Origin: Solirubrobacterales bacterium
GTDB lineage: Bacteria > Actinomycetota > Thermoleophilia > Solirubrobacterales > JACPNS01
Assembly: GCA_016185345.1 (NCBI GenBank)
Contig: JACPNS010000015.1
Coordinates: 62,001 to 126,000 of the forward strand
DNA length: 64,000 nt
Direction: 5' to 3'
The position numbers and the translations under genes were made by a program. Each line of letters begins with the position of its first letter. Position 1 is the first letter of the stretch. Of this stretch, positions 1-64,000 are shown one piece after another. Under the pieces are notes generated by a model, which did no database searches, had not been told where the DNA came from, and saw nothing but the letters and a program-made list of their open reading frames with translations.

Positions 1-171
1 CGGCTGCTGCGGAGCATCTGGGGATACTCCGGCGCTGGTTCGACGCGCACGCTCGATGCACACGCATGCCGGCTGAGGGCGAAGCTCAGCGGAGGGGATC
101 GAAACTACGTCTGCAACACGTGGGGCGTCGGCTATCGCTTGTTCTCGCCTGAGTCCGAAGCGGGGACCTGA
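1..171 (+). CDS. Response regulator, C-terminal winged-helix part (partial at window edge)
   Basis: Reading frame 1 is open from the first base to a TGA at 169-171 and encodes the end of an OmpR/PhoB-type DNA-binding domain. The segments RSIWGY, TLDAHACRLRAKL and YVCNTWGVGYRL match the recognition helix and C-terminal beta-hairpin (the usual GxGYRL ending). The receiver domain lies outside the window. The stop codon overlaps the start of the histidine kinase by one base (TGATG), so the two form a co-translated two-component pair. The targets are not shown, but Tad-pilus genes follow directly. Confidence 0.85.
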   Translation, partial: RLLRSIWGYSGAGSTRTLDAHACRLRAKLSGGDRNYVCNTWGVGYRLFSPESEAGT

Positions 172-983
172 TGTTCACCTTACTGATGGTCTGCTGGTTG
201 GTCGGCTCGATGCTGATGCTGAGCTTGGTTGCGCTGGCGCGCAGACGACGTGGCGCGCTCGCGCGGGAATTGCACGAACTGCGTGGAGCGCTCACCGCCG
301 CCAGGCTTGCAATCGACCTGATGCCGGTGCTGAACCTCGACCGGCCCGGCGTGTGCCAGGCCGCGTCGGACGAACTCGAGCGCTCCTACGGCACGCTCGG
401 GGACTTCGAACGCCTGCTCCATTCACGCCTTGTCGCGCCGACGCTGTCGCGGTCTCAGATCGCGAACGCGGCATCTACCCGGCGCGCTCGTCGCTCGCGC
501 ATAGATGCGCGTGTCGAGCTCGAACGGCTCGCGCTGATCTGGGGCGAGGCCGCTCGTCGCAGCGGCCGCGAGTTCGACTTCGAATGGGAGGGACCCGAAG
601 AGGGGGTCTACGCCAATGGTCCACAGCGTTCTTTCGTCGAAGTCGTCGCCAATCTGATGGCGAATGCGATCCGGCACGGGGAAGGCCGGATCGAGCTTCG
701 AGTTCGAGTGCGAAGCAACTCGCTGCGAATCGAGGTCTCGGACGAGGGCCCCGGGTTGCCCGGACCACTGGCGGGTGTCGCGCGTCGCTCTTCAGCAGGG
801 CCTCACGGCCATGGGCTTGCGATCGCGCGGGAGTCCGCGAGGCGTCTCGGTGGGACCCTCGCAAGCGCGCCATCGGTAGGCGGCGCCAAGGTCATCTTCA
901 CCGTGCCGGCGCTGCATGACCAGTCCGAGGCGGCGGACCCACTCGGCCTCGAACTGTTCGATCGCGGATCGGTCACAGAGTGA
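171..983 (+). CDS. Sensor histidine kinase, membrane-anchored
   Basis: This 270-residue protein has one N-terminal hydrophobic segment (about residues 2-22) followed by a basic stop. A dimerisation/phosphoacceptor helix follows, with the H-box HELRGALTAA (His35). The HATPase domain has an N-box (NLMANAIRHG, about 161-170), a G1 box (DEGPGLPG, about 191-198) and a G2 box (GHGLAIA, about 213). There is almost no extracellular sensor, so it probably senses within the membrane or through a partner. It overlaps the upstream response regulator by one base and the downstream cpaB-like gene by four (GTGA), which suggests one transcript. Control of the Tad genes is an inference from that linkage. Confidence 0.9.
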   Translation: MFTLLMVCWLVGSMLMLSLVALARRRRGALARELHELRGALTAARLAIDLMPVLNLDRPGVCQAASDELERSYGTLGDFERLLHSRLVAPTLSRSQIANAASTRRARRSRIDARVELERLALIWGEAARRSGREFDFEWEGPEEGVYANGPQRSFVEVVANLMANAIRHGEGRIELRVRVRSNSLRIEVSDEGPGLPGPLAGVARRSSAGPHGHGLAIARESARRLGGTLASAPSVGGAKVIFTVPALHDQSEAADPLGLELFDRGSVTE

Positions 984-1585
984 GTCGCGCTGCTCGCTTC
1001 GCAGTGGCGGCCCTGGTCTGCGCGCTGCTCGCCGGGTGGTTGACGCTTGAATACACCGGTCGCGCCGTTCAACAGAGCGGTCCAATGCGGTCGGTACTCG
1101 TTGCAGCAGCGCCATTGGAGCGTGGCGCCGAGCTGGGAGAAGGCGCGCAGCTGGTTCTCCGCGCAGTCCCGGACCGGTTCGCACCACCGGATGCGGTGAG
1201 CGATCCCGCCGATGCGCTGGGGGAGCGGCTGGAGACGGCGATTCCGGCTGGCGCATTCGTGACGCGTTCGATCCTCGGCGGGGCGGCCGAATCGACCGGT
1301 CGTTTCAAGCTGCGCCGGACGGAGCGCGCGATAACCGTGGAGGCAGTCATTTCGCCGGGCGGGGAGACGCTCTCGGCTGGCGATCGGGTCGATCTGCTGG
1401 CCAGTGGATTCGGCGGCGATCAGAGCACTGTGTCACTGATTTCCGGGGCTGAAGTGCTCGACGTCGCCGAGGGTTCGGCCGAGGGCCGCGCTCGGCCGAC
1501 GCTGAGGCTTGCCAGCGACCAGGTGGTTGCGGTAGTTCGCGCTGATGTGTTTGCACGCGAACTGCGTGCCGTCTTGCGCCCGTAA
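980..1585 (+). CDS. cpaB: CpaB/RcpC-like SAF-domain protein of a Tad pilus
   Basis: This 201-residue protein starts at a GTG that overlaps the kinase stop. It has an N-terminal membrane anchor (about residues 5-25) and then a SAF domain (about 38-105) with the typical RSVLVAAAPLERGAEL strand and the IPAGAFVTRSIL segment. CpaB/RcpC proteins sit in the envelope and support assembly of Flp/Tad pili. The rest (to 201) is the usual C-terminal CpaB domain, with GDRVDLLAS. The tadA, tadB and tadC genes follow on the same strand. The symbol is given by family resemblance. Confidence 0.8.
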   Translation: MSRAARFAVAALVCALLAGWLTLEYTGRAVQQSGPMRSVLVAAAPLERGAELGEGAQLVLRAVPDRFAPPDAVSDPADALGERLETAIPAGAFVTRSILGGAAESTGRFKLRRTERAITVEAVISPGGETLSAGDRVDLLASGFGGDQSTVSLISGAEVLDVAEGSAEGRARPTLRLASDQVVAVVRADVFARELRAVLRP

Positions 1586-1637
1586 CGAAGGTTGATGCTG
1601 GATTTCATCGTCCAGCCGTCGGCTAAAAGGCTTCGGA

Positions 1638-2002
1638 ATGGGTGACCGGTACGCGACCACGAGCGCTCTCGCGCTCGCAGCGGCGCTTCTACTCGTGCTC
1701 GCGTTGTGCGCGACCCAGGCGGCTGCCGAGGCGAAGAAGCTGCCGAAGATCACCAAAGTCACGCCGAAAGCGAGCGCGGAAGCAAGCGACGCTGCGCGCG
1801 ATCACCAAATACGGCGCCGCAAAAGAGTGGACGGCCACCTCGATTTCACCGACGATCGGCGAAGGCGCCGACCCGCACGTGGCCACCGACGGGTACGACG
1901 AGTTTGTACCGAGCATCTACCCGGTCAGCCCATCTGCCAGACGGGCCGCGACTGGAACCCGTTCCCTACCGAGTAGAAAAAGACTTTCCCGAGAGGGGGT
2001 AA
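1638..2002 (+). pseudogene. Secreted protein gene that changes frame twice (possible pseudogene)
   Basis: ATG 1638 opens a clear signal peptide (hydrophobic core ALALAAALLLVLALC) followed by KKLPKITKVTP, which resembles the start of IPT-like secreted proteins. After about 1797 codon quality in that frame collapses into Arg-rich sequence. The next frame then becomes well-formed from about 1801 to 1925 (TSISPTIGEGADPH, DEFVPSIYPVS). The third frame takes over from about 1925 (HLPDGPRLEPVPYRVEKDF) to a TAA at 2000-2002. No single frame gives a convincing protein. Either the gene is broken by two single-base changes or the sequence has errors. The uninterrupted alternatives are 112 residues (1638-1976) and 124 residues (1642-2016). 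It sits between cpaB and tadA, so a pilus-related or surface role is possible but unproven. Confidence 0.45.
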
Positions 2003-2030
2003 ACAATTCCCGCTGAACCCTTAACAGTAT

Positions 2031-3251
2031 GTGGGTTCAATCTCTCATCAGGACTCAGAGCTCGATCGATTCGCAGGTGAGCTGCGCGATCGAGCGATCG
2101 CCGACGCCCGGTCGCGCAGGATTGCGATGCGGGGCGACGGCGATTCAGTACGCGCCCATGTTCAAGGACTTGTCGATCGCGAGGCTCCGGCATTGTCGGC
2201 GCGGCTGCGCCAGGAACTTGTCGATCGTGTTGTAACTGCCTCAATCGGATATGGCCCGCTCGAGGAACTGCTCGCGGACAGCTCTATCGACGAGATCATG
2301 GTCAACGGCCATCAACGTGTCTGGGTCGAGCGCGGAGGAGTGGTCGAGCCGACCGACGTCAGGTTTGAGTCGGCAGTCGAGCTCGAGGATCTGATCGAGC
2401 GGATGATCGCTCCGCTCGGAAGGCGGGTGGATGAAGCGTCACCGATCTGCGATGCCCGGCTTCCCGACGGCTCGCGCGTCAATGTCGTGATCCCGCCGCT
2501 GGCGTTGGGCGGGCCGGCGCTCACGATCCGCCGCTTCCGTCATTCACACTTTGGCCCGGAGGCGCTGGTTGAAAACGGAACGCTCTCACGCCGCGCCCAC
2601 GATTTCCTCGCGCTCGGCGTCGAACGGCGGCTTTCGCTGCTGGTGAGCGGCGGCACCGGATCGGGAAAGACGACGACCCTGAACGCGCTCTCTGCATTCG
2701 TGCCCGAGAGCGAACGAATCGTGACGATCGAGGACGCTGCTGAACTGCGGCTTCGCCAGGGCCATGTAGTTCGGCTGGAGGCGCGGCCGGCAAACCTCGA
2801 GGGGCGCGGCGAGGTGACGATCCGTGCACTCGTGCGCACGGCATTGCGAATGAGGCCCGATCGCATCGTCGTCGGTGAGGTGCGCGGGGGAGAGGCGCTC
2901 GACATGCTTTCGGCGATGACCACCGGCCACGACGGTTCGCTCACCACGGTGCACGCGAACTCTCCAGCCGGGGCGCTCGATCGTGTGCAGACTCTGGCGT
3001 TGATGGCCGGTGTGGATGTCCCGCACGAGGCAGTTCGGCGGATGGCTGCCTCGGCGATAGACCTCGTGGTTCATCAGGCACGGGTCGCCGGGGGCCGCCG
3101 GCGCGTGGCGGCAATCTCGGAGGTCGCGCTCGGGGAAGGCGGCGAGCTGGATGTTCATCCGCTGATGGCGATTGACCGCGCAGGCGAAGAAGTCTGGAGT
3201 GAGCCGCGCGCGTCGCGAGTCGCAGAAGTTGTCGAGGCGCTCGTGTGTTGA
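2031..3251 (+). CDS. tadA: Tad/CpaF-type secretion ATPase
   Basis: This 406-residue type II/IV secretion-superfamily ATPase would power assembly of a Tad pilus at the inner face of the membrane. An N-terminal domain (about 1-150) is followed by the RecA-like core with Walker A GGTGSGKT (about 207-214), an Asp box (TIEDAAEL), Walker B RIVVGEVRGGE (about 278-288) and the His box GHDGSLTTVHANS (about 299-311). GTG 2031 is used because the nearby ATG at 2029 is in another frame. No strong Shine-Dalgarno precedes it. The end overlaps tadB by seven bases. Confidence 0.95.
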   Translation: MGSISHQDSELDRFAGELRDRAIADARSRRIAMRGDGDSVRAHVQGLVDREAPALSARLRQELVDRVVTASIGYGPLEELLADSSIDEIMVNGHQRVWVERGGVVEPTDVRFESAVELEDLIERMIAPLGRRVDEASPICDARLPDGSRVNVVIPPLALGGPALTIRRFRHSHFGPEALVENGTLSRRAHDFLALGVERRLSLLVSGGTGSGKTTTLNALSAFVPESERIVTIEDAAELRLRQGHVVRLEARPANLEGRGEVTIRALVRTALRMRPDRIVVGEVRGGEALDMLSAMTTGHDGSLTTVHANSPAGALDRVQTLALMAGVDVPHEAVRRMAASAIDLVVHQARVAGGRRRVAAISEVALGEGGELDVHPLMAIDRAGEEVWSEPRASRVAEVVEALVC

Positions 3252-4105
3252 GCCTGCGAATTGCCGCCGTCGTTTTCGCGGCTCTTGCGGCTGCCTGCGC
3301 GTGTTACGGCCTCGCCGCCCTACATCCTCGACGAGGCGGTTTCTCCCATCTGGGCAGTCGCGCTCAACGCTTCCAACTGATCCTGCGCCTGCTTTTCGAC
3401 GAAGGCCGGATCGATGATTCGTTCGGAGGAAAGACGCAGTTCGCTGCGTCGATGGCGGTCGGCGCGATCGCAGGCTTTGTGGCTCTGGGGTTGATCGGTA
3501 TTCCGTTTGGAACCGCGTTGACGCCTTTCGGACTGCGCGCCGCGGTCCGATCGAGACGTAGGCGTTACGCCGCCCGGATCGACGGTTGCGCAGCCGAACT
3601 GGCGCTCGCGATTGCATCTTCGCTCGCAGCGGGCCGATCTGTGCGCGGCGCCCTGCTCACTGCCGGCGTCGCCACGCCCGAACCGCTTGCCAGCGAACTC
3701 GACCTCGCGGCGGTGGATCTGACGCTCGGAGGCGGTATCGGCGACGCACTGGCCGCTCTGCGTTCGCGCACGAACTCTGCACGGGTCGAATCGCTCGCCG
3801 GGGCGATCGAGTTGCATCGCGGCAGCGGCAGCGACCTCGTGCGCCTGATGCGGGAGCTCGCCGACGCTTTCCGCGCCCGCGACCGCGCGATCAGAGACGC
3901 CCACTCGGCAAGCGCCCAGGCCCGTTTCACCGCGATCGTCGTCGCTGCGATTCCAGTCCTTGTCGCGGCCGTACTTGAACTTGCGGCACCTGGCGCAGTC
4001 ACAGGTGCGCTGACGCTCCTGCCCACGGCGATGATGCTGGGCGTCTCAGTGGCGCTCATGGCTTGCGGCGTAGTGCTCTCTCATAGAATCGCCGGGAGCA
4101 CGTGA
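3245..4105 (+). CDS. tadB: TadB-like inner-membrane platform protein
   Basis: This 286-residue protein has a hydrophobic N-terminus, a membrane pair around residues 68-95, a cytosolic alpha-helical T2SSF-like region (about 110-220, with DGCAAELALAIASSLAAGRS) and two C-terminal membrane segments (about 225-280). This is the TadB layout: it forms the platform on which the TadA ATPase acts. The start overlaps tadA and the end overlaps tadC by four bases (ATGA). Confidence 0.85.
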   Translation: MLSLRIAAVVFAALAAACACYGLAALHPRRGGFSHLGSRAQRFQLILRLLFDEGRIDDSFGGKTQFAASMAVGAIAGFVALGLIGIPFGTALTPFGLRAAVRSRRRRYAARIDGCAAELALAIASSLAAGRSVRGALLTAGVATPEPLASELDLAAVDLTLGGGIGDALAALRSRTNSARVESLAGAIELHRGSGSDLVRLMRELADAFRARDRAIRDAHSASAQARFTAIVVAAIPVLVAAVLELAAPGAVTGALTLLPTAMMLGVSVALMACGVVLSHRIAGST

Positions 4106-4965
4106 TGATTCGTGTCGGCGCAGTGCTGCTAGCGGCCTCGGCCGCATACTTCGTCGTTGTGGCCGCGCGTGAGCGAAGGCCAAAATCGCAGCAGCGAAGT
4201 GAACGCGCTGGCGCGGCAGTTCTGCTGGCAGCCCTCGGCTTCCTGCGCCGTGTGATGCCGTGGCTCGTCAGCGTCTTCTCGCGCAAGGATGCGCGCCTGG
4301 CAATCCAGCGCGCGGGTCTCGACGGCCAGATCGCCGCCCGCGATGTGGCGGCAGCGCGCGTTGCCTGCGTGCTCGCGGCCGTGGCACTCGCGCCGCGCTT
4401 GGCGTCGATGGTGCCGATGCGCATGCTTCCGATCGCGATTCCCGCACTGTTGTGGACGGCGTCAGAGCTCCCGCACTATCTGCTGGCGCGTCGCGCAGCC
4501 AGGCGAGCCGCCGCGCTTCGCGAAGCGCTTCCAGATGCGCTTGACCTGCTGCGCGCTTGCCTTGCAGCAGGCCTTCCGCTGCGCCGCTCGCTTTCTCTGG
4601 TCGCCGATCACTGCGCAGAGCCGGTCGCCGCCGAATTCGCATGCGTCGCCGCGGAGACCGCCTTCGGAATCCCGCAGTCGACCGCGCTCGACGGACTCGC
4701 AGCGCGCAACCCGGAGCCAGAGGTCCGTGCGCTCGTCTCGGCGATCCGCCAGGCCGAGCGCAACGGATCGCCGCTCGCGCCAGTTATCGCCGCACAAGCC
4801 AATGACGCGCGGCTCGCGCACAACCGGGCGATCATCGAGCGCGGCGCTCGCGCCGGCCCGAAGATTCAGTTGGTCGTCTCAGCGACGATCGTTCCGGGCG
4901 CGCTGATCGGTCTCGGGGCGATCGTCGTTGCGGCGATCGCCCGCGGCGAACTCAAGCTTCTTTGA
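4102..4965 (+). CDS. tadC: TadC-like inner-membrane platform protein
   Basis: This 287-residue T2SSF-family protein has hydrophobic segments at the N-terminus (about 5-20), near 88-130 and at the C-terminus (about 258-285). The central cytosolic core carries LREALPDALDLLRACLAAGL, the hallmark of TadC/GspF proteins. It would partner TadB. No flp pilin, prepilin peptidase, tadZ or tadE follows, so the locus is incomplete here and those parts must lie elsewhere if the pilus works. The last 14 bases overlap the end of the convergent TetR gene. Confidence 0.85.
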   Translation: MMIRVGAVLLAASAAYFVVVAARERRPKSQQRSERAGAAVLLAALGFLRRVMPWLVSVFSRKDARLAIQRAGLDGQIAARDVAAARVACVLAAVALAPRLASMVPMRMLPIAIPALLWTASELPHYLLARRAARRAAALREALPDALDLLRACLAAGLPLRRSLSLVADHCAEPVAAEFACVAAETAFGIPQSTALDGLAARNPEPEVRALVSAIRQAERNGSPLAPVIAAQANDARLAHNRAIIERGARAGPKIQLVVSATIVPGALIGLGAIVVAAIARGELKLL

Positions 4966-5650
4966 GCGGCTTCCAGGTTTCGCCGTCGGCCATCGAACGG
5001 ATGCCGATCCAGAAGAAGTTCATCAGCTCTGTCGCGTAGTCCTCGGCCGGTGATTCGCAGCCATTTTCGAGCCAGCGGTCGGCCATCGCGAAGGCGGCGC
5101 CAAACAGCGCCCACGACGCGGCCACGCGCAGCTCTTGGTCGGCGAACGGATCGGCGGCAGTCTCGCGGGAGGCGACCTTCTCGATCTCTTGGACGACCGA
5201 GCGAAGGTCGTCGTGGATCTCGGAGACCATTTCCTGGAAGATTCCGACGTCGTAGCTGGCCTGGCTGCGGATCAGCTTCCAGCTGGACGGCGCGCTCTTC
5301 ACGAACCGGAAGAAGGCAAGAAAGCCTGACCAGAGTGACTGCTCGGGCGTTGAGCCAGGTTGGTAGGACGCACTGATCGCGTTGATCGCGTCAGCGCCGG
5401 CTCGCTTGAGACAAGCGGCGCAGAGGCCCTCCTTCGAGTCGAAGTAGGCGTAGAGCATGGGCTTTGAAATACCTACGACATCGGCGATCTGATCCATCGA
5501 GACAGCGTGATACCCCTGCTCTCCGAAGAGATTGGAGGCAGCTTCGAGCATCTGCTGTTCACGCACCGGGCGTGGCAGACGTGCGCGCGCTGCGGCACCT
5601 TGGCTGGATTCAGGTATCCCTGTCGCGGATGGGATCCTTTGAGACTTCAT
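4952..5650 (-). CDS. TetR-family transcriptional regulator
   Basis: This 232-residue protein has an N-terminal tail and then a TetR helix-turn-helix (about residues 28-76: MLEAASNLFGEQGYHAVSM, IADVVGISKPMLYAYF, SKEGL). The C-terminal ligand/dimer domain is long and alpha-helical and cannot be assigned to a ligand. It converges on tadC with a 14-base overlap, so it is not part of the Tad transcript. Its own promoter must lie in 5651-5800. Two TTCGAA palindromes there (5725-5730 and 5748-5753) could be operator half-sites. Confidence 0.9.
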   Translation of the reverse strand: MKSQRIPSATGIPESSQGAAARARLPRPVREQQMLEAASNLFGEQGYHAVSMDQIADVVGISKPMLYAYFDSKEGLCAACLKRAGADAINAISASYQPGSTPEQSLWSGFLAFFRFVKSAPSSWKLIRSQASYDVGIFQEMVSEIHDDLRSVVQEIEKVASRETAADPFADQELRVAASWALFGAAFAMADRWLENGCESPAEDYATELMNFFWIGIRSMADGETWKPLKEA

Positions 5651-5872
5651 GGTGAGCTCCCCGGGTTTGTCGGAGGCGGACTAGTTGGTTCGCTGTCTCC
5701 GATCTCTTTCCCCAGACCGGATATTTCGAACCTTGAACTGATCGTACTTCGAATTACCTACTCCTGTATTACGCGGTAGTCCGTTTGTCCAGCCAGCCAG
5801 TACCCGTTGGGCATCCTGCTCGCCTTGGCGCGCTGCAACACGGGTTGCGAAAAGAAGAAATGTCTAAATGTG

Positions 5873-5901
5873 TTGATTTGTGGGTCGATGTGGGGTAAAG
5901 T
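5873..5901 (+). promoter_or_regulatory. Predicted mraZ promoter
   Basis: A -35-like TTGATT (5873-5878) and a -10-like TAAAGT (5896-5901) are separated by 17 bases, in the most AT-rich part of the region. The predicted transcript would start near 5908 and give a leader of about 75 bases before the mraZ ATG. Assigned by eye. Confidence 0.5.
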
Positions 5902-5904
5902 GGC
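5881..5904 (+). promoter_or_regulatory. MraZ binding boxes (TGGG repeats, 10-base period)
   Basis: TGGG at 5881, TGGG at 5891 and TGGC at 5901 repeat exactly every 10 bases. Weaker TG-starting units (TGTC at 5861, TGTT at 5871) lie in the same phase. In E. coli, MraZ is known to bind TGGGN repeats with five-base spacers upstream of its own gene. Here the boxes lie in the spacer and -10 of the predicted promoter, a position suited to autorepression. Confidence 0.7.
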
Positions 5905-5917
5905 AAACAGCTTCGTG

Positions 5918-5958
5918 GACCGGGAAGGTGGAGTTCCTCCCGCTCAATCTTCCCGGTC
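5918..5958 (+). promoter_or_regulatory. Hairpin in the mraZ leader RNA
   Basis: GACCGGGAAG (5918-5927) and CTTCCCGGTC (5949-5958) are perfect 10-base complements around a 21-base loop. The loop itself can form GGAG-TTC-CTCC (5930-5940). The hairpin ends 24 bases before the mraZ ATG, which has no obvious Shine-Dalgarno of its own. A conserved actinobacterial leader hairpin, the mraW motif, is known upstream of such operons. Whether this is that motif needs a covariance search. Confidence 0.55.
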
Positions 5959-5982
5959 TGCGTTTCAGCTCCCTCACTTGTT

Positions 5983-6417
5983 ATGGCCTTTCGCGGAAAC
6001 TACGAACACACACTCGACGCGAAGAATCGTCTGACGATCCCTTCGAAGCTGCGCGATCAACTCGGCGGCGAAGTCGTGATCGGGCAGTCGCTCGAGAACT
6101 GCGCAGCGATCTGGACCCCTGAAGGCTTCGACGCGTACACCGCTGCATTCCTGCGCGACCTGCACCCGCTGAGCGATGAGGCGCGCGACTTGACCGCCTA
6201 CTTCAGCGGCAACTCCTTTGACAGCGAACTCGACAAGGCCGGCCGCGCGATGGTTCCCGGCAATCTGCTGCGCCACGCCGCGATCGAGAAGGACGTCGTC
6301 GTTGTTGGCGCCCACGATCACCTTCAACTCTGGAGCCCGGAGAACTGGGCCACGCGCAGCGCCGACGTGACGGCCAATCTCAAGTCAACGGTGGCGAAAA
6401 TTGTCAGCGCTGATTGA
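5983..6417 (+). CDS. mraZ: Transcriptional regulator MraZ
   Basis: This 144-residue protein is the normal length for MraZ and has two SpoVT/AbrB-like swapped-hairpin repeats. The first contains HTLDAKNRLTIPSKLR and the second SELDKAGRAMVPGNLLRHA, each with the conserved D-x-x-x-R pattern used for DNA binding. It forms ring-like oligomers that bind TGGG repeats and control the division and cell-wall operon. Such boxes lie directly upstream. The stop is two bases before the likely rsmH ATG. Confidence 0.97.
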   Translation: MAFRGNYEHTLDAKNRLTIPSKLRDQLGGEVVIGQSLENCAAIWTPEGFDAYTAAFLRDLHPLSDEARDLTAYFSGNSFDSELDKAGRAMVPGNLLRHAAIEKDVVVVGAHDHLQLWSPENWATRSADVTANLKSTVAKIVSAD

Positions 6418-6418
6418 A

Positions 6419-7396
6419 ATGACGAGCGAACACGTACCAGTGCTTGCGGCCGAGGTGATTGACCTCACGGCGGCCACGAACGGGGAAACCGTTGTCGACT
6501 GCACCTTTGGCGGCGGCGGTCACGCCCGCCTGCTCGCAGAGCGCGTCTGCCCCGACGGACTGGTCATCGGTATCGATCGCGACCCGGCGGCGCACTCACG
6601 CTTCGAGGACTTTGCCGCAAAGGCCGACTGTGACACGCGCTTCATTCACGAGGACTTTGAGCTGGCACTTGCCGAACTTGCCGACGAAAAGCTCGGCGCC
6701 GACGTGATCCTGCTCGACCTTGGGGTTTCGTCATTTCAGATCGATTCACTCGAGCGCGGCTTCTCGTATGTTTACGACGCACCGCTCGACATGCGTATGG
6801 ATCCCGATCAGGACTTCAACGCCACAGACCTGATCAATGGATGGGATGAGCATCGCCTGTCGAACACATTTGACAGGTATGGGGAGGAGCGGTATTCAAA
6901 GCGGATCGCACGAGAGATCGTGCGGCGCAGGGAAGTCCAACCGATCGACACGACCGAGCAGTTGGTCGAGGCGATCGTTGCCGCAATTCCCACACCCGCG
7001 CGCTTCGGCGCAGGGCACCCGGCCAAACGCGTCTTTCAGGCAGTGCGAATTGCCGTCAATGACGAACTCGGACAGCTCGAGCGCGCTCTGCCGTCGGCTT
7101 GGGAGGCGCTCGCGGTCGGGGGACGCATGGCTGTGATCTCCTTTCACTCGCTCGAGGACCGCACGACCAAGCGATTCCTCGCTGATCTTGCGCAGGGCTG
7201 TATCTGCCCGCCGGAGTTTCCGATCTGCACCTGCGACCAGGAGCCGCAGGCCGAGGTCGTCAGTCGTCGCGCGATCTCGCCGAGCGCGGGCGAGATCGAG
7301 GAAAACCCGCGCGCTCGTTCGAGCAAGCTCCGCGTCGCGCGCAAGATCGCCGACGATCGCGCGGCGGCGGCACCTACTGGCGAGGGGCGTCGTTGA
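6419..7396 (+). CDS. rsmH: 16S rRNA m4C1402 methyltransferase RsmH (MraW)
   Basis: This 325-residue SAM-dependent enzyme methylates N4 of C1402 in 16S rRNA. Motif I is VVDCTFGGGGHARLL. HVPVLAAEV at the N-terminus, ILLDLGVSSFQID and the C-terminal VISFHSLEDR are family signatures. I chose ATG 6419 because it puts HVPVL at the usual place. A TTG at 6401 would add six residues and overlap mraZ. The end overlaps the ftsL start by one base (TGATG). Confidence 0.97.
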   Translation: MTSEHVPVLAAEVIDLTAATNGETVVDCTFGGGGHARLLAERVCPDGLVIGIDRDPAAHSRFEDFAAKADCDTRFIHEDFELALAELADEKLGADVILLDLGVSSFQIDSLERGFSYVYDAPLDMRMDPDQDFNATDLINGWDEHRLSNTFDRYGEERYSKRIAREIVRRREVQPIDTTEQLVEAIVAAIPTPARFGAGHPAKRVFQAVRIAVNDELGQLERALPSAWEALAVGGRMAVISFHSLEDRTTKRFLADLAQGCICPPEFPICTCDQEPQAEVVSRRAISPSAGEIEENPRARSSKLRVARKIADDRAAAAPTGEGRR

Positions 7397-8319
7397 TGAA
7401 ACGCCCGGCAACAAACCACGCCCGCCGCAAGGCAACCGAGGGCAGGAAGGCGCCTGAGATCAAGGTCACGCGGGCTTCTGACCGTCCGCAGATCAAGGCC
7501 TCTCGCGGTCCCGGAGGTCCGGCCAGGCGCCGCAAAGTCGCTCAGCCGACCGCGCGCCGCACGGATGACCGCCGGGTTGCGGAAACCCGCCGCCAGTCGC
7601 TGAGCAGCATCGGCTCGATGCCAGCACCTCGCGCAAAGCGTCCGAAACGAGCGGCCCCCGCAGTACCCGGGGCTGCACCAAAGCGTCGGCCCACGTCTTC
7701 GCGGCAACCTGCATCTTCCAGGCGAGCCACCAGAGCTGGCGGCGGTTCAGTTCGTGCCGTGGCCGTCGGCGCAAGTGGAGGAGCTGCGGCTGGTGCCGCA
7801 CGCGTCGTCGCTGAGGTCGCCCGCCCTGTCGGCGCGGTCACACGGCCAGTCCTTCGCGTCGTCTCTGGCGGTCTTGAGGCGCTTCCCCAGGCGGCTGGCC
7901 GAGCAACGCCGGTCGCCCGTGGCCGCCTGCTGATCGTTGTGGCCGGATTGCTTGCAGCCGGGCTGATCTACATCAACGTCGGCAGGCTTGAGTATGGCGA
8001 TGGCTACGGCAAGTACTCGGCGCGCGCGCAGGACCTGCAGCGCGAAAACACCGTGCTGCGCTCGAGGATCGCGAAACTCAACACCGCAGAGCGCATCAAG
8101 CGGTATGCGCAGCGCCAAGGCATGACCGTTCCAAAGCCCGAGCAGTACAGATATTTGCGCTCCAGGCGCGGCGACGCCGTCAAGGCCAGTCGTGGACTTT
8201 CTGCGCCCTTGAGCCAGGCCAGACCGGGGGATTCGGCGCCGACCGTCGAAACAGGTGCAAGTGACTCCGTTGCCTCGACACCTGTGGAGCCCGTGCCCGC
8301 CCATGAAGCCGGGCTGTAA
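7396..8319 (+). CDS. ftsL: FtsL/DivIC-like septum protein with a long basic N-terminal extension
   Basis: This 307-residue protein has the FtsL core: one membrane segment (about 176-195, LLIVVAGLLAAGLIYINV) followed by a short periplasmic coiled coil (about 205-245, with DLQRENTVLRSRIAKL). FtsL links FtsI/FtsW to the FtsQ-FtsB part of the divisome. Unusually, about 175 cytosolic residues rich in Arg, Ala, Pro and Lys precede the membrane segment, and a 60-residue tail follows. Typical FtsL is 90-130 residues. Position between rsmH and ftsI supports the call. ftsI begins immediately after the stop. Confidence 0.85.
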   Translation: MKRPATNHARRKATEGRKAPEIKVTRASDRPQIKASRGPGGPARRRKVAQPTARRTDDRRVAETRRQSLSSIGSMPAPRAKRPKRAAPAVPGAAPKRRPTSSRQPASSRRATRAGGGSVRAVAVGASGGAAAGAARVVAEVARPVGAVTRPVLRVVSGGLEALPQAAGRATPVARGRLLIVVAGLLAAGLIYINVGRLEYGDGYGKYSARAQDLQRENTVLRSRIAKLNTAERIKRYAQRQGMTVPKPEQYRYLRSRRGDAVKASRGLSAPLSQARPGDSAPTVETGASDSVASTPVEPVPAHEAGL

Positions 8320-9981
8320 ATGCAGCTGATCGAACGCCGCATCGGTCTGCTTTCGGCGATTTTCCTGCTGTTCTTCGTGCTGGCGCTCGGACGCGCGTCG
8401 AAGCTGATGGTGGTCGATCACGCGTCGCTCAAGGCACAGGCCAACGGGCAGCAGGTCGGCGATATCACTGTTCCCGCTCCGCGTGGCGCAATCCTCGACC
8501 GAAACGGAAACGAGCTCGCGGTTTCGACCGACGCAGCCGATGTCTCGGCGACTCCATACCTCGTGAAGGACGTTCCGAAGGTCAGCGCCCAGCTCGCGCC
8601 GCTGCTTGATCGGTCGCCCGAGCAGATCGCGGTCAAACTGGCCGATCGCAAAAGCGGTTTCGTCTACCTCGCCCGAAGCGTCCCCGGGGCGATCGTCGCC
8701 AAGATCGAGAAGCTCAAGATCGCGGGGATAGACACGGCCCCGACGACAAAGCGTGCCTACCCCGGCAAGACGATGGCTTCACAGGTGCTCGGCTTTGTCG
8801 GTACCGAGGGAACGGGGCTTTCCGGACTGGAATACCGCTGGGAGAAGCAACTGCACGGCAGCGACGGTGAGCGCCGCGTCGTCAAGGACGGAAAGGGCGA
8901 TGCGATCTCGACCGTGGACGTCGCGAAGATGCAGCCGGGTGAGAACCTCAAGCTGACACTCGACAGCCAGCTTCAGCTTCAGACCGAAGCCGTCATGAAG
9001 CAGGTCGCGGCGAACTACTCACCGCAGGGCGCATCGGCGATCGTGATGGACCCGCGCGACGGCAGCATCCTCGCGATGACCAACTACCCGACGCTCGACG
9101 CCAACGACCCAGCGGCCGCGAAGCCCGAGGCGATGCAGAACCGCGCGGTTGGCTTCAACTACGAGCCCGGCTCGACTTTCAAGGCCGTGACAGTCGCTGG
9201 AGCGCTCTCCGACAAGAAGGTCACGCCGAGCACCGTTTTTGATCTGCCCACGCTGCTCCAGGTGGCTGACCGCGAGATCGAGGACTCCGAGGAGCGCGGA
9301 CCGGTGAGCCTCCCGGTCTCGCAGATCATCGCCAAGTCCTCAAACGTGGGCACGGTCAAGATCTCTCAGACGATGACGGACGCGCGATTCGATTCCTGGG
9401 TGCGCAAGTTCGGCTTCGGCCGACCGACCGGCATCGATCTCTCGGGCGAGGAGCAGGGACTGGTGCTCGGGTACAAGGACTACTCCGGCGTCTCCAAGGC
9501 GAACTTTGCGATCGGTCAGGGCCTCGCCGTCACGCCGATCCAGATGGCGACCGCCTACTCGGCGATCGCCAACGGCGGCATCCTGCGACCGCCGCACATC
9601 GTCGAATCAATCGGCGGCAAGCCGACCAGGCGCAAGGCGGGCGAGCGTGTCATCTCCGCGCGTGTGGCCGCGCAGCTGCGCACGATGCTCGAGGGCGTCC
9701 TGAGCCCCGGTGGTACGGCGTCCGAGGCCGCGATCCCCGGCTACAAGCTCGCTGGAAAGACGGGTACTGCCGAGGTATTCGACACCGTGGCCGGCGAATA
9801 CTCAAAGTCCAAGTACGTGGCGTCGTTCATCGGCTTTGCTCCGGCGAAGAACCCACAGCTGCTGGTCTCGGTCGTCGTGAACCAGCCCCAGGGCCAAATC
9901 TACGGCGGCAAGGTCGCCGCGCCGGCCTTCCAGGAAATCTTGAACTTCGCGCTGCCGTACCTGAAGATTCCACCCGACTGA
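8320..9981 (+). CDS. ftsI: Septal peptidoglycan transpeptidase FtsI (PBP3-type)
   Basis: This 553-residue class B penicillin-binding protein cross-links septal peptidoglycan outside the membrane. An N-terminal membrane anchor (about 8-28) is followed by the dimer domain (APRGAILDRNGNELA) and the transpeptidase domain with the active-site SxxK (Ser285, Lys288 in EPGSTFK), SSN (about 340) and KTGT (480-483). All three catalytic motifs are intact. It starts one base after the ftsL stop, so the two are co-translated. Confidence 0.97.
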   Translation: MQLIERRIGLLSAIFLLFFVLALGRASKLMVVDHASLKAQANGQQVGDITVPAPRGAILDRNGNELAVSTDAADVSATPYLVKDVPKVSAQLAPLLDRSPEQIAVKLADRKSGFVYLARSVPGAIVAKIEKLKIAGIDTAPTTKRAYPGKTMASQVLGFVGTEGTGLSGLEYRWEKQLHGSDGERRVVKDGKGDAISTVDVAKMQPGENLKLTLDSQLQLQTEAVMKQVAANYSPQGASAIVMDPRDGSILAMTNYPTLDANDPAAAKPEAMQNRAVGFNYEPGSTFKAVTVAGALSDKKVTPSTVFDLPTLLQVADREIEDSEERGPVSLPVSQIIAKSSNVGTVKISQTMTDARFDSWVRKFGFGRPTGIDLSGEEQGLVLGYKDYSGVSKANFAIGQGLAVTPIQMATAYSAIANGGILRPPHIVESIGGKPTRRKAGERVISARVAAQLRTMLEGVLSPGGTASEAAIPGYKLAGKTGTAEVFDTVAGEYSKSKYVASFIGFAPAKNPQLLVSVVVNQPQGQIYGGKVAAPAFQEILNFALPYLKIPPD

Positions 9982-10191
9982 TCAGGCCAGTCCGAGTTCG
10001 TCCATCGTGCGCAGGAACTTCTCGCCATCGACCGGCGACCCATGTCCAAACGCGACGAGCGAGGGCTCGAGCTTGATCAATTCTTTCGCGCTCTCCTTGA
10101 CCTGCACCGGGTCGGTGGAGAATCCCTCAAACGGGAGCGCGAGCTTTGGACCAAAGGTCAGGTACGACATGTTGCGGCGGCCGGCGCCCAA
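9982..10191 (-). pseudogene. Metallo-beta-lactamase-fold hydrolase, C-terminal remnant
   Basis: A 69-codon minus-strand frame from TTG 10191 (or ATG 10170) encodes only the last part of an MBL-fold protein. TFGPKLALPFEGFSTDP, then KELIKLEPSLVAFGHGSPV, contains the final metal-site GHG motif and the closing helix. The HxHxDH metal site and the rest of the fold are missing, and a stop lies just upstream in frame. A different minus-strand frame upstream (about 10350-10158) reads WSHVRHDAKKIKRMNG and looks protein-like, so the gene may have been broken by frameshift or deletion. It lies tail-to-tail with ftsI, breaking the otherwise same-strand cluster. Confidence 0.55.
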
Positions 10192-10376
10192 AGTTCAATC
10201 CCGTAGTGCTCGCAGACCGCACCGGCGTATCTCCCCGACGCTACGCTGATTGACTCTGGCGCGCCGTTCATACGTTTGATCTTCTTGGCGTCATGGCGGA
10301 CATGGGACCAGACCAACTGACCAGCCGAGCTGACCTCCAGTTGCCGCCGTAGTCCTCAGGGTTATGCTGATTCGAG

Positions 10377-11816
10377 ATGGATCTCGGAGAGCTGACCGGC
10401 GATGCGACACTGGCGGGGACGGAGATTTCCGACCTCGTCTACTCCTCGCGTGACTCCACGCCCGGCAGCCTGTTCTTCTGCGTGCGCGGCTTCACCGCCG
10501 ACGGCCATGTGTTCGCGCCGGACGCCATCAACCGAGGCGCGGCCGCGATCGTCTGCGAGCGGCCACTTGGACTGGGCGTCCCGGAGCTTGTCGTAGAAGA
10601 CGCCCGTGCAGCGATGCCGGCCCTCGCGCGGCGCTTCTTCAGGGACCCGAGCCGTGATGTTGACGTGATCGGCATAACAGGCACGAACGGCAAAACGACG
10701 ATCGCGTATCTCGTGCGCCAGATCCTTGAATCCGCGGGTAAGCCCTGTGCTCTCCTCGGCACGGTTGCATGGATCATCGGCGGCGTCGAAACCCCGGCCG
10801 AGCGCACCACGCCCGAGGCGATCGACCTCGTTCGCGCCTTGCGCACGATGGCCGACTCGGGCGAGAAGGCTTGCGCACTAGAGGTCTCATCGCATGCCCT
10901 CGAGCTGGGCCGCGCAGACGAAGTTGCCTTCGCTGCAGCTGTATTCACGAACCTCACCCAGGACCACCTCGACTTCCACGAGACGATGGAGGACTACTTC
11001 GCGGCCAAGCGGTTGCTGTTTGAATCGAACCCCGGGGTGGCGATCGTCAACGTTGACGACGAGTACGGCCGTCGCCTGGCTGAAGACTTTGCGTCGGTCA
11101 CGTATTCGGCTGAAGGCGCGGCGGCGGACTATCGCGCGACCGACGTTGAGTTCGACGCCACTGGATCGCGCTTCACCTGCGAACACAACGGCGGCGAGAT
11201 TCGCGCGTCGGTGCGACTGCCCGGACTCTTCAACGTCGCCAACGCGCTTGCTGCGCTCGCCACATGCATTGAGCTCGGAGTTCGCGCGGATACCGCGGCG
11301 GAGGCGTTGGCGACGGCAACCGGAGCCCCCGGTCGTTTTGAACCGGTCGCGAGCGGCCAGGACTTTGGCGTCTTCGTTGACTACGCACACACGCCCGACT
11401 CGATCGAGAACGTCCTGCGCGCCGCAAGGAGCCTTCCGCACAATCGCGTGATCTCGATCGTCGGCGCGGGCGGTGACCGTGACAAGACCAAACGCCCGCT
11501 GATGGGCGCCGCGGCTGCCGCTGCATCTGATGTCGTCTACATCACGTCCGACAATCCGCGCTCAGAAGAGCCGTCCACGATCATCGAGGAAGTACTTGCC
11601 GGCGCGCTGCCAGCGGCCGAGGCATCGGGCGCGCGCGTCGAGGATGTCGTTGATCGTCGTGCTGCCATTGAACGTGCCGTCGCCGAGGCCCAGTCCGGCG
11701 ACATCGTCTTCGTCTTTGGCAAGGGGCACGAACAGGGACAGGAGTTTGCCGACGGGCGCAAGATTCCGTTTGATGACGCCACGGTAGTGCGCGAGTCATT
11801 GGCGCTGCAGGCATGA
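10377..11816 (+). CDS. murE: UDP-MurNAc-dipeptide:meso-DAP ligase MurE
   Basis: This 479-residue cytosolic Mur ligase adds the third stem-peptide residue. The ATP loop GITGTNGKTT is at about 99-108. The central domain has TPEAIDL and NLTQDHLDFH, with the carbamylated-lysine region nearby. The amino acid specificity motif reads DNPR (392-395, in DNPRSEEP), which in characterised MurE enzymes selects meso-diaminopimelate rather than lysine. The last four bases overlap murF (ATGA). Confidence 0.97.
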   Translation: MDLGELTGDATLAGTEISDLVYSSRDSTPGSLFFCVRGFTADGHVFAPDAINRGAAAIVCERPLGLGVPELVVEDARAAMPALARRFFRDPSRDVDVIGITGTNGKTTIAYLVRQILESAGKPCALLGTVAWIIGGVETPAERTTPEAIDLVRALRTMADSGEKACALEVSSHALELGRADEVAFAAAVFTNLTQDHLDFHETMEDYFAAKRLLFESNPGVAIVNVDDEYGRRLAEDFASVTYSAEGAAADYRATDVEFDATGSRFTCEHNGGEIRASVRLPGLFNVANALAALATCIELGVRADTAAEALATATGAPGRFEPVASGQDFGVFVDYAHTPDSIENVLRAARSLPHNRVISIVGAGGDRDKTKRPLMGAAAAAASDVVYITSDNPRSEEPSTIIEEVLAGALPAAEASGARVEDVVDRRAAIERAVAEAQSGDIVFVFGKGHEQGQEFADGRKIPFDDATVVRESLALQA

Positions 11817-13177
11817 TCGAACTGTCGGCAGCGCAGCTTGCCGAGAGCATCGGCGCGCGAGATCCGGGCGGCGATGCCAGCCAGCCGACCCGCGTCGTTA
11901 TCGACTCGCGCGAGGCCGGTCCAGGCGACCTCTTCTTCGGGATCGCGGGCGAGAACGTTGACGGAGGGTCATACGCGCAGGCAGTGATCGATCAGGGTGC
12001 GTGGGGCGTCGTGATCACTGGCGAACACTCTGCGAGTGGCGCAAATGTATTTGTGGTCGACGATCCGACCGTTGCGCTCGGCCGACTTGCAAATCGTTGG
12101 CGGCATGAACTCGGCGCAAAGGTGATCGGCGTGACTGGTTCGACCGGCAAGACCTCGACGAAGGACATCCTCGCGGCGCTGCTCGGCAAATCGATGAGCG
12201 TCGTGTCGACGCCCGCCAACAGGAACACCGAGATCGGGATGCCGCTGACGATCCTCGGAGCGCCCAAGGGCACGCGGGCGTTGGTGCTTGAAATGGCCAT
12301 GCGTGGGGCGAACCAGATCGACGAGCTGGCGCGGATCGCCGAACCTGACGTCGGCTGCATCGTCAACGTCGGGCCCGTTCACCTTGAACAGCTCGGCAGC
12401 GTCGAGAACGTGGCTGCCGCGAAGGCCGAATTGATCGCGCGGCTGGCAAACGACGCGACCGCTGTCATGCCCGCCGACGAGCCGCTGCTTGATCGGCACA
12501 TTCGCAGCGATATCGCAACCGTCCGGTTCGGACCGGGCGGCGACGTCCGCCTGCTCGATGAAGATGCCGCGGACGAGTTGAGGATTGCGACCCCCCATGG
12601 AGAAGTTCGGATCGTCCCTTCGTTCAAGGAGCGTTACCTGACGCGTAACCTGCTCGCTGCCGTGGCCTGTGCTCAGGCCGTCGGCGCGCCCGCGGACGGT
12701 GATCTCACTGTGAATTTCTCTTCACTGCGCGGGGAGGTCAGCGAGGTGCTCGGTGGAGTCACATTGATAAACGACTGTTACAACGCCAATCCCATCTCGA
12801 TGCGCGCCGCGCTCGACAATCTCGCCGATGCCGGAGGCAGGCACATCGCGGTTCTCGGCGGAATGGGCGAGCTAGGGGTCGACTCCACACGTTTTCACCA
12901 CGAAGTCGCTCAGCACGCCGCCGACAGCGGGGTGGATTTTCTGGTCACCGTCGGCGATCTTGGCGGCGCGTACGGCGACGGCTATGTCGGCTCAATCGAG
13001 CACGTGGCCAGCCCTGAGGCCGCGGCGTATGTGGTCCGCCGGGTTGCCGAGCCAGGCGACACCGTGCTCGTGAAGGGCTCGCGCTCGGTCGGCCTTGAGC
13101 GGGTCGGCGAGATTCTCGTCAACGCCAGCAGGAACCACGTCGATTCAGGCCCGGGGGGACGAGCGGCTGATGGGTGA
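11813..13177 (+). CDS. murF: UDP-MurNAc-tripeptide:D-Ala-D-Ala ligase MurF
   Basis: This 454-residue ligase completes the pentapeptide precursor in the cytosol. The ATP loop is GVTGSTGKTSTKD (about 104-116). NRNTEIGMPLTIL and MAMRGANQI mark the Mur ligase central domain, and DCYNANPISMRAAL marks the C-terminal domain of MurF. The start overlaps murE by four bases and the end overlaps the likely mraY start by eight. Confidence 0.97.
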   Translation: MIELSAAQLAESIGARDPGGDASQPTRVVIDSREAGPGDLFFGIAGENVDGGSYAQAVIDQGAWGVVITGEHSASGANVFVVDDPTVALGRLANRWRHELGAKVIGVTGSTGKTSTKDILAALLGKSMSVVSTPANRNTEIGMPLTILGAPKGTRALVLEMAMRGANQIDELARIAEPDVGCIVNVGPVHLEQLGSVENVAAAKAELIARLANDATAVMPADEPLLDRHIRSDIATVRFGPGGDVRLLDEDAADELRIATPHGEVRIVPSFKERYLTRNLLAAVACAQAVGAPADGDLTVNFSSLRGEVSEVLGGVTLINDCYNANPISMRAALDNLADAGGRHIAVLGGMGELGVDSTRFHHEVAQHAADSGVDFLVTVGDLGGAYGDGYVGSIEHVASPEAAAYVVRRVAEPGDTVLVKGSRSVGLERVGEILVNASRNHVDSGPGGRAADG

Positions 13178-14135
13178 AGTTCTGATCGCAGCGATGTCGA
13201 CGCTGCTCATCGCGATCTTCCTCGGGCCGCAGTTCATCGACTTCCTGCGCCGTCGCGAGTTCGGCCAGCACATCCGCGACGAGGGCCCGATCGAGCACCA
13301 CGCCAAGGCCGGCACCCCGACGATGGGCGGCGTGATCATCTTCATTGCGGTCGTTATCCCCGTGTTTGTGCTGGCGGACATCACTCGCGCTGGCACCGTC
13401 GCGGTGATCGGCACGATGCTCGCATGCGCTGCACTGGGGTTTGCAGACGACTGGACGAAGATCGTTCGTAAACGCTCGCTCGGGCTGCCAGGGCGCTGGA
13501 AGCTGTTCTGGCAGGCCGTTATCGCGGCAGGCCTCTGGTACGTCGCAACCCAACGGGCCGGGCTCGACAGCACCGTCTACCTGCGCGTCATCGACGCCTC
13601 GATCGACCTTGGCTACTTCTATCCCGTGTTTGTCCTGCTTGTGGTGATGGGCGCGACGAACGGCGTGAACCTGACCGACGGACTCGACGGTCTGGCAGCG
13701 GGTTGCGCGGCGATCGTCTTCACGACCTACACATTCATGTCTGCCAACTACAACTGGCACGACCTGATGCTGATCTCGGCCTGCCTCGCCGCTGGTTGCA
13801 TCGGCTTCCTCTGGTTCAACTCGTTTCCGGCGGCGATATTTATGGGGGATACGGGCTCGCTCGGCCTCGGCGGAGCCATCGCTGCGCTCGCCGTGATGAC
13901 CGACACCGAGATTCTGCTCGTGTTGATCGGCGGGATCTTCGTGATCGAGGCGCTATCAGTTGCGATCCAGGTGTTCTGGTTCAAGATGTTCCACAAGCGT
14001 GTTTTCCTGATGGCACCGATCCACCACGACTTCGAGATGCGCGGCTGGTCGGAGACGAAGATCATCCTGCGCTTCTGGATCGTGGCCGCCGGCTGCGCTG
14101 CCGTCGGCTTCGTGCTTTTCCTGAATCCGCTCTAG
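13170..14135 (+). CDS. mraY: Phospho-MurNAc-pentapeptide translocase MraY
   Basis: This 321-residue integral membrane enzyme with about ten hydrophobic segments transfers phospho-MurNAc-pentapeptide to undecaprenyl phosphate, making lipid I. Signatures include HHAKAGTPTMGG near the N-terminus, FADDWTK (the Asp-Asp motif), NLTDGLDGLA, FMGDTGSLGLGG and the histidine-rich APIHHDFEMRG. I chose ATG 13170, preceded by GGGGGGA, because an upstream start at 13095 would add 25 non-conserved residues lying inside murF. Confidence 0.97.
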   Translation: MGEVLIAAMSTLLIAIFLGPQFIDFLRRREFGQHIRDEGPIEHHAKAGTPTMGGVIIFIAVVIPVFVLADITRAGTVAVIGTMLACAALGFADDWTKIVRKRSLGLPGRWKLFWQAVIAAGLWYVATQRAGLDSTVYLRVIDASIDLGYFYPVFVLLVVMGATNGVNLTDGLDGLAAGCAAIVFTTYTFMSANYNWHDLMLISACLAAGCIGFLWFNSFPAAIFMGDTGSLGLGGAIAALAVMTDTEILLVLIGGIFVIEALSVAIQVFWFKMFHKRVFLMAPIHHDFEMRGWSETKIILRFWIVAAGCAAVGFVLFLNPL

Positions 14136-14145
14136 CCTGTCGGAC

Positions 14146-15438
14146 GTGACAACGTTCGAATCTGTTCCCAGGCCACCTATCCCGACCGGCAGCTATCTCG
14201 TGGTCGGCCTTGGTAAGTCCGGCCAGTCGGCGGCCAAGCTGTTGATCGCGCTCGGGCACAGAGTTGTTGCCGTGGACCGCGGATCGCCCTCCGAAAGCGA
14301 CACGCTCGGAGACTTCGGCGCAGAGGTGCACCTGAACACCGACGGAGCCGAGTTCGTGGACGAGGTCGACAACGTTGTGAAGAGCCCGGGCGTGCCGCAG
14401 GAGGCCGCGGCGATTGAAGCCGCAAAGGCCGAGGGCAAGAACGTCTTCGGCGAACTCGAGCTCGGTTGGCGCCTGCTGCCAAATCCATTCATCGCGGTCA
14501 CCGGCACGAACGGTAAGACGACGACGACCGAGTTGCTCGGACAGATCTATCGCGACGCCGGATTGCCGGTTGCGGTCGCGGGCAATGTCGGCACGCCGGT
14601 TTGCGAGCTGGTTGACAACATCGATCCAGAGGCCACCGTGATCTGCGAGGCCTCGAGCTTTCAGATAGAAGACGCCCCGGAATTTGCGCCCGAGTGCGGG
14701 ATTCTGCTCAACCTTGCGCCCGATCATCTCGATCGCCACCACAGTTTCGAGAAATACCGCGACGCCAAGCTCGCGATGTTCGCCGGGCAGGGCCCCGGCC
14801 AGTTCGCTGTCACGGGCCCGTCGATCGATCTTGAAGTCCCCGGCGAGGGCCGTAAATACAAAGTCCCGGCGCCAAATCTCGACGCAATCGCGGACTCAAT
14901 CGCAGTCGAGGGGCCGCACAATAAGGAAAACGCCGTGATCGCGACCCAGGCGGCAATGCTGATGGGCGTCGATCCACTTTCGATCGCCGGCACGCTCGCG
15001 ACATTCCCGGGATTGCCACACCGCATGGAGCTGATCGGTGCCCGGCGCGGCGTGAAATACGTGAACGATTCGAAGGCAACGAACGTGGCGGCGACGCTGG
15101 CGGCGCTCGGTTCATATTCGGGTGGTGCGCACGCGCTGATCGGTGGGTCTCCCAAGGGCGAGGACTTTTCGGTTTTGAAGGCCGCCGTGGAGCGGTCCTG
15201 CGCAGCTGTGTATCTGAACGGCGCGACAGCACCAGAACTGACAGCGGCGCTAGAAGGCGCGGCCGTACCGGTCCGCTCCTTCGACACACTCGACGAGGCC
15301 TTCGCCGCAGCCGCCGCAGCCGCGCGACAGGGCCAGACCGTGCTGCTCAGCCCCGCCGCAGCCAGTTTCGACCAGTTCAAGAACTACGAAGCGCGCGGCG
15401 AGCGCTTTCGAGAACTGGCCACGGCTGTCGCCGAGTAG
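14146..15438 (+). CDS. murD: UDP-MurNAc-L-Ala:D-Glu ligase MurD
   Basis: This 430-residue cytosolic ligase starts at GTG 14146. It has an N-terminal Rossmann-like UDP-binding domain (VVGLGKSGQSAAKLL), the ATP loop AVTGTNGKTTTTE, NLAPDHLDRH in the central domain and YVNDSKATN at the start of the C-terminal domain. It adds D-glutamate to UDP-MurNAc-L-alanine, the second stem-peptide step. It follows mraY by ten bases. Confidence 0.97.
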   Translation: MTTFESVPRPPIPTGSYLVVGLGKSGQSAAKLLIALGHRVVAVDRGSPSESDTLGDFGAEVHLNTDGAEFVDEVDNVVKSPGVPQEAAAIEAAKAEGKNVFGELELGWRLLPNPFIAVTGTNGKTTTTELLGQIYRDAGLPVAVAGNVGTPVCELVDNIDPEATVICEASSFQIEDAPEFAPECGILLNLAPDHLDRHHSFEKYRDAKLAMFAGQGPGQFAVTGPSIDLEVPGEGRKYKVPAPNLDAIADSIAVEGPHNKENAVIATQAAMLMGVDPLSIAGTLATFPGLPHRMELIGARRGVKYVNDSKATNVAATLAALGSYSGGAHALIGGSPKGEDFSVLKAAVERSCAAVYLNGATAPELTAALEGAAVPVRSFDTLDEAFAAAAAAARQGQTVLLSPAAASFDQFKNYEARGERFRELATAVAE

Positions 15439-15476
15439 GGCAAGGGGTCCCGTGAGCGCCGTCGAACTCAGTCGGA

Positions 15477-16856
15477 ATGAGGATTCCGCGCGCCCGTACG
15501 CAGAAAACGAGTTCGAGGAGGACCTCTCCATCAAAGGAGAGGACCAAGTCTGCGCGCGCGAAGGTCAGCAAGCAGACGCCCGACGAGCAACTGCTCTGGA
15601 CGATCACTATCGCGTTGTTCGCCGCAGGAGCCGTGATGGTCTATTCGGCGAGCTCTGGAAACGCGGCGCTGGCGGTGGGAGGAGATCCGACGGGATACCT
15701 CAAGCGCTACCTGATCATCGGAGCGGCGGGTCTGTTGATCATGCGCTTCGCGTCAAAAATCGACCTGAACCGCGTGCGCGAATTCACGCCGTTGCTTCTG
15801 ATGGCCGCGTTCGGGATGCTTGTTCTCGTTTTGTTGCCCGGCTTTGGCGTCGAGGTCAACGGCGCCAGGCGCTGGCTTGGGGCCGGAATGCTCCGCTTCC
15901 AGCCGTCCGAGGTGATGAAGATCGCGCTCGTTCTCTACGCGGCAATGCTGATCGCGCAGAATCCAAAGCGCGTCCAGTCGATCGGATCGCTGGCAAATCC
16001 ACTCTTCTACGTGATTGGCGCGGCGGGCGGACTGATCATGCTCCAGCCCGACATGGGGACCGATCTCGTGATCTTTTCGACGCTGGGCCTGTTGCTTGTC
16101 GCCGCCGGCGCAAGCCTGAAGGACCTGGCCAAGGTCGGCGCGGCGCTCGCGGTTCTTGTTCTGCTCATGAGCATCCTCGAGCCTTACCGAATGGCGAGAC
16201 TGACCTCGTTCCTCAATCCAGCCCAGGACCCGACCGGCGCGGGCTACCAGTCGAGCCAGGCGCGGATCGCGATCGGCTCGGGTGGGTTCTTCGGAGTCGG
16301 CCTCGGCGAATCGGTGCAGAAGATTGCCTACATGCCGGAGGCGCACACAGACATGATCATCGCCGTGATCGGCGAGGAACTGGGGCTCTTGGGGATCGGC
16401 GTACTGGCGCTGCTTTACATCGGCCTGATCTACATGGGGCTGCGGGCTGCCAAGAACAGCCGCGACATCTATGCGCGCCTGTTGGCTGTCGGGATCACCT
16501 CGCTGCTCGCCTCGCAGACGCTGCTGAACTTCTTCGCCGTGCTGGGAATGGCGCCGCTCACCGGAGTGCCACTGCCATTCATCTCATACGGCGGCGCGAA
16601 CCTGATCATCATGCTCACGGCAATGGGCCTGCTGATCAACGTCGCCTCCGGCAGGCATCAGGCGCGCGTCCGCGTGATCCGCGGCGGCGGTCGATCGGCC
16701 TCGCACAGAGAAGCACGCCCTCATTCGCAGCGCAAGGTCGCAGCAGCCGGAGCCGGTTCAGGAACTCCATCCAGGACTCGCGGGGGTCACAATGAAAATC
16801 GCCGTCGCAGCGGGGGGAACGGCCGGTCACGCCGTTCCGGCCCTGGCAGTCGCTGA
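15477..16856 (+). CDS. ftsW: Septal SEDS glycosyltransferase FtsW
   Basis: This 459-residue SEDS polymerase of the divisome works with FtsI. About ten membrane segments follow a basic 40-residue N-terminus. NGARRWLG, FQPSEVMKIALVLYAA, QPDMGTDLV, YQSSQARIAIGSGG, IGEELGLLGI and PLPFISYGGANL are SEDS signatures. The basic tail (after GRHQARV) continues for about 70 residues, and its last 65 bases overlap the start of murG in another frame. This is long for this cluster. ATG 15477 is the first start in frame. An overlapping frame from 15452 is a shadow. Confidence 0.95.
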   Translation: MRIPRARTQKTSSRRTSPSKERTKSARAKVSKQTPDEQLLWTITIALFAAGAVMVYSASSGNAALAVGGDPTGYLKRYLIIGAAGLLIMRFASKIDLNRVREFTPLLLMAAFGMLVLVLLPGFGVEVNGARRWLGAGMLRFQPSEVMKIALVLYAAMLIAQNPKRVQSIGSLANPLFYVIGAAGGLIMLQPDMGTDLVIFSTLGLLLVAAGASLKDLAKVGAALAVLVLLMSILEPYRMARLTSFLNPAQDPTGAGYQSSQARIAIGSGGFFGVGLGESVQKIAYMPEAHTDMIIAVIGEELGLLGIGVLALLYIGLIYMGLRAAKNSRDIYARLLAVGITSLLASQTLLNFFAVLGMAPLTGVPLPFISYGGANLIIMLTAMGLLINVASGRHQARVRVIRGGGRSASHREARPHSQRKVAAAGAGSGTPSRTRGGHNENRRRSGGNGRSRRSGPGSR

Positions 16857-17889
16857 CGCGCTCAAAGAGCGCGGCGCAGAGGTCATTTTCTTCGGCGGTG
16901 AACGCGCCGAGGCCGAACTCGTGCCCGCGGCGGGTTACGAGTTCAACCAGCTGACGCTCGCGGGGCTTGATCGACGGAATCCGCTGAAGGCTCTGCGCGC
17001 CGTGTGGTTGGCGTTTCGCGGAGTGTTCACTGCGCGTAAGCAGTTGCGCGCCAAGGGCGTGGTCGCTGTGTTGGCAGGCGGCGGGTACGTCGCAGGTCCA
17101 GTCGGTGCGGCGGCGGTCACGTTGCGGCTGCCGTTGATTGTCACAGAGGCCGATGCGCATCTGGGCATCGCCAACAAGCTCCTCGCGCCGTTCGCTCGCC
17201 GGGTCTGCTTGGCCTTCGATCTCGATTCGCACAACGACGAGAAGTACCTCGTCACCGGTCGTCCGATTGCCCTGCGCCACGCGGGCCTGACCAAGCCGGC
17301 GGCGCGCGAGAAGTTCGGACTTCCCTCTGAGGGCCGATGCCTGCTGGTATTTGGCGGATCGCTCGGGGCTCGCAACATCAACCGTGCATTGCTCGATGCA
17401 TTTGAGGACGGACTGCCCGAGGGCCTGATGGTTCTTCACCTGACCGGTCGCGGCGACCATGCGGCGGCCAAGGAGATTCTCGACTCCAGACCGGCCTTGG
17501 CCGAGGCAGCCAACGCCGGGCGCTACCGCCTGCTTGATTTCACGAGCGATTTCGATCTGGCGCTCGAAGCGGCCGACGTATCGGTCTGCCGCGCCGGCGG
17601 ATCGATCTTCGAACTCGCTGCAGCGGGTCTGCCCGCGATCCTCGTGCCGTACCCGCACGCAACCGCCGATCATCAGGCGCTGAACGCGAAGTGGCTCACA
17701 GACGGCGACGCCGCGGTCATGGTCCGCGATCACGACCTGAACGGGACGCGTCTGCGCGAGCTGCTTGACCCGATGCTCGCCGATCCGGCTCGTCTTGAGG
17801 CAATGAGCCAGAACGCCCTGCGACTTGCAATGCCAGACGCCGCCGACCGTATTGCGAGCGAACTGATCACGGCCGCGGAGCAGGCTTGA
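16792..17889 (+). CDS. murG: Lipid II synthase MurG (GlcNAc transferase)
   Basis: This 365-residue GT28 glycosyltransferase acts at the inner membrane face and adds GlcNAc to lipid I. The N-terminal loop AAGGTAGHAVPALAVA is the lipid/UDP-binding glycine motif. GGGYVAGPVG, FGGSLGARNINRAL and CRAGGSIFELAAAGLPAILVP are typical. The start is fixed by the motif being at the very N-terminus, which makes the 65-base overlap with ftsW hard to avoid by choosing another start. It ends in a one-base-offset overlap with murC (TTGA). Confidence 0.97.
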   Translation: MKIAVAAGGTAGHAVPALAVADALKERGAEVIFFGGERAEAELVPAAGYEFNQLTLAGLDRRNPLKALRAVWLAFRGVFTARKQLRAKGVVAVLAGGGYVAGPVGAAAVTLRLPLIVTEADAHLGIANKLLAPFARRVCLAFDLDSHNDEKYLVTGRPIALRHAGLTKPAAREKFGLPSEGRCLLVFGGSLGARNINRALLDAFEDGLPEGLMVLHLTGRGDHAAAKEILDSRPALAEAANAGRYRLLDFTSDFDLALEAADVSVCRAGGSIFELAAAGLPAILVPYPHATADHQALNAKWLTDGDAAVMVRDHDLNGTRLRELLDPMLADPARLEAMSQNALRLAMPDAADRIASELITAAEQA

Positions 17890-19265
17890 GCACGGTATTC
17901 ACAGGGCGAAAGCTGCACCTGATCGGCGTCGGTGGCGTCGGGATGAGCGGACTCGCGATCGCGGCGCAGCAGCTTGGAGCCGATGTGACCGGGTCCGATC
18001 GCGAGGCCTCGTCGTACACCGCGCGGCTCGAGCAGGCTGGAATTTCCGTGAAGATCGGTCAGGCCGCTGCAAATCTTCCCGAAGGTGCCGAGGTCGTGAT
18101 CTCAACCGCGATCCTCGACTCGAACCCCGAGCTCGCCGCCGCCCGCGAACAGAGACGGAAGATTCTTCATCGCTCCGAGTTGCTGGCCGAGCTCGCTGCA
18201 ACCAAGCCGCGCTGCATCGCCGTCGCAGGTAGCCACGGCAAGACCACGACGACGGCGATGATCGCCCACGTGCTCGAGCGGCTCGAGCTGAAGCCTTCCT
18301 ATTTTGTTGGCGGCGAGGTGACGATCGGCAAGCGCACGACCAATGCGCATTTGGACGACGGAGACGTCGTCGTGATCGAGGCCGATGAGTCAGACGGCTC
18401 GTTTCTTCGCTATCACCCCGAGATCGCAGTGATCACAAACATCGAGTTCGAACACCCGGAGACCTGGAGTGGTCTTGACGAATTGATCGCTGCATTCCGT
18501 GAGCTTGCGGGCAACGCCAAGTCCGTCGTCATCTCGGCCGATCAGCCGCGGATCGACGAACTTGCGCTGGGAGACCGAGCGACCACGTTTGCACCAGCTC
18601 CGATCGCCGCGGACCTTCAGGCAACGACGATCACGACTCCGGAGGATCCGGCGCTGGGCAGTGCCTTCGAGCTGGGCGAAGAGGTGATCGAGCTCGGTGT
18701 CCGCGGGGAGCACAACGTCAAGAACGCGCTTGCAGCGATCGCCGCCGTTGAGCTGGTCGGAGTTTCCCGCAACGATGCAGCTGCTGCGCTGAAGTCCTTT
18801 GTCGGCGTCGGCCGTCGCTTCGAACTGATAGGCGAGACCGCGAACGGCGCGGTCGTGTACGACGACTACGCCCATCACCAGACCGAGATCCGCGCAGCGT
18901 TGACGACGGCTCGCCAGACCGCCCAGGGTGGCCGCGTGATCGCGGTTTTTCTCCCGCACCTCTACTCGCGGACGATGTCCTACGCCCGGGAGTTCGGCGA
19001 ATCACTCACGCTCGCCGATGTAGTGATCGTCAACGACATCTATCCAGCCCGAGAGCGCGCCGAAGACTTTCCGGGAATCACAGGCTGGCTGATCGCCACC
19101 AGGACCGCTGACGCGGCGCCTGGAAAGCCGGTGTATTACGAACCGACCTTTGACGACGCCGTCGAACTGCTTGAGCGAATCCTCGAGCCCGGCGACCTCT
19201 GCATAACCATCGGCGCGGGCGACGTCTACCGGGTCGCCAACAGACTGACCGGAAGGACCCCATGA
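17886..19265 (+). CDS. murC: UDP-MurNAc:L-alanine ligase MurC
   Basis: This 459-residue ligase starts at TTG 17886, overlapping the murG stop. The N-terminal glycine loop HLIGVGGVGMSGLA, the ATP loop AVAGSHGKTTTTA, VIEADESDGSF and YDDYAHHQTEIRAAL are MurC hallmarks. It adds the first stem residue, L-alanine, in the cytosol. The end overlaps murB by four bases (ATGA). Confidence 0.97.
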   Translation: MSTVFTGRKLHLIGVGGVGMSGLAIAAQQLGADVTGSDREASSYTARLEQAGISVKIGQAAANLPEGAEVVISTAILDSNPELAAAREQRRKILHRSELLAELAATKPRCIAVAGSHGKTTTTAMIAHVLERLELKPSYFVGGEVTIGKRTTNAHLDDGDVVVIEADESDGSFLRYHPEIAVITNIEFEHPETWSGLDELIAAFRELAGNAKSVVISADQPRIDELALGDRATTFAPAPIAADLQATTITTPEDPALGSAFELGEEVIELGVRGEHNVKNALAAIAAVELVGVSRNDAAAALKSFVGVGRRFELIGETANGAVVYDDYAHHQTEIRAALTTARQTAQGGRVIAVFLPHLYSRTMSYAREFGESLTLADVVIVNDIYPARERAEDFPGITGWLIATRTADAAPGKPVYYEPTFDDAVELLERILEPGDLCITIGAGDVYRVANRLTGRTP

Positions 19266-20173
19266 GCTTCCCCGACGCAGTCGAGCAGAACTTCGACCTG
19301 GCGCGCCTGACAACGGTGCGCACCGGTGGCGCTGCCGATTACTACGCGCGCCCCGAGTCAAATGAGGCCGTCGTGGAGCTGCTTGCATGGGCAAGTTCAA
19401 ATCAGCTTCCGGTAGGTGTGATCGGCTCGGGATCGAATCTATTGATTGCGGACAAGGGGTTCCGCGGACTCGTGATCAAACTCGACGGACATCTCACGGA
19501 AGTGCACATTGAAGGCGATGGCGTCCTCAGTGGCGGCGGCGCGCGCCTGCCGAGCCTCGCCGCGAAGACGGCCGAGCAGGGTCTGGCCGGCCTTGAATTT
19601 GGCGTGAACATCCCCGGCACGGTCGGCGGTGCGATTCGCATGAACGCCAACGCTTACGGCGGCGAGCTTGCGAGCGTGCTCGAATGGGCCGAGGTTGCCA
19701 GCCCGGACGGCATCGAGCGCCGCGCCCCGGAAGACTTTGAGTTCACATACCGTCACAGCAACATCGCCGGCTACCAAGTCGTCACGCGCGCGCAGTTCCG
19801 TTTGACGAAGTCGACACCCGATGCCGTCAAGCACACGCTCAGCGCGCTCCGCGGCCGCCGAAAGGCAGCCCAGCCCTCGGGCATAAAGACTTTCGGTTCC
19901 ACGTTCAAGAACCCAGACGACCCGCGCGCTGAAGGGCGCACCGCGGGCCAGTTGCTCGAAGCCGCAGGATGCAAAGGCCTCGAGCAGGGCGGCGCCCGCT
20001 TCTCGCCGAAGCACGCGAACTTCGTCGAGAACTTCCAGGCTGCAACCACCGCCGATGTCGTCGCGCTGATCGCCGCCGGGCGCGCCCGCGTGCAGGAACA
20101 GTTCGGCGTTCGTCTCGAAACCGAGGTCCAGGTGCTCGGTGACGTCGACCGCGAGCTCTGGGAGTCCGAATGA
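19262..20173 (+). CDS. murB: UDP-N-acetylenolpyruvoylglucosamine reductase MurB
   Basis: This 303-residue FAD enzyme reduces enolpyruvyl-UDP-GlcNAc with NADPH to make UDP-MurNAc. The FAD-binding loop GSGSNLLIADKGFRGLV, the IPGTVGGAIRMNANAYG segment and the GSTFKNP motif with the catalytic serine are present, as is a C-terminal substrate domain. Its place between murC and ftsQ is common in actinobacteria and firmicutes. It overlaps both neighbours by four bases. Confidence 0.96.
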   Translation: MSFPDAVEQNFDLARLTTVRTGGAADYYARPESNEAVVELLAWASSNQLPVGVIGSGSNLLIADKGFRGLVIKLDGHLTEVHIEGDGVLSGGGARLPSLAAKTAEQGLAGLEFGVNIPGTVGGAIRMNANAYGGELASVLEWAEVASPDGIERRAPEDFEFTYRHSNIAGYQVVTRAQFRLTKSTPDAVKHTLSALRGRRKAAQPSGIKTFGSTFKNPDDPRAEGRTAGQLLEAAGCKGLEQGGARFSPKHANFVENFQAATTADVVALIAAGRARVQEQFGVRLETEVQVLGDVDRELWESE

Positions 20174-21171
20174 GTTTTCCACATGCCGTTGACCTGCGTC
20201 GAGCGCGGATTCCGCGCGTCCCGCGCAGCTCGTTGCGCCGGGTCACGGCACGCCTTCGCAAGCCGTCGCGCCGGACTCTCCTGGTGTCGATCTTGATCCT
20301 CGGTGCGATCGTCGCGGCGGGATTCATGCTCGTGCGCAATTCGTCGCTGGTGGAGGTGCGCGAAGTCAAGGTCGTCGGTTTGTCGGGCTACTACGACAAG
20401 CAGGCGCGCAGCGCAGTCGTGGCCGAGGCAATGCAGATGACAACGATGAACTTCAGCGCTGAGCGCGTTCAGGAAGCCGCCGCTGGATTCGTCGATGTGG
20501 CCGGGGTTTCGGTCGAAACTGATTTCCCGCACGGCGCGACGATCTACGTCGATGTGCGCAAACCAGTTCTTGTAGCCCGCCTGAACGGCCGTACCGTCAC
20601 GCTCTCGCAGGAAGGCGAAGTGATCTCCACGGCCAGGTCCGTCGCCGGCCTCCCGAAGGTCGAGGCGAGTGGAACGGTCGTGAACAACCGCGTTACCGGC
20701 GGCAGGGCTCTGTCCGCCGCGAGGCTGCTCGGCGCAGCACCCGACGTCTTGCTGCGCCAGGTCGACGAGATCAAGTGGGGCAGGTTCGGAATTGTCGTTT
20801 CGATGGCCAAGGGGACGGATCTCTACTTCGGCACGTCTGCAGACGCCAAACTCAAGTGGCGCGACGCAGCGACCGTCCTCGCCAGCGACGCCGCCACCGG
20901 AGCCTCGTATCTGGATCTCCGCGTTCCAGGTCGACCGGCGATCGGCGGACTCGGCGCAGCGCCGTCCACGATCACTGGGCAGCCAATAGTCAAGGCGCCG
21001 ACCGACGACGCCGAGGCAATCGTTCCGAGCGCGGGGGCGACGGCACCTGAGGCGCCAGTCCAGACTCCGGTACCGACAACTCAGACCGCTCCTCAACCAC
21101 AAGCTCCGGCAGCTATCCCGACCCCGCAGGCGCCCGCAGGATCGGCCGGTGGGGCCGCCCCGAACGGCTAG
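20170..21171 (+). CDS. ftsQ: Divisome protein FtsQ (POTRA domain) with a proline-rich tail
   Basis: This 333-residue bitopic protein has a basic cytosolic N-terminus, one membrane segment (about 37-57), and a POTRA domain starting SSLVEVREVKVVG with SVETDFPHGATIYVDVRKP further on. The FtsQ/DivIB beta domain follows. The last 50 residues are low complexity (Pro, Ala, Thr, Gln) and probably disordered outside the cell, which is not part of the usual fold. It recruits FtsL/FtsB. It is the last gene before the ftsZ leader, and no ftsA is present. Confidence 0.9.
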   Translation: MSFPHAVDLRRARIPRVPRSSLRRVTARLRKPSRRTLLVSILILGAIVAAGFMLVRNSSLVEVREVKVVGLSGYYDKQARSAVVAEAMQMTTMNFSAERVQEAAAGFVDVAGVSVETDFPHGATIYVDVRKPVLVARLNGRTVTLSQEGEVISTARSVAGLPKVEASGTVVNNRVTGGRALSAARLLGAAPDVLLRQVDEIKWGRFGIVVSMAKGTDLYFGTSADAKLKWRDAATVLASDAATGASYLDLRVPGRPAIGGLGAAPSTITGQPIVKAPTDDAEAIVPSAGATAPEAPVQTPVPTTQTAPQPQAPAAIPTPQAPAGSAGGAAPNG

Positions 21172-21216
21172 CTGCACCCGGAACGCAGGCAAAACCATGT
21201 ATAACTCCCAAGTGCA

Positions 21217-21252
21217 CCCTCAACCTTTCAACCTTCAACCTTTGGTAGAGGG
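21217..21252 (+). promoter_or_regulatory. Repeat-bearing hairpin in the ftsZ leader
   Basis: CCCTCAACC (21217-21225) can pair with GGTAGAGGG (21244-21252), with one mismatch. The loop carries copies of CAACCTT, giving three in total starting at 21221, 21229 and 21236. It lies about 95 bases before the ftsZ ATG in a 175-base gap, downstream of a possible -10 (TATAAC, 21200-21205). Role unknown; a control element for ftsZ expression is an inference. Confidence 0.45.
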
Positions 21253-21346
21253 AATCCTAACTCTCAGGCACTAGTTGAGACTTGGGCGCTGCAACAATCA
21301 TTGTCGCGCTACACAATCGGGCCGGGAGGCCGTTAATTTCAGCGAT

Positions 21347-22492
21347 ATGAACGATTTCGACTACACACCTCAGGGAACCAGCGCGGCTGGACGCGACGCA
21401 GGCAGCTATTTGGCCGTCATCAAGGTCGTCGGCGTCGGCGGCGGCGGTACCAACGCCGTCAACCGAATGGTCGACGCTGGGCTCAAGGGCGTCGAGTTCA
21501 TCGCCGTCAACACGGACGCTCAGGCGCTGCAGATGTGTGACGCCGACGTGAAGCTGAATATCGGCGCGACGCTGACCAAGGGTCTCGGCGCCGGAGCCGA
21601 TCCGTCGATCGGTGGCGGAGCCGCCTCCGAGAGCCGCGACGACATCAAGGAAGCTTTGAAGGGCGCGGACCTCGTGTTCGTAACTGCTGGCGAGGGTGGC
21701 GGTACCGGCACCGGCGCCGCCCCCGTGATCGCCGAGATCGCCAAACAGGAAGTCGGAGCATTGACGGTCGGCGTTGTGACGCGTCCGTTCTCGTTCGAAG
21801 GATCCCAGCGCGCCAAGCAGGCCGACGAGGGAATCGCCCGTCTGCGCGAGCAGGTCGACACATTGATCGTCATCCCGAATGAGCGACTGCTCAGCACCGT
21901 GGAGCGCCGCACTTCGATCCTCGACGCGTTCCGCGACGCCGACAACGTGCTGCGACAGGGCGTCCAGGGCATCACCGACTTGATCACCACGCCCGGCCTG
22001 ATCAACCTCGACTTCGCCGACGTGCGCACGATCATGAGCGACGCCGGCAGCGCGCTGATGGGCATCGGCGCGGGCAGCGGCGAAGGCCGTGCAGGCGAGG
22101 CAGCCAAGAACGCAATTAGTTCTCCGCTGCTCGAGGAGAGTGTCGAAGGGGCAACTGGAATCTTGCTGAACATCACCGGCGGCCGCGAAGTCGGTCTATT
22201 CGAGATCAACGAAGCCGCCGAGATCGTCTCGAGCGCTGCCGACCAGAACGCAAACATCATCTTTGGTGCGGTGATCGACGAGAACCTGGGAGACGAAGTC
22301 CGCGTCACCGTGATCGCAACTGGATTCGACAAACGAGGTGCGGGTTCATCCTCGCGCGGCGGACTCGACTTCGAGAGCGGCCGTTCTTCACGCCGCCCTC
22401 GTCGCGCCGTCGGACGCAGTGACGTCGACCGTGGATCGCTCTCGATCTCGGACGACGACATCGACGTGCCTGACTTCCTCCGCGAGGACTAA
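21347..22492 (+). CDS. ftsZ: Cell division GTPase FtsZ
   Basis: This 381-residue tubulin homologue forms the Z ring. [16 protein letters not shown] opens the GTPase domain, the tubulin signature is [12 protein letters not shown], and RPFSFEG and the T7-loop region ([15 protein letters not shown]) are intact. The extreme C-terminus [11 protein letters not shown] is the conserved peptide that binds membrane anchors such as SepF. I chose ATG 21347 because GTG/TTG starts further upstream add only leader sequence. GGGAGG lies 18 bases upstream. Confidence 0.98.
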
Positions 22493-22494
22493 AG

Positions 22495-23445
22495 ATGCCC
22501 CGGGCGATCAGCCCGGCATATGCAACCCGCAAGCAGGCGCAGTCAGTTGTGAGCGCCGCGGGTATCGACGCAGCTGTCGACTCGACCTCGTTGCTGGGGC
22601 GCGGGGTCAAGAGTCTCGTCACGCGGATCGACCTCGCTGATGGCTCGGCACTCGCTTTGAAGGCCTTCATCCGTGGCGGCTCAACGACACGCGAGCATCG
22701 CGCCTATGAACTGCTTGGTGAGCACGAACTGCCGCTGCCTCAGATGCTGCTCGGGGTGGCGAGCAATGATGACTTTCCCTTCGGCTTCACGCTACTCACA
22801 ATGGCCCCGGGCGAGCCGCTCAACGACCACTTCGTCGATCTCCCGCGTGAACAGCTTCTGAGTATCTATCGCGGCGTCGGAGAGTTCCAGCGACTGATCC
22901 ATCGCACCAACGCGCCCGGCTTCTCCGACCTGACCGACCACGAACTCAATGCCGACAACGGCGCGCTGGTCGCGAAGCGCGTGCAGGCTGCACTCGGCAC
23001 CTTTCTGACGCACGGCGGAAAACCTCGCCTTGCGGCCAAGCTCGAGAACTTCTTTGCCGAGAACGATCGGCACCTCGCGCTCGTTCCGAATCCCGTGCTC
23101 TGTCACGGAGACCTTCATCCCGAGAACATCCGCGTGGCGCATGTCGGCGGTGAGTTCACTTTCGTCTTCGCGATCGATCTCGAAGAAGCCTTCGCCGGGG
23201 ACCCGCTGATGGATCTCACGCGAACGCTGCAGTCCTGTCCGCTGCCGGGAAGCGACCTCACGGCTGCGCTGCTCGACGGATACGGCGGAAAGCCCGAAGG
23301 GTTCGACGATCTGCACGACGTTTACTTCTTGCTCTACGAACTCGAGCTTTGGAACTACTACGCGGTCGGCGGATCGCGTAAACCGCTCCGAAGCATCTCC
23401 AGGCGCATCAGACGGCGGCTTCGAGGCATCGGCTCGCAAGCGTGA
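22495..23445 (+). CDS. APH-family phosphotransferase (small-molecule kinase), substrate unknown
   Basis: This 316-residue protein has the protein-kinase-like fold of aminoglycoside/choline kinases. The N-lobe has LALKAFIRGG. The catalytic loop is CHGDLHPENI (about 203-212) and the metal-binding segment is AIDLEEAFAGDPLMDL, where the usual D-W/F-E is D-L-E. It starts two bases after ftsZ and ends in a GTGA overlap with the next small ORF. The position suggests co-transcription with ftsZ, where many actinobacteria carry ylmD/ylmE/sepF. A role in division is not shown. Confidence 0.8.
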   Translation: MPRAISPAYATRKQAQSVVSAAGIDAAVDSTSLLGRGVKSLVTRIDLADGSALALKAFIRGGSTTREHRAYELLGEHELPLPQMLLGVASNDDFPFGFTLLTMAPGEPLNDHFVDLPREQLLSIYRGVGEFQRLIHRTNAPGFSDLTDHELNADNGALVAKRVQAALGTFLTHGGKPRLAAKLENFFAENDRHLALVPNPVLCHGDLHPENIRVAHVGGEFTFVFAIDLEEAFAGDPLMDLTRTLQSCPLPGSDLTAALLDGYGGKPEGFDDLHDVYFLLYELELWNYYAVGGSRKPLRSISRRIRRRLRGIGSQA

Positions 23446-23678
23446 AGATCCAGGCATTCGAAACCAAACTCGTGATGCTCGCGGGTGACACCTCGTACGC
23501 CCAGTCGACAATGCTCGATGGGGTGGTGGACGGCGTTTCGCCCAAAGCCTCGGTGGCGCGAAAGACGCTGGCCGCGATCCGCCAGACGGCGAACGTTCGC
23601 GAGCTCGTCTACCTGCCCACTCACGATCCCGAATCCACTCAGCGGCTCGCCGATCGCGAGCCGGTGCCGCCCGCCTAG
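23442..23678 (+). CDS. Short MBL-fold lactonase-like C-terminal fragment
   Basis: This 78-residue ORF starts at GTG 23442, overlapping the kinase stop. LVMLAGDTSYAQSTML, followed by LVYLPTHDPESTQRLA, resembles the last third of N-acyl-homoserine-lactonase-type metallo-beta-lactamase proteins, with the GD metal ligand and the final THD. The HxHxDH part is absent, so it cannot be an active hydrolase alone. It is either a remnant or a small protein reusing the fold's C-terminus. gcvT begins 18 bases later. Confidence 0.55.
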   Translation: MKIQAFETKLVMLAGDTSYAQSTMLDGVVDGVSPKASVARKTLAAIRQTANVRELVYLPTHDPESTQRLADREPVPPA

Positions 23679-23696
23679 CGGCTAGTCTCGCCGCCG

Positions 23697-24788
23697 ATGA
23701 CAGAGCCGACAGAGAGCCTTCGCCATACAGCCCTTTACGACCGCCATCGCGAGGCGGGAGCAAAGCTCGTCCCGTTCGCCGGTTGGGAGATGCCCGTCCA
23801 GTACCCCGACGGGATTCGCGCTGAACACCAGCATGTTCGTGCTCACGCGGGGATCTTCGACGTCTCCCACATGGGCGAGATAGAGACCTCTGGCCCCCAG
23901 GCCGAAGCCTTCCTTCAGCACATACTTTCGAACGACGTGACGAAGATCCCGATCGGCGGCGCTCAGTACTCGCTGCTCTGCCAGGAAGACGGCGGCGTGA
24001 TCGACGATCTCTTCACCTACAGGCTCGGGCCGCAGCGCTATCTGACTGTTACCAATGCTGCTAACCACCCTGTGGATTTTCAGTGGTTCGCACTGCAGGC
24101 CGGTGGTTTTGACGTTGACGTGATCGACCGCGCGAATGAGTACGCGATGATCGCGCTCCAGGGCCCCGAAGCACGCGGGATCCTGCGCCAGCTGCTCGGC
24201 GACGGCGCCGAGCCCGAGCGCATGAAGATCGTTGAGAGCCACGTCGCTGGCCACCCGGCGCTGATCTGCGGCACGGGTTACACCGGCGAGGACGGCGTGG
24301 AGATCCTCGTTCCACCAGCGAACGCATCGTCGATCTGGGAGGACCTGATCATCGCCGGCGCCAAGCCGATTGGACTTGCTGCGCGTGACACGCTGCGGCT
24401 TGAGGTCTGCTTCCACCTTTACGGCAACGACCTTTCGCGTGACCGTGACCCGATCTCGGCCGGACTTGCTTGGGCGTGTGCCCTGGACACGGGGTTCATC
24501 GGCTCGGAGGTTCTGAAAAAGATTGGTGACGAAGGCCCCGAGCAGAAGCTTGTTCCGTTCAGGATCGTTGGCCCGGGAATTCCGCGTCAGGACAATCCAG
24601 TGTTTCGCGGCGGTTCGCAGATCGGCGTCGTGACCAGCGGAACTCTCTCGCCGTCGCTCGACAATGGGGTCGGGATGGCGTACGTGGACGCTGAGTTCGC
24701 CGAGCCAGGCATCGACATCGAGATCGACATCCGCGGCAAATTGCGCCCAGCGCAGACCCGCAGGAAGCCCTTGTACGTGAAGCAATAG
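23697..24788 (+). CDS. gcvT: Glycine cleavage T protein (aminomethyltransferase)
   Basis: This 363-residue enzyme transfers the methylene from lipoyl-GcvH to tetrahydrofolate and releases ammonia. LVPFAGWEMPVQYPDGI, FDVSHMGEIETSG, ALQGPEAR, GYTGEDGVEI and GLAARDTLRLEVC are family signatures. The C-terminal barrel has VTSGTLSPSL and RRKPLYVK. It is the first gene of a gcvT-gcvH-gcvPA-gcvPB group. I see no glycine riboswitch upstream. Confidence 0.97.
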   Translation: MTEPTESLRHTALYDRHREAGAKLVPFAGWEMPVQYPDGIRAEHQHVRAHAGIFDVSHMGEIETSGPQAEAFLQHILSNDVTKIPIGGAQYSLLCQEDGGVIDDLFTYRLGPQRYLTVTNAANHPVDFQWFALQAGGFDVDVIDRANEYAMIALQGPEARGILRQLLGDGAEPERMKIVESHVAGHPALICGTGYTGEDGVEILVPPANASSIWEDLIIAGAKPIGLAARDTLRLEVCFHLYGNDLSRDRDPISAGLAWACALDTGFIGSEVLKKIGDEGPEQKLVPFRIVGPGIPRQDNPVFRGGSQIGVVTSGTLSPSLDNGVGMAYVDAEFAEPGIDIEIDIRGKLRPAQTRRKPLYVKQ

Positions 24789-24828
24789 GATTGCCCGAGC
24801 AATCTGACCCCGAGAGGACCCGAAGAAC

Positions 24829-25212
24829 GTGGCTGACGAGCACTACCCCGAAGATCTGATTTACCACCCCGAACACGACTGGGCCAAGATCGACGGCGAC
24901 ATCGCCACGTTCGGAATCACTTGGTTCGCGCAGGATGCTTTGGGTGAAGTCGTGTTTTTCGAGCCGCCGGCCGTTGGTACGGCCGTGACGAAGGATGCCT
25001 CGTATGCCGAGATCGAATCGGTAAAGGCGGTCAGTGAAGTGGTGGCACCGCTCTCAGGCGAGATCGTTGAAGTCAACGAAGCGCTCGAAGCGGCCCCGGA
25101 GACCATCAACGATGACCCCTACGGCGCGGGTTGGATGGTCAAGATCAAGCTGAGCGACCCATCCGAAGTTGCCGCGCTGCTCGATCCCGCCGCTTACAAG
25201 GCTTTGCTCTAG
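24829..25212 (+). CDS. gcvH: Glycine cleavage H protein (lipoyl carrier)
   Basis: This 127-residue protein shuttles the aminomethyl group between GcvP and GcvT on a lipoyl-lysine. The lipoylation motif is EIESVKAVSEV (Lys in ESVKA). AFGIT-like (ATFGITWFAQ) and SGEIVEVNEAL strands match. GTG 24829 is preceded by GAGAGGA at a good distance. The stop overlaps the end of a small minus-strand ORF. Confidence 0.97.
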   Translation: MADEHYPEDLIYHPEHDWAKIDGDIATFGITWFAQDALGEVVFFEPPAVGTAVTKDASYAEIESVKAVSEVVAPLSGEIVEVNEALEAAPETINDDPYGAGWMVKIKLSDPSEVAALLDPAAYKALL

Positions 25213-25412
25213 CTTCCGCCGCGGGTCTCGGGGAGTCCGATTCCCGGGATCGCCGGAGGCGGTGGTGGGAACGCCGCGTTCGAGCCCGCGGCAGATTCAA
25301 GCGGCTCACCGTTTGGTCCGCCCTTTGTCTCTGGCTGTCCTATGCCTGGAGTCGACGGTGGTGGAGGTGCCTGTTCCTGGCCGTCGGACTGAGGGTTTTC
25401 TGACGCTTCCAT
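25209..25412 (-). CDS. Small proline-rich protein with an internal repeat
   Basis: This 67-residue hypothetical is rich in Pro, Gly, Glu and Ser with no membrane segment. A repeat, PPPPSTPGIGQPET and PPPPAIPGIGLPET, occurs once in each half. It begins 11 bases after the 117-residue membrane protein on the same strand, so the pair probably shares a transcript. The last three bases lie within the end of gcvH. No family recognised. Its repeat argues for a real protein, but its composition could arise by chance in GC-rich DNA. Confidence 0.45.
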   Translation of the reverse strand: MEASENPQSDGQEQAPPPPSTPGIGQPETKGGPNGEPLESAAGSNAAFPPPPPAIPGIGLPETRGGS

Positions 25413-25423
25413 CTCAAATCATC

Positions 25424-25777
25424 CTAACGGCTGAGCCGCCTGTCGATTTCCTTCTCGTCTGCCCGAATGCGGTACAAAGCCTCGTATGTTGCTTTTCCGG
25501 ACAGACCAAACGTGAACCCATACTTTCGCGGGATGAGTACCGAAACGGCTGAGCAAACTATCGCTACGAACGTGAGTAGAGCGATAGCCCCGAGGATCCA
25601 CATCACTGTCGTCTGCTCCCCGTCTGAGTCGCTGAACGCATCGGCGCCGAGGAACGACACCGCGAGCGATGCGGCGCCGATCAGTAGGCCTGTGCGATTG
25701 CGAAGCTCGTCCAGAGACCGTTCTTGGCTGTCTAACGCAGCTTGTGCGGATTCTCGTGCGAGCCTCTCGAGCGACAT
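25424..25777 (-). CDS. Small two-transmembrane protein with an amphipathic N-terminus
   Basis: This 117-residue protein has an N-terminal helix likely to be coiled coil (about 1-28, LARESAQAALDSQERSLDEL), two hydrophobic segments (about 31-48 and 58-84, ILGAIALLTFVAIVCSAV) and a charged cytosolic C-terminus with AEKEIDRR-like ending (RADEKEIDRRLSR). This layout recalls small 2TM proteins of actinobacteria sometimes found near defence or stress genes, but I cannot assign a family. It is transcribed against the gcv genes and, with the proline-rich ORF, splits gcvH from gcvPA. Its base composition is less GC-rich than the flanks. Confidence 0.65.
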   Translation of the reverse strand: MSLERLARESAQAALDSQERSLDELRNRTGLLIGAASLAVSFLGADAFSDSDGEQTTVMWILGAIALLTFVAIVCSAVSVLIPRKYGFTFGLSGKATYEALYRIRADEKEIDRRLSR

Positions 25778-25903
25778 GGGTGCAACCTATTGATCCGCGC
25801 GGACGAACACACGTTCGTCAAATTCCTTCTCCGAGTCACCTTCTAGAGTTGTCCGTAACGAGAGTTCCCCAACTTTCGTCCCCCGACTCAAGAAGGACAG
25901 TCT

Positions 25904-27280
25904 TTGAGCACCTACACCTCAGACACGCCCGACGACCGCGCCGCAATGCTGGCCGCGATCGGGGCGAAATCGATCGATGACCTCTTCGCCGACATCCCTG
26001 CGGGTGTCCGGCTTGACCGAGACCTGAACCTGCCCACCGGCAAGGCCGAGTTCGAGGTCTTTGACCACCTCTCTGAGCTGGCCGACAAGAACATCCACTC
26101 CGACCGCGAGATCAGCTTCCTCGGCGCCGGGATGTACGACCACTACGTGCCCGCGCTGGTCGATTCGATCATCACCCGAAGCGAGTTCCTCACGCCCTAC
26201 ACGCCCTACCAGCCAGAGGTGTCCCAGGGCGGCCTGCAGGTCATGTTCGAATACCAGACCGCGATCGCGGAGCTGACCGGGCTCGATGTCTCAAACGCAT
26301 CTGTCTACGAGGGACCGAGCGCGATGGCCGCCGCCGGCTACCTCGCCCAGCTCGAGAACGGCCGCGACAAGTTCGTCGTCAGCCAGGCCGTCAACCCGCA
26401 GTACCGCGAGACGCTCAAGACCAACGCTCACGGGTACGGCACCGAAGTCGTCGAGGTCCCCGCGACCGACGGTCTCACCGACCCGGCTGCCCTCGCCGAG
26501 GTGATCGACGCCGACACGGCAGCGGTCTTCATCCAGAACCCGAACTTCTTCGGCGCAATCGAAGACGTCCAGGCGCTCGTCGATGCCGCCAAGGCGCACG
26601 ACGCGCTTGTCGTCTGCGTCGCCGACCCGCTGACGCTTGGCGTGCTCGCGCCTCCAGGCGACTTCGGCGTGGACATCTGCGTCGGCGAAGGCCAGACGCT
26701 CGGCAACCGCCTCGACTTCGGCGGGCCGTCATTCGGATTCTTCGCAGCGGCCAAGAAACTGATCCGCCGTATGCCGGGCCGCATCGCCGGTGAGACGACG
26801 GACGTCGACGGCCGCCGCGGCTGGGTGCTCACACTTCAGACCCGCGAGCAGCACATCCGCCGCGAGAAGGCGACCAGCAACATCTGCACCAGCCAGGCAC
26901 TGAACGCGTTGGCCGGCGTGATTTACCTCTCCTGGCTTGGCCGGCAGGGAATCGTCGAGCTCGGCGAGCTGATGCTCAAGCGCACGGCTTACGCCCGCGA
27001 AGTGCTCGGAGCGGTCGACGGCGTCGAAATCCTCTTCGACGCCCCGGTTTTCCGCGAGTTCGCAATCAAGCTCGACGCGCCGGTCCGCGGGGTGCTCGAC
27101 CAGCTCGCGCTGGATGGCATCAACGGTGGATATCCGATCGGTCTTGACTATCCGGAATACGAAAACACGATCCTGGTGGCGATCACCGAGAAGCGCAGCA
27201 AGGAGCAGATCGACCTGTTCGCCAAGAGCCTCGCGAGTGCCGTGGCCGCCAGCAAGACCGGAGTGGGGGCAGAGGCATGA
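25904..27280 (+). CDS. gcvPA: Glycine dehydrogenase (decarboxylating) subunit 1
   Basis: This 458-residue N-terminal half of the split P protein starts at TTG 25904 with AAGAAGGA nine bases upstream. [37 protein letters not shown] and [11 protein letters not shown] are P1-subunit signatures. With subunit 2 it decarboxylates glycine and loads the aminomethyl group on GcvH. The end overlaps gcvPB by four bases. Confidence 0.97.
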
Positions 27281-28791
27281 CGATCAACGTCACAGAAACT
27301 CCGATGCAGGCCGAAAAGGCCACAACAATTTACGAGAAGTCCAAGCCCGGCCGTCGCGCATCGACGCTGCCCGTGCTTGACGTGCCAGACGTTTCGGTCG
27401 AGGACCTGCTGCCCGCATCTGCGATCCGCAAGACCCCGCCGCGCCTGCCAGAGATCAGTGAGCCGGAGATCGTCCGCCACTACAACAAGCTCAGCCGCCG
27501 CAACTTCGACCTCGACTCGGGCTTCTACCCGCTCGGTTCGTGCACGATGAAGCACAATCCGAAGCTGCACGAGCGCGCAGCGGCGCTGCCCGGCTTCGCT
27601 CGGCTGCACCCACTGCAGTCGTCCGAGCGTGCCCAGGGCGCGCTTGAGCTGATGTACAACCTCGAGGGCGCGCTGTCGGAGATCACGGGTCTTCCGCACG
27701 TCTCGCTCCAACCCAGCGCCGGATCACACGGCGAGCTCGCCGGAGTGCTCCTGACCAAGGCCTACCACGAGGACCGCGGCGAGACCCGCACGAAGGTCCT
27801 CGCGCCCGACACTTCGCACGGCACGAACCCGGCCACCGTCACGATGGCCGGATACGAGACCGTCAAGGTTGCAACCAACGAGCGCGGCGGGGTGGACCTC
27901 GACGATCTGCGCGAGAAGGCAACGACTGATGTCGCCTGCCTGATGCTCACGAACCCCAACACACTGGGATTGTTCGACGAGAACATCGAAGAGATCGCGA
28001 AGATCATGCACGACGTCGGCGCGACGCTCTACTACGACGGCGCCAACCTCAACGCCGTGATGGGCATCTCTCGCCCCGGCGATATGGGCTTTGACATCGT
28101 CCACATGAACCTGCACAAGTCGTTCACGCAGCCGCACGGCGGCGGCGGACCGGGTTCTGGGCCAATCGCGGTATCCGAGCGCATGGCGCCATACCTGCCC
28201 AAGCCGCGGATCGTAAAGAAGGAAGGCCGCTTCCGTTACGACTTCGATCAGCCAAAGAGCATTGGGCGCCTGCGCGGCTTCCAAGGCAACTTCGGCGTGT
28301 TCGTGCGCACCTACGCATACATCTGCTCGCTCGGTGGCGAGGGACTGAAGGCCGCGTCCGAAACAGCGGTGTTGAACGCCAACTACATGCTCGAAAAGGG
28401 CAAGCAGAACGAGCGCGTGAACAAGTACCTTCCGGTCGCCTTTGATCGCACGGCAAAGCACGAGTACGTGTTGAGCGCCGCAGAATCGAAGCGCCAGCTC
28501 GACGTGCGAGCAACCGACATCGCCAAACGCCTGCTGGACCTCGGCTACCACCCGCCGACGATCTACTTCCCGCTGCTCGTTGACGAGGCGCTGATGATCG
28601 AGCCGACTGAGACTGAAACGATGGAGACGCTCGACGGATTCATCGAAGCACTCGACCAGATCTTGGAAGAGGCCGAGAAGGATCCCGCCTTCGTGCAGAA
28701 CGCTCCCTACACCACGCCGGTCCGCAGGTTGGACGAGGCAGCGGCGGCGCGTAGTCCTGTGGTGACGCAGGATCTCGACCTGCTGCCCTAG
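27277..28791 (+). CDS. gcvPB: Glycine dehydrogenase (decarboxylating) subunit 2
   Basis: This 504-residue PLP-bearing half of the split P protein carries the Schiff-base lysine Lys281 in [29 protein letters not shown] near the N-terminus, [15 protein letters not shown] and [16 protein letters not shown] are conserved. It forms a heterotetramer with subunit 1. About 30 residues at the N-terminus are variable. trpS follows by 12 bases. Confidence 0.97.
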
Positions 28792-28803
28792 TACAACTGC
28801 CGC

Positions 28804-29814
28804 GTGCGAATCTTCAGCGGAATCCAGCCAACCGGCAAGAAGCACCTCGGCAACTACATCGGTGCGATAAGCCAGTACGTCGACCTTCAGGACCAGGGCG
28901 ATCCCTCGATCTTCTGCGTGGTTGACCTGCACTCGATCTCGGTCGTCTACGACCCAGCCGAGCAACGCGAGCGCGTCTATGACACCGCGGCGATCCTGCT
29001 CGCGGCCGGCCTTGACCCCGAGCGCTGCATCTTCTTCCGACAGTCCGACGTGCCCGAGCACACGGAGCTGACTTGGCTGCTCTCATCGATCACCAGCCAC
29101 GGCGATCTCAATCGCATGACCCAGTTCAAGGAGAAGTCGGCCAAGCAGCGCGAGCGCGTTGTGTCGGCGCTTTTCTTCTATCCCGTCCTGATGGCCGCGG
29201 ACATCCTCGCTTATCGCACCACGCTCGTGCCGGTCGGCGACGACCAGCGCCAGCACATCGAGCTCGCGCGTCAGATCGCGACCAACTTCAACCAGCGCTA
29301 CGGCAAGACCTTCGTGGTTCCCGACTGGCGCATTCCCGAGGTCGGCGCGCGGATCATGGACCTGAAAAACCCAGAATCCAAGATGTCCACGACCAGCGAG
29401 AACCCGGCCGGCACCGTCTACGTGCTCGACGAGCCAAAGGCGATCGAGAAGAAGTTCAAGTCCGCAACGACCGACAGCGGCAGCGAAGTGGTGCGCGCGC
29501 CCGACAAACCCGGAATCAGCAATTTGGTCGAAATTCTCGCTTTTGTGTCTGGGCGGGCGATGGATCAGGTTGAGGCCGATTTTGCCGGTCAGCAGTACGG
29601 ATCCTTCAAGGGAGCCGTCGCCGAAGCCGTGATTGAGTATTTGCGCCCCGTGCAGGAGAAATACGCGGAGATCCGTCCGGACGAGGCCGCGCTTGAAGCT
29701 GTTCTGGGCGCTGGAGCGGCTCGGGCGCAGGCAATTGCCGGTCCGATCGTGGCGGAGGCGCGCGACAAAATGGGTCTGGGCCCCACTGTAAGTTCAGCGC
29801 CGTGGAAAGCCTGA
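28804..29814 (+). CDS. trpS: Tryptophanyl-tRNA synthetase
   Basis: This 336-residue class I synthetase starts at GTG 28804. The opening RIFSGIQPTGKKHLGNYIG contains the HIGH-equivalent (HLGN). PVGDDQRQHIELARQIA and the KMSKS-equivalent ESKMSTTSEN (about 193-202) are present. It charges tRNA-Trp in the cytosol. Its end overlaps scpA by 13 bases, so the three genes trpS-scpA-scpB are linked. Confidence 0.97.
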   Translation: MRIFSGIQPTGKKHLGNYIGAISQYVDLQDQGDPSIFCVVDLHSISVVYDPAEQRERVYDTAAILLAAGLDPERCIFFRQSDVPEHTELTWLLSSITSHGDLNRMTQFKEKSAKQRERVVSALFFYPVLMAADILAYRTTLVPVGDDQRQHIELARQIATNFNQRYGKTFVVPDWRIPEVGARIMDLKNPESKMSTTSENPAGTVYVLDEPKAIEKKFKSATTDSGSEVVRAPDKPGISNLVEILAFVSGRAMDQVEADFAGQQYGSFKGAVAEAVIEYLRPVQEKYAEIRPDEAALEAVLGAGAARAQAIAGPIVAEARDKMGLGPTVSSAPWKA

Positions 29815-30686
29815 ACAAACTGATCGACGCGGACGCCCGCGACGAAGCCCTCGCCGGCGCGGTGACGATCGAGGAGATCGAAGCTGCTGAGATCGAGGCT
29901 TCGGCGGGCGAACCCGTTCACGTCGCCGCCTTGAGCGAAGGAACCCCGCGCTTTGATGCGCTGGAGCTTGATCTCGAGGTCTTCCACGGCCCGTTTGACC
30001 TACTGCTTGAGCTGGTCATGCGAGAAGAGATTGATCTCTTGGAGGTCGACCTCGCAACAATCGTGCTCGGCTACGTCGAGCTGCTCGAATCGCGCGGCGA
30101 GATCGAGCTCGAGCCGGTCACAGAGTTTGTTGTTCTGATCGCGGCGCTGCTTGAGCTAAAGAGCCGCATGATGCTCCCGCGCGAAGAGACCGACGGCGTC
30201 TTTGACCTCGAGTTCGACGCAGAGGAGGCGGCCGAAGAGCTGCTCAGCCGCATGCTCGAGTACCACCGCTACAACAAGCTTGCTGGATGGCTGCGCGAGC
30301 GATACCACGCCGAGCAGCCGTTTCACTACCGCAGCGCTCCGCTCCCGCGTGAGATGCGCACGGTCAGCTACGAGAGGATCGGCAAGGTCTACAACCCGGA
30401 CAAACTTGCGAGCGCGATCGGCGACCTGCTGAGTGTGCCAGAGCAGATGTCGATGCCGCACATGCGCGTGCACCGCGCCACGCTGCAGGATCGACTGAGC
30501 AGCCTGCGCACGCTGCTCAAGCGCGCTACGCACTTCAACTTCGATGACGCCGTCGAGGGCGAGGATCGCCTCACGGAAGCGCTCACGGTCTGGGCGTTGC
30601 TCGAGCTCTACAAGCTCGGTGAGGCCGACTGGGAGCAGGAAGAAACCTTTGGACCGATTGAGGTCTATTCAAGGACTGCGGCATGA
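29802..30686 (+). CDS. scpA: Condensin-associated kleisin ScpA
   Basis: This 294-residue kleisin bridges SMC heads for chromosome segregation. A 50-residue acidic N-terminus precedes the conserved LEVFHGPFDLLLELVMREEIDLLEVDLA region (shown here in part: FHGPFDLLLELV). LLELKSRMMLPRE and a C-terminal winged helix (TEALTVWALLELYKLGE) follow. GTG 29802 lies inside trpS. The end overlaps scpB by four bases. Confidence 0.93.
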   Translation: MESLNKLIDADARDEALAGAVTIEEIEAAEIEASAGEPVHVAALSEGTPRFDALELDLEVFHGPFDLLLELVMREEIDLLEVDLATIVLGYVELLESRGEIELEPVTEFVVLIAALLELKSRMMLPREETDGVFDLEFDAEEAAEELLSRMLEYHRYNKLAGWLRERYHAEQPFHYRSAPLPREMRTVSYERIGKVYNPDKLASAIGDLLSVPEQMSMPHMRVHRATLQDRLSSLRTLLKRATHFNFDDAVEGEDRLTEALTVWALLELYKLGEADWEQEETFGPIEVYSRTAA

Positions 30687-31342
30687 GTGAACAACCAGAA
30701 GAAGTGGACATCGAAGTCCCGGACCCATCCGAGGGAATTCCTGAGTCTCAACGACTCACGCTCCCCGCCAAGCTGGAGGCGCTTTTGTTCCTCTCCAACG
30801 AACCGCTCACGGTCGCTCAGCTCGTAGAGGCGACCGAATCTACTGAGTCGAAGATCGATCAGGCGCTCAGTGTTATCGAAGAGGATTGTGAGACGGGAAC
30901 GCGTGGGGTCGTCCTGCGCAAGATCTCCGGTGGATACAAGCTCGCCAGCGCGCCCGGCGCCGACGCAGCAGCAAAGCGCCTCTTCGCCAAGCCGCGCACC
31001 CCGCCGCTCACGCAGGCCCAGGCCGAGTGCCTGGCGATCATCGCCTATCTGCAGCCTGTCTCACGCCCGGAGGTCGCCCGCATCCGCGGTGTCAGCTCCG
31101 AGAGCGCGCTCGCCACGCTGCTCGAGCGCGGATTGGTCGCAGACGCCGGTCGATCCAAGTTCGGCGCAGTGATCTTCCGCACCACCGAGCTTTTTGACCG
31201 CTTGTTCGGTCTTGAGGGCCTCGACAAGCTTCCGAACGTCGCCGCCTTCGATCCTTCACCCGAAGATGAGCGCGATTTGCGCGAACGGCTGATGAAAGCC
31301 GGCGAAGCCCGCGAGGCTTCGACCCCGAACATCGCGCAGTAG
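30683..31342 (+). CDS. scpB: Condensin-associated protein ScpB
   Basis: This 219-residue protein has two winged-helix domains, as in ScpB. LEALLFLSNEPLTVAQL opens the first. GVVLRKISGGYKLAS and TQAQAECLAIIAYLQPVSRPEVARIRGV mark the link and second domain. The C-terminal 30 residues are charged. It binds ScpA in the SMC complex. It is the last gene before the 500-base non-coding region. Confidence 0.95.
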   Translation: MSEQPEEVDIEVPDPSEGIPESQRLTLPAKLEALLFLSNEPLTVAQLVEATESTESKIDQALSVIEEDCETGTRGVVLRKISGGYKLASAPGADAAAKRLFAKPRTPPLTQAQAECLAIIAYLQPVSRPEVARIRGVSSESALATLLERGLVADAGRSKFGAVIFRTTELFDRLFGLEGLDKLPNVAAFDPSPEDERDLRERLMKAGEAREASTPNIAQ

Positions 31343-31610
31343 GCGCCAAAAGCACTCGTTTTATCCCCGCAGAGACTTTCGTACAGGGGGTTAAAACCCC
31401 ATAGACAAGCGGTTGGGGGTCACGACCCCTCGAACAAACGTCCAAGTTACTCACTAGTGGCTATTTATGGGATATGGCATCGGCCGATAATCCCCTTGAA
31501 CGATCCGGGACATGATCTTCAACTCAAGAGATTGAGAACAAGGAGATTCAAGTTTCGGGGAATTGACTGTCGGCGCGACAGCGAGTGGTTCGGCCAAGTG
31601 CCTTCCATGC

Positions 31611-31740
31611 ATGTCGTGCCCGGCATCTCCCCCCAGAGACGATTTCAAAGCTGACTTGGTTCCCTGTAGAGCGATCTACATACCCCCCCGGGAGCTAGTC
31701 GTTGAAAGGCCCTTCGCTACGGACTAGGCGGGGGCCTTTC
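31611..31740 (+). ncRNA. Candidate small RNA with two poly-C tracts and its own terminator (6C-like)
   Basis: A six-C tract at 31629-31634 is flanked by TCT/AGA and, further out, TCGT (31614-31617) and ACGA (31639-31642), so the C's would sit in a loop. A seven-C tract at 31683-31689 follows the TGTAGA/TCTACA hairpin. The terminator comes directly after. The actinobacterial 6C small RNA is known for hairpins with C-rich loops followed by a terminator, and this resembles it. The 5' end is unclear and the first stem is weak. A covariance-model search would decide. Confidence 0.35.
31704..31740 (+). terminator. Rho-independent terminator
   Basis: GAAAGGCCC (31704-31712) and GGGCCTTTC (31732-31740) form a perfect nine-base stem, followed by GCTTTT. 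CTAGTC (31695-31700) is also complementary to GACTAG (31722-31727) in the loop, which could give a pseudoknot or competing fold. Confidence 0.75.
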
Positions 31741-31780
31741 GCTTTTAACGGGTCAACTACGATCAGGGCTCGGTTTTCAT

Positions 31781-31810
31781 TCTCGCGAGAACGCCTACCC
31801 CCATAGGCGT
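31781..31810 (+). promoter_or_regulatory. Palindrome and hairpin in the ABC-F leader
   Basis: TCTCGCGAGA (31781-31790) is a perfect 10-base palindrome. ACGCCTA (31791-31797) and TAGGCGT (31804-31810) directly after it form a seven-base stem with a CCCCCA loop. Both lie within 65 bases of the ABC-F ATG. Leader structures control some ABC-F genes by attenuation; here that is only a possibility. Confidence 0.35.
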
Positions 31811-31844
31811 CTCCTTCAGATTCAAAGAAGAACCCGGCACCCCC

Positions 31845-33443
31845 ATGCTGCTGCACGCTGAACACATCACCAAGACCATCGGTACGCGAACCCTGTTCGC
31901 GGACATCGACCTGACGCTCTATCCGGGCGACAAGGTCGGCCTGGTCGGACGCAACGGGGTGGGGAAGACCACATTCCTCAAACTGATCGCCGAGCCCCAG
32001 CGCGACGGCGACATGCGGATCCGACACTTCGGCAATATCGGTTACTTGCCGCAGGACCCGCGCATCGACGACAACGTCGATCTGAACAAGTCCGTTGTAG
32101 ACCATGTGATCTCTTCGCTCAATCTCGACTCCGAGCGCGACGAGCTTGCCGAGTTGCTCACCGCGATGGAGAAGGACCCGAACGAGAATGCGATCGTCGC
32201 CTACACCGCAGCTCAAGAGCGCTACGCCGACAAGGGTGGCTACACGGCCGAGGAGAAGGCCGGATCCTTCGCCCGCGGCATCGGCCTGCGCGAAGAACGC
32301 ATCAACGCGCCGCTTCACGAACTCTCAGGAGGCGAGCTGCGTCTGGCCGAGATCGCCCGCATCCTTTTTGCATCACCGGACGCGCTGCTGCTCGACGAGC
32401 CGACCAACCACATCGACACCGACGCCCGCCTCTGGCTGCTCGACTTCATGCGCAACTATCGCGGCGGCTTGCTCGTGATCAGCCACGACATCGACCTGCT
32501 CGACGAGTCGATCACCCGCGTCATTCACCTCGACGAAGGCCAGGCGCACGAATACAAGGGCACGTACTCGCGCTACATCAGTTCGCGCGCCGCCGACGAA
32601 GAGCGGCTCGAAAAGGTCGAGGCCCAGCGCGAGGCCGACGCCAAACGCATGAAGACGCTCGCCGACAAGATGCGTGGCCAGAGCGCCAAGCGAGCAAAGG
32701 CCGCCAAGGCGCTCGACCGCCGCGTTGAGACGTTGCGTGCCGAGGCGCCAAAGAGCGTCAGCAAGCAGCGCGACGCGCACTACAAGTTTCCCGATCCGCC
32801 GCACTGCCACCGCACGGTGTTGATGGTTGACAACCTCGCGAAGTCCTACGACGAGAACGACGTGTTCAGCGACCTGAACTTCACGCTCGATCGCGGGCAG
32901 CGCATGTGCCTGATCGGGTTCAACGGCGCCGGTAAGTCAACGCTGCTGAAGCTGATCGCGAAGATCACCGAACCGACCGAGGGGAGCGTCGAGTACGGCG
33001 TCGGCGTCTCGGTTGGCTACTACGACCAGGAGCACGGCGACATCGATGCTTCCGAGACCGTCATCGAGAATGCCCGTAAAGACCTCTCTGGATTCTCCGA
33101 CCCTGAGACCCGCAGCCTGCTCGCCAAGTTCCAGCTGACCGGAGACACGGTTTACCAGAACGCAATGACTCTGTCGGGAGGCGAGAAGACCAAGCTCGCA
33201 CTGGCAAAGCTCGTCGCCGGCAAGCACAACGTCCTGCTGCTGGACGAGCCGACCAACAACCTCGACCCGGCTTCGCGCGACTACATCGCCGAGGCGCTGT
33301 CGGGCTGGACCGGCACGATCATCGCCGTCAGTCACGACACGGAGTTCATCGACGTCCTCAATCCCGACTTCTCACTAGTCTTGCCCGACGCCGACTTCAG
33401 CCACTGGCAAGAGGGCGACCTTGAGATGGTCGCGCTCGCCTAA
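31845..33443 (+). CDS. ABC-F family ATPase (ribosome-associated type)
   Basis: This 532-residue protein has two ABC domains and no membrane segments. Walker A motifs are GRNGVGKTT (about 36-44) and GFNGAGKST (about 358-366). Signatures are ELSGGELRLAEIARI and LSGGEKTKLALAKL, and Walker B sites LLLDEPTNHID and LLLDEPTNNLD end in Glu for hydrolysis. The linker between them (about 245-315) is charged and helical, as in ABC-F proteins that enter the ribosomal E site. Subtype (EttA, Uup, resistance) cannot be assigned by eye. Confidence 0.93.
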   Translation: MLLHAEHITKTIGTRTLFADIDLTLYPGDKVGLVGRNGVGKTTFLKLIAEPQRDGDMRIRHFGNIGYLPQDPRIDDNVDLNKSVVDHVISSLNLDSERDELAELLTAMEKDPNENAIVAYTAAQERYADKGGYTAEEKAGSFARGIGLREERINAPLHELSGGELRLAEIARILFASPDALLLDEPTNHIDTDARLWLLDFMRNYRGGLLVISHDIDLLDESITRVIHLDEGQAHEYKGTYSRYISSRAADEERLEKVEAQREADAKRMKTLADKMRGQSAKRAKAAKALDRRVETLRAEAPKSVSKQRDAHYKFPDPPHCHRTVLMVDNLAKSYDENDVFSDLNFTLDRGQRMCLIGFNGAGKSTLLKLIAKITEPTEGSVEYGVGVSVGYYDQEHGDIDASETVIENARKDLSGFSDPETRSLLAKFQLTGDTVYQNAMTLSGGEKTKLALAKLVAGKHNVLLLDEPTNNLDPASRDYIAEALSGWTGTIIAVSHDTEFIDVLNPDFSLVLPDADFSHWQEGDLEMVALA

Positions 33444-33455
33444 GGAGCAGAGCAA

Positions 33456-33923
33456 GTGAGTACGCACACAGAGCCATTCATCTGGTTTGACGCCGACCCG
33501 CACGAATTGCGCGACTTCTACGCAAGTATTTTTGACGACTTCGAGACGATTCACGAACTGCGAGGGTCCGATGGCGCCGTACTCGGTGTGACGGTCAGCA
33601 TCGGCGGTAGGCGGTACAGCCTCTTCAACGGAGGCCCCGGCTTTCCGCACACCAATGCGTTCTCACTGATGATCTACACCGACGACCAGGAGCAGACCGA
33701 CCGATACTGGAACGCACTGCTCGCCGATGGCGGCGAAGAGCATGCCTGTGGTTGGTTGACCGACAAGTTCGGCCTCAAGTGGCAGGTCACGCCGAAGTTC
33801 ATGATGGAGGTCCTTGCGAGCGACGACGCGGAGGGTCGCGAGCGCGCGTTCAACGCGATGCTGACGATGCAAAAGTTGATCGTCGCGGACCTTGAAGCTG
33901 CCTTTGCCGGCAGCGCCGACTAG
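33456..33923 (+). CDS. VOC-superfamily protein (PhnB/3-demethylubiquinone methyltransferase-like)
   Basis: This 155-residue protein has the single-domain glyoxalase-like fold of the PhnB-type family. IWFDADPHELRDFYASIF opens it. SLFNGGPGFPHTNAFSLMIY and GGEEHACGWLTDKFGLKWQVTP are the family's usual blocks. Despite the methyltransferase name in databases, function is unknown. GTG 33456 has TAAGGAG just upstream, formed partly by the ABC-F stop. It converges on the rlmN-linked ORF with a three-base overlap of stops. Confidence 0.85.
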   Translation: MSTHTEPFIWFDADPHELRDFYASIFDDFETIHELRGSDGAVLGVTVSIGGRRYSLFNGGPGFPHTNAFSLMIYTDDQEQTDRYWNALLADGGEEHACGWLTDKFGLKWQVTPKFMMEVLASDDAEGRERAFNAMLTMQKLIVADLEAAFAGSAD

Positions 33924-34045
33924 TTCGAGACGGTGAACGAGCCGACGAGGTCGTCGGTCTCGATGATCTCGCGGCCGAAGAGCCAGAGCGCGATGGGACT
34001 CAACTTGAGGTTCGCGACTGCGGGCGGGATTAGCAAGGTGCGCAT
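33920..34045 (-). CDS. Possible 41-residue small protein downstream of rlmN
   Basis: ATG 34045 lies 11 bases after the rlmN stop on the same strand and opens a 41-codon frame ending at 33920. Codon third positions are almost all G or C, unlike a random frame, and the sequence has an ordered look (KLSPIALWLFGREIIETDD, GSFTVSN). I recognise no family. Its placement suggests it is co-transcribed with rlmN. Confidence 0.4.
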   Translation of the reverse strand: MRTLLIPPAVANLKLSPIALWLFGREIIETDDLVGSFTVSN

Positions 34046-34055
34046 TTTTTCGATC

Positions 34056-35084
34056 CTACGCGAGCGCCGCGTCTGTGTCCGAGACGGCGGCTTTCTGAAT
34101 CGCGTCGGCAACGAGCTGACCGCATGCGGCGGCAATGTCCTGGCCGCGAGTCAGGCGCACTGTCGCGACGACGCCTTCTGATTGCAGCGTGTCCTTGAAA
34201 GCGGCGATCGTGGTGCGGGCCGATCCTCCGTATCCCGTGCCAGTCGGGTTGTAGGGGATCAGATTGACCTTGAAGGCGTTGTGGGGTTGGAGCACCTCGG
34301 CGAGTTGCTTGGCGTGGATCGTGTGGTCGTTGATCCCATCGAGCATCACGTACTCGATGTACACGCGGCGATTGTTCTGTTCGTAGTGCTTGCGGCACTC
34401 GGCGAGCACGTCCTCAAGCGGCCAGCGGTCGTTGACCGGCATGATCTTCGAGCGCAGCTCGGGGTCGGCGGCGTGGAGGCTGAGCGCGAGTCGCACCGGT
34501 CGCTCGATCTTGTTGAACTGTTTGATGCCCGGGAGCCAGCCGACGGTTGAAACTGTCGTGCGGCGACTGGTGATCCCGATGTCCGGGAGCTTCTCGCAGG
34601 ACTCGAGCACGTTGTCGAGGTTCATCATCGGTTCGCCCATGCCCATGAACACGAGGTGGTTGACGTTGTCCTCGATGCGCTTGAAGAAGAGCGCCTGGTC
34701 GAGGATCTCGGCAGTAGTGAGGTTGCGGCCGAAGGCCATCGTGCCGGTCGCACAGAAGGTGCAGGTAAGCGGGCAGCCCGACTGGCTCGAGACGCAGATC
34801 GAGCGGCGACCGTCGAGGTACTTCATCATCACGGCTTCGACGGGGCGCTTGTCGTGGGTGTGGAAGAGGGCCTTGACGGTGCCGTCGCGGGATTCAGCGC
34901 TGTCGATCAGCTCAAGCGTGGAGAACGGCACTCGCTCATCGAGCTCGAGGCGCAGCAACTCGGGAAGATTGGACATCTCCTCGTAGCCAGTCGCTCCGCG
35001 CGCGGTCCACTCCCATACCTGTTTGGCGCGGTAGGGGGCATCGCCGAGTTCTTCGAGCGTGTCCTTGAGAAGATTCAGATCCAT
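34056..35084 (-). CDS. rlmN: 23S rRNA/tRNA adenine-C2 methyltransferase RlmN
   Basis: This 342-residue radical SAM enzyme methylates A2503 of 23S rRNA and A37 of some tRNAs. The 4Fe-4S motif CxxxCxxC is in GCPLTCTFCATG. FMGMGEPMMNLDNV, STVGWLPGI and ISRRTTVSTVG-like segments (TSRRTTVS) are family marks. The N-terminal domain contains YRAKQVWEWTARG. The C-terminal cysteine region (AAACGQL) carries the catalytic Cys. Its promoter must lie in the short gap to the divergent membrane protein gene. Confidence 0.96.
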   Translation of the reverse strand: MDLNLLKDTLEELGDAPYRAKQVWEWTARGATGYEEMSNLPELLRLELDERVPFSTLELIDSAESRDGTVKALFHTHDKRPVEAVMMKYLDGRRSICVSSQSGCPLTCTFCATGTMAFGRNLTTAEILDQALFFKRIEDNVNHLVFMGMGEPMMNLDNVLESCEKLPDIGITSRRTTVSTVGWLPGIKQFNKIERPVRLALSLHAADPELRSKIMPVNDRWPLEDVLAECRKHYEQNNRRVYIEYVMLDGINDHTIHAKQLAEVLQPHNAFKVNLIPYNPTGTGYGGSARTTIAAFKDTLQSEGVVATVRLTRGQDIAAACGQLVADAIQKAAVSDTDAALA

Positions 35085-35103
35085 CGTTCACAACGGTAGG
35101 GGA

Positions 35104-35538
35104 ATGGCAATGACTCACGCGTTGGGTCCTCGGTTCCGATGCATGGACATGACCGCCGATCAGGCATACGCCTGTATTTTCATCGCGCTGCTTGCGCTTC
35201 CCGCGGTGGCGTGGGTACTCGAGCGGGGCAACGGGGGGCATCTGCCAAGTCGTCGAGCCGCGATGGTGCTCGGACTCGTTGGGGCGGCGGCGATGTTGAC
35301 GCCGATCGTCGCCGCGGAAGTCGAATTGATCGGGGGCGGGCTCGCGGGCAATGGGGGCGACCTCTTCGTGATTCCCGCGCTGGGGCTCCCGCTGATCGCG
35401 CTTTCTGTCGCCTGGGTAATTTTGCCGCTCCGGGCCGAGGCGAAAAAAGCTGCGAGCCGGTGGAAGCTCGCGCTGCTCGTGTTGCCGTCACTGTTGATCG
35501 GGCTGCCCAACGCGATCTACATCGCGATGGCTCAATGA
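35104..35538 (+). CDS. Hypothetical four-transmembrane protein
   Basis: This protein of about 144 residues has about four hydrophobic segments: ACIFIALLALPAVAWVL, MVLGLVGAAAMLTPIVAAEV, FVIPALGLPLIALSVAWVIL and LALLVLPSLLIGLPNAIYI. It has no recognised domain. I prefer ATG 35104 (GGGGA upstream) to an earlier in-frame start at 35059, which would lie inside rlmN on the other strand. ATG 35143 is also possible. It stands divergent to rlmN and alone. Confidence 0.6.
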   Translation: MAMTHALGPRFRCMDMTADQAYACIFIALLALPAVAWVLERGNGGHLPSRRAAMVLGLVGAAAMLTPIVAAEVELIGGGLAGNGGDLFVIPALGLPLIALSVAWVILPLRAEAKKAASRWKLALLVLPSLLIGLPNAIYIAMAQ

Positions 35539-35612
35539 GCTGACCTCGCGCGCCCGTGCGCGTGAGATTTGCGCAAATTGCTGCCTCTTTGCGGGCGCGT
35601 AGGCTTCACTGC

Positions 35613-36386
35613 GTGCGTCTTGCGAAATACATCGCCCACGCTGGCATCGCCAGCCGCCGCGCCTCAGAGCAGCTGATCTTTGACGGCCGCGTCACGGTTG
35701 ACGGCAACGTTGCCACGGATCCCGCGCGCGATGTGGACGACGGCAACGAGATATCGGTTGATGGTGACCGCGTGGCTATCGAGAAAACGGTGGTGTACGC
35801 GGTGAACAAGCCACTCGGCGTAATCAGCACGGCAAGCGACCCAGAAGGCCGCCGCACGGTGGTCGATCTCATCGGCTCCGAGAAACGCCTCTACCCAGTC
35901 GGCCGCCTCGACGCAAACTCATTCGGCCTGATGCTCGTCACCAACGACGGCGACCTCGCCCAGAAGCTCAGCCACCCTCGCCACGGCGTGCCCAAGACCT
36001 ACCGCGTTCGCGTTCGTCGAGGAAATCCACTCTCGCGCGGCGAGCTCGCGCACCTGGCAGCAGGAGTCGAGCTGGAAGACGGCAAAACCGGCCGCGCCGA
36101 GGTCACCAAGACCGGGCCGCGCGAGTTCGAGATCGTCATTCGCGAAGGACGCAACCGCCAGATCCGTCGCATGTGTGAAGCGATCGGCCGCGACGTCGGC
36201 GAGCTCCAGCGCATCAAGTTCGGACCGCTCGAACTCGGCCGCCTCAAAGAGGGCACGGCCCGCAAACTTTCGAACGAGGAGATCGAATCGCTCTGGCAGA
36301 ATGTCGATCTCGCACAGACCACGAAAAAGCCCTCCAAGCCCAAGTCGCGCGGCAACTCGCGCACCGGCCGCGGCAAGACCAGATGA
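35613..36386 (+). CDS. Ribosomal pseudouridine synthase (RsuA/RluB family)
   Basis: This 257-residue protein has an N-terminal S4 RNA-binding domain (about 1-50, RLAKYIAHAGIASRR, FDGRVTVDG) and then the catalytic domain with YPVGRLDANSFGLMLVTNDG, which contains the catalytic Asp. REGRNRQIRRMCEAIG closes the family signature. It isomerises uridine in large- or small-subunit rRNA; RluB is likely but the site cannot be fixed. GTG 35613 is chosen because the S4 domain then begins at residue 1. A basic tail follows. The end overlaps the chorismate mutase gene by four bases. Confidence 0.92.
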   Translation: MRLAKYIAHAGIASRRASEQLIFDGRVTVDGNVATDPARDVDDGNEISVDGDRVAIEKTVVYAVNKPLGVISTASDPEGRRTVVDLIGSEKRLYPVGRLDANSFGLMLVTNDGDLAQKLSHPRHGVPKTYRVRVRRGNPLSRGELAHLAAGVELEDGKTGRAEVTKTGPREFEIVIREGRNRQIRRMCEAIGRDVGELQRIKFGPLELGRLKEGTARKLSNEEIESLWQNVDLAQTTKKPSKPKSRGNSRTGRGKTR

Positions 36387-36766
36387 ACGCAGACTCCAAC
36401 ACCAAGCTCTTCGCCCTGCGCGGCGCGACCACGGTCAAAGCCAACGAGGCCGACTTGATCGTGGAAGCGACCGAGGAGCTGCTCGTCGAGGTGCTCAAAC
36501 GCAACGACCTCGCTCCGGCCGCGCTCGTCAGCTGCATCTTCACCACGACAGCGGATCTGAACGCCCAGTTTCCAGCGGTCGCCGCGCGCAACATCGGCCT
36601 GAACGCCGTGCCGTTGCTCTGCGCGAGCGAGATCGACGTCCCCGGTTCGCTGCCCCTCGCGATCCGCATTCTTCTTCAGTACTACGCGCCACCCGAGCAC
36701 GAAAGCAAACACGTGTACCTGCGCGACGCAGTCACGCTGCGCACTGACCTCTCGGCAGCCCAATAG
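36383..36766 (+). CDS. aroH: Chorismate mutase, AroH type
   Basis: This 127-residue monofunctional mutase of the trimeric AroH class (as in Bacillus) converts chorismate to prephenate. FALRGATTVKANEAD holds the N-terminal active-site Arg, CIFTTTADLNAQFPA is the central block, and PLLCASEIDVPGSL and HVYLRDAVTLRTDL end the fold. It lies between a pseudouridine synthase and an aminotransferase, with tyrA and aroA further down, so it feeds tyrosine and phenylalanine synthesis. Confidence 0.93.
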   Translation: MNADSNTKLFALRGATTVKANEADLIVEATEELLVEVLKRNDLAPAALVSCIFTTTADLNAQFPAVAARNIGLNAVPLLCASEIDVPGSLPLAIRILLQYYAPPEHESKHVYLRDAVTLRTDLSAAQ

Positions 36767-36768
36767 CC

Positions 36769-37842
36769 ATGCCGATCAAGATCAACGAAACGATCGCGGC
36801 CATCCCGGTCTACCCGCAGGCGAGCACTTACTCGTTCGGTGGTCCGCTGGTGAAGATGTCCAGCAACGAGTCGCCGTTCGCGCCGCACCCAGCCGTCGCC
36901 GAGGCGATCACGGCCGCTGGGCGCAACGTGAATCGCTATCCAGACCCAAGCGGCAGCGCATTCCGTAAGAAGCTCGCCGAGACCTACGACATGGCCGCAG
37001 AGCAGATCGTCCTTGGCAACGGGTCCTGCGAGATCCTGCTCGCCGGCGCGCAGGTGCTGCTCGAGCCGGGCGCCGAACTCATCTACACCTGGCCGTCCTT
37101 CTCGATGTACCCGCACCTTGCCGCGATGACCGGCGCGACCGCCGTCGAGGTGCCGCTGACCATCGATCACCGTCATGACCTCGACGCGATGCTCGCCGCG
37201 ATCACCCCGAAGACGAAGATGATCCTCGTCTGCAACCCGAACAACCCGACCGGCACGTTCGTTGACTTTGATTCGATCAACTCGTTCGTCAGTGAAGTGC
37301 CCAATGACGTCTGCATCGTGATCGACGAGGCCTACATCGAGTTCGTCGAGGGCGTCGATCGTGACGGCCTCCTGCCGCTGGTGATCGAGCACGACAACGT
37401 CGTGATCACTCGCACCTTCGCGAAGATCTATGGCCTGGCCGGGCTACGTGTTGGATATGGATTTGCACCACTTGCCTTCAAGCAGGCGATCGATCTCGTG
37501 CGTCAACCCTTCAGCGTCAACCTTGTTGCTCAGGCCGCCGCCACTGAGGCTCTCAATCACCCCGATGACGTCGTCGAGCGGGTGGGGGCAACCATCGCGG
37601 AGCGCCAGTGGGTCGAGACCGAACTGGGCGAGGCCGGATTCGCGACAGCCGAGACCCAGACGAACTTCAGCTGGATCGATCTCGGCGGCCTCGACGAAGA
37701 TGTCGTCGTTGATGGCCTCGCCAAAGAGGGAATCATCGTGCGTGCCGGCAAAGCGCTCGGCGCGGATGGCTTTATTCGCGCCAGCTACTGCGAACACAAC
37801 GAACACGTGCGATTTATCGCCGCGATGCGTGGCTTTTCGTAG
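36769..37842 (+). CDS. hisC: HisC-like PLP aminotransferase (histidinol-phosphate or aromatic)
   Basis: This 357-residue fold-type I aminotransferase has KMSSNESPFAPHPAV, NPNNPTGTFVD, DEAYIEFV and the PLP lysine Lys219 in TRTFAKIYGLAGLRVGYG. This is the HisC subgroup. Its neighbours are chorismate mutase, DAHP synthase and prephenate dehydrogenase, so it may act on aromatic keto acids instead of, or as well as, histidinol phosphate. Sequence alone does not settle this. ATG is two bases after aroH. Confidence 0.88.
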   Translation: MPIKINETIAAIPVYPQASTYSFGGPLVKMSSNESPFAPHPAVAEAITAAGRNVNRYPDPSGSAFRKKLAETYDMAAEQIVLGNGSCEILLAGAQVLLEPGAELIYTWPSFSMYPHLAAMTGATAVEVPLTIDHRHDLDAMLAAITPKTKMILVCNPNNPTGTFVDFDSINSFVSEVPNDVCIVIDEAYIEFVEGVDRDGLLPLVIEHDNVVITRTFAKIYGLAGLRVGYGFAPLAFKQAIDLVRQPFSVNLVAQAAATEALNHPDDVVERVGATIAERQWVETELGEAGFATAETQTNFSWIDLGGLDEDVVVDGLAKEGIIVRAGKALGADGFIRASYCEHNEHVRFIAAMRGFS

Positions 37843-37902
37843 AAATTCGCGTACTCTGTCCTGACGCGCGAAGCGGATTTGCTCAACTCGCGCCGTATCT
37901 AC

Positions 37903-38002
37903 ACCAAAGACGTTTGCAGGCAAGAACTTTGGTGCGGTTGTGTCCCTGAGGCCCGCCGTGATCCCATCCAAAACTTGAATACGCAGTACACACACCAACC
38001 GC
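37903..38002 (+). promoter_or_regulatory. Leader hairpins upstream of DAHP synthase
   Basis: In the 183-base gap before the DAHP synthase gene, ACCAAAG (37903-37909) pairs with CTTTGGT (37927-37933). GCGGTTGTGT (37934-37943) pairs with ACAC-C-AACCGC (37992-38002) with one bulged C. The two stems are adjacent and end 24 bases before the ATG. They could control the gene for the entry step of the aromatic pathway. No T-box or leader peptide is evident. Confidence 0.4.
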
Positions 38003-38025
38003 AAGGCAACAGGTAGGCAATCCAA

Positions 38026-39060
38026 ATGATGATCGTGATGACAGAAGGCGCGACCGAGGAGCAGATCCAGGGCGTCATCGACCGCATTGAGAAGGCAGGC
38101 GCAAACGCCCACGTTTCTCGCGGACAATTTGTCACCGTCATTGGGGCCGTCGGCGACGCCGACAGTCAGGTGCACGAGGCAGGCTTGGAGCTTGCCGACG
38201 GTGTAGACCACGTCGTTCCGATCATGAAGCCGTACAAGCTCTCGAGTGCTCAGTTCACCAAGGGCGAGAAGACGACGATCGAAATTGAAGGACGCAAGCT
38301 CGGCGGTGGCCACTTCGCGCTGATCGCAGGTCCCTGCACTGTCGAGAGCCGCGAACAGGTGTTCACCAGCGCCCAGCAGTGCAAAGACGCAGGTGTTCCG
38401 TTCTTCCGTGGCGGTGCCTATAAGCCGCGCACTAGTCCTTACTCATTCCAGGGCCTTGGTGTTGAGGGACTGCGCATCCTCGGCGAGGCCAAGGAAGAGT
38501 TCGGCATGCCAATCGTCACCGAGCTGATGGACGTCCGCGACGTCGAGCACGTCGTCGAGTTCGCCGACGTCATCCAGGTCGGCGCGCGCAACATGCAGAA
38601 TTACAACCTGCTCACCGAGATCGGCCGTTCCGGCGTTCCTGCGCTGCTCAAGCGCGGTCTCTCCAGCACGATCGAAGACCTCCTGATGGCCTCCGAGTAC
38701 ATCCTCAAGGAGGGCAACCAGGACGTCATGCTCTGCGAGCGCGGAATCCGCACCTTCGAGCCGGGCTACCGCTTCACGCTCGACCTGCTGGCCGTTCCGG
38801 TGCTACAACAGTTGACGCATCTGCCGATCGTTGTTGACCCCTCCCACGCGGCAGGTCGCCGCGACCTCGTCCTCTCGATGTCGCTGGCAGCAGCGGCAGC
38901 GGGCGCAGACGGCATCATCGTCGAGACGCACCCCGACCCCGAGAATGCGATCTGTGACGGACCGCAGGCGATCGTCGGCAGCGAGTTCGGCGATTACGCC
39001 GAGCAGGTCAACCGCATCGCGGAGATGGTGGGCAAGACTGCTGAAGTCGTCGCTGCGTAG
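38026..39060 (+). CDS. aroF: DAHP synthase (3-deoxy-7-phosphoheptulonate synthase), class I beta type
   Basis: This 344-residue enzyme catalyses the first shikimate-pathway step, from phosphoenolpyruvate and erythrose 4-phosphate. Residues 1-70 are a ferredoxin-like regulatory domain ([18 protein letters not shown]), typical of feedback-controlled I-beta enzymes. The barrel carries [49 protein letters not shown] and [11 protein letters not shown]. It is preceded by possible leader hairpins. Confidence 0.95.
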
Positions 39061-39203
39061 CGCAAACGATCAAAAACGCTCGATAGCCCTGGGCGGTCGG
39101 ATGCTCAGAGGCTGGTCAAATAGTCGACGAGCAAGTCTGGCTCGACGCCGCTCGACGGGCTTTGAGATCGGCCCGAAATCAGCCGCCTGTACGATCTTGC
39201 CCG

Positions 39204-40312
39204 ATGTCGGACGAGACCCCAGCACCCCCTGAGTCATCGAAGATTGCGATCATCGGCGTTGGACTGATCGGTGGATCGGTCGGACTGGCCGCGCGCAAGC
39301 GAATCGAGGGCATCGGAGAGGTCGTCGGCTGGGATCCCGCGCCTGGTGTACTCGACGAAGCCTTGAAACTCGGCGTGATCACCAGCGTGGCCGAAACTCC
39401 CGAGTCAGCGGCCGATGGCGCAGATCTGATCGTGTTGGCAAGCCCTGTGGCCACGTTGGCCGACAACGCAGTGCGCGTACTGGCTGTCGCCGGTCCCGAC
39501 ACGGTCGTGACTGACGTCGGCTCGACCAAGCGCGAGATTGTCGCCGCGATCAGCGATCCGCGCTTCATCGGTGGTCATCCGATCGCAGGAGCCGAAACCT
39601 CGGGCGTCGAGCACGCGCGTGAGGACCTGTTCGAGGATTCCACCTGGTTCGTAACTCCGACGCCCAACACGACGGGAACCGGGCTTGAGCGCCTGATGCG
39701 ATTCGCGCGAAATCTCGGCGCCCAGCCTCACGCCGTCGACGCAGCAGACCACGACCGTCTGCTCGCAGACATCAGCCACCTTCCACACGTGCTCGCGAAT
39801 GCGCTCGTCACCCAGGCCGCAGGCTCGATCAACACCGAGGATGGCTCGATCGCCGTCGTCGGCCCGAGTTTCCGCGACGCCACTCGCGTCGCCGGCGCCA
39901 ACAGCTCGATCTGGCGCGACATCTACCTCTCAAACCACGATGCTCTCGTCCCGGCCATCGACGCAGTGATCGGCAGGCTCACAGAGTTTCGCGACGCCGT
40001 GAAATCCGGCGACGGCGACGAGATCGTCCGCTTGAACGAACAGGCGCGCGTCGACCGCGAGACACTGCTGGAGCGCGACCTCGTGGGTGAAGAGATCTTC
40101 GAGCTGCGCGTCTCCGTTCCGAACCAGCCGGGCGTACTCGCCAACATCACGCTGGCCCTGGGCAAGGCGGGGATCAACATCGTCGACATCGCACTCTCGC
40201 CTGCGGCAGACATGCGCAGCGGCTCGATCAGCCTCTGGGTGCCGGGCGAGGAGGCCGCCATGCGAACTGAGAATCTGATCTGCGAACTCGGTTTCCCGGT
40301 GGCCAGGGCCTG

Positions 40313-40313
<1 letters not shown>
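39204..40313 (+). CDS. tyrA: Prephenate dehydrogenase with C-terminal ACT domain
   Basis: This 369-residue enzyme has an NAD-binding Rossmann start (IAIIGVGLIGGSVGLAA) and the dehydrogenase body with TDVGSTKREIV, GGHPIAGAETSGVE and ISHLPHVLANAL. A C-terminal ACT domain (about 295-365, ELRVSVPNQPGVLANIT) probably binds tyrosine for feedback control. ATG 39204 is preferred over an in-frame start 42 bases upstream. The stop overlaps the aroA ATG by one base. Confidence 0.93.
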
Positions 40314-42792
<2,479 letters not shown>

Positions 42793-42796
42793 AGCC

Positions 42797-43417
42797 ATGA
42801 TCATCGCGATAGACGGCCCGGCTGGAGCCGGCAAAAGCACGGTTTCCCGAGCCGTGGCAGAGGCGCTTGGCGCCACCTACCTCGACAGCGGCGCGATGTA
42901 CCGCGTCGTCGCCTTCAAGACGCTCTCGGGCTCTGACGCTGCGTCAGCAGCGCGGTCGACGATGATCGGCCTGGGCGAGAAGGTCACGGCCGATGGCATC
43001 GACGTGACCGAGCTGATCCGCTCGCCGGAAGTCGCGGCGCGCGCATCCGAGGTCGCGCAACTCCCGCTCGTTCGCCAGGCGCTCGTTGAGCAGCAGCGCA
43101 AGATCATGAGCGACGGCCGCAGCTGGGTAGCCGAAGGCCGCGACATCGGAACGGTCGTCGCCCCCGGCGCCGACTTGAAAATCTTCCTGACCGCAGACCC
43201 CGAAGCCCGCGCCGAACGCCGCGCGACCGAGCTGGGCCTCGACGCCGAAGCCGTGAAAGCCGAACAAGAAGAACGCGACCTTCGCGACACCACCCGCGAC
43301 GACTCACCGCTGGTCGCCGCCGAGGACGCGATCGAGATCGACACAACTGGATTGTCGATCGACCAGGTGGTCGCCCGAATCCTTGAGCTCGCCCGCCCGA
43401 CCTCAGCTCCGGCATGA
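42797..43417 (+). CDS. cmk: Cytidylate kinase
   Basis: This 206-residue P-loop kinase phosphorylates CMP and d[23 protein letters not shown] is the N-terminal P-loop, [12 protein letters not shown] binds substrate, and [20 protein letters not shown] and the R-D lid region (TTRDDSPL) are present. The end overlaps der by four bases; cmk-der pairing is common in actinobacteria. Confidence 0.97.
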
Positions 43418-44859
43418 GCGACATGAACGAGGAGCAAGAGTTCATCGAGATTGAGGTCGTCGAGGAAGGCGACTTTCCGCTCGGACTCGACGAGCAGGAA
43501 GAGGTCGGCCTGGAAGTTGGGCCCGAGGAGGACGGTCCGCCTCGTCGCCACGCCACGATCGCCATCGTTGGCTACCCGAACGTTGGCAAGTCGAGTCTGA
43601 TCAACCGCCTGACCGAGTCCAAGGAAGCCGTCGTCCACGAGCGCGCAGGTGTTACGCGCGACCGCAAGGCGCTGCACACGGACTGGAACGGGGTGGACTT
43701 GACGTTCATCGACACCGGCGGCGTGGACGTAGCCGAGGACAACCACATCGCACGCGGGATTCGCTTCCAGGCCGAGACAGCGATCGAACTGGCCGACGTC
43801 GTGATGTTCGTGGTCGATGGTCGCGCCGGCTACCGGCCGGGCGACGACGACATCGCGCAGATTCTGCGCCGCGGTCGTAAGCCTGTCGTGATCGCAGTCA
43901 ACAAGATCGACTCGGCGAAGGACATTCCGAACGCGTCCGAGTTTCAGCGACTGGGCATGGGCGATCCATCTGCGGTCAGCGCGGCGCAGGGCCTGGGCAC
44001 CGGAGATCTGCTCGACCGCATCACAGAGCTTGCACCTGAAGCACAGCGCGATAGCGACGAAGGCGCCGTGAAACTCGCCGTGCTTGGCCGCCCGAACGTG
44101 GGTAAGTCGAGTCTCGTCAACAAAATCGTCGGTGAGGAACGCGTGATCGTCTCGCCGATCAGTGGCACGACGCGCGATTCGATCGACACGAAGATCGATG
44201 TCGAGGGCAAGCCGCTAGTTCTGATCGACACCGCCGGGCTGCGACGCCGCGCAAAACAGGCCGACGAGCTCGAGTACTTCTCGTCGCTGCGCTCGCAGCT
44301 GGCGATGGAGCGCGCCGATGTCGCGCTGATTGTTTGTGACGTGACCGACGGCATCACTTCAGAGGACCTGCGGATCTCCGAGCTCGCGATGAAGGCCGGT
44401 TGTGCCACGCTCGTCGTGCTGAACAAGTGGGACCTGCCGCACGAAGAGCTGGACCTCAAGCACGAGCGCGCCCGGATCGCCCGCAAGCTGCGCCTGCGAC
44501 CCAAGATCGTCACCAGCAGCGCGCTCAACGGCCGCAACGTGCCCAAGCTCCTGACCGAGGCGATGGACCTCGCAGAGCGCTCGGCCCAGCGCATCGCGAC
44601 CAAGCAGTTGAACAAATTCCTCAACGACGTGCAGGGCGTGCGCCAGCCGCCGAGCGTGCGTGGCAAGCGTCTGAAGATGTATTACATGACGCAGTTCGAG
44701 GAGAACCCGCCGCGCTTCGCCATCCAGGTGAACTCGCGTCGCGCGATCGCCCGCGACTACGCCTACTTCGTCGAGAACCAGTTGCGCGAGCGCTACGAGA
44801 TGGACGGCGTTCCGCTGATCATCGACTTCAAGGCGTCCAAGGGCAGATATGACGACTGA
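43414..44859 (+). CDS. der: Ribosome-assembly GTPase Der (EngA)
   Basis: This 481-residue double GTPase assists 50S subunit assembly. An acidic N-terminal extension of about 48 residues precedes G domain 1 ([14 protein letters not shown]). G domain 2 begins [25 protein letters not shown] holds the second NKxD. The KH-like domain ends with [11 protein letters not shown] and [11 protein letters not shown]. The last 11 bases overlap the start of the ABC ATPase gene. Confidence 0.96.
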
Positions 44860-45766
44860 GCCGGCGATCGTCATCGAGGGGCTGCGCAAGTCCTACGACG
44901 ACTTCGAGGCTGTCAAAGGTGTCGATCTGACGATCGAGGCCGGCCAGGTCTTCGCAATTCTCGGTCCCAACGGCGCGGGCAAGACGACGACCGTTGAGAT
45001 TCTCGAGGGATACCGCAACCGGACTGCCGGCAAGGTCAGCGTGCTCGGCGTCGATCCAGAGCATCCCAGCCGTTCATGGCGCGAGCGCATTGGCATCGTG
45101 CTCCAGGAGTCCGAGCAGGGCGCGCTGCTGACCGTCCGCGAGACCCTCGCGATGTACGCCGGCTACTACCCGCACCCACGCGGCGTTGACGAGACGATTC
45201 AGATGGTCGGTCTGCTGGAGAAGTCCGACACGCGAGCCGGCCGCCTTTCCGGAGGGCAGAAGCGCCGCCTCGATGTTGGCCTTGCGCTGATCGGCGATCC
45301 CGACCTGATCTTTCTCGACGAACCGACGACCGGGTTTGACCCCGAAGCACGCCGTGAAGCCTGGGACGTGATCGCATCGATGCGCGATCTCGGAAAGACG
45401 ATCGTGCTCACGACGCACTACATGGAAGAGGCCCAGCGTCTGGCCGATCAGATCGCCGTATTCGCAACTGGTGAGATCATCGCGCAGGGCATGCCGAACG
45501 AAATCGGCGGTCGCGAGGACTTGCCGAGTCGCGTCGAGTTCACACTCCCCACCCGAATCTCAATACCCGATCTGCCAGCGGAATTCCGTGCCGCCGCCAG
45601 CGCCGATGGTCGCGTTGCACTGGACACGACGGACCCAACGCGAAGCGTCCATGAGCTCACCGGCTGGGCGATCAATGTGGGAGTCCAGCTCGACGACCTG
45701 ACCGTCGCGCGACCTTCGCTTGAGGACATCTACCTCAGGCTCACGCAGAACGGCGACGCAGAGTGA
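44849..45766 (+). CDS. ABC exporter ATP-binding protein (ABC-2 type)
   Basis: This 305-residue protein is a single ABC domain plus a C-terminal regulatory extension. Walker A is [12 protein letters not shown], the signature [15 protein letters not shown], Walker [14 protein letters not shown], and the H-loop TTHYMEEAQ. This is the drug/lipid exporter subgroup (CcmA/NodI-like). It works with the permease that follows with a four-base overlap. Substrate unknown. Confidence 0.92.
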
Positions 45767-46545
45767 CCGGCTTCAGACTCTTCTGGCACCAGTTCACCTT
45801 CGAGTGGAAGATGTTCTGGCGCAACCCCGCCTCCGTCTTTTTCTCGGTCGGTTTGCCGCTCGTGTTCCTCTTCCTGCTGGGAGCCGTCTTCGGCGGCGCC
45901 GAAGACAAGGACCCTACCTACGGCCTGCTGACCGACCAGTACCTCGTCCCAGCGATCATGACCCTCGGGATTGTCAGTGCCTCCTTCGTGAACGTCGCAA
46001 TGACGATCGTCTACCAACGCGAGTTGGGCGTTTTGAAGCGCCTTCGGGGAACCCCGCTGCCTACTTCAATCTTCGTCTCGGCTCGCACCGCGAGCGCCGT
46101 CGTCAACTCAGGGCTGATCGCCCTGGTGATCCTGTTCGCGGGCTACGTTGCCTACGGGATCGACATCGATGGCGCGCGCCTGCTCGGCACGCTGATCATC
46201 GTGGTGGTCGGCTCTGTATCGTTCTGCGCGCTCGGATTTGCGCTCACGATCGTGATTCCAAACCAGGCGGCCGCCCCGGCAATCACGAACATGATCACGC
46301 TGCCGCTGTACTTCATCTCGGGCGTTTTTGGCGACGCTGCGAATCTTCCGACCTTCCTTGCGACGATCGGCGAGTTCTTCCCGATCTACCACCTCGGAGC
46401 CGGCCTTTTTGAGACCTTCAGCCCCGATGCATCGGGAGTGATCGCGCTTGATCCGAAGAACCTCGCAATCGTGGCGGCCTGGGGCGTGGCGGGATTGCTC
46501 GTCTCTTTCTGGAAGTTCCGTTGGGAACCCCAGGAATCGAACTGA
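45763..46545 (+). CDS. ABC-2 type permease
   Basis: This 260-residue protein has six predicted membrane segments. It starts at GTG 45763 inside the stop of the ATPase gene. FRLFWHQFTFEWKMFWRNP at the N-terminus is the usual elbow helix, and LGVLKRLRGTPLPTSIF and LPLYFISGVFGDAANLP are ABC-2 blocks. It forms a drug, lipid or polymer exporter with the upstream ATPase. Substrate unknown. Confidence 0.9.
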   Translation: MTGFRLFWHQFTFEWKMFWRNPASVFFSVGLPLVFLFLLGAVFGGAEDKDPTYGLLTDQYLVPAIMTLGIVSASFVNVAMTIVYQRELGVLKRLRGTPLPTSIFVSARTASAVVNSGLIALVILFAGYVAYGIDIDGARLLGTLIIVVVGSVSFCALGFALTIVIPNQAAAPAITNMITLPLYFISGVFGDAANLPTFLATIGEFFPIYHLGAGLFETFSPDASGVIALDPKNLAIVAAWGVAGLLVSFWKFRWEPQESN

Positions 46546-46575
46546 CTCAGGTAAACCACTAAAGCTGATCGGCAA

Positions 46576-46606
46576 TTGGGGATTTAGTCGGCGCGGGGGC
46601 TATAAT
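46576..46606 (+). promoter_or_regulatory. Predicted metK promoter
   Basis: A consensus -10 TATAAT (46601-46606) lies 50 bases before the metK ATG. The best -35 is TTGGGG (46576-46581) at a slightly long spacing of 19 bases. No SAM riboswitch fits in the leader. Confidence 0.5.
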
Positions 46607-46655
46607 TCCGCGCTTACGCACTTTGAAAGCAACCCCATCTGGAGTTTCCCCGGTC

Positions 46656-47888
46656 ATGAGCATCGACGGCTTTGCAGACAACGAATTTCTCTTCACTTCT
46701 GAGTCCGTCTCGGAAGGCCACCCCGACAAGATCGCCGACGCGATCTCTGACGCAGTCCTCGACGCGGTTCTCGCGCAGGATCCGCTCGGCCGCGTCGCCT
46801 GCGAGACGTTTGTAACGACGGGCCTGATCGTCGTCGGTGGCGAAATCAGCACCACTGCCCAGTTCGACGTCGCCGAGCTGGCGCGCAAGACGGTGCGTGA
46901 GATCGGTTACGACCACTCCGACAAGGGCTTTGATGCCACCACTTGCGCCGTGATGGTCACGCTCGACAAGCAGTCCCCGGACATTGCCCAGGGCGTGGAC
47001 ACAGGCATCGAGGTTCGTGAAGGCGGATCATCCGATCAGGTCAACGTGGCCGGAGCAGGTGACCAGGGCATGATGTTCGGCTACGCAACCAACGAGACCG
47101 TCGAGTTGATGCCGCTGCCGATTTCGCTGGCTCACAAGCTTGCCGCACGCCACGCCCAGGTGCGTAAGGACGGCACGGTTCCGTACTTCCGCCCAGACGC
47201 CAAGACGCAGGTTTCAGTCCGCTACCGCGACGGCAGGCCGGTCAAGATCGAGCAGCTCCTGATCAGCACCCAGCACGACCCGGGCAAGACGGTCGCCGAC
47301 GACATCAAGCCAGACCTCTGGCAGCACGTCGTCAAGCCGGTTCTCCCGACCGACCTCTACGACGAAGAAGAGCTCTTCGAGCGTTTCCTGGTCAATCCGA
47401 CCGGAAACTTCGTGATCGGCGGCCCGATGGGCGACGCCGGCCTCACCGGTCGCAAGATCATCGTCGACACCTACGGCGGTATGGGTCGCCACGGTGGCGG
47501 TGCCTTTTCCGGCAAGGACCCGTCAAAGGTCGACCGCTCTGCCGCGTACGCTGCGCGCTACGTCGCGAAGAACATCGTCGCCGCCGGACTGGCCGAGCGC
47601 GCCGAAGTCCAGGTCGCATACGCAATCGGCAAGGCCGAGCCTGTTTCGGTTTCAGTTGACACGTTCGGCACCGAGACGATCGGCCGCGGCAGGATCCAGG
47701 AGCTCGTACAAGAGCACTTCGACCTCCGCCCCGGCGCCTTCCGTGACTACCTCGACCTGCACCGCCCGATTTACGGCAAGACGAGCTCCTATGGCCACTT
47801 CGGCCGTGACGACGCCGACTTCACTTGGGAAAAGACCGACAAGGCCGACATTCTGCGCGAAGCAGCGGGAGTCGCCGCAGTCGCTTAA
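46656..47888 (+). CDS. metK: S-adenosylmethionine synthetase
   Basis: This 410-residue enzyme makes SAM from methionine and [23 protein letters not shown] starts the first domain, [12 protein letters not shown] is the hexapeptide-type loop, and [22 protein letters not shown] marks the third domain. ATG 46656 is preferred because the family begins near FLFTSESV; an in-frame start at 46623 adds 11 residues. GGAG lies ten bases upstream. A clear terminator follows. Confidence 0.97.
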
Positions 47889-47913
47889 TCCTGACTCCGT
47901 ATCTGTCCGTACG

Positions 47914-47942
47914 CGAAGGGCGCCCTCAAGGGGCGCCCTTCG
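47914..47942 (+). terminator. Terminator after metK
   Basis: GAAGGGCGCCC (47915-47925) pairs perfectly with GGGCGCCCTTC (47931-47941) around TCAAG, extended by one outer C-G pair. The T-tract after it is weak (TCGTTGTG). It ends the metK transcript 26 bases past the stop. The remaining bases to 48135 hold no gene I can support. Confidence 0.75.
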
Positions 47943-48135
47943 TCGTTGTGCGCCGGAGATGAATCAAACGGGGAATCGTGGAGACCAGTGCGCTTGAGAG
48001 GATCACGTCCACGAGGCCGAATCCGGCTCACATTGGTCGGCGATCACGTAATCGCCGGCAAGATCGACAGTACGTCTGAGACGCTTCGCAGGTTGGTGCG
48101 CCACGCCGAGCAGGATCAGGGTCATGCCACGGGAT

Positions 48136-48924
48136 TCACGACGATTTCAACCCGAGCTCCCCGCGCCGAGCTGCGATGCTCGCTTCCAAATCGTGGATCA
48201 CCGCAAGTGAGACTTCCGCGGAACTCAACTTGCTCTCGCCCTCGTAATCAAAAGGGTTGTCGAGGTCTTTGATCAACGCGATCATGTACGCAAATACGAA
48301 CGCCACCATTCCGAGAAGCAACAGTTCAGCGCCTCCTTGCGCGATTTTCGCGAACAACAACGATCCAACCAGCAACACGGCGGTGAGTTCGGCAATCAAG
48401 TATGCGGCACCGACAAAAGATGTCTCGCGGATTGTATTGATGCGTAGCACGGCGAGCCGAAGCGCACTCTGCTCCTGCTTCAGCCGCACGATGAAGTTCG
48501 GTTGAGTCAGAGGCTCGAATGCGAGGAAGTCAAGATTCAGACGCCGAATCGCGTCCAAAACGGATTGTGAGTTCCCGCGGCCATGCAACCACTGGCTGAT
48601 TGCTTGCGTGATGTCGTCGAGATGAATCACACAGTCGCGTGCCGCCTCAGCAGATTTGTCAGCAAACAAGATCTCGCACTCATCGGCAATCGTTTCAATC
48701 CTGCTGGCGATCTCGCTCGGTAGCTTTTCGCTCTCCTTGAAGTCGGTGAGTGTCCCGGCCAACAAAAAACCGATCAGGAACACAGTGGCAGTCACCAAGC
48801 CCGAGTAGAGCGTGTTCAATTCGATCACGTCCCATCCCAGATAGTCAACCGTGAGTTTTGCGACGACCGTCACCACGACAAAAGGCGCGACGCGCAATAC
48901 AAGTCTGAAGTCGCGCCGCGGCAT
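48136..48924 (-). CDS. Bestrophin-like (DUF4239-type) membrane protein
   Basis: This protein of about 262 residues starts at ATG 48924. Two hydrophobic segments occur near the N-terminus (VAPFVVVTVVAKL, LVTATVFLIGFLLAG) and two near the C-terminus (LIAELTAVLLVGSLLF, LLLLGMVAFVFAYMIAL), with a soluble middle. NTIRETSFVGAAY and IKDLDNPFDYEG resemble bestrophin-like proteins, which include anion channels. An in-frame extension to 49302 reads like non-coding DNA. It sits alone, opposite to metK and priA, in lower-GC DNA, which hints at later acquisition. Confidence 0.75.
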   Translation of the reverse strand: MPRRDFRLVLRVAPFVVVTVVAKLTVDYLGWDVIELNTLYSGLVTATVFLIGFLLAGTLTDFKESEKLPSEIASRIETIADECEILFADKSAEAARDCVIHLDDITQAISQWLHGRGNSQSVLDAIRRLNLDFLAFEPLTQPNFIVRLKQEQSALRLAVLRINTIRETSFVGAAYLIAELTAVLLVGSLLFAKIAQGGAELLLLGMVAFVFAYMIALIKDLDNPFDYEGESKLSSAEVSLAVIHDLEASIAARRGELGLKSS

Positions 48925-49292
48925 CACGGCGTTCCGGCGCGCGTCGTTTTGGGGTCGAAGCACAGCGGCCCAGAATTCCGCGTTCGGGCAGGTTGCTTCG
49001 AAAAGGTCATCGGGGCAGAGTAGTTGCAAATGGTTGTTCCGTCGGCAATACCGGTCCGCACTCGGCGCTCCGGATGCCTTTCTCTCCCGTCGGAACTTCG
49101 CGTAGCCACTACGACGTGTCGTGCAGAACGACCTACTGCAGGCACCGACAACATGGACGCAAATGATCTGCGCCAATCCAAGACGGACTGGCGTGTCCTG
49201 TGGATGTTGATCTCGACTTGTTCTCTGACCGGGTGATCGCTTGAATGCGACGTACGGGAAATCGCCGCGGAGTGCAGACGTACTCTTGGGCG
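48925..49292. other. Divergent gap between the bestrophin-like gene and priA
   Basis: No supported gene is seen in these 368 bases. A minus-strand frame continues upstream of the bestrophin-like ATG, but its composition (Cys, Arg, Ser-rich) does not look coding beyond perhaps the last 25 codons. The region should hold both divergent promoters; none stands out. Confidence 0.5.
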
Positions 49293-51476
49293 GTGAACGC
49301 AATCGCCAAAGTTGAGCCGCTTACTACGGCGAGAGCGCTTCGCGGACCGTTCGACTACAAGATTCCTGAGTCGATGCAGGGCACGATCGAAGTTGGATCG
49401 ATCCTGATGGTGCCGTTCGCTCGTCGTCGGATCCTTGGTGTGGTTACCGACATGGCCTCCACCAGCCAGGTCCCGCCCGAGAAGCTAGCCGAGCCGTTCA
49501 AAGCGCTTGGTGCGGGGGTGCCGCCGGCACTCGTTGAGCTGGGTCTCTGGGTCGCCGACGCCTACTGCTCCACACCCGCGCGCGGCCTCGCGCTCGTGAC
49601 ACCGCCCGGCACCGGCACCGGTCAGGCCAAGAACACCATGGCCGCCAAGACGGTCCTCGTAGCCCAGGTCAACGAGGCGGGCGCCGCCGCCCTCACCGAC
49701 GAGACGGCCAAGCTCACTGACGCCCAGCGCGCCGCATTGGTCGCCCTCGCCGAGCACCCCGACGGCGTGCCGACCGCCAGTGCCAAAGACCTGATCGGAT
49801 CCACCACCCAGTCCTTGCGTCGGCTCGAGGCGCGCGGACTCCTGACTATCGATGACAAAGAATCCCGACGAGTCCCCATCCACCAGTCCGTCGGCGCGCT
49901 GGTCGAGCGACCGCCTCTCACCAACGACCAGGCAGACGCCCTCGCCGAGATCATCAAAGCCATCGATACCGGCTTCGCCGATCTGCTCCTCCACGGCGTA
50001 ACCGGCAGCGGCAAGACCGAGGTATACCTCGGCGCCGCAGAAGCCGCCGTCCAGGCCGGCAAGTCCGTGATCGTCATGGTCCCGGAAATCGCCCTCACCC
50101 CGCAGGTCGTAACACGCTTCGCCGCCCGTTTCAAGGACCGAGTCGCCGTCATGCATTCCCAGCTAACACCAGGCCAGCGCCACGACGAATGGCTGCGCAT
50201 CCGCCGCGGGGAGGCAGACATCGTCGTCGGGCCCAGAAGCGCGGTTTTCGCACCGGTCAAAGACCTCGGCCTCCTGATCGTCGACGAAGAACACGACGCC
50301 TCCTACAAACAAGACGGCGACCCGCGCTACGACGCGCGCGACGTTGCCCTCAGGCGCTCCCGCATGGAGGACGCAACCCTGCTCAGCGGCAGCGCCACAC
50401 CTCGCGCCGAAGGGTGGGAGCGCAGCCACCACATCAACCTGCCACAGCGAGTGGACGGCAGCCCACTGCCGCCGGTCGAGCTGCTCGACATGAACGGCGA
50501 ACGGGGCGCGCTGCACCCAAAGACCAGTTCCGCGCTGGCCGCAGTCGCGTCCAAAGGCGAGAAAGCGATCGTCCTGCTCAATCGCCGCGGTTGGTCAAAT
50601 TTCCTTTCCTGCCAGGACTGCGGCCACTCGTGGATCTGTCCCAACTGCGATGTCACGCTCGTCCTGCACATGGCCCAGTCAGAGATGCGCTGCCACCACT
50701 GCGGCCACCGCGAGCGGGTCCCCGAGCTCTGCCCCGAGTGCGACAGTGTCTCGATCTCACGTCACGGCACCGGAACCGAGCGGCTTCAACACGAATTGCG
50801 CGACGCGATCGGCCACGCCGTTGAGATCCACCGCCTTGACGCAGACACCGCCGCGCGCCACGGCGTCTCCAACGTCCTGCGCCAGTTCGAGCGGGCGAGC
50901 TCAGGAATCCTCGTGGGCACGCAGATGGTCGCCAAAGGCCATGACTTTCCAGATGTCACGCTCGGTGTCGTGATCGACGCCGATTCCACGCTCAACTTCC
51001 CGGATTTCCGCGCCGAGGAACGCACCTTTGCGCTGGTGGCCCAGCTCGGCGGTCGCAGCGGCCGCGGCGGAACAGAGGGGAGGGTGCTCGTCCAGACCCG
51101 CTCGCCCGAGACGCGCGCACTCAAATACGCGTCCAGCCACGACTCCGAGGGATTCGTCAAGGAGGAGCTCGAGCGACGCGAAGCGTTCGGCTATCCGCCA
51201 TTCGGGCACCTGGTCAAGATCCAGACCTCCAGCGAGGATCTCGCTCGCGCGCAGACCGCTGCCGATCACCTCGCCAAGGCGATCAGCATCAATGGCGCAC
51301 GCGTTCTTGGGCCAACAGGGCTGTTCAAGCGCAAAGGTCTCGAGCGATACCAACTAGAAGTAAAAACCTACGACCGCGACACAACGGTGACTGCCGTGCG
51401 CGAGGCCGTGGAACTCGTATCGGGAGGCGCTGCGGGCCGCAACGTCAAATTTGCCGTGGACGTAGACCCACAGTGA
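49293..51476 (+). CDS. priA: Primosomal replication-restart helicase PriA
   Basis: This 727-residue protein has the N-terminal DNA-binding domain (GPFDYKIPE, VPFARRRILGVV), the helicase core with Walker A HGVTGSGKTEVYL, Walker B VDEEHDASYKQ, and a zinc-binding insertion with paired CxxC motifs (CQDCGHSWICPNC, CHHCGHRERVPELCPEC). All eight cysteines are present, unlike many actinobacterial PriA proteins, where helicase motifs are degenerate. Here GSGKT and DEEH look intact. GTG 49293 is preferred; an ATG at 49245 would add 16 residues. Confidence 0.93.
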   Translation: MNAIAKVEPLTTARALRGPFDYKIPESMQGTIEVGSILMVPFARRRILGVVTDMASTSQVPPEKLAEPFKALGAGVPPALVELGLWVADAYCSTPARGLALVTPPGTGTGQAKNTMAAKTVLVAQVNEAGAAALTDETAKLTDAQRAALVALAEHPDGVPTASAKDLIGSTTQSLRRLEARGLLTIDDKESRRVPIHQSVGALVERPPLTNDQADALAEIIKAIDTGFADLLLHGVTGSGKTEVYLGAAEAAVQAGKSVIVMVPEIALTPQVVTRFAARFKDRVAVMHSQLTPGQRHDEWLRIRRGEADIVVGPRSAVFAPVKDLGLLIVDEEHDASYKQDGDPRYDARDVALRRSRMEDATLLSGSATPRAEGWERSHHINLPQRVDGSPLPPVELLDMNGERGALHPKTSSALAAVASKGEKAIVLLNRRGWSNFLSCQDCGHSWICPNCDVTLVLHMAQSEMRCHHCGHRERVPELCPECDSVSISRHGTGTERLQHELRDAIGHAVEIHRLDADTAARHGVSNVLRQFERASSGILVGTQMVAKGHDFPDVTLGVVIDADSTLNFPDFRAEERTFALVAQLGGRSGRGGTEGRVLVQTRSPETRALKYASSHDSEGFVKEELERREAFGYPPFGHLVKIQTSSEDLARAQTAADHLAKAISINGARVLGPTGLFKRKGLERYQLEVKTYDRDTTVTAVREAVELVSGGAAGRNVKFAVDVDPQ

Positions 51477-51512
51477 CCACAAACGTGATCACTTTCAATT
51501 AACATCAGCGCG

Positions 51513-52133
51513 ATGGCCGAAGAACACAAGCATCTGCCCGACGAGACCGCCGAGGCGATAGACGCCGACGAGGAGAAGCTCGAGGGCTCTGGCATCAGTC
51601 CCGAAGCGCTGGAGACCCGCCGCAACGCGCTCCAGCAGGTGCGCCAGTTCGGAGACCCGGTGCTGCGCTCTGAAGCGCGTGCAATCGAAGACTTCAGCGA
51701 CAACATCCGCCACCAGGCCGATCGCATGATTCGCCTGATGGACGAGGCGTACGGAATCGGCCTTGCCGCCCCGCAGATCGGCGTCTCCAATCGGCTGCTG
51801 GTCTACCGCGTGGGCGACAACCCTCCGGTCGTGCTTGCCAACCCGATCCTCGAATGGCACTCCGAAGACGAAGAAACTTCTGAAGAGGGCTGCCTCAGCC
51901 TCGTCAACGTCCACGTCGATGTCGATCGCGCGATTCACGTGCGCGTCATCGGTCAGGACGCCTTTGGCGACCGCATCAAGATAGAGGCCTCTGGCCTCAA
52001 CGCCCGCGTGATCCAGCACGAGATGGATCACCTCGACGGGATCCTGATTCTCGACCGCGCCAGCAAGGATCAGCGTAAGGCCGCGTTGCGCGCCCTGCGC
52101 GAGGCCGAAGAAAGCGCCGGCTACGCGGCTTAG
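51513..52133 (+). CDS. def: Peptide deformylase
   Basis: This 206-residue metalloenzyme removes formyl groups from new proteins. Motif 1 is GIGLAAPQIG, motif 2 EEGCLS (metal-binding Cys) and motif 3 QHEMDH (catalytic Glu with two metal His). A 40-residue acidic N-terminal extension precedes the catalytic domain. It is followed by fmt, the matching formyltransferase. Confidence 0.97.
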   Translation: MAEEHKHLPDETAEAIDADEEKLEGSGISPEALETRRNALQQVRQFGDPVLRSEARAIEDFSDNIRHQADRMIRLMDEAYGIGLAAPQIGVSNRLLVYRVGDNPPVVLANPILEWHSEDEETSEEGCLSLVNVHVDVDRAIHVRVIGQDAFGDRIKIEASGLNARVIQHEMDHLDGILILDRASKDQRKAALRALREAEESAGYAA

Positions 52134-52152
52134 TCCGCGGGCGCGCAGTCTC

Positions 52153-53079
52153 TTGCGCAACGTTTACCTGGGTACATCCGACTTCGCGACCACGGTGCTC
52201 GCGAAGCTGCTCGACTCGCCGCACGCGCCGTCGCTCGTGGTCACGCGTCCCGCGCGGCCCAAGGGCAGGGGCAAGAGGCTCCAGGACCCGCCGGTCGCTG
52301 ATCTGGCCAACGACCGCGGCGTGCCGGTCTTTCAGCCCGAGAGCGTGAACGATCCAGACGCTGTCGAGCGCATCGCTGCCGAGACGCCCGGCGCGATCAC
52401 CATCTGCGCATTCGGCGCGATCGTCAAGGAGCCGTTGCTGTCGATGGCGCCGAGCTTCAACGTCCATCCGTCGCTGCTCCCGCGTTGGCGCGGTGCCGCC
52501 CCGGTTGAGCGGGCCATCCAGGCGGGCGACGCCCAGACCGGCGTGACGATCATGCGCCTCGTCGAAGAGCTCGACGCCGGACCGATGTTCGCGCAAGAAG
52601 CCTTGGACATCGGCCCCGAAGACAACTACGGCAAGCTCGCCCCGCAGCTCGCCGAGATCGGCGGACGCATGCTCTCCGAGGCGATGACCGCAGCGCAAAC
52701 GGGCGCAGGCGTATGGACCGAGCAGCTCGATGGCCATGACGAAGCCGAGATCACCTACGCCGAGAAGATCCTCCGCGAGGATCGCCTGCTCCTCCCGCGC
52801 ACCCAGTCAGCGGTCCAGCTCGATCGTACGATTCGGGCCTTGACCCCTCACATTGGCGCCATGTTCGAAACCGAGGGCGGCGATCCACTCCGGGTCGAGG
52901 CCGCCCGCGTCGACGATCGCGCGCTACCGCCGGGAATGTCAGCCGCCGAAGACGGCAGACTGTTAATAGGAACGACCGACATGACACTCGAATTGCTGCG
53001 CGTGAGGCCAGCAGGCGGGAAGACCATGGACGTCGAAAGCTTCCTCAGGGGCAATGACGCCCCTGCAATTGTTGGTTAA
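52153..53079 (+). CDS. fmt: Methionyl-tRNA formyltransferase
   Basis: This 308-residue enzyme starts at TTG 52153 and formylates initiator Met-tRNA. RNVYLGTSDFATTVLAKLL opens the hydrolase-like domain, ICAFGAIVKEPLL and FNVHPSLLPRWRGAAPVE hold the catalytic Asn-His-Asp set, and the C-terminal OB-like domain has RVEAARV. It lies 19 bases after def. Confidence 0.95.
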   Translation: MRNVYLGTSDFATTVLAKLLDSPHAPSLVVTRPARPKGRGKRLQDPPVADLANDRGVPVFQPESVNDPDAVERIAAETPGAITICAFGAIVKEPLLSMAPSFNVHPSLLPRWRGAAPVERAIQAGDAQTGVTIMRLVEELDAGPMFAQEALDIGPEDNYGKLAPQLAEIGGRMLSEAMTAAQTGAGVWTEQLDGHDEAEITYAEKILREDRLLLPRTQSAVQLDRTIRALTPHIGAMFETEGGDPLRVEAARVDDRALPPGMSAAEDGRLLIGTTDMTLELLRVRPAGGKTMDVESFLRGNDAPAIVG

Positions 53080-53103
53080 GCAGAGCATTGGATAGGCAAG
53101 CCG

Positions 53104-53346
53104 ATGGAAGGCCGCACGACACAGTCCGCATTTGAAGTCGGGATGCAGTGCCCGAGCTGCAATGAACCTTGGCTGCGCCCGACCGGCAACCTGCCCGGTC
53201 GCTATCGCTGCGTGAACTGCCTGCACCGCTACGAGCTGACCAGCTCTTGCCCCGACTGCGGCGCGCATGGCACGATTGCGCGCATGTCGCACACTTCAGA
53301 CCTCCACTGCGCCAGCTGCGGCGCGTGGATGCTGACCGAGATCTAG
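53104..53346 (+). CDS. Small zinc-ribbon protein (four CxxC pairs)
   Basis: This 80-residue protein has four CxxC motifs: CPSC (about 16-19), CVNC (about 36-39), CPDC (about 49-52) and CASC (about 69-72), enough for two zinc ribbons. It has no other domain. It occupies the place between fmt and rpe where many actinobacteria have the rRNA methyltransferase gene rsmB (fmu). A role in RNA or translation is a guess from this position. Confidence 0.75.
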   Translation: MEGRTTQSAFEVGMQCPSCNEPWLRPTGNLPGRYRCVNCLHRYELTSSCPDCGAHGTIARMSHTSDLHCASCGAWMLTEI

Positions 53347-53357
53347 GAACCACCGCC

Positions 53358-54047
53358 TTGAGCACCAACCCGCGCGCGAGCGAACTGTTTGCGACCAAGC
53401 AGGTCGCCCCGTCGATCCTCTCTTCCAATTTCGCCAAGCTCGGTGACGATGTCGCGATGATCATGGAGGCTGGCGCGAAGGTCATCCATGTGGACGTGAT
53501 GGACGGCCACTTCGTGCCGCCGATCACGATCGGACCGTTGATCGTTGAGGCGTTGGCCGACCAGGTGCACGACGCCGGGGGAATCCTTGACGTACACCTG
53601 ATGATCGAGAATCCCGATCGTCACGTGGACAATTTCACAGCCGCAGGCGCCGACGCGGTCAGCTTCCACGTCGAGGCGACGCCGCACGTGAACCGAGTCG
53701 CACATCAGATTCGCGAAGGCGGCGCGCTGGCAGGAATCGTGTTGAATCCCGGCACGCCCGTCGGCGCCATCACTGCCGCTGCTGACGCGGTGGATTACGC
53801 CCTCTGCATGAGCGTTAACCCGGGGTGGGGCGGTCAGCCGTTCATCCCGGAGTCTGTTGATCGACTGCGCGAAATGCGCGCCCTGCTGCCGATCAATGTT
53901 GCGCTTGAGGTTGATGGGGGCGTCTCAACTGCGACCGCCGGCGATGTCTCGGGCGCCGGCGCAAACTTGTTCGTCGCCGGCAGTGCGGTCTTCGGCGCCG
54001 CGGATCCCGCCGAGGCGTTTCGCGCGATTACCGCTGCAGTTCAGTAG
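53358..54047 (+). CDS. rpe: Ribulose-phosphate 3-epimerase
   Basis: This 229-residue TIM-barrel enzyme of the pentose phosphate pathway starts at TTG 53358. VAPSILSSNFAKLGDDV, HVDVMDGHFVPPITIGP, DVHLMIENPD, VNPGWGGQPFIPES and VDGGVS carry the metal-binding His/Asp set. An in-frame start at 53169 would overlap the zinc-ribbon gene and add non-conserved residues. Its end overlaps the convergent flippase gene by 20 bases. Confidence 0.96.
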   Translation: MSTNPRASELFATKQVAPSILSSNFAKLGDDVAMIMEAGAKVIHVDVMDGHFVPPITIGPLIVEALADQVHDAGGILDVHLMIENPDRHVDNFTAAGADAVSFHVEATPHVNRVAHQIREGGALAGIVLNPGTPVGAITAAADAVDYALCMSVNPGWGGQPFIPESVDRLREMRALLPINVALEVDGGVSTATAGDVSGAGANLFVAGSAVFGAADPAEAFRAITAAVQ

Positions 54048-55407
54048 CCGCTTCGCGCGGAGTGCTCTTCTCGTAGAGCACGAAAAGCGAGGCGAACAGA
54101 ACGATCGCCGCCGCCGGGTAGCCGATCTCAACACGAGTGATTGGGTCTTCGACGATCGGCAGGAACATCCACACGACGAACAGCGTCGCCGCTGTCACCC
54201 AGCAGGCGACCGCTTGATTGACCTTCCGCGCGGCAAGCGCCGTTTGGTTCAGCGTTGCCGCGCAGAGATAGATCCCCATGCCAGCCGCAATCGCAACCAG
54301 CCCCGGACGTGTGAAGTCGTACTTGTTGTCAAACATCAGGTCCATGACCCAGGGGCCGATCGCGGCGAGCACGACCACGCAGGCGGCAGCAAAGCCACCG
54401 ATCGCCAGCAACGTAACGCGCACCGAGCGGCGGTAGGTCTTGAAATCCCCGGTCTGCCAAAGCTCGGACAGGTGCGGGAGCAGGCTCGTCGAGACCGACT
54501 GGAAGAGCTGCATCGGCGCGCGGGCGATGATCAACAGTGAGACGACAGCTCCCGCGGCGACCGGCCCGAGCTTGGCCGAAGCGATGAACGGCGCCGCATT
54601 CAGGAATGCCTGCTCACAGGCCATGATCACCAGCGCTGCAACGGCGAACTGACCGCCCTCGGCAAGCGTGAAGTCAGCTTCTTCGGATCCCGATCCGCCA
54701 GTTGTGGCGTCCAGGCGCTTCTCCTGCTGGATGGTCTCTTCGGCAGCCTCGGCAGGCGTGCGCTGATCGCGCACTGCTTCTCGAGCCGAGCGTTGGCGTC
54801 CAACGAGCGCGAGCGGTACAACGAAAAGCGAAACCAGCGGCCCGGCGAGAATTCCGAACGCGATCCAGTCCTGGCCCGAAGCCAGTCCGACGAGCGCAAG
54901 CAGAGGAAACAGGAAACGCACCGTTGACTCGACGAAAACGAGCAGGCCGTACAGGCCAAATCGCTGATTGCCAGCCAGCAGTCCGCGCCCAAAGAAGCTC
55001 ACCGCGTAAGCAATTACCGAGCCGAACATGATCCAGTACAAAGTTGTGTTGCCGTCGAAGAGCGAGTCTTCGAGTTGTGTCCTGAAGACAAGGGCGATGA
55101 CTGCGAAGAGGAGGCCTAGCCCCAGCTGGATCAACCCGGCAATGCGCAGCGCTGGCCCAATCGCCTGATCACGAATGCGGCGTTCAGCAATCGTCCGTGC
55201 TAGCAGTTGCTCGACCGGGCGATAGAAGATCGGCGTGACCAGAAAGACCGCTGACCACAGCAGCGCGACCTGTCCGTACTGGTAACTGTCTAGCGAGTGC
55301 GCAGCGAGCGCGAGGTACAGAAACGTGACGACACCGGTGATGCCGATGCCGACCGTGAGGATCGCGGCTCCGCGACCGTAATCGGACGTCTTACCGCCCT
55401 CGCTCAC
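54028..55407 (-). CDS. Polysaccharide/lipid-linked oligosaccharide flippase-like protein
   Basis: This 459-residue integral membrane protein has about twelve hydrophobic segments, arranged as in the MOP-superfamily Wzx/RfbX transporters. GRGAAILTVGIGITGVV starts the first. A charged cytosolic loop (about residues 202-250) splits it into two halves. It would flip a glycan-lipid across the membrane. The methyltransferase and glycosyltransferase genes upstream on the same strand suggest a small glycan module. Confidence 0.8.
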   Translation of the reverse strand: MSEGGKTSDYGRGAAILTVGIGITGVVTFLYLALAAHSLDSYQYGQVALLWSAVFLVTPIFYRPVEQLLARTIAERRIRDQAIGPALRIAGLIQLGLGLLFAVIALVFRTQLEDSLFDGNTTLYWIMFGSVIAYAVSFFGRGLLAGNQRFGLYGLLVFVESTVRFLFPLLALVGLASGQDWIAFGILAGPLVSLFVVPLALVGRQRSAREAVRDQRTPAEAAEETIQQEKRLDATTGGSGSEEADFTLAEGGQFAVAALVIMACEQAFLNAAPFIASAKLGPVAAGAVVSLLIIARAPMQLFQSVSTSLLPHLSELWQTGDFKTYRRSVRVTLLAIGGFAAACVVVLAAIGPWVMDLMFDNKYDFTRPGLVAIAAGMGIYLCAATLNQTALAARKVNQAVACWVTAATLFVVWMFLPIVEDPITRVEIGYPAAAIVLFASLFVLYEKSTPREAATELQR

Positions 55408-55413
55408 GAGGAC

Positions 55414-56112
55414 CTATCGGACGTCAACGAGCAACATCGTCCACGGGAACGGCGACTTCGCCTCGACGACCTTGCCGATCGCAGAGAGTTCCTTGATGAA
55501 CGCGCGCTTGGACCAGTGGTTGACGTGCCCCGGGGTGTTTCCGAGATCCTTGATGTACGAACCACGCGCCATGTTCAGTCCGCGCCAGAGCGGCTCACGC
55601 GGCACCGACACGAGTACGTACTTGGCGGCAACGCGGCCCATCTCGGCGATCGTGCTGGCCGGTTCGGGAACGTGCTCCAGAACCTCGATCGCCGTTGTCA
55701 TCTCAAACTCGTTGTCGGCGAACGGGAGCTTTGTGGCCTCGAGGATCTTGTACTCAAGGTTGTCGCGCTGGCGGTGCTCCCATGCTGCCTTCAGCTCCGG
55801 CTCGTCGAGGTCGATTCCGACGATTCGACCGTCGCCCAGGCGCTCGGCCCACTTGTGCGTCAGGACGCCTTCGCCGCAGCCGACGTCGAGGATCGAGTTC
55901 GGTGAGGCCTGCTTCCAGAGGTCATCGAGCGTGTCCTCGAAGTTGGCCATCATCTTCTTGACCAGCGGGTTGCTCGATCCGTACTTGTCGTACGTGTTGC
56001 CGGTTACGACGGCGTCCGCGCTCGCGTCTCCGGGCTTTGCGGCCTGGTGGAGGTCGACGAGGTGGGTCTTGCCCACGTGTGTTGCTGCTTCAGTGTTTAC
56101 GGGGTCGGTCAA
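55414..56112 (-). CDS. Class I SAM-dependent methyltransferase
   Basis: This 232-residue protein has a Rossmann methyltransferase core. Motif I is ILDVGCGEGVLT, followed by GIDLDEPEL and the TTAIEVLEHVPEP segment typical of Methyltransf_11 enzymes. The C-terminal SVPREPLWRGLNMARG and NTPGHVNHWSKRAF resemble methyltransferases found with lipid or glycan synthesis genes. It overlaps the glycosyltransferase by four bases. Substrate unknown; glycan or lipid is likely from context. Confidence 0.85.
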   Translation of the reverse strand: MTDPVNTEAATHVGKTHLVDLHQAAKPGDASADAVVTGNTYDKYGSSNPLVKKMMANFEDTLDDLWKQASPNSILDVGCGEGVLTHKWAERLGDGRIVGIDLDEPELKAAWEHRQRDNLEYKILEATKLPFADNEFEMTTAIEVLEHVPEPASTIAEMGRVAAKYVLVSVPREPLWRGLNMARGSYIKDLGNTPGHVNHWSKRAFIKELSAIGKVVEAKSPFPWTMLLVDVR

Positions 56113-57167
56113 AGCTTCAGTGCCTCTCGTTCGGCGGTCTTGCCGGTTGCGTCGCCGGAGTCGGCGCCAGTTGTCTTGTGGTGCTCGCTGCCCGGCTGGC
56201 CGGGTTCGTAGTGCGACGGGCCGACGCCGAGCTTGAGCTCAATGCGGCGGGTGGTCTCGAGCAATCTCTGGGTGAGTGTGCGCTGCGCGGCGAGCAGGTC
56301 GCCGATCACGCCGATTGCGCCAAGCAGCAGCGCGGCCATCATCAGCACGGCGCCAAGGATCAACGACTGGACATGTCCAGCACCTTCACCCTGCGCGTAG
56401 AAGACGAAGAAGCGCGCCCAGATCCCGCCTGCAATGACGCCGCAGATAAGCGCGCCGATCATGAACACACGGAGCGGCTCATACATCGCGTAGATGCGGA
56501 AGATCGAAACGGTGTTGCGGCGGATGTACGACCACATCGACGGGAAGAGGCGCGACTCGCGGGTCTTCTCGTTGGTCCGTATCGGCACGTGGGTCGTGGC
56601 GATCAGCGTTTTGCCAGCAAGGATGATCGTCTCGAGGGTGTATGTGAATTTCGAGACGACCTGCATGCGGATCGCGGCTTCGCGGTTGTAGGCACGGAAA
56701 CCGGAGGTGGTGTCCTCGATTTCGGTCTCCGAGGCGCGGCGAACGACAGCGCTGCCGAGCTTCTGGAGGCGCTTCTTCAAGGGCGAGAAGTGCTCGATCG
56801 TGTGTACCTGGCGGTCTCCGACGACCATGTCGGCGTCGCCAGCGAGGATCGGAACGGTCAACGCGCCAATGTCTCCGGCGTAGTACTGGTTGTCGGCGTC
56901 GGTATTGACGATCACGTCGGCGCCGAGCTTGAGGCAGGCGTCGAGACCGGCTTGGAACGCAACCGCAAGACCTTTGTTGTCGGTCAGGCGGATGATGTGG
57001 TCAATGCCGTTCGCCTTTGCGACGTTGACGGTGTCATCAGTGGAGCCGTCGTCGATCACGAGCCACTCGACCTCGTCAAAGCCATCGACTTCGCGCGGGA
57101 GGTCGGCGATCGTCGCCGGGAGCGTCTCTTCCTCGTTGAGGCAGGGAATCTGGATGATGAGTTTCAA
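56109..57167 (-). CDS. Family 2 glycosyltransferase (dolichyl-phosphate-mannose-synthase-like) with two C-terminal membrane segments
   Basis: This protein of about 352 residues starts at TTG 57167, which puts the GT-A fold start KLIIQIPCLNEEETLP at residue 2. DDGSTDDTV and the metal-binding NTDADNQY are GT2 motifs. A C-terminal pair of membrane helices (VFMIGALICGVIAGGIW, LILGAVLMMAALLLGAIGVI) anchors it. It resembles polyprenyl-phosphate glycosyl transferases that load a sugar on lipid carrier. An ATG at 57224 would add 19 residues. It leads the three-gene minus-strand module. Confidence 0.88.
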   Translation of the reverse strand: MKLIIQIPCLNEEETLPATIADLPREVDGFDEVEWLVIDDGSTDDTVNVAKANGIDHIIRLTDNKGLAVAFQAGLDACLKLGADVIVNTDADNQYYAGDIGALTVPILAGDADMVVGDRQVHTIEHFSPLKKRLQKLGSAVVRRASETEIEDTTSGFRAYNREAAIRMQVVSKFTYTLETIILAGKTLIATTHVPIRTNEKTRESRLFPSMWSYIRRNTVSIFRIYAMYEPLRVFMIGALICGVIAGGIWARFFVFYAQGEGAGHVQSLILGAVLMMAALLLGAIGVIGDLLAAQRTLTQRLLETTRRIELKLGVGPSHYEPGQPGSEHHKTTGADSGDATGKTAEREALKL

Positions 57168-57347
57168 AATGTGTTTCTCGTGGCGCCGGCGGCGCGGGAC
57201 GGGAGGGGGATGGATGCGTGGCATGGCCGATGCACACGAAGGAGCGATCTTATCCGCTCTTTACACCGTCAGACGCTCGGCGGTTACCTCGCCGGTAGCT
57301 TCTCGCGTGCCACTACCCTCGGGTACAGGGAGTCCCACCCAATCGCT

Positions 57348-58481
57348 TTGAACACTTCAGCCGTCACAGACCAGGACCGCGTACATCTTCGCCGCGCGCT
57401 CGCACTTGCTGAGCGCGGTCGCGGCCGCACCAGTCCAAATCCAGTTGTCGGGGCAGTCGTCGTGGATGCAGACGGCGAGGTGATCGGCGAGGGGTACCAC
57501 CACTCGTACGGCGGACCGCACGCCGAGCGCGTCGCAATCGAGTCCTGTAGCAAGGACACGACCCGCGGCACGATCTACGTCTCGCTCGAGCCCTGCGCCC
57601 ACGAGGGCAAGCAGCCGCCGTGCACCGACGCGATCATCGAAGCTGGCCTTGCCCGCGTGGTCTACGCATCCGACGACCCGACCGAGAAGGCCTCCGGCCG
57701 CGGCCCGGGCAACTTGCGCGACGAAGGCATCGAGGTTGCCGCAGCCCAGGGTGAAGTCGCCTCCGCCGCCCGAATGATCAATCAGCCCTTTCGCAAGCAC
57801 GCCAAGACCGGCCGGCCGCACGTCTTGTTCAAGAGCGCACAGACGCTCGACGGCAAGGTCGCAACAGCTACCGGCGACTCGCAGTGGATTTCCTCAGAGG
57901 AGAGCCGCGAGCTCGCACACCGTTTCCGCGCTGAGTGCGACGCCATCGCCGTCGGCATCGGCACAGCGCTTTCAGACGACCCGATGCTGACTGCCCGCAT
58001 TGAAGGCGTCGACCCAGAGCGGCAGCCGATCCGAGTGATCTTCGACTCCGAGGCGCGCCTACCGCTCGACGGCGCGCTCGCTAAGAGCGCCCGCGAGGTC
58101 CCAGTGCTGGTAGTTGCCTCACGCGCCGCGCCCCGCGAGGCGCTCGCGTCACTGGAGGCAATCGGTGTCGACGTGGTTGTCGCCAGCGGCGAGAACGAGG
58201 CGGCACGCGTTGTCTCTGCGCTGAACGAGCTCGGATCTCGCGAGATTCAGTCGCTGCTGCTCGAGGGCGGCCCGCACCTCGCAGGCGCATTCTTTGAGGC
58301 AGGTGAAGTGGACTGGCTAAGCCTTTTCCTCGCGCCGATTGTGCTCGGTGGCAAGCAGGCCCGCGCCTCGGTCGAAGGCTCCGGAGTGGAGCGCATCGCC
58401 GATGCGTACACCGCGCTGAGCGTGCAAAGCGACCGGATCGGCAATGACCTGCTGATCACTGCGTTCATGCGCGAGTGGTGA
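57348..58481 (+). CDS. ribD: Bifunctional riboflavin deaminase/reductase RibD
   Basis: This protein of about 377 residues has two domains. The deaminase half (about 1-150) carries the zinc motif HAE (in HAERVAIESC) and PCAHEGKQPPC. The reductase half has HVLFKSAQTLDGKVAT, DDPMLTAR and LLEGGPHLAGAF. It performs the second and third steps from GTP to riboflavin. TTG 57348 is the most likely start because the fold begins DQDRVHLRRALALAERG. The same frame is open far upstream, but that is a shadow of minus-strand genes. I see no FMN riboswitch upstream. Confidence 0.93.
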   Translation: MNTSAVTDQDRVHLRRALALAERGRGRTSPNPVVGAVVVDADGEVIGEGYHHSYGGPHAERVAIESCSKDTTRGTIYVSLEPCAHEGKQPPCTDAIIEAGLARVVYASDDPTEKASGRGPGNLRDEGIEVAAAQGEVASAARMINQPFRKHAKTGRPHVLFKSAQTLDGKVATATGDSQWISSEESRELAHRFRAECDAIAVGIGTALSDDPMLTARIEGVDPERQPIRVIFDSEARLPLDGALAKSAREVPVLVVASRAAPREALASLEAIGVDVVVASGENEAARVVSALNELGSREIQSLLLEGGPHLAGAFFEAGEVDWLSLFLAPIVLGGKQARASVEGSGVERIADAYTALSVQSDRIGNDLLITAFMREW

Positions 58482-58494
58482 ATCTCAGGGCCTG

Positions 58495-59085
58495 ATGTTC
58501 ACGGGATTGATCGACCACAGCGGCAAAATCGCCGCAATCGACACTTCTGAGGCCGGCTCGGTCATCGAGATCGAGACCGATCTCGCGCCGACGCTCGGCC
58601 TGGGCGACTCGATCGCCGTCAACGGCGTGTGTCTCACCGTGACCATGCTTAGCGAAACAAGCTTCAGCGCCGACGTCATGAACGAGTCGCTCGCTCGAAC
58701 GTCGCTCAGCGCGCTTTCGCCGGGAGATCGGGTGAACCTCGAACTCCCACTCGCGGTCGGCGACCGGCTCGACGGCCACATCGTGCAGGGCCACGTCGAT
58801 GGTGTGGGCGAACTGCTCCAGCGCACCGACGAGGGCTTTTCCCGCGTCCTTCACTTCCTGCTGCCGGGCGATCTCGCCAAGTACGTCGTCGAGAAGGGTT
58901 CGATCACGATCGACGGCGTGAGCCTCACGGTCAGCGCCGTCGGCGACGACTGGCTCGAGGTGTCGCTCATTCCGGAAACACTCGCACGCACTACCCTCGG
59001 AAGCCTGCAGACGGGATCTCACGTGAACCTCGAGGCCGACATCCTGGCCAAGCACGTCGAGCGTCTGCTCCACCGCCCCCAGTAA
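58495..59085 (+). CDS. ribE: Riboflavin synthase alpha chain
   Basis: This 196-residue protein has two lumazine-binding repeats. The first begins [12 protein letters not shown], with [11 protein letters not shown], and the second has [11 protein letters not shown] and [10 protein letters not shown]. It converts two lumazine molecules to riboflavin and the pyrimidine by-product. It lies 13 bases after ribD. The tail after the second repeat is short, as usual. Confidence 0.96.
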
Positions 59086-59101
59086 AGAACGCAGGTTCAT
59101 C

Positions 59102-60385
59102 ATGAGTGAGAAGAACTCACCGTTCAGCTCGATCGAAGATGCCCTCGAGGACTACAAGCAGGGCAAGATGGTGATCGTCTGTGACGACGAGGACCGTGAG
59201 AACGAGGGCGATCTGACCCTCGCCGCAGAATTTGCCACCCCCGAAGCAATCAATTTCATGGCCAAGGAAGGGCGCGGGCTGATCTGCCTGGCGCTGAGCC
59301 CCGATCGATGCGAGACGCTTGGCCTCAACCTGATGGCGCTGAAGAACGAGTCGGGCTTTGGGACGGCGTTCACGGTTTCGATCGAGGCCCGCGAAGGCGT
59401 CACGACTGGCATCAGCGCCGCCGACCGCGCGCGCACGATCCAAGTCGCAGTTGACCCAGAGTCCAGCCCGCGTGACCTCGTGCAACCCGGTCACGTATTT
59501 CCTTTGAAGGCCAAGCCCGGCGGCGTTCTCGAGCGCACCGGTCAAACCGAGGCTGCAGTGGATCTCGGGCGCCTCGCCGGCCTCCAGCCTGCCGGCGTGA
59601 TCTGCGAGATCATGAACGAGGACGGCACGATGGCCCGCGTCGCGGACCTTGAGGAGTACTCGAAGAAGCACGACCTGAAGATGATCACGGTCGCGCAACT
59701 AATTGAGTATCGCCGTCGGCACGACAAGCTCGTCGAGCGCATCGCAGAGGCGAAGATGCCGACCGAGTTCGGCGAGTTCAACGTTGTCGGATATCGCGCG
59801 CTTGTAGACGGAAGCCACCACGTCGCGCTTGTCAAGGGCGAGGTCTTTGGCGCAGATGACGTGCTTGTCCGCGTGCACTCGGAGTGCCTCACCGGAGACG
59901 TCTTCCACTCGATGCGCTGTGACTGCGGCAATCAGCTCCACCAGGCTCTCGCGCAGATTGAGCGTGAGGGCAGGGGCGTACTGCTCTACCTCGCGCAGGA
60001 AGGCCGCGGCATCGGCCTCTTGAACAAGCTCAAGGCCTACGCGCTCCAGGACAAGGGTCGCGACACGGTCGAGGCAAACCTCGAGCTCGGGCTTCCCGCG
60101 GACCTGCGCGACTACGGAACCGGCGCGCAGATGCTCGTGGACCTCGGACTGAAGAACATCCGGATCATGACCAACAACCCGAAGAAGATCATCGGCCTTC
60201 AGGGCTACGGCCTGTCGGTCACCGAACAGGTGCCAATCGAAGCCGACCCGAACGAGCACAACCGCGACTACCTGCGCACCAAGCGCGACCGCATGGAGCA
60301 CGCGCTGCATCATCAGGGCCTGAACTTCGACGAAGAGATGATCCAGGAAGAGCAAGCACGCGACCGAGAGAAGGCCAATCAATGA
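59102..60385 (+). CDS. ribBA: Fused DHBP synthase and GTP cyclohydrolase II
   Basis: This 427-residue protein carries both entry enzymes. The DHBP synthase half (about 1-205) has [16 protein letters not shown] and [10 protein letters not shown]. The GTP cyclohydrolase II half (about 210-400) has [20 protein letters not shown], with the zinc cysteines, and [12 protein letters not shown]. The two feed ribulose 5-phosphate (made by Rpe nearby) and GTP to lumazine synthesis. The end overlaps ribH by four bases. Confidence 0.97.
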
Positions 60386-60840
60386 GCGATGTTGTCGAGA
60401 CCGGCCGCTGGGCCGTTGTAGTCGGCGACTTCTACAAGGATCTTGCCGAGCGCCTCGTCTCTGGCGCTGACTCTGCGTTTGCTGAAGCGGGCGTCGATCC
60501 AGTCAATGTCGACAAGTTCACGGTTCCCGGCGCGTTCGAACTTCCGCTGGCCGCGTTGTACCTCGCAGAATCCGGCATCTTCGACGGCATCGCCTGTCTC
60601 GGCGCCGTGATCCGTGGCGAGACAGACCACTACGACTTCGTCTGCAACGAGGCCGCTCGCGGCATCCAGGACGTGCAGCTCGAAACGGGAGTCCCGTGCG
60701 CCTTCGGCGTGCTCACCGTGAGCAACATGGACCAGGCACTGGCCCGCAGCGGCGGCGGCAAGCGCGATCAGGGCGCGCACGCGGTCCACGCGATCATTCA
60801 CATGGCCCGTATGCGCGACCAAGTCGCCGTGCAGGATTAG
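60382..60840 (+). CDS. ribH: Lumazine synthase (beta chain)
   Basis: This 152-residue protein is the usual RibH length. [18 protein letters not shown] opens it, [13 protein letters not shown] binds substrate, [17 protein letters not shown] contains the catalytic His, and [12 protein letters not shown] follows. It condenses DHBP with the pyrimidine to make lumazine. It is the last gene of the rib group. Confidence 0.97.
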
Positions 60841-60876
60841 ATGGGCGGATTCGAGCCGCTACCATCACCCCTCGTT

Positions 60877-61068
60877 ATGGCAAAAGTTTGTGTTTCATGC
60901 GGCCGCGGGCCGTCGTTCGGTCAGTCACGCAGCCACTCGATGGTGGCAACCAAGCGTCGCTTTGATCCGAACCTCCAGAAGATTCGCATCGTTAGGGGCA
61001 AAAGCGCCTCACGCGAATACGTCTGCACCCGCTGCATCAAGGCCGGCAAGGTCACTAAAGCTGTTTAG
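60877..61068 (+). CDS. rpmB: Ribosomal protein L28 (zinc-binding form)
   Basis: This 63-residue protein has [20 protein letters not shown] at its start and [15 protein letters not shown] at its end. The paired cysteines (CVSC and CTRC) make it the zinc-binding C+ form. [14 protein letters not shown] is the core of L28. ATG 60877 is chosen since the family begins MAKVC; an in-frame ATG at 60841 directly follows ribH and would add 12 residues. Confidence 0.96.
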
Positions 61069-61213
61069 AGCTGGGCTGTCTAGCCTTCCCGCCCTGCTGT
61101 TCTGATCCTCCGCATCCTCCCCAGATTTTTGTAGACCCTCCGTCATGTTGGACGCCCGGCGCGACCTCGCGTGGGATCTTCGTACATGCGTCGGCGCGTG
61201 ACCTCCTTGGGTA

Positions 61214-61240
61214 GGGGTAGGTTTCAGTTATTCCTACTCC
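61214..61240 (+). promoter_or_regulatory. Inverted repeat upstream of the amino acid ABC importer
   Basis: GGGGTAGG (61214-61221) pairs with CCTACTCC (61233-61240), with one G-T pair, around 11 bases. It lies 44 bases before the binding-protein gene in a 215-base gap. It may be an operator or leader hairpin. AAAGAAAGG at 61261-61269 is the likely ribosome site. Confidence 0.35.
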
Positions 61241-61283
61241 GTCGGAACTGACTCCGGCTGCAAAGAAAGGTCACACAGGTCAC

Positions 61284-62210
61284 ATGACGACAAGCAATCA
61301 CGTCAAGACTTCCAAGATCGCGAAGATTTTCACCGTCCTCGCTCTGATCGCGGCAGTCTCGGTACTTGCAGGTTGTGGAAGCGACGGCTCCTCCACCGAA
61401 AGTGGTGCCACGAGCACCGACGGTGCCTCTATCGCCGGAACCTTCAATCAGGAAGCCGCAGACCTCATTCCGACAGCGATCAAGGACGCAGGCACGCTCT
61501 CGGTTGCGATGGATGCGAGCTATGCGCCCAACGAGTTCTTCGATGAAGACGGCAAGACGATCATCGGCACCGACGCCGACCTGGCCGATGCCATCGGCAC
61601 GGTCCTCGGGCTGGACGTCAAGAAGAAGAACGCCACGTTCGACTCGATCATTCCGGGCCTCGCCGCCGGCAAGTTCGACATCGCACTCTCGTCCTTCACG
61701 GACACCAAGGAGCGCGAAAAGACGGTTGACATGGTCACCTACCTCACGGCAGGAACCGGCTTCTACACGCTCGCCGACAAGCCGACCGAAGTCACCGGAG
61801 TCGCGGACCTCTGTGGCAAGACCGTCGCGGTCCAGAAGGGCACCGTGCAGCAGGAAGACGTCGAAGCACAGAACAAGAAGTGCGATAAGCCGATCGACTT
61901 GAAGGTCTTCACGCAGCAGACCGACGTGGACCTCGCGATCACTTCCGGTCGCGCGCAAGTGGCCATGGCCGACTCTCCCGTCGCCAGCTACGCCGTCAAG
62001 CAGTCGGATGGCACGCTGAAGTCAACCGGCGAGGACTACGACACCGCTCCGTACGGCATCGCGATCAACAAGAAGACCGAGCTGACCCCGGCAATCCAAG
62101 CGGCTGTGCAGGTCCTGATCGATGACGGCACCTACACGGCGATCCTGAAGAAGTGGGGCCTCGAGTCCGGAGCGATCACCGAGTCTAAAATCAACGACGG
62201 CGTCGAGTAG
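61284..62210 (+). CDS. Polar amino acid ABC importer, substrate-binding lipoprotein
   Basis: This 308-residue protein has a lipoprotein signal (hydrophobic segment then LAGC, lipidated Cys31). A low-complexity Ser/Thr/Gly linker follows, then an SBP_bac_3 domain with LSVAMDASYAPNEFFDEDGK, GTDADLADAIG and a C-terminal YGIAINKKTELTPAIQ. It would bind a polar amino acid outside the membrane. The permease and ATPase genes follow. Confidence 0.93.
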   Translation: MTTSNHVKTSKIAKIFTVLALIAAVSVLAGCGSDGSSTESGATSTDGASIAGTFNQEAADLIPTAIKDAGTLSVAMDASYAPNEFFDEDGKTIIGTDADLADAIGTVLGLDVKKKNATFDSIIPGLAAGKFDIALSSFTDTKEREKTVDMVTYLTAGTGFYTLADKPTEVTGVADLCGKTVAVQKGTVQQEDVEAQNKKCDKPIDLKVFTQQTDVDLAITSGRAQVAMADSPVASYAVKQSDGTLKSTGEDYDTAPYGIAINKKTELTPAIQAAVQVLIDDGTYTAILKKWGLESGAITESKINDGVE

Positions 62211-62255
62211 TTCAAGAACACTGAGCGATAAGAGCAAAAGGCACGGCTTCTGAGC

Positions 62256-63215
62256 GTGAACGAAGACCCTCGCGCAATCGAAGCCGTGCCGCTTCGCCAC
62301 CCCTGGCGATGGTTCATCGCCGTCCTGATCGCATTGTTTGTCGCGAACGCGATCTGGTCAATCTCGACCGAGGCGCAGATCGAGTGGTCGATCATCGGGA
62401 AGTACCTGTTCTCGGCGCCGATCATCAACGGCATGCAGATGACGCTTCTGCTGACCGCGATCGCCATGGTCATGGGAGTCGTGATCGGCGTGGTGCTGGC
62501 GGTCATGTGGCTCTCGCCGAATCCAATCGCCTCGACCGTCGCATGGGTTTACATCTGGGTCTTTCGCGGAACGCCGGTTCTCGTGCAGCTGCTGTTCTGG
62601 GGGTTCCTCGGTGCTATCTACCCGCACCTTTCGATCGGGATTCCCTTCGGAGGCCCAGAGTTCTTTGGCGGCGAAGCCAACGCCCTGATCCCGCCATTCG
62701 TTGCGGCGATCTTCGGCCTCGGCTTCAACGAAGGCGCCTACATGGCGGAGATTGTCCGTGGCGGAATCTCATCTGTGGACGAGGGCCAGGAGGAGGCGGC
62801 CTCTGCGCTCGGCATGAGCCGGCTCCAGACGATTCGCCGGATCGTGCTTCAGCAGGCGATGCGCGTGATCATCCCGCCGACCGGCAACGAGACGATCTCG
62901 ATGCTGAAGACCACATCGCTGGTGATCGTGATCCCGGTCTCCGACCTTTTGTACCAGGCGCAATTGATCTACTCGCGCAACTACAAGACGATCGAGTTGC
63001 TGATCGTCGCGTCGCTCTGGTATCTGTTCTTCACCTCGATCCTGACGATCATCCAGTACTACATCGAGCGCCACTACTCGCGCGGGACCAGGCGCGATCA
63101 GCCGCAGAGCAAGCTTGAGTTCTTCGCAAAGAACTTCTGGCCGCATCGTTCGAAGACCGAGGGGGACCTCCCATACGTCCCGCCGGGTCCCGGTAGTCGT
63201 CAGGGAGGTGGATGA
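62256..63215 (+). CDS. Polar amino acid ABC importer, permease
   Basis: This 319-residue protein starts at GTG 62256 and has about five membrane segments. The EAA loop is [23 protein letters not shown]-like entry [13 protein letters not shown] and the [15 protein letters not shown] segment are typical of the His/Glu/Gln/Arg family. A 40-residue hydrophilic tail follows. It overlaps the ATPase gene by four bases. Confidence 0.93.
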
Positions 63216-63991
63216 TGGCCGCGCAGGACGCGAAACCAATGGTCGAGGCCGTGAACGTGCACAAGCGATTCGGTCGCAACGAGGTGCTGAAAGGCATCAC
63301 GCTGAGCGTTGCTCCCGGCGAGGTAATGGTTCTGCTCGGTCCATCCGGCTCTGGAAAGTCAACTTTCCTGCGCTGCATCAACCATCTAGAGCGGATCGAC
63401 GGCGGCGAACTAAAGGTCGATGGCTCGCTCGTCGGCTACCGCGAGGCCAAGGGCAAAATCTACGAACAGAGGGATTCCGAGATTGCCGTTGACCGGTCGC
63501 ACATCGGGATGGTCTTCCAGCGGTTCAATCTTTTTCCTCACATGACTGCGCTGCAGAACATCGTCGAGGCACCGATCAGGGTCAAGAAGATACCCAGGGG
63601 AGAGGCCGAGACGCAGGCCCGAGCGTTGCTCGAACAAGTCGGACTCGGCGATCGCGCCGATGCCTACCCAAACCAGCTTTCGGGCGGTCAGCAGCAGCGA
63701 ATCGCTATCGCCCGAGCGCTCGCGATGAAGCCGAAGTTGATGCTCTTTGACGAGCCGACCTCGGCGCTCGACCCTGAACTTGTCGGCGACGTGCTCGACG
63801 TGATGCGCCGGCTCGCCGAAGATGGCATGACGATGGTCGTAGTCACCCACGAGATCGGATTTGCGCGCGAAGTGGGCGATCAACTCGTATTCATGGACGA
63901 AGGCGTGGTGGTGGAAAGCGGCGATCCAGCGACGATCATCGCCAACCCGCGGCACGAACGAACCAAGACTTTCCTCTCCAAAGTTCTCTGA
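63212..63991 (+). CDS. Polar amino acid ABC importer, ATP-binding protein
   Basis: This 259-residue ATPase has Walker [16 protein letters not shown], the signature [16 protein letters not shown], Walker [16 protein letters not shown] and the H-loop [12 protein letters not shown]. This matches the GlnQ/HisP subgroup. ATG 63212 or the adjacent ATG 63215 could start it. The gene is complete and ends nine bases before the window edge. Confidence 0.95.
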
Positions 63992-64000
63992 GTGATCCGA

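What the first reader, a model, noticed from the sequence alone, without database searches (positions are those of the whole stretch)
31343..31740. A 400-base hairpin-rich non-coding region with a dedicated terminator
At least six stems, two with GNRA-type tetraloops, occur in a region without an ORF in an otherwise tightly packed genome. It ends in a nine-base-stem terminator, so it is likely transcribed as RNA. It does not contain the conserved cores of tmRNA, RNase P RNA or SRP RNA.
Basis: partly seen in the sequence, partly recalled or inferred. Interest (0 to 1): 0.65.

Follow-up and report, generated by a model that had tools for sequence, protein, structure and literature searches.

The report
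New structured small RNA beside scpB
A 350-400-base stretch between two genes of an uncultured Solirubrobacterales bacterium is a genuine structured RNA element, preserved by compensatory mutations in all five sequenced species of its genus and seen nowhere else; since these bacteria have no recognisable 6S RNA, it may be a home-made replacement that regulates RNA polymerase, though that role is unproven.

Summary
Window 31343-31746 has no credible protein gene. It folds better than shuffled sequence (z about -3) and ends in an intrinsic-terminator hairpin with a weak T tract. All five genomes of the genus carry a homologue directly downstream of scpB, although the genes beyond it differ. The 3' core (31572-31702) shows 97.8% paired cells and 8 pairs with changes on both sides; no shuffle of 500 matched the covariation score. 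Between the two closest genomes the core is 92-100% identical, whereas scpB third codon positions are about 61% identical. It is therefore a real structured RNA, most simply a stand-alone sRNA. No Rfam family matches. RNase P RNA and tmRNA lie elsewhere in these genomes. A model of the core found it only in this genus among 232 genomes of the order and 399 of the class. 6S RNA is readily found in two sister families but not in this genus, and the element is not a diverged copy that a lineage-specific 6S model recognises. Best mechanism guess: an RNA-polymerase-binding RNA analogous to Ms1/CoRP (inferred, about 35%). Main rival: a C-rich-loop antisense sRNA like 6C/B11, because an unpaired C-run is retained in all five. 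Transcription was not tested.

The parts
31343..31394 (+). 5' variable part after the scpB stop (hairpin UUUUAUCCCC...AGGGGGUUAAAA); alignable only with G001
31395..31746 (+). structured RNA element conserved downstream of scpB in all five genomes of the genus
31415..31429 (+). 5' hairpin (GGGGGUCACGACCCC); a G-run/C-run pairing is possible in each homologue by eye, with different loops
   Evidence: pairing by inspection, not tested statistically
31428..31435 (+). 5' strand of a proposed long-range helix (CCUCGAAC), partner 31552-31560 (GUUUCGGGG)
   Evidence: 84% of cells paired, one compensatory change, not better than shuffles: inconclusive
31440..31451 (+). sequence-conserved block GUCCAAGUUACU (GUCCAAGUUACC in G004)
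   Evidence: mostly invariant columns
31485..31489 (+). sequence-conserved block CGAUA
   Evidence: invariant columns
31523..31536 (+). GNRA hairpin CUCAA-GAGA-UUGAG, compensatory in G004 (CUCAC-GAGA-GUGAG)
31572..31620 (+). H1 hairpin GGCGCGAC.GC..GUG ... CAU GC..GUCGUGCC, with invariant GCGAGUG and CAUGCA blocks flanking an internal loop
   Evidence: 13 pairs, 98.5% of cells paired, 2 pairs with changes on both sides
31629..31634 (+). first C6 run, present in G000, G001 and G004
31653..31701 (+). H_B hairpin: outer helix GACUUGGUUCCC/GGGAGCUAGUC and inner hairpin UGUAGA-GCGA-UCUACA; compensatory changes among the homologues
   Evidence: 15 pairs, 6 with changes on both sides
31683..31689 (+). 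unpaired C-run in the 3' bulge of H_B, at least six C in all five species
31704..31746 (+). terminator hairpin and short U tract; loop carries ACGGACUAG, of which CGGACU is kept in all five

Best explanation
The element is a stand-alone, genus-specific structured small RNA of about 330-400 nt, ending at the terminator near 31746 and lying in a fixed place after scpB. Shown: it is under selection as an RNA structure, is single-copy in each genus genome searched, and keeps its sequence whatever gene lies downstream. Inferred: it is transcribed and acts in trans as a ribonucleoprotein. The most likely way it works is by binding RNA polymerase (core or holoenzyme), as Ms1 and CoRP RNAs do in other Actinobacteria, filling the place of the 6S RNA that this genus lacks. 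My estimates: structured RNA 0.95; stand-alone trans-acting RNA rather than a cis element or mRNA tail 0.75-0.8; RNA-polymerase binding 0.35.
For: Homologues downstream of scpB in all five genomes of the genus. Covariation in the 3' core: 97.8% paired, 8 double-changed pairs, 0 of 500 shuffles reach the paired-cell or covariation score, and partners slid by 1-3 columns pair at only 30-40%. Between G000 and G001 identity is 92-100% over 31483-31682 against about 61% at scpB third codon positions. In G002, G003 and G004 the gene after the element is rlmN on the opposite strand, not ABC-F, so the element serves no common downstream gene. A lineage-trained 6S model finds 6S in 70 of 232 genomes of the order (families f3 and f4) but in none of the five genus members, nor near aspS, where 6S lies in the sister-family loci examined. 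Precedent: CoRP, a 516-nt RNA confined to Corynebacterium, a genus without recognisable 6S or Ms1, binds RNA polymerase (PMC11077062).
Against: No direct evidence of transcription or of polymerase binding. Family f2 also lacks detectable 6S and shows no match to the element, so absence of 6S does not predict this RNA. The element shows no match to 6S models. The unpaired C-run fits an antisense role at least as directly.
Confidence: 0.38

Rival explanations
1. A trans-acting antisense sRNA that uses its exposed C-runs to cover G-rich ribosome-binding sites of several mRNAs, as 6C/B11 RNA does in mycobacteria; the rest of the molecule is a stabilising scaffold.
For: A run of at least six C lies in the unpaired 3' bulge of H_B in all five species while the helices around it changed by compensation; a second C6 run is present in three. 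B11/6C RNA acts through two C-rich loops on ribosome-binding sites (PMC10470900).
Against: 6C RNA is much shorter (the Rfam model has 75 positions); the 6C model matches neither the element nor any genus genome. Most of the long molecule, with several invariant non-C blocks, is unexplained by this. Targets were not sought because the whole genome was not available as a file.
Confidence: 0.27
2. A different ribonucleoprotein RNA of unknown role (for example ribosome- or RNase-associated), unrelated to RNA polymerase.
For: Invariant internal-loop sequences (GCGAGUG/CAUGCA), CGAUA and the terminator-loop CGGACU look like protein- or RNA-contact sites.
Against: No partner can be named from the data.
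Confidence: 0.15
3. A 3' untranslated part of the scpAB mRNA that stabilises or regulates that mRNA, or is cut from it, without a promoter of its own.
For: Always directly downstream of scpB on the same strand; no sigma-70-like promoter was found in the gap.
Against: The size, the internal conserved blocks and a core conserved beyond coding-level constraint suggest a function of its own; the promoter consensus used is a poor guide in Actinobacteria.
Confidence: 0.15
4. A cis-acting attenuator or leader that controls the downstream ABC-F gene, as antibiotic-responsive leaders do for some ABC-F genes (known from general knowledge).
For: In G000 and G001 the terminator is followed about 100 bases later by an ABC-F gene on the same strand. 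The terminator loop GACUAG is complementary to CUAGUC of H_B, so an alternative fold can be drawn.
Against: In G002, G003 and G004 the element is conserved but no ABC-F gene follows; rlmN lies there on the opposite strand. The alternative fold has no covariation support.
Confidence: 0.05

Closest known systems
CoRP RNA (Corynebacterium; PMC11077062)
   Same: Long intergenic RNA, confined to one genus, conserved gene neighbourhood, in a lineage without recognisable 6S or Ms1
   Different: 516 nt, flanked by tRNA-Gln/tRNA-Glu genes; polymerase binding is shown for CoRP and only inferred here. CoRP's sequence was not compared directly
Ms1 RNA (Mycobacterium, Streptomyces and other Actinobacteria; PMC9130861, PMC4191392)
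   Same: Actinobacterial structured RNA that stands where 6S is missing
   Different: About 300 nt, next to HAD-hydrolase/oxidoreductase genes; here the neighbours are scpB and ABC-F or rlmN
6S RNA (RF00013)
   Same: Proposed role only
   Different: About 155 nt in sister families, downstream of aspS in the two loci examined; the element matches neither the Rfam model nor a lineage-trained model
6C / B11 RNA (RF01066)
   Same: C-runs presented unpaired by hairpins, ends in a terminator
   Different: Far longer and no model match; the universally kept C-run sits in a bulge rather than in an apical loop

Membership tests
6S RNA (RF00013) | Match to the family covariance model (Rfam, and a Solirubrobacterales-specific model R2) | tested here: not met
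   R2 recognises 70 of 232 genomes of the order
6S RNA (RF00013) | Binds sigma-70 holoenzyme and templates product RNA | not testable with these tools
   needs RIP-seq or in vitro transcription
Ms1 RNA | Conserved neighbourhood (HAD hydrolase, oxidoreductase) | tested here: not met
   neighbours are scpB and ABC-F or rlmN; synteny definition from PMC9130861
Ms1 RNA | Binds RNA polymerase core | not testable with these tools
   no expression or binding data
[quoted passage not shown]
   no tRNA in the window; synteny definition from PMC11077062
CoRP RNA | Binds RNA polymerase core and holoenzyme | not testable with these tools
   no expression or binding data
6C RNA (RF01066) | Match to the family covariance model | tested here: not met
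   Caveat: the control C. glutamicum matches only below the cut-off
6C RNA (RF01066) | Two hairpins presenting C-runs | tested here: inconclusive
   one C-run in a bulge is kept in all five; a second is present in three
RNase P RNA (RF00010) | The genome's only copy would lie here | tested here: not met
   found at G000:C1:24120-24580 and in all congeners, elsewhere
tmRNA (RF00023) | The genome's only copy would lie here | tested here: not met
   found at G000:C21:140916-141274
SRP RNA | Rfam model match at the element | tested here: not met
   where the genome's SRP RNA lies was not tested

The most novel reading that the evidence does not exclude
A third independent lineage of Actinobacteria without recognisable 6S RNA has evolved its own unrelated polymerase-binding RNA, next to scpB, paralleling Ms1 and CoRP.
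Probability: 0.33. Interest if true: 0.8.

Novelty: new variant of a known kind. Interest (0 to 1): 0.55.

Why it matters
It is a new RNA family with strong comparative support in a poorly studied lineage. If it binds RNA polymerase, it would show that replacing 6S by unrelated RNAs is a repeated event in Actinobacteria, and would allow a comparison of what such RNAs share structurally. If it is instead a C-rich antisense RNA, it would extend the 6C/B11 principle to a much larger, unrelated molecule.

Tried and rejected
Protein-coding explanation: rejected (frames not conserved, indels of 1 and 2 bases). Known Rfam families: none. Hits of the core model outside the genus: the match in G019 (27.5 bits) lies inside the recN reading frame on that strand, and the one in G224 (23.2 bits) lacks most of H1 and is at chance level for 232 genomes. 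Presence on phages or plasmids: no match. A long-range helix P1 (31428-31435 with 31552-31560): drawable in most species but not better than shuffles. A pseudoknot of the C-run with an internal G5: not general, as G004 has no G5 run. Pairing of the terminator loop GACUAG with CUAGUC: complementary in the closer species, imperfect in G003, no covariation. The early alignments A1 and A3 held mis-oriented or misplaced rows and were replaced by A4 and A6. Literature searches for an RNA downstream of scpB or for 6S RNA work on Thermoleophilia found nothing relevant.

Full report
What is there. The window lies in contig C15 of a 2.4-Mb draft genome (G000). Named relatives place it in the order Solirubrobacterales, class Thermoleophilia; four named congeners are metagenome-assembled genomes, two of them from groundwater and one from a bloom sample by their record titles. 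The element lies between scpB (30683-31342, PF04079) and an ABC-F gene (31845-33443). Nothing in the 64-kb window reaches an Rfam cut-off, and scans with relaxed thresholds gave only chance-level matches.

Is it more than chance? The + strand folds at z = -3.3. In the five genus members (G000, G001, G004, G003, G002) z is -3.0, -4.7, -3.3, -2.5 and -1.4, always stronger than on the complementary strand. Folding energy alone is weak evidence, so the case rests on comparison.

Homologues. BLASTN found the element in G001 (88%) and G004 (74%). Looking downstream of scpB revealed diverged homologues in G003 and G002 as well. The corrected five-sequence alignment (A4) shows largely invariant blocks (GUCC.A.UUAC, CGAUA, GGCGC, GCGAGUG, CAUGCA, AAGCUG, the C-run, and CGGACU in the terminator loop) separated by regions whose sequence changes but whose pairing is kept.

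Covariation. For a hand-drawn structure of the 3' core (A6), 97.8% of cells form standard pairs (shuffles 91.8 +/- 1.6), 8 pairs have changes on both sides, the covariation score is 0.361 against 0.233 +/- 0.030 with no shuffle of 500 reaching it, and sliding the partners drops pairing to 30-40%. As the structure was drawn on these sequences, the slid control is biased in its favour, as the tool warns; the compensatory changes are the better evidence. An example between the two closest genomes: UGUAGA-GCGA-UCUACA becomes UGCAGA-GCGA-UCUGCA. The proposed long-range helix P1 is not supported statistically.

Selection. Between G000 and G001, 50-base bins from 31483 to 31682 are 92, 96, 100 and 96% identical, while scpB third codon positions are about 61% identical and the spacer after the terminator falls to 58-68%. 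No reading frame is shared by all five.

Distribution. A covariance model of the core (R1) found the five genus members at 102-146 bits and nothing credible elsewhere in 232 genomes of the order or in 399 of the class. The best outside hit (G019) lies within the recN reading frame. Searches of more than 40 genomes used stricter filters, so strongly diverged homologues could have been missed.

Cis or trans. G000 has ABC-F and a small PF06983 gene between the element and rlmN, and G001 also has ABC-F next; G002, G003 and G004 have rlmN next, on the opposite strand. The element is kept in both arrangements, which argues against a leader of the downstream gene. Whether it has its own promoter or derives from the scpB transcript is open; no sigma-70-like site was found, but that scan is not informative for all promoters.

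6S RNA. Rfam's 6S model recognises members of families f3 and f4 but none of the genus. A model trained on six Solirubrobacterales 6S sequences (R2) finds 6S in 70 of 232 genomes, in f3 and f4 only among those listed, and none in the five genus genomes searched on their own with more permissive settings. In two loci inspected, 6S follows aspS; in the genus a short reading frame follows aspS instead and R2 finds nothing there or in the element. So the genus has lost 6S or changed it beyond recognition, and the element is not a 6S copy that these models recognise.

Mechanism. Two precedents fit. CoRP RNA in Corynebacterium, a genus with neither recognisable 6S nor Ms1, is a genus-confined 516-nt RNA that binds RNA polymerase (PMC11077062). 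B11/6C RNA in mycobacteria covers ribosome-binding sites with C-rich loops (PMC10470900). The element's size, complexity, genus restriction and the missing 6S favour the first; its retained unpaired C-run favours the second. I put the polymerase-binding reading slightly ahead (about 0.35 against 0.27). Absence of detectable 6S in family f2, without this RNA, shows that the correlation is loose.

Verdict. It is a new RNA family, not a member of any family tested. Its function is inferred only, and its transcription remains to be shown.

Noticed in passing
G000:C12:76089-77076 (L112): aspS of the window's own genome is interrupted: the frame changes and about 50 residues of the catalytic core are missing relative to the four congeners; an assembly error is likely, a real lesion not excluded.
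   Followed up: partly
L074, L075: In Solirubrobacterales families f3 and f4, 6S RNA is found in most genomes, directly downstream of aspS in the two loci inspected; families f1 and f2 have none detectable.
   Followed up: partly
window 31718-31727: The terminator loop sequence (A/C)CGGACU is kept in all five species, unusual for a terminator loop, and is complementary to CUAGUC at 31695-31700 in the closer species.
   Followed up: partly
window 31845-33923: An ABC-F gene and a PF06983 gene stand between the element and rlmN in G000, but not in G002-G004, where rlmN follows directly; G001 also has the ABC-F gene next.
   Followed up: partly
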